From Bacteroidales bacterium (GTDB lineage Bacteria; Bacteroidota; Bacteroidia; Bacteroidales; UBA12481), in contig JAGHDB010000245.1 of assembly GCA_021160155.1 (NCBI GenBank), forward strand, positions 1 to 10,143: DNA of 10,143 nt. Reading direction: 5' to 3'. Positions within the stretch are counted from its first letter, which is position 1. Every line of letters starts with the position of its first letter. Under the pieces are notes generated by a model, which saw nothing but the letters and a program-made list of their open reading frames with translations, did not search any database and had not been told where the DNA came from. Below, one piece after another: positions 1-10,143 of the stretch. The position numbers and the translations under genes are program-made.

Positions 1-316
1 CCACAATTGAGGATTGTGTGGAGGAGGTATTGCCAAAGAGCCCGGTCCCGCCGTCCATGATCTGGTGATTGCGGTTCCATACCGTTGAGCCGTCTGTATA
101 AAACAGCAGGTTACCCAGAGAATCACAGATAGAAGCTACCCCTTCACGGGTATTGATTTTTCCATCGGTCAACGGCCGGGGATAATACTGATTAAAATCC
201 AGTCCGGCATACTGTCCGAAATACCAGACCGCTCCCTCTTTTTGAGCCTGAGCCGGTGGCATAACAGTAAGACAGAGGCCGAGCAACCATCCGATATGTA
301 AAATCCGGTTTTTCAT
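1..316 (-). CDS. Secreted surface protein, N-terminal part (cut by window edge)
   Basis: This is a partial gene: it starts at an ATG at 316 and is still open when it leaves the window at position 1, giving 105 residues. Residues 1-25 form a Sec signal peptide (basic MKNR, hydrophobic core, A-Q-A-Q end). The mature protein begins with W-Y-F-G-x-x-A-G-L-D-F (about residues 30-41), then L-T-D-G-K-I-N-T-R-E-G (49-59) and N-L-L-F-Y-T-D-G-S-T-V-W-N-R (69-82). From family knowledge, this opening is common in large Bacteroidota surface proteins that carry a beta-propeller-like region and end in a T9SS type B sorting domain. That C-terminal end is outside the window, so export by T9SS is inferred. It is divergent from the C1 protease, with 53 bp between the two start codons. 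Confidence 0.8.
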   Translation of the reverse strand, partial: MKNRILHIGWLLGLCLTVMPPAQAQKEGAVWYFGQYAGLDFNQYYPRPLTDGKINTREGVASICDSLGNLLFYTDGSTVWNRNHQIMDGGTGLFGNTSSTQSSIV

Positions 317-369
317 TGAATACCTGCAAATTTGGTAAAAAACTGGTATATTTTCGCCCCATTAATTGA
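317..369. promoter_or_regulatory. Divergent intergenic promoter region
   Basis: These 53 bp separate two divergent start codons and must hold at least part of both promoters. On the plus strand, TATATTTT at 347-354 matches the Bacteroidota -7 box TAnnTTTG in seven of eight positions, but no TTTG stands about 20 bp upstream. CAAATTTG at 327-334 is a perfect 8-bp palindrome and could act as a -7 box or a binding site. Neither promoter is convincing from sequence alone. Confidence 0.3.
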
Positions 370-2850
370 ATGTATATGAGAAGAGTTTGGGCTGCAGGCC
401 TGTTACTGATGGTTGTCACCGTACTTAACGGTCAGGCAGTCAAGGATTTTAAGCCTTATCCGGTACCGGAATCCTACCGTTTAAAATCCGGAGAAACCCT
501 GCCGGCAAAGTGGGATAATACCCGGTTCGGCTGGTTTCCCGAGGTGTTCAACCAGGCAGGATGGAGTTGTAACCAGGCCAGCAGTATCGGTTATGTGCTG
601 ACGTATGAGTTAAACCGGATCCGCGGAACCAATGCCGATGATCCTTCGCGGTTATACACGCCCGGATTTGTGTACAGTTTTTTAAACGGTGGTAATTACG
701 GAGTCGGGGTCAGTTATTTCGATAGCTGGGAAATTGTGAAAGCTGCCGGGTGCCCCAATTACATTGATTATTCCTACTACTCCATGCCCGGAGTATGGAT
801 GTCGGGGTACGACCGCTACTACCGGGCCATGCAGAACAGGATCTCCGGGAATTATTCGATTCCGGTCGGCACTCCGGAGGGACTGGATATTCTTAAGCAT
901 TTTTTATTTGACCGTTTTGATCCCGGATCCGGAAGCGGGGGGATTGCCAGTTTTCAGATTGCCTCGGGAGGGATTCAGACCTCCGGTTGGTATGATCCTG
1001 ATACCGGCGAGAACTGGCCGGTGATCACTACTTTTGGTTCGGTAGTGGGTCATGCCATGACTTTTGTGGGATGGAATGATTCGGTCAGGGTTGATCTGAA
1101 TGGGGATGGAAGATATACCAATGATGTGGATATCAACGGGGATGGGGAGGTCAACATGAGCGACTGGGAGACCGGGGCTTTAAAAGTGGTCAACAGCTGG
1201 GGCAAAGGATGGGGGCATGGAGGAATGGTGTATATGCTGTATAACTGTCTGACCCGTGACGGTTATGAAGGAGGAATATGGAACAAATCGGTTCATGTGA
1301 TCGAACCGGTAAAAGCGTATGAACCCCAGTTAACCCTGCGGATAGTAATGGAGCACCGGTCGAAAGAGAAATTCAGGGTACTGGCCGGTATTGCGGAGAA
1401 TCTGCAGGCAACCACTCCGGAGCAGTTGATGAGTTTCCCGCTTTTTAATTACCAGGGAGGAGATCTGCCGTTGGAAGATTTGGAAAATGAAGCCGACAGC
1501 GCCCGGTTTGAATACGGACTGGATATAACGCCGTTGCTCTCGAAGATCAAACCGGGAGAAACAACGAAATTTTTTCTGATCATTGAAGAGCGTGATCCGA
1601 TGAACCAGGCAGACGGAGTAGTCAGGGAGTTTGCATTGAATGATTATACCGGCGGTGAAATGGTTACCACGCTTTCAGACGACCGGGATGTACCGGTGGT
1701 TAATGACGGGTGGACGGTATTGAGTTTGGAGAAAAAGGTGGATTTCAATAAGTTACAACTGGTCCCCCCGGATATGGTGTCTGTAGATGATCAATCGGGT
1801 TTCTCGGTACGGTTAGAAGCTGAAGGAGGTACTCCGCCTTATACTTTTGAGTTGGTTAAAGATTACCGGGAGACCAGTTTTGTCAGTGTGTATCAGCCGG
1901 TTCCCGGGGATACGCTGCTTAAGAACGGGGTTCCCGAACAGTTTGCGCGCGTGGATCTGCCCTTTTTATTTCCGTTTTACGGGAAATCGTATGATGCTAT
2001 TTTCATTGATCGCAACGGGGCTATTCATTTTGATAATGCGTATTATCAATATCCTTATGTGGTAAACTGGGATTTGGTTTTCAAGGTGCGCAAGAGTATT
2101 GTGCCTTTTGGAATGGAATTAAGCATGACTGCCCCGGATGATAAGGTTTGTTGCCTGACTACCGATTCGGTGGTGACGGTGAGTTGGAATGTTTCTTACC
2201 ATGATCATGACCAGACAAATTACGACATCCGGTTTGCGGCCGGTTTGTATCCCGACGGGGTGATCGAATTCAAATACGGCAATCAGGAACGTCCGCCGCA
2301 GAAAGAGATAAAATGGACTACCGGCATTTCAAACGGTGATGGTAAATTGTATAAATATTCGATGGTCAATAACCGGGGGATGGTGGTTGAAAATTACGGC
2401 GTTCGTTTTTCGCCATTGGAATACCCCGGTGATTTAAGTTTGAGTTCAGACGGATTATTACAGGGGTTTGCCAACCGGCAGGATTACATCTGGAATATTC
2501 TGGTACAGGTTCGTGATGCTCATTTTCAGACCACTACCGGCGCCATACCGGTTTCCACGGTAAACTGGGATACCGCCAGGATCCTGCATCAGAACTATCC
2601 CAATCCTTTTAACCGTACCACGGTGATCTTTTTCAGGATCCCGGGTCAGCAGCGGGTCAGGCTGGAGGTGTTTGATACCCGTGGCCGGTGTATCCGGACG
2701 CTCACGGATCAGACACTTCTGGCCGGGAATTACAATTTTTTATGGAATGCCCGTGACCAGGAGAATCGTGAAGTTCAGCCCGGCATCTATTTTTACCGGT
2801 TAATTGCCGGGGATAAAAGGATGACCGGTAAGATGGTATTGATACGGTGA
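370..2850 (+). CDS. Secreted C1 (papain-like) cysteine protease with T9SS type A sorting domain
   Basis: An 826-residue exported peptidase. Residues 1-22 are a signal peptide ending N-G-Q-A. The catalytic domain covers about 45-310: Gln62 (oxyanion hole) and Cys67 lie in F-N-Q-A-G-W-S-C-N-Q, His228 in V-G-H-A-M-T-F-V-G-W, and Asn275 in V-V-N-S-W-G. The Trp that usually follows the Cys in papains is replaced by Asn. Two calcium-loop-like motifs (D242-L-N-G-D-G and D254-I-N-G-D-G...D265) sit between His and Asn. Residues about 475-730 look like beta-sandwich modules, including a P-F-L-F-P-F-Y-G-K motif. Residues 738-826 are a FlgD-Ig-like T9SS sorting domain (N-Y-P-N-P-F-N, G-I-Y-F-Y-R-L, K-M-V-L). 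Such proteins are carried across the outer membrane by T9SS, and the tail is then removed; the substrate is unknown. A second in-frame ATG at 376 (M3) is an equally good start. Confidence 0.9.
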   Translation: MYMRRVWAAGLLLMVVTVLNGQAVKDFKPYPVPESYRLKSGETLPAKWDNTRFGWFPEVFNQAGWSCNQASSIGYVLTYELNRIRGTNADDPSRLYTPGFVYSFLNGGNYGVGVSYFDSWEIVKAAGCPNYIDYSYYSMPGVWMSGYDRYYRAMQNRISGNYSIPVGTPEGLDILKHFLFDRFDPGSGSGGIASFQIASGGIQTSGWYDPDTGENWPVITTFGSVVGHAMTFVGWNDSVRVDLNGDGRYTNDVDINGDGEVNMSDWETGALKVVNSWGKGWGHGGMVYMLYNCLTRDGYEGGIWNKSVHVIEPVKAYEPQLTLRIVMEHRSKEKFRVLAGIAENLQATTPEQLMSFPLFNYQGGDLPLEDLENEADSARFEYGLDITPLLSKIKPGETTKFFLIIEERDPMNQADGVVREFALNDYTGGEMVTTLSDDRDVPVVNDGWTVLSLEKKVDFNKLQLVPPDMVSVDDQSGFSVRLEAEGGTPPYTFELVKDYRETSFVSVYQPVPGDTLLKNGVPEQFARVDLPFLFPFYGKSYDAIFIDRNGAIHFDNAYYQYPYVVNWDLVFKVRKSIVPFGMELSMTAPDDKVCCLTTDSVVTVSWNVSYHDHDQTNYDIRFAAGLYPDGVIEFKYGNQERPPQKEIKWTTGISNGDGKLYKYSMVNNRGMVVENYGVRFSPLEYPGDLSLSSDGLLQGFANRQDYIWNILVQVRDAHFQTTTGAIPVSTVNWDTARILHQNYPNPFNRTTVIFFRIPGQQRVRLEVFDTRGRCIRTLTDQTLLAGNYNFLWNARDQENREVQPGIYFYRLIAGDKRMTGKMVLIR

Positions 2851-2851
2851 G

Positions 2852-3281
2852 CTAACTTCGTTTCCGGATCCGGTTGGCGCGGATATGGGCCGCGAACTGG
2901 TACATGGCCGGAACCACCAACAGGGTAAGTGGTGCTGTATGTAAAATCGGCTACTGCAGAAATGGGAATTTGATTGAGCTGTCTGGTGGCCGGATTCATA
3001 AAGCTGATTTTCTGGTTCATCAGGCTGCTGAGATTTTCACGGTATTTTTTAGCCAGGCGGATTTGAATAGGGAACTCATCCTCGCCCACTTTAAAATCCG
3101 AGATCTCTTTACCAAACAAGGCAGTACGGATGGTAGAGGCAATCACCAGGGTGGATAAACCGTAACGCTGGGCTTTATCACGATTGATTTCAACGAGCAA
3201 TTCCGGTTTACCCAGTTCGATATCCGTTTTAAGTTTTTCAATTCCCCGGATACCTGAAGATTCAATTTTAGTGATGGCAAG
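2852..3281 (-). pseudogene. RND efflux permease remnant (two joined fragments)
   Basis: Two pieces of one inner-membrane RND pump gene survive. The first (3281-2928, about 118 codons, no ATG) reads G-I-E-K-L-K-T-D-I-E-L-G-K-P-E-L-L-V, then R-D-K-A-Q-R-Y-G-L-S-T, I-R-T-A-L-F-G-K-E, G-E-D-E-F-P-I-Q-I-R-L, L-M-N-Q-K-I and P-I-S-A-V-A-D-F-T-Y. This corresponds to the second-half porter region, roughly AcrB 690-820. The second piece (2935-2852), in a frame shifted by one base, reads APLTLLVVPAMYQFAAH and ends at a TAG, matching the cytoplasmic end of the last transmembrane helix and the C-terminus. A permease of this family has about 1,050 residues, so roughly 85% is missing. An unbroken ORF with a TTG start at 3200 exists but runs past the junction in the wrong frame. 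The 3' end meets the protease stop codon with one base between. Family assignment is strong; non-function is inferred from the missing membrane domains. Confidence 0.85.
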
Positions 3282-3327
3282 CAGCGAGGATAAGGATGAG
3301 GATGATGAGGGTGAGTAGTTTTTTCAT
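3268..3327 (-). pseudogene. Orphan lipoprotein leader, probably of the lost membrane-fusion protein
   Basis: A 19-codon frame reads MKKLLTLIILILILAACHH and then stops (TAA, 3270-3268). It has a basic start, a long hydrophobic core and an L-A-A-C lipobox, so it is a complete bacterial lipoprotein signal with two residues after the Cys. It lies where the periplasmic membrane-fusion (AcrA/HlyD-like) lipoprotein should begin in a tetR-tolC-fusion-permease operon, 52 bp after the tolC stop. Its stop codon falls in sequence that codes for the permease fragment in another frame, so the two are fused by a deletion at about 3268-3281. Identity as the fusion protein is inferred from operon position; a 19-residue peptide cannot be assigned by itself. 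Confidence 0.6.
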
Positions 3328-3341
3328 TGTTTTTTTATATG

Positions 3342-3378
3342 GCCGGTTTGAGCCGGATAACTAACCGGCTTTACCGGC
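3342..3378. terminator. Two-step GC-rich hairpin just after the tolC-like stop codon
   Basis: GCCGGT (3342-3347) pairs with ACCGGC (3373-3378), and inside it AGCCGG (3351-3356) pairs with CCGGCT (3365-3370) around an 8-base loop. The stem has a 3/2-base internal bulge. In the direction of the efflux operon the hairpin begins one base after the tolC-like stop codon and is followed by CATAT and an A run rather than a T run, so a classical intrinsic terminator is doubtful in that direction. In the other direction it is followed by TTTAAATTTT. It may reduce read-through or protect the 3' end of the tetR-tolC message. Confidence 0.4.
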
Positions 3379-3379
3379 T

Positions 3380-4723
3380 TTAAATTTTACTATAAGCTTT
3401 ATCAAGGGCGATCTTTTTGTTGAGCATGTCGAGTATGGAGCCGAGATAGGTTCCCTGGGCTTCAAGCAGCGTGTTATACGACTGGTGCAGGTCGGTGCTG
3501 GAGGCAATACCTGTTTTGTAACGGATCTGATCTTTCTGGTAGATTTTCATGGCCAGGTCGTAGTTGTCTTTTTTATTATGGTACGTCTGCACGGCTACCT
3601 GAAAATTGTTTCTTGCGGTGAGTGCTGCCATTGACAGGCTTTCACTGATCTGGCGTTTGGTGTTCATGGTTTTTTCAAGCTGCAGGCTGGCTTCGCGGAC
3701 TTTTTGCATGCGCTGACCGCTGCTGAAAACCGGAATGCTGACCTGAACGCCAAAGAGGGAAGTAGGGAACCATTTTTGATTGAAATCGAAAAAGTTAAAA
3801 GAATTCCGCTGGGCGTTTTCGGTTTGTGAGAGAAAAGCACTGGCCGTCGGCAGATAAGCGCTTTTTGCCATTTTTACCTGTAGTTCGGAGATGTTTTGTT
3901 GTACATCCATCATCCTCATGGAGATATGTTTTGACGGATCGAACCGGTATTTCAATGCACTGCCCGGATCCACGGAGAGCAGGAGAAAATCGAGATTATC
4001 CGTCAGCGTAATTTGATCCTCCACCGAAAGCCCCATGTTGAATTTCAACAGGTATTCGGCGCTCACAATCTGATTTTCGGCCGTCAACAGGTTGGTTTTT
4101 AAATTAGAGAGTAACAGTTGCAATTTATCTACATCGGTCTCTTCAATGAATCCCTGTTGGTACATGGCGCGGGTATTCTTCAGTAGTGCTTCCATCGTGG
4201 CAATGGTTTTCTTCATCAGGTCGAGATTACGTTGGGCAACCAGCACCAGGTAGTACGCGTTGGCAATAGCCTGGCGTACATCCTGTTTGGCCTGTTCAAG
4301 TTGTAATTCGCTGAGATTCTTCGCCTCTTTTGCCACTTTCAGTCCCACAAAATAGGCTCCGCTATAAAGCAACTGACTAACCTGGGCCTGGACGGATGCA
4401 TTGTTTTTAGTGCCGAAATGGACCTCCATATAGGTACCCGGTTCACCACCGAAAAATTCAGCCGGAATAAGTTGGGTAGCCAGGTTGATAAAATTGTTGT
4501 AACCGATACTGGCATTCATTTGCGGCAATCCGGATGCCAGGTTCTCTTTGATCTGCCGTGCGGCAATGGCAATATCAATCACCGCATTGCGGGTTTGGTA
4601 GTTATGAAGCACCGCGTAATCCTGAGCCTCTTTCAGAGAAAACTCATGAGTCTGCGGATACGCCGTAAAAGCTAATCCCAAAATCAGGATGATAGTCAGA
4701 CAAATAGTTTTTGTAATTTTCAT
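3380..4723 (-). CDS. TolC-family outer-membrane efflux protein
   Basis: A full-length 447-residue outer-membrane channel component of a tripartite exporter. A signal peptide (residues 1-24, ending A-Y-P-Q) is followed by the usual TolC N-terminus S-L-K-E-A-Q-D-Y-A-V-L-H-N (29-41). Two OEP repeats follow at about 30-235 and 255-445. Family landmarks include A-Y-L-P-T-A-S-A-F (289-297), S-I-P-V-F-S-S-G-Q-R (329-338) and Y-K-T-G-I-A-S-S-T-D-L (402-412), with long helical stretches rich in Gln, Leu and Lys between them. Its ATG overlaps the tetR stop codon (ATGA, 4723-4720), which suggests translational coupling. In intact relatives the next genes encode a fusion lipoprotein and an RND permease; here only scraps of these remain. 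The channel could still serve another pump encoded elsewhere, since TolC proteins can be shared, but that is inference. Confidence 0.93.
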   Translation of the reverse strand: MKITKTICLTIILILGLAFTAYPQTHEFSLKEAQDYAVLHNYQTRNAVIDIAIAARQIKENLASGLPQMNASIGYNNFINLATQLIPAEFFGGEPGTYMEVHFGTKNNASVQAQVSQLLYSGAYFVGLKVAKEAKNLSELQLEQAKQDVRQAIANAYYLVLVAQRNLDLMKKTIATMEALLKNTRAMYQQGFIEETDVDKLQLLLSNLKTNLLTAENQIVSAEYLLKFNMGLSVEDQITLTDNLDFLLLSVDPGSALKYRFDPSKHISMRMMDVQQNISELQVKMAKSAYLPTASAFLSQTENAQRNSFNFFDFNQKWFPTSLFGVQVSIPVFSSGQRMQKVREASLQLEKTMNTKRQISESLSMAALTARNNFQVAVQTYHNKKDNYDLAMKIYQKDQIRYKTGIASSTDLHQSYNTLLEAQGTYLGSILDMLNKKIALDKAYSKI

Positions 4724-5334
4724 TTGAAATAATTTTTTATCTGTTTATTAAGTTCCTGAACCCCTTTTTCATTTGAAATCCCGTGCATGTGATAGATAAA
4801 AATTTCACGGATCAAATTCCTGGGATCAATATCTGAAGTCATATAGGGATCAGTGTTAAAATGGTATTTCATCCGGGTCAGGTAGATTTTGGAAATTATA
4901 TCCACATTCATATCCTTCCTGTAAATTCCCTGACGGATCCCTTTACGCAGGTTTTTCAGAATGGCATCATGCATTCGCCGGCGTTGCTTTGTAAGGAGAC
5001 GCCGGTGAATTTCAGGGTAATATTTTTGCAGGTCATGCATCATGGCCGGGTTTTGATTACTGATCATGTGATTCATGTGTTGATTTACCCTGAAGAGCTC
5101 TTCAATGGCGTTTAGGTTTTCTGACACAATTTCATTTAACCGGTGGTTATGTTCGTCAGCAACCAGCATCACCACCTGTTCAACCAAATCGGTTTTGTCC
5201 CGTACGGATTGATAGAGTGTTTTCTTGGAGATACCCAACTCATGAGCCACATCATCCATGGTAATACTTTTGATTCCGAACCGGTTATAGAGTTCGTAAA
5301 TCTGCATTAAAAACTTCTTGTGCTTTTCGTCCAT
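4720..5334 (-). CDS. TetR/AcrR-family transcriptional regulator
   Basis: A 204-residue regulator with the standard N-terminal DNA-binding domain at about residues 7-55. The helix-turn-helix core is I-T-M-D-D-V-A-H-E-L-G-I-S-K-K-T-L-Y (24-41), followed by the expected D-K-T-D-L-V-E segment. The C-terminal ligand and dimer domain is diverged and gives no ligand hint. It is the first gene of the efflux operon and overlaps the tolC-like gene by four bases, so by family habit it should repress its own operon until an efflux substrate binds. The ATG at 5334 lies about 20 nt downstream of a good promoter, which supports this start. Since the pump proper is deleted, its remaining role may only be to control tolC expression. 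Confidence 0.9.
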   Translation of the reverse strand: MDEKHKKFLMQIYELYNRFGIKSITMDDVAHELGISKKTLYQSVRDKTDLVEQVVMLVADEHNHRLNEIVSENLNAIEELFRVNQHMNHMISNQNPAMMHDLQKYYPEIHRRLLTKQRRRMHDAILKNLRKGIRQGIYRKDMNVDIISKIYLTRMKYHFNTDPYMTSDIDPRNLIREIFIYHMHGISNEKGVQELNKQIKNYFK

Positions 5335-5360
5335 CGGTTATTAAATTACCCAATCGGGGC

Positions 5361-5392
5361 CAAAAGTAAACTATTTGACAATAGGAAACAAA
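5361..5392 (-). promoter_or_regulatory. Bacteroidota-type promoter of the tetR-tolC operon
   Basis: On the minus strand, TTTG (5392-5389) is followed after exactly 20 bases by TACTTTTG (5368-5361), a full match to the -33 TTTG / -7 TAnnTTTG consensus described for Bacteroidota. Transcription would begin near 5354, giving a leader of about 20 nt before the tetR ATG at 5334. Confidence 0.7.
5371..5384. promoter_or_regulatory. Candidate operator between the promoter boxes
   Basis: CTATT (5371-5375) and AATAG (5380-5384) form a perfect 5-bp inverted repeat around TGAC. It lies wholly between the -33 and -7 boxes, where a bound TetR dimer would block RNA polymerase. TetR operators often have somewhat longer arms, so this is a position-based suggestion. 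Confidence 0.35.
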
Positions 5393-5413
5393 AAAAGTTT
5401 ATAAAGTTTTTTG

Positions 5414-5445
5414 TTGCAGGATTGCAGGGTTGCAGGGTTGTAGGG
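5414..5445 (+). repeat. Octanucleotide tandem repeat (TTGCAGGG-like, 4 copies)
   Basis: Four consecutive 8-bp units read TTGCAGGA, TTGCAGGG, TTGCAGGG and TTGTAGGG, with a partial TTTGG after them. The repeat lies in the 122-bp gap between the tetR start and the stop codon of the predicted outer-membrane protein, upstream of the tetR promoter boxes. The strand shown is G-rich with evenly spaced GGG runs. Confidence 0.75.
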
Positions 5446-5456
5446 TTTGGTGGAGG

Positions 5457-6260
5457 TTATTTACGGAACAGGTCCTTCTCCGGTTCGGGGGGTTGAAGGT
5501 TGATTTTCCAGATCAGGTCGGCGACGGGGAGGATAAAAAAGCGGCGGGTGGAGGGATAGTTGCCGTATCCGAGTTTATAACCCACGAGGGCGGCGAAATG
5601 AACGCTTTTATTCCAGATAAAATAGCCGCGGTGTTCAACGGCCCAGTTTTTGATATTCCAGCCGGATGAGATAAAGTCGAGATCCACCATGAAGTTATAA
5701 TTCCGGCAGATATTACCGTCGAGTTTAAGACCGGCAAACCAGAGCATTCGTTTGTTGAAGGTAGAGCTGTGCATGAAGAGGGCGGGATGGTTGAAAAATG
5801 GCAGGCTGTCTTTGCGGGTTTTCAGGGTGAATTCAAATCCCAGGGATCCGGTGATCATCATTTCACGGCCGATACGCCGGCTGGCCAGTCCTTCGTTACG
5901 AAAGGTAAAGAGGTAAGGAATTTTCAGGGTATCGGGGAGGAGGGATTGAAATTTGCTTTCCTGCAGGGTTCTGACCAGCAGGGTAGGCATCACATAGGTA
6001 TGTTGGGTAGCGATCAACCACCGGTCGGAGACCCACCGTTTTTTCAGGGTGAAATTGGGAGCGGTAGCCAGGGTCAGCAGGGGTTGTGTGGAGAGTTCCA
6101 GCGTAGGGGTGAGTCCGATTTGCAACGGCTGCAGAATTCCGAATTCCTGTTGACCGGCCGGAACGGTACGTGCGGTACCGGTGGTCCACAGGGTACGCTG
6201 TCCGAATGTTACCAGGCTCACCGACAGCAACAGCAGGGTAAAAATTCTTTTTTTATTCAT
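5457..6260 (-). CDS. Predicted outer-membrane beta-barrel-like protein, function unknown
   Basis: I do not recognise a named family. The 267-residue product has a clear signal peptide (M-N-K-K-R then a Leu-rich core to T-F-G-Q, residues 1-21). The rest alternates hydrophobic and polar residues with many aromatics, for example G-L-K-L-D-G-N-I-C-R-N-Y-N-F-M-V-D-L-D and V-G-Y-K-L-G-Y-G, as in small outer-membrane barrels of Bacteroidota. It does not end in the Phe or Tyr typical of many barrels, so localisation is a prediction. Its ATG lies inside the last codons of ispD (8-bp overlap, 6260-6253), so it is probably translated by coupling as the last gene of that operon. No clear terminator hairpin follows it. 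Confidence 0.75.
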   Translation of the reverse strand: MNKKRIFTLLLLSVSLVTFGQRTLWTTGTARTVPAGQQEFGILQPLQIGLTPTLELSTQPLLTLATAPNFTLKKRWVSDRWLIATQHTYVMPTLLVRTLQESKFQSLLPDTLKIPYLFTFRNEGLASRRIGREMMITGSLGFEFTLKTRKDSLPFFNHPALFMHSSTFNKRMLWFAGLKLDGNICRNYNFMVDLDFISSGWNIKNWAVEHRGYFIWNKSVHFAALVGYKLGYGNYPSTRRFFILPVADLIWKINLQPPEPEKDLFRK

Positions 6261-6927
6261 GGGATATATGAATCAATTGCTCTGCCAGTTTCAGATCGTC
6301 TTCGTGCGTTATTTTTAAATTGGATGGTTGTCCCTCAATCAGATGAACGGTATATCCGGTTGCTTCCCAGACGGAGGCATCATCCGTGAATTCAGGTTTT
6401 TCATCCTGCCGGTAGGCTATTTTGAGCAGGCTGGATTGGAATACCTGCGGGGTTTGGATGAGCCGGATTTGTTTGCGGTTAAGGATATGTGATCCTTTTT
6501 CATCCTCCCATCTGACGGAATCGCGTGGACGGATAAAAGGAACGGCGCAACCTTTTTCCGAAGCTGCTGTAAAGAGCCGTTCGATGGTACCGGTTTGAAT
6601 CAGCGGTCGCACTGCATCGTGGATACCCACCAGACCGTTGCGGGTCATTGCGTCGAGGCCTTTTTTGACCGATTGAAAACGGGTAAGGCCGCCGGTTGTC
6701 AGGTGATGGGGAATAGCAAACCGGTGCGTGGCACAGAGCTCCAGCCATTGTGTTTTGAATCCTTCGGGCAGCACCACCACAATTTCAGCCGACGGATCCC
6801 AGGTATGAAAAGCACGGATCGAATGCATCAGCACAGGCTGATGATCCAGTTCACGAAACTGTTTCGGGAGCCCCCGGCCCATCCGTACGCCGGCCCCCCC
6901 GGCCACAATGATCACGGATGATACCAT
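6253..6927 (-). CDS. ispD: 2-C-methyl-D-erythritol 4-phosphate cytidylyltransferase
   Basis: Catalyses CTP + MEP to CDP-ME + PPi, the third step of the non-mevalonate (MEP) isoprenoid pathway, in the cytoplasm. The 224-residue product has all the family marks: nucleotide-binding A-G-G-A-G-V-R-M-G-R-G-L-P-K-Q-F (9-24) with Arg15 and Lys22 in the spacing of E. coli Arg20 and Lys27, G-G-L-T-R-F-Q-S-V-K-K-G-L (79-91), H-D-A-V-R-P-L (103-109) with Asp104 and Arg107, T-D-D-A-S-V-W-E (181-188), and N-L-K-I-T (203-207) with the conserved Lys205. Length is normal and it looks functional. It starts 6 bp after the stop of the thioredoxin-like gene and overlaps the next gene by 8 bp, so the three are very probably cotranscribed. 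Confidence 0.96.
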   Translation of the reverse strand: MVSSVIIVAGGAGVRMGRGLPKQFRELDHQPVLMHSIRAFHTWDPSAEIVVVLPEGFKTQWLELCATHRFAIPHHLTTGGLTRFQSVKKGLDAMTRNGLVGIHDAVRPLIQTGTIERLFTAASEKGCAVPFIRPRDSVRWEDEKGSHILNRKQIRLIQTPQVFQSSLLKIAYRQDEKPEFTDDASVWEATGYTVHLIEGQPSNLKITHEDDLKLAEQLIHISHE

Positions 6928-6933
6928 TTCTGT

Positions 6934-8034
6934 TTATCGTATGATTTTTGCCAGTTTAGCGGCCAGCTCTTTTCCCCGGAGATTTTTTCCGATGATAATT
7001 CCTTTTTTGTCAACCAGGATGTTTGCCGGGATCGCACGAATGCCGTACTGTTTGGCCACGGCATTATCCCAGAATTTCAAATCGGATACATGGTGCCATG
7101 TCATTTTATCTTCTTTAATGGCCTGCAGCCATTTCTCTTTGTCCTTGTCGAGAGACACGCTTAATATGGTAAATCCTTTTCTTTTGTATGTATTATAGGC
7201 TTTTACCACGGCAGGATTTTCGGTACGACAGGGGCCGCACCAGCTGGCCCAGAAATCAACCAACACATATTTCCCGCGGAAATCAGACAGGCTGACCGGA
7301 TTACCATCCGGGTCGTTTTGGGTAAAATCCATAGCCGGCTGGCCTACGGCGGTCAGTTTTTTCAGTTCGAGTGTTTCGTGTAACCGGGTGACATATTTAT
7401 AATCATGAAGTTTGGGGTCGAATTGATTCATTAAATTCTCCAATTCAACCGGATCGTCAAATTTATAAGCACTCCGGTCGATCAGATAGGGAGCAACCGG
7501 TGAGGTGATATGGGCTTTGATGAATTTCAGATTTTCCGCATCCATGGCTTCATACACCTTATCCAGTTTGTTGCGGAGTTCTTCAATTCTGGCTTCGTCC
7601 TTGGCGTTCCGGGCTTTGGTATATTCCTGAAAGAGAGGGCGGTTACGAACCGATTGTTCTTTTCGCAATTCGTTATATTTCTGGTAAATTCCGGTAGCTC
7701 CCTTTGCGGTGATCTTAGCCAGGTGTAATGAAGAGGCATTGCCGGTGACCTCTATCGGTACGTTATCCATAAAGACACCCACCACTCCGCGTGCATCTCC
7801 GATTTTGAGGTAATAGAGATCCGGCTGGGTGATTTTCCCGGTCATTTCAAAAGAGCCGTCTTTCCGGATACCGGTTTCAAATTTGGTTACTAACTGACGT
7901 CCCTCCCGGGCTTGCAGCAGGGCTTTTCCACCGTTTACACCTTCAAACTTTCCGGTGAGGGTAAACATTTGGGCCATGGTCATTCCTGAAAGCAGAAACA
8001 GACCGGCCAAAAGGGTTGTGATGCGTTGTTTCAT
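6934..8034 (-). CDS. TlpA-like thioredoxin-fold protein with N-terminal DUF4369-type domain
   Basis: A 366-residue exported thiol-disulfide protein. Residues 1-21 are a signal peptide ending M-A-Q. Residues about 24-105 resemble the beta-rich DUF4369 domain often found in front of Bacteroidota thioredoxins (F-T-L-T-G-K-F-E-G, then K-D-G-S-F-E-M-T-G-K-I). A charged helical linker covers about 115-225. The thioredoxin domain (230-366) has W265-C-G-P-C269 as redox site and the cis-proline at Pro336 in R-A-I-P-A-N. Such proteins act in the periplasm, usually as reductants or in protein thiol handling; the partner is not evident. The ATG at 8034 directly follows the minus-strand end of a heptanucleotide array, so the leader is pyrimidine-rich and has no purine-rich ribosome binding site. 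It leads the ispD operon. Confidence 0.92.
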   Translation of the reverse strand: MKQRITTLLAGLFLLSGMTMAQMFTLTGKFEGVNGGKALLQAREGRQLVTKFETGIRKDGSFEMTGKITQPDLYYLKIGDARGVVGVFMDNVPIEVTGNASSLHLAKITAKGATGIYQKYNELRKEQSVRNRPLFQEYTKARNAKDEARIEELRNKLDKVYEAMDAENLKFIKAHITSPVAPYLIDRSAYKFDDPVELENLMNQFDPKLHDYKYVTRLHETLELKKLTAVGQPAMDFTQNDPDGNPVSLSDFRGKYVLVDFWASWCGPCRTENPAVVKAYNTYKRKGFTILSVSLDKDKEKWLQAIKEDKMTWHHVSDLKFWDNAVAKQYGIRAIPANILVDKKGIIIGKNLRGKELAAKLAKIIR

Positions 8035-8038
8035 GTTG

Positions 8039-8143
8039 GATGTTAGATATTGGATGTTAGATGTTGGATGTTAGATGTTGGATGTTAGATGTTAGATATT
8101 AGATGTTAGATATTGGATGTTAGATGTTAGATATTAGATGTTG
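8039..8143 (+). repeat. Heptanucleotide array GATRTTR, 15 units, in the leader of the thioredoxin-like gene
   Basis: Fifteen contiguous 7-bp units without gaps: 8 GATGTTA, 3 GATGTTG, 2 GATATTA and 2 GATATTG. Only positions 4 and 7 vary, and only A/G. The array begins four bases before the thioredoxin-like start codon and, on the transcribed strand, forms its 5' leader as (YAAYATC)n. It is inverted relative to the array at 9906-10045. The remaining 52 bp up to the lipoprotein stop codon (8144-8195) are AT-rich and show no clear promoter or terminator. Confidence 0.97.
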
Positions 8144-8195
8144 GAGGATTTGTTATTTAATTATCATTAGTGCGTAAATATAAGTAAATTCCTTT

Positions 8196-9974
8196 TTACT
8201 CCCCGGCGTTCCAGTCCCACGTCTCTTCAATTTCCCAGTTGGCTTTCAGGGTCAGTTCTTTTGCATAGAAGAGTACTTTCTCGGGTTGCAGGTGTTTGAG
8301 ATAACGGCCGGTATCCCATTTTCCGTTGCCATTTGTGTCGAGGATCAGTTTGATATGGTATTTTCCGGGATCCAATAAGCGAAATTCCGCAGTGCCGGGA
8401 CCTTCCAAAAATTGGCGGCGGATCATCTTTTTATTATTCTTCAGGAGTTCCACGATTCCGTGTCCGGATAACGAGGGAAGATGGATCAGGATGGATCCGT
8501 AATCCGCTTCGCCTTTGACGGTGAAACGGGTTTTCAGCGTGTCGTGTGTTTCATTCCGGATGGATCTGAATGCGCCGGGAAGGATTTCGAGGCGGTAAGC
8601 AGAATCCGGGAGCAGTGCCGGGGTGAGGATGTGAAAACGCGGCCGGGTGCCTTGAGAGGGTGGTAAGATAAGGGGGATGGGGGTAGAATCGTTGCCGGGG
8701 TACAGAAGGATTTTGGTCGTGTCGGTATATGGGGTGGGGACAGAGGTGGTGACGGTCAGCGGTTGGCCCATTTCGTGTTGGTGTGAATTGGATACGGAGG
8801 TAGTGAGGGTTATGGGGTAGGTTTTCTTTTCGGATTTTTTCGATTTTGCCGGTGTAGCCGGACTTGCAGATACGGCCAGTTTGAGTGTGTCTGTCACCGG
8901 GATCATCTGTTCGAGTGAATCATATCCGGGATAGGTTACCAGAACGGGCAGGGTATCCGGCCGGGCAAACAGGGTATCCATGATCCAGACATTGATCGTA
9001 TCGGGATCGGCATACCAGTCGTACATCACAGGCATTTTAGAAGAGGGCAGCTGTGTGGTATCCAGCCGGCGGAGGGTAACAGAGTCGGCCGGCTCATTAA
9101 AGATCAGCCGGATATGATCTTTCCGTAACCGTTCGGATGAAGCCAGGTACTGATGAGGATGATGCTCGGTAAACAGACGCAGGCGGATATTTTGCGGCGT
9201 CCGGAGGTAGCGGATGGAGGCTTTGGCAGAATCGGTAGCCGGTTTCAGCGTATCGATCAGTACTCCGGGATGCATCAGTGAATCCAGAAAAGCGACCGGT
9301 TCGGCGGGCTGGTCGAATAAAAAGTTGCTGTTGGCATCTTTCAGGGCAAAGATCTTGTAATCTCCTTCGGCAATGTTGCGTATGGTGAATTTCCCCTCTT
9401 TGTCGGTTTTGGCCAGGTAAACCGGCAATTCGATCATCGGCAGGCTGTCTTCATTCCGGGCATACAGCATGACAGCCACTCCCGCACCGGGTGTGGTATC
9501 AGAGGCATTGACCACCCGTCCGGAGACTTCCAGACTGTCAATTTCATTGCCGGTTGAAAAGACAAACTGAAAATTATCCAGCGGGTTGTTTTCATTCAGA
9601 TCCACCAGCGCATCCCCGAAATTAAGCGCATAGGTACGATCGGGTTGCAGTGAATCCAGAATTTTAATATACAGTGTTTTACCTTTGATTTTCAATTCGG
9701 GCCGCTCTTTCATGGGGGGCGAAACCACCAGTTTTTCACGGGCGTTTTTCAACACGAAATATTCGTCGAACGTAATTTTAAAGGAGTTGGTGGTAATACC
9801 GGTTGAATAATTAGGCGGTTCGCTTATCACCACTTTCGGAGGCGTTTCGTCTTTCGGACCGCCAACCAGCGCACCTTGCTGTGCACAGGAGGAAAAACCA
9901 AGAACCAACATCCAACATCCAACATCCAACATCCAATATCTAACATCCAACATCCAACATCTAATATCTAACAT
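8196..9974 (-). CDS. Ig-like domain lipoprotein whose N-terminus is encoded by a tandem repeat
   Basis: A 592-residue surface or periplasmic lipoprotein of a Bacteroidota family of unknown function. The family signature C-A-Q-Q-G-A-L-V-G-G-P-K-D-E-T-P-P starts at Cys30. Residues about 45-145 are an SbsA-type Ig-like (Big_5) domain (V-S-P-P-M-K-E-R-P-E, L-N-F-G-D-A-L-V-D-L-N-E-N-N-P). About 148-225 resemble a carboxypeptidase-regulatory or SpaA-like fold (S-G-R-V-V, G-D-Y-K-I-F-A-L-K-D). The conserved C-terminus includes D-T-N-G-N-G-K-W-D-T-G (546-556). Residues 1-23 come wholly from the GATRTTR array (M-L-D-[IV]-[RG]-[CY]-W cycles). Possible starts are 9974, 9953, 9932 and 9911; 9974 is only the longest frame, closed upstream by a TAG at 9998-9996. 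A likely ancestral ATG (M-K-R-V, 10060) is out of frame. The lipobox G-F-S-S-C has Phe at -3, which is atypical. Confidence 0.85.
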   Translation of the reverse strand: MLDIRCWMLDVRYWMLDVGCWMLVLGFSSCAQQGALVGGPKDETPPKVVISEPPNYSTGITTNSFKITFDEYFVLKNAREKLVVSPPMKERPELKIKGKTLYIKILDSLQPDRTYALNFGDALVDLNENNPLDNFQFVFSTGNEIDSLEVSGRVVNASDTTPGAGVAVMLYARNEDSLPMIELPVYLAKTDKEGKFTIRNIAEGDYKIFALKDANSNFLFDQPAEPVAFLDSLMHPGVLIDTLKPATDSAKASIRYLRTPQNIRLRLFTEHHPHQYLASSERLRKDHIRLIFNEPADSVTLRRLDTTQLPSSKMPVMYDWYADPDTINVWIMDTLFARPDTLPVLVTYPGYDSLEQMIPVTDTLKLAVSASPATPAKSKKSEKKTYPITLTTSVSNSHQHEMGQPLTVTTSVPTPYTDTTKILLYPGNDSTPIPLILPPSQGTRPRFHILTPALLPDSAYRLEILPGAFRSIRNETHDTLKTRFTVKGEADYGSILIHLPSLSGHGIVELLKNNKKMIRRQFLEGPGTAEFRLLDPGKYHIKLILDTNGNGKWDTGRYLKHLQPEKVLFYAKELTLKANWEIEETWDWNAGE

Positions 9975-10045
9975 CCAATATCTAATATCTAATATCTAAC
10001 ATCCAACATCTAATATCTAACATCCAACATCCAACATCCAATATC
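9906..10045 (-). repeat. Heptanucleotide array GATRTTR, 20 units, inside the lipoprotein signal-peptide region
   Basis: On the minus strand, 20 contiguous 7-bp units: 9 GATGTTG, 4 GATGTTA, 4 GATATTA and 3 GATATTG. As in the other array, only positions 4 and 7 vary and only A/G. It is preceded by ATG-AAA-CGG-GTT-TTA (10060-10046) and followed by GTTCTTGGTTTTTCC, which codes for V-L-G-F-S. Its length (140 bp) is not a multiple of three. Confidence 0.97.
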
Positions 10046-10060
10046 TAAAACCCGTTTCAT
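10046..10060 (-). pseudogene. Displaced original start of the lipoprotein gene
   Basis: ATG AAA CGG GTT TTA gives M-K-R-V-L, a textbook basic start of a signal peptide. Reading on into the array it hits an in-frame TAG after 16 codons. The downstream V-L-G-F-S-S-C looks like the other end of the same signal peptide, which suggests that the array grew or was inserted between them. If this peptide is still translated, it would be a short upstream ORF that ends inside the array, upstream of the surviving start codons. Confidence 0.55.
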
Positions 10061-10143
10061 TGCCCTAAAGTTAATACAAATGACTTTCTCTCTGGTTTTC
10101 TACCGGAAATGCTTTATTTTGCAGGTTCAAAACAGGTTATATC

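Follow-up and report, generated by a model that had tools for sequence, protein, structure and literature searches.

We found that a tandem array of the seven-base unit GATRTTR lies in the signal-peptide region of a lipoprotein gene in the window (the whole 10,143-nucleotide stretch of Bacteroidales DNA analyzed here). The window is an extreme heptamer case, in which the old start codon has been severed and any product would have to begin within the array. Orthologous genes of the same family carry other heptamers in their signal peptides, behind normal starts. We put at about one half the probability of the whole explanation that these sequences suggest, namely that the array serves as the signal-peptide core and that translation begins at an ATG within it, at 9974 or 9953. 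To our knowledge, the birth of new signal peptides is seldom visible. Here, one family shows ordinary, one-heptamer and other-heptamer signals side by side in orthologous genes, and because the orthologues carry all these signal types, one can follow how an export signal is born, is replaced and decays.

The heptamer array and the surrounding reading frames

The features of the window that bear on this finding are as follows.

9906..10045, minus strand: array of 20 exact GATRTTR units, inside the signal-peptide region
10046..10060, minus strand: M-K-R-V-L (ATG AAA CGG GTT TTA), probable ancestral start and n-region
9885..9908, minus strand: lipobox L-V-L-G-F-S-S-C with the acylation Cys, mostly outside the array
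9888..9974, minus strand: putative signal peptide encoded by the array, which would run from ATG 9974, or else from ATG 9953, up to the last residue ahead of the Cys
8196..9974, minus strand: lipoprotein ORF, intact, 592 codons from ATG 9974
6934..8034, minus strand: downstream gene, DUF4369 and AhpC/TSA thioredoxin-like
8039..8143, plus strand (opposite orientation): second GATRTTR array of 15 units, ending 4 bp from the ATG of the downstream gene

An earlier note on this DNA had described 20 GATRTTR units between an M-K-R-V-L start at 10060 and an intact lipobox, and re-reading showed this to be exact. The range given for them (9906..10060) does hold the array but also takes in the M-K-R-V-L codons, the array proper spanning 9906-10045. 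On its 3' side the sequence continues as GTT CTT GGT TTT TCC TCC TGT (V L G F S S C), with the Cys codon at 9887-9885. The original ATG, as the note had stated, is out of frame, and its frame runs for 16 codons before ending at a TAG within the array. The lipoprotein frame contains TAG codons at 10019 and 9998, is open from 9995 into the intact lipoprotein, again as had been claimed, and has four in-frame ATGs inside the array (9974, 9953, 9932 and 9911). Since the TAG codons cut off the ATG at 10060, any product of the lipoprotein frame would have to start in the array. The contig extends just 83 bases past this ATG.

Tandem Repeats Finder scored the 20-unit array at 177 with a period of 7 and at 215 with a period of 28. 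A four-unit GATRTTR pattern had 116 matches in the genome that contains the window, as compared to none for a reversed control pattern; these scores and match counts rule out a chance origin of the array.

The mature part of the lipoprotein, in which about 560 codons are open, contains a Big_5 Ig-like domain, with weaker matches to DUF2141 and to CarboxypepD_reg (the latter just under the Pfam cut-off). The Cys of the GFSS-C lipobox is invariant in all 8 aligned rows, the window counted, and by its lipobox and Cys the window ORF is a predicted lipoprotein, a putative substrate of signal peptidase II. The second array, of which this finding of the earlier note says nothing, sits between the lipoprotein stop and the DUF4369/thioredoxin-like gene, and apparently the same downstream gene, as judged by eye, follows the lipoprotein in two other loci (L002 and L003). 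Elsewhere in the window, positions 5413-5447 hold a short tandem repeat of 8 bases, GTTGCAGG, in 4.4 copies.

Candidate start codons within the array

The lipobox rule (PROSITE PS51257), in the form used here, asks for a K/R-charged n-region near the start and for the Cys at positions 15-35. All four in-array ATGs had been put forward as starts by the earlier note; the first two, 9974 and 9953, satisfy the rule, with R at position 5 and the Cys at position 30 or 23, respectively, while 9932 fails for want of a K/R near the start and 9911 fails with only 8 residues preceding the Cys. The rule passes 5 of 8 relatives and fails the other 3, and hence is not decisive for the window starts. The net charge before the Cys is −1 or 0 for all four starts (−1 for both 9974 and 9953), as compared to +1 to +6 in eight relatives, whose N-termini read, for example, MKSR-, MRNI-, MRKI-, MKQK- and MIKN-. 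That the array now supplies the signal is suggested by its position and by the in-frame arrays of the relatives, but the net charge speaks against it at each of the four starts.

Removing one unit in simulation left a rule-passing ATG in 14 of 20 cases, and duplicating one unit did so in 15 of 20, most such changes being tolerated since it is the 3' side that fixes the frame. When the order of the units was shuffled, a rule-passing ATG appeared in 26.6% of trials and an open frame of 35 codons or more in 9.8%, so that the open frame is weak evidence of selection. Selection on the open frame of the window is therefore not supported, since shuffled-order arrays often do equally well.

The sequence context of the candidate starts was also considered. 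The available text of a study of translation initiation (PMC6847099) reports that A at −3 is a positive determinant of initiation in Flavobacterium, that AUG is underrepresented close to start codons in Bacteroidetes, and that Shine-Dalgarno sequences are naturally absent in this phylum. The base at −3 of the in-array ATGs is T, and the array is full of AUG, contrary to the scarcity of AUG by Bacteroidetes start codons; a start inside the array is not barred, however, because Bacteroidetes lack Shine-Dalgarno sequences. Self-folding of the array RNA is strong (−47.1 kcal/mol, z −5.1) and should hinder initiation. Across 9880-10060 the GATRTTR RNA is self-complementary via G-U pairs, forming a predicted long hairpin, which could matter in itself for arrays that adjoin start codons.

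The severed old start, the weak candidate signal and the strong RNA hairpin would also be expected if the array had destroyed the start and the protein were no longer made or exported, its mature part simply not having decayed yet. Such a loss sits poorly with a lipobox that has been kept, with some 560 open mature codons, and with a protein whose first 200 residues are 55-69% identical to those of seven relatives; we regard it as quite improbable, the least likely of the three alternatives weighed in this study. An array-derived signal peptide starting at 9974 or 9953 remains the reading that we prefer.

GATRTTR arrays across the genome

The window belongs to a metagenome-assembled genome (G000) of 2.38 Mb in 411 contigs, which is 81.6% complete and is the only genome of its genus compared. 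This genome contains 16 GATRTTR arrays of at least 4 units: the lipoprotein's own, two at contig ends that were omitted, and 13 that were tested for a neighboring start, picked by eye from translations. Twelve of the 13, all outside the lipoprotein gene, end 1-32 bp from a start codon (7 of them reversed and 5 forward), and the remaining one (C79) had no start codon identified within 112 bp. Genes next to arrays, named by eye, include lspA-like, tyrA-like, mnmE-like, purD-like and M1-peptidase-like genes. GATRTTR is therefore a start-proximal, mostly intergenic heptamer repeat, a kind already described.

The unit itself is not common to the relatives, the four-unit pattern having no match in any of the 11 other family genomes examined. 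In a sample of 149 genomes of the order, five GATRTTR units were found only in G000 and one other genome (G147). The reversed control pattern, likewise a heptamer, matched in 2 of the 149, which shows that other heptamers are as sporadic as GATRTTR.

The already described kind is exemplified by TAACTGA direct repeats, which occur in Beggiatoaceae, Cyanobacteria and five Bacteroidetes (PMC4679880). Judging from the available text of that study, TAACTGA resembles GATRTTR in having a seven-base unit, in lying mostly in intergenic regions just upstream of starts with a few copies in ORFs, and in breaking contigs (PMC4679880). The unit differs, however, and forward TAACTGA arrays have stops in all three frames; ORF-internal TAACTGA repeats are placed mostly at protein ends, and the same text describes no signal peptides among them (PMC4679880).

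Heptamers in the orthologous lipoproteins

We located 31 loci of the lipoprotein, from which L061 and L062 were left out, the N-terminus being absent, as it also is from the lipoprotein of G003. Periodicity was scored, blind to frame, as the self-match at a lag of 7 bases over the roughly 110 bases that lead up to the conserved beginning of the mature part. The scores were as follows.

Window (GATRTTR): 0.96
G004, L033 (GCCTTGT): 0.93
G005, L034 (GTCTTCY then GCCTTGC): 0.89
G010, L037: 0.86
G009, L038: 0.82
G008, L036: 0.71
G007, L049: 0.50
G006, L032: 0.43
G011, L035: 0.39
21 further loci, unpaired with family genomes: at most 0.61

Of the eight same-family orthologues with a readable N-terminus, five have a normal start followed by a signal-peptide core built from another heptamer (GCCTTGY or GTCTTCY), which is what came of the comparison of 5' ends that the earlier note had called for. 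The signal peptides of G004 (MKSRIKHRGLTLCLVPCALCLFLSC) and G005 (MHKSPSRLLSSVFCLPSSILRIAPCALCLLFSC) combine a charged start with a repeat-made core and are complete and lipoprotein-like. Those of G006 and G011 are ordinary and have no heptamer, and that of G007 (MRLTPYFLLVPCALGLLFSC) is weak and perhaps decayed. Together with the genome-wide arrays, these orthologues rule out that the array is peculiar to one gene. On a tree of the mature part, the presence of an array requires 3 label changes, and with the basal forks of the family open the tree is compatible with a single common origin of the lipoprotein arrays or with several. The longest in-frame N-terminus of G010 also carries a second, longer repeat, GLKPAAID, present twice.

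It could be argued that short reads mis-sized or mixed the array, and that the real gene, read from ATG 10060, contains only a short array or no array at all. The fragmentation and incompleteness of the assembly lend some weight to this argument, as do the length of the array (140 bp) and the several arrays that fall at contig ends (C232, C270 and C297). The unit variants are nevertheless intermixed along the length of the array and do not form one collapsed unit, and the relatives, which come from separate assemblies, have heptamers at the same place. An assembly error thus appears improbable to us, if less so than loss of the export signal, and we continue to favor a genuine array that forms the signal-peptide core.

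Heptamer signal peptides in other genes

GCCTTGY arrays of at least 3 units occur in 6 of the 12 family genomes and are absent from G000. Sorted by our own reading, 32 array clusters (30 in 28 stretches, plus the two lipoprotein cases) comprised 5 in signal peptides, 6 elsewhere in coding sequence, and 21 that were intergenic or unassigned. The signal-peptide clusters belong to two lipoproteins, a GH92 enzyme, an esterase-like protein and a patatin. Nine of the array-bearing proteins are named by Pfam matches, with the esterase domain just under the cut-off.

For patatin, 15 loci were returned, of which 11 were read at full length and one (L101) was dropped, its motif not being found. Heptamer signal peptides are present in 5 of the resulting 10 patatins (G008, G009, G010, G005 and G000), and the signals of G011, G007, G006, G001 and G002 are ordinary. 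The patatin of the window's genome (L098, contig C177) has a short run of CTTCTGC, a heptamer that differs by one base, and none of 300 shuffles equaled this run in periodicity; searching that genome for two GCCTTSY units plus GCCTT gives no match, its patatin array being short. Among the best 10 of 25 esterase-like loci, 2 have heptamer signals (GCCTTGT in G005 and TTTCTTC in G004) and 8 have no clear one, although two of these are borderline periodic (G011, equaled by 2 of 300 shuffles; G003, by 8 of 300). Dinucleotide shuffling, repeated 300 times, never gave the periodicity of any of these seven cases from patatin and esterase genes.

The three orthologue sets together hold 12 heptamer signals, and as assembled each of them shares its frame with a start upstream. 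Two (L091 and L106) were seeds chosen for their open frame, and the other 10 were scored frame-blind. Three initial cases, namely the lipoprotein and the esterase and patatin met first, were picked for having arrays and are not independent evidence.

As background, signal-peptide-like ORFs were heptameric in 1 of 166 cases in samples of five family genomes (G000, G004, G006, G009 and G011; score window slightly different) and in 0 of 83 in two control genomes. The single case appears to be a spurious ORF that falls within an intergenic array, and the view that many signal peptides are generally heptameric was rejected on this low background. Segments with lag-7 periodicity turned up in two of these genomes, G004 (4 over the 211 kb sampled) and G006 (1 over 88 kb). 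The samples of G000 (115 kb), G011 (62 kb) and G009 (259 kb) had none, and the controls had 1 in 400 kb; the sampled stretches came from low-numbered contigs and were not random. Heptamer signals are rare, yet, as read from these sequences, they are present in three genes, each with differing units. The three genes either retain an ancient array, with changes of its unit, or acquire arrays repeatedly. Export signals in this family seem to be rebuilt from simple heptamer repeats.

A proposed model for array-derived signal peptides

The closest known case is that of the opa genes of Neisseria, where CTCTT pentamer repeats lie in the region coding for the leader peptide (PMC3960869, PMC3899988), setting a precedent for a microsatellite that codes within a leader peptide. 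As in the window, where export is predicted, the repeat unit has a length not divisible by three, and the microsatellite encodes part of the signal peptide of a surface protein that is exported. The accessible portions of these sources describe repeats that switch the gene on and off by frame; in contrast, the heptamer signals of our relatives are in frame and give no sign of switching. Moreover, the unit in the window and its family is 7 bp long and changes between orthologues, and that of the window itself contains ATG.

By analogy, heptamer copy number might shift the frame between M-K-R-V-L and the mature protein, the assembled copy being the off state of a phase-variable lipoprotein. This would account for an ATG at 10060 that lies in a different frame from the mature protein, for M-K-R-V-L being a good n-region, and for an array placed in the gene as the opa repeat is (PMC3960869, PMC3899988). 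Yet there are TAG codons inside the array, and a one-unit change at its 3' side cannot connect the M-K-R-V-L frame. Furthermore, all 10 frame-blind orthologue heptamer signals are in frame where random phase would give about one third, although these cases are not mutually independent. We judge such a switch unlikely, albeit the foremost of the alternatives.

Under the explanation that we prefer, the events would be the following. A heptamer microsatellite that adjoins many start codons of the genome occupies the position of the hydrophobic core in the lipoprotein signal peptide, as seen in the sequences. Since a period of 7 gives an identical seven-residue cycle in all three frames, a similar hydrophobic stretch would result at any copy number, and the 12 in-frame arrays suggest that signal-peptide cores tolerate arrays. 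The arrays of the relatives are short and follow a fixed start; in the window, growth to 20 units, with their TAG codons, would have severed the ATG at 10060. As each GATGTTR unit brings its own ATG, the frame would then be fixed from the 3' side, and translation would most likely begin at ATG 9974 or 9953, yielding a weak but probably usable lipoprotein signal.

More broadly, and tentatively, heptamer arrays may be frame-indifferent coding modules that have repeatedly seeded signal peptides and in-frame loops in this family; the array in the window would supply its own starts, with slippage altering the length of the export signal and not its nature. This offers a possible reason why heptamers can persist in coding sequence and other units of a length not divisible by three cannot. 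The earlier note had called such an origin unusual, but the phenomenon recurs in the family and has its precedent in opa.

A literature search at the level of titles and abstract openings met no description of heptamer-built signal peptides. Rickettsia palindromic elements are repeats that lie in frame inside unrelated protein genes, with longer, palindromic units. PARCELs likewise lie in frame inside unrelated protein genes (PMC2996958); they differ from heptamer arrays in that their units are longer and palindromic and are not microsatellites, and the available text makes no mention of signal-peptide cores (PMC2996958).

Heptamers in other coding sequences

All six frames of GCCTTGY are free of stops, one strand encoding a hydrophobic peptide (ALCLVPC-like) and the other a hydrophilic one (ARRKAQG-like). 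In-frame arrays were seen in a PrmC-like methyltransferase (L085), an IF-2B/MtnA-like protein (L067) and two GH106-like glycosidases (L083 and L090), whose inserts read KAQGTRRKAQ-like or EPCALRLAP-like, and the PrmC-like methyltransferase gene holds both strands of the repeat. A rule by which the hydrophobic strand would be confined to membrane or signal parts was dropped, as this soluble PrmC-like enzyme has it in frame. Finally, L071 and L077, which by eye are probable gltX genes of two species, have heptamer arrays just upstream of the start.
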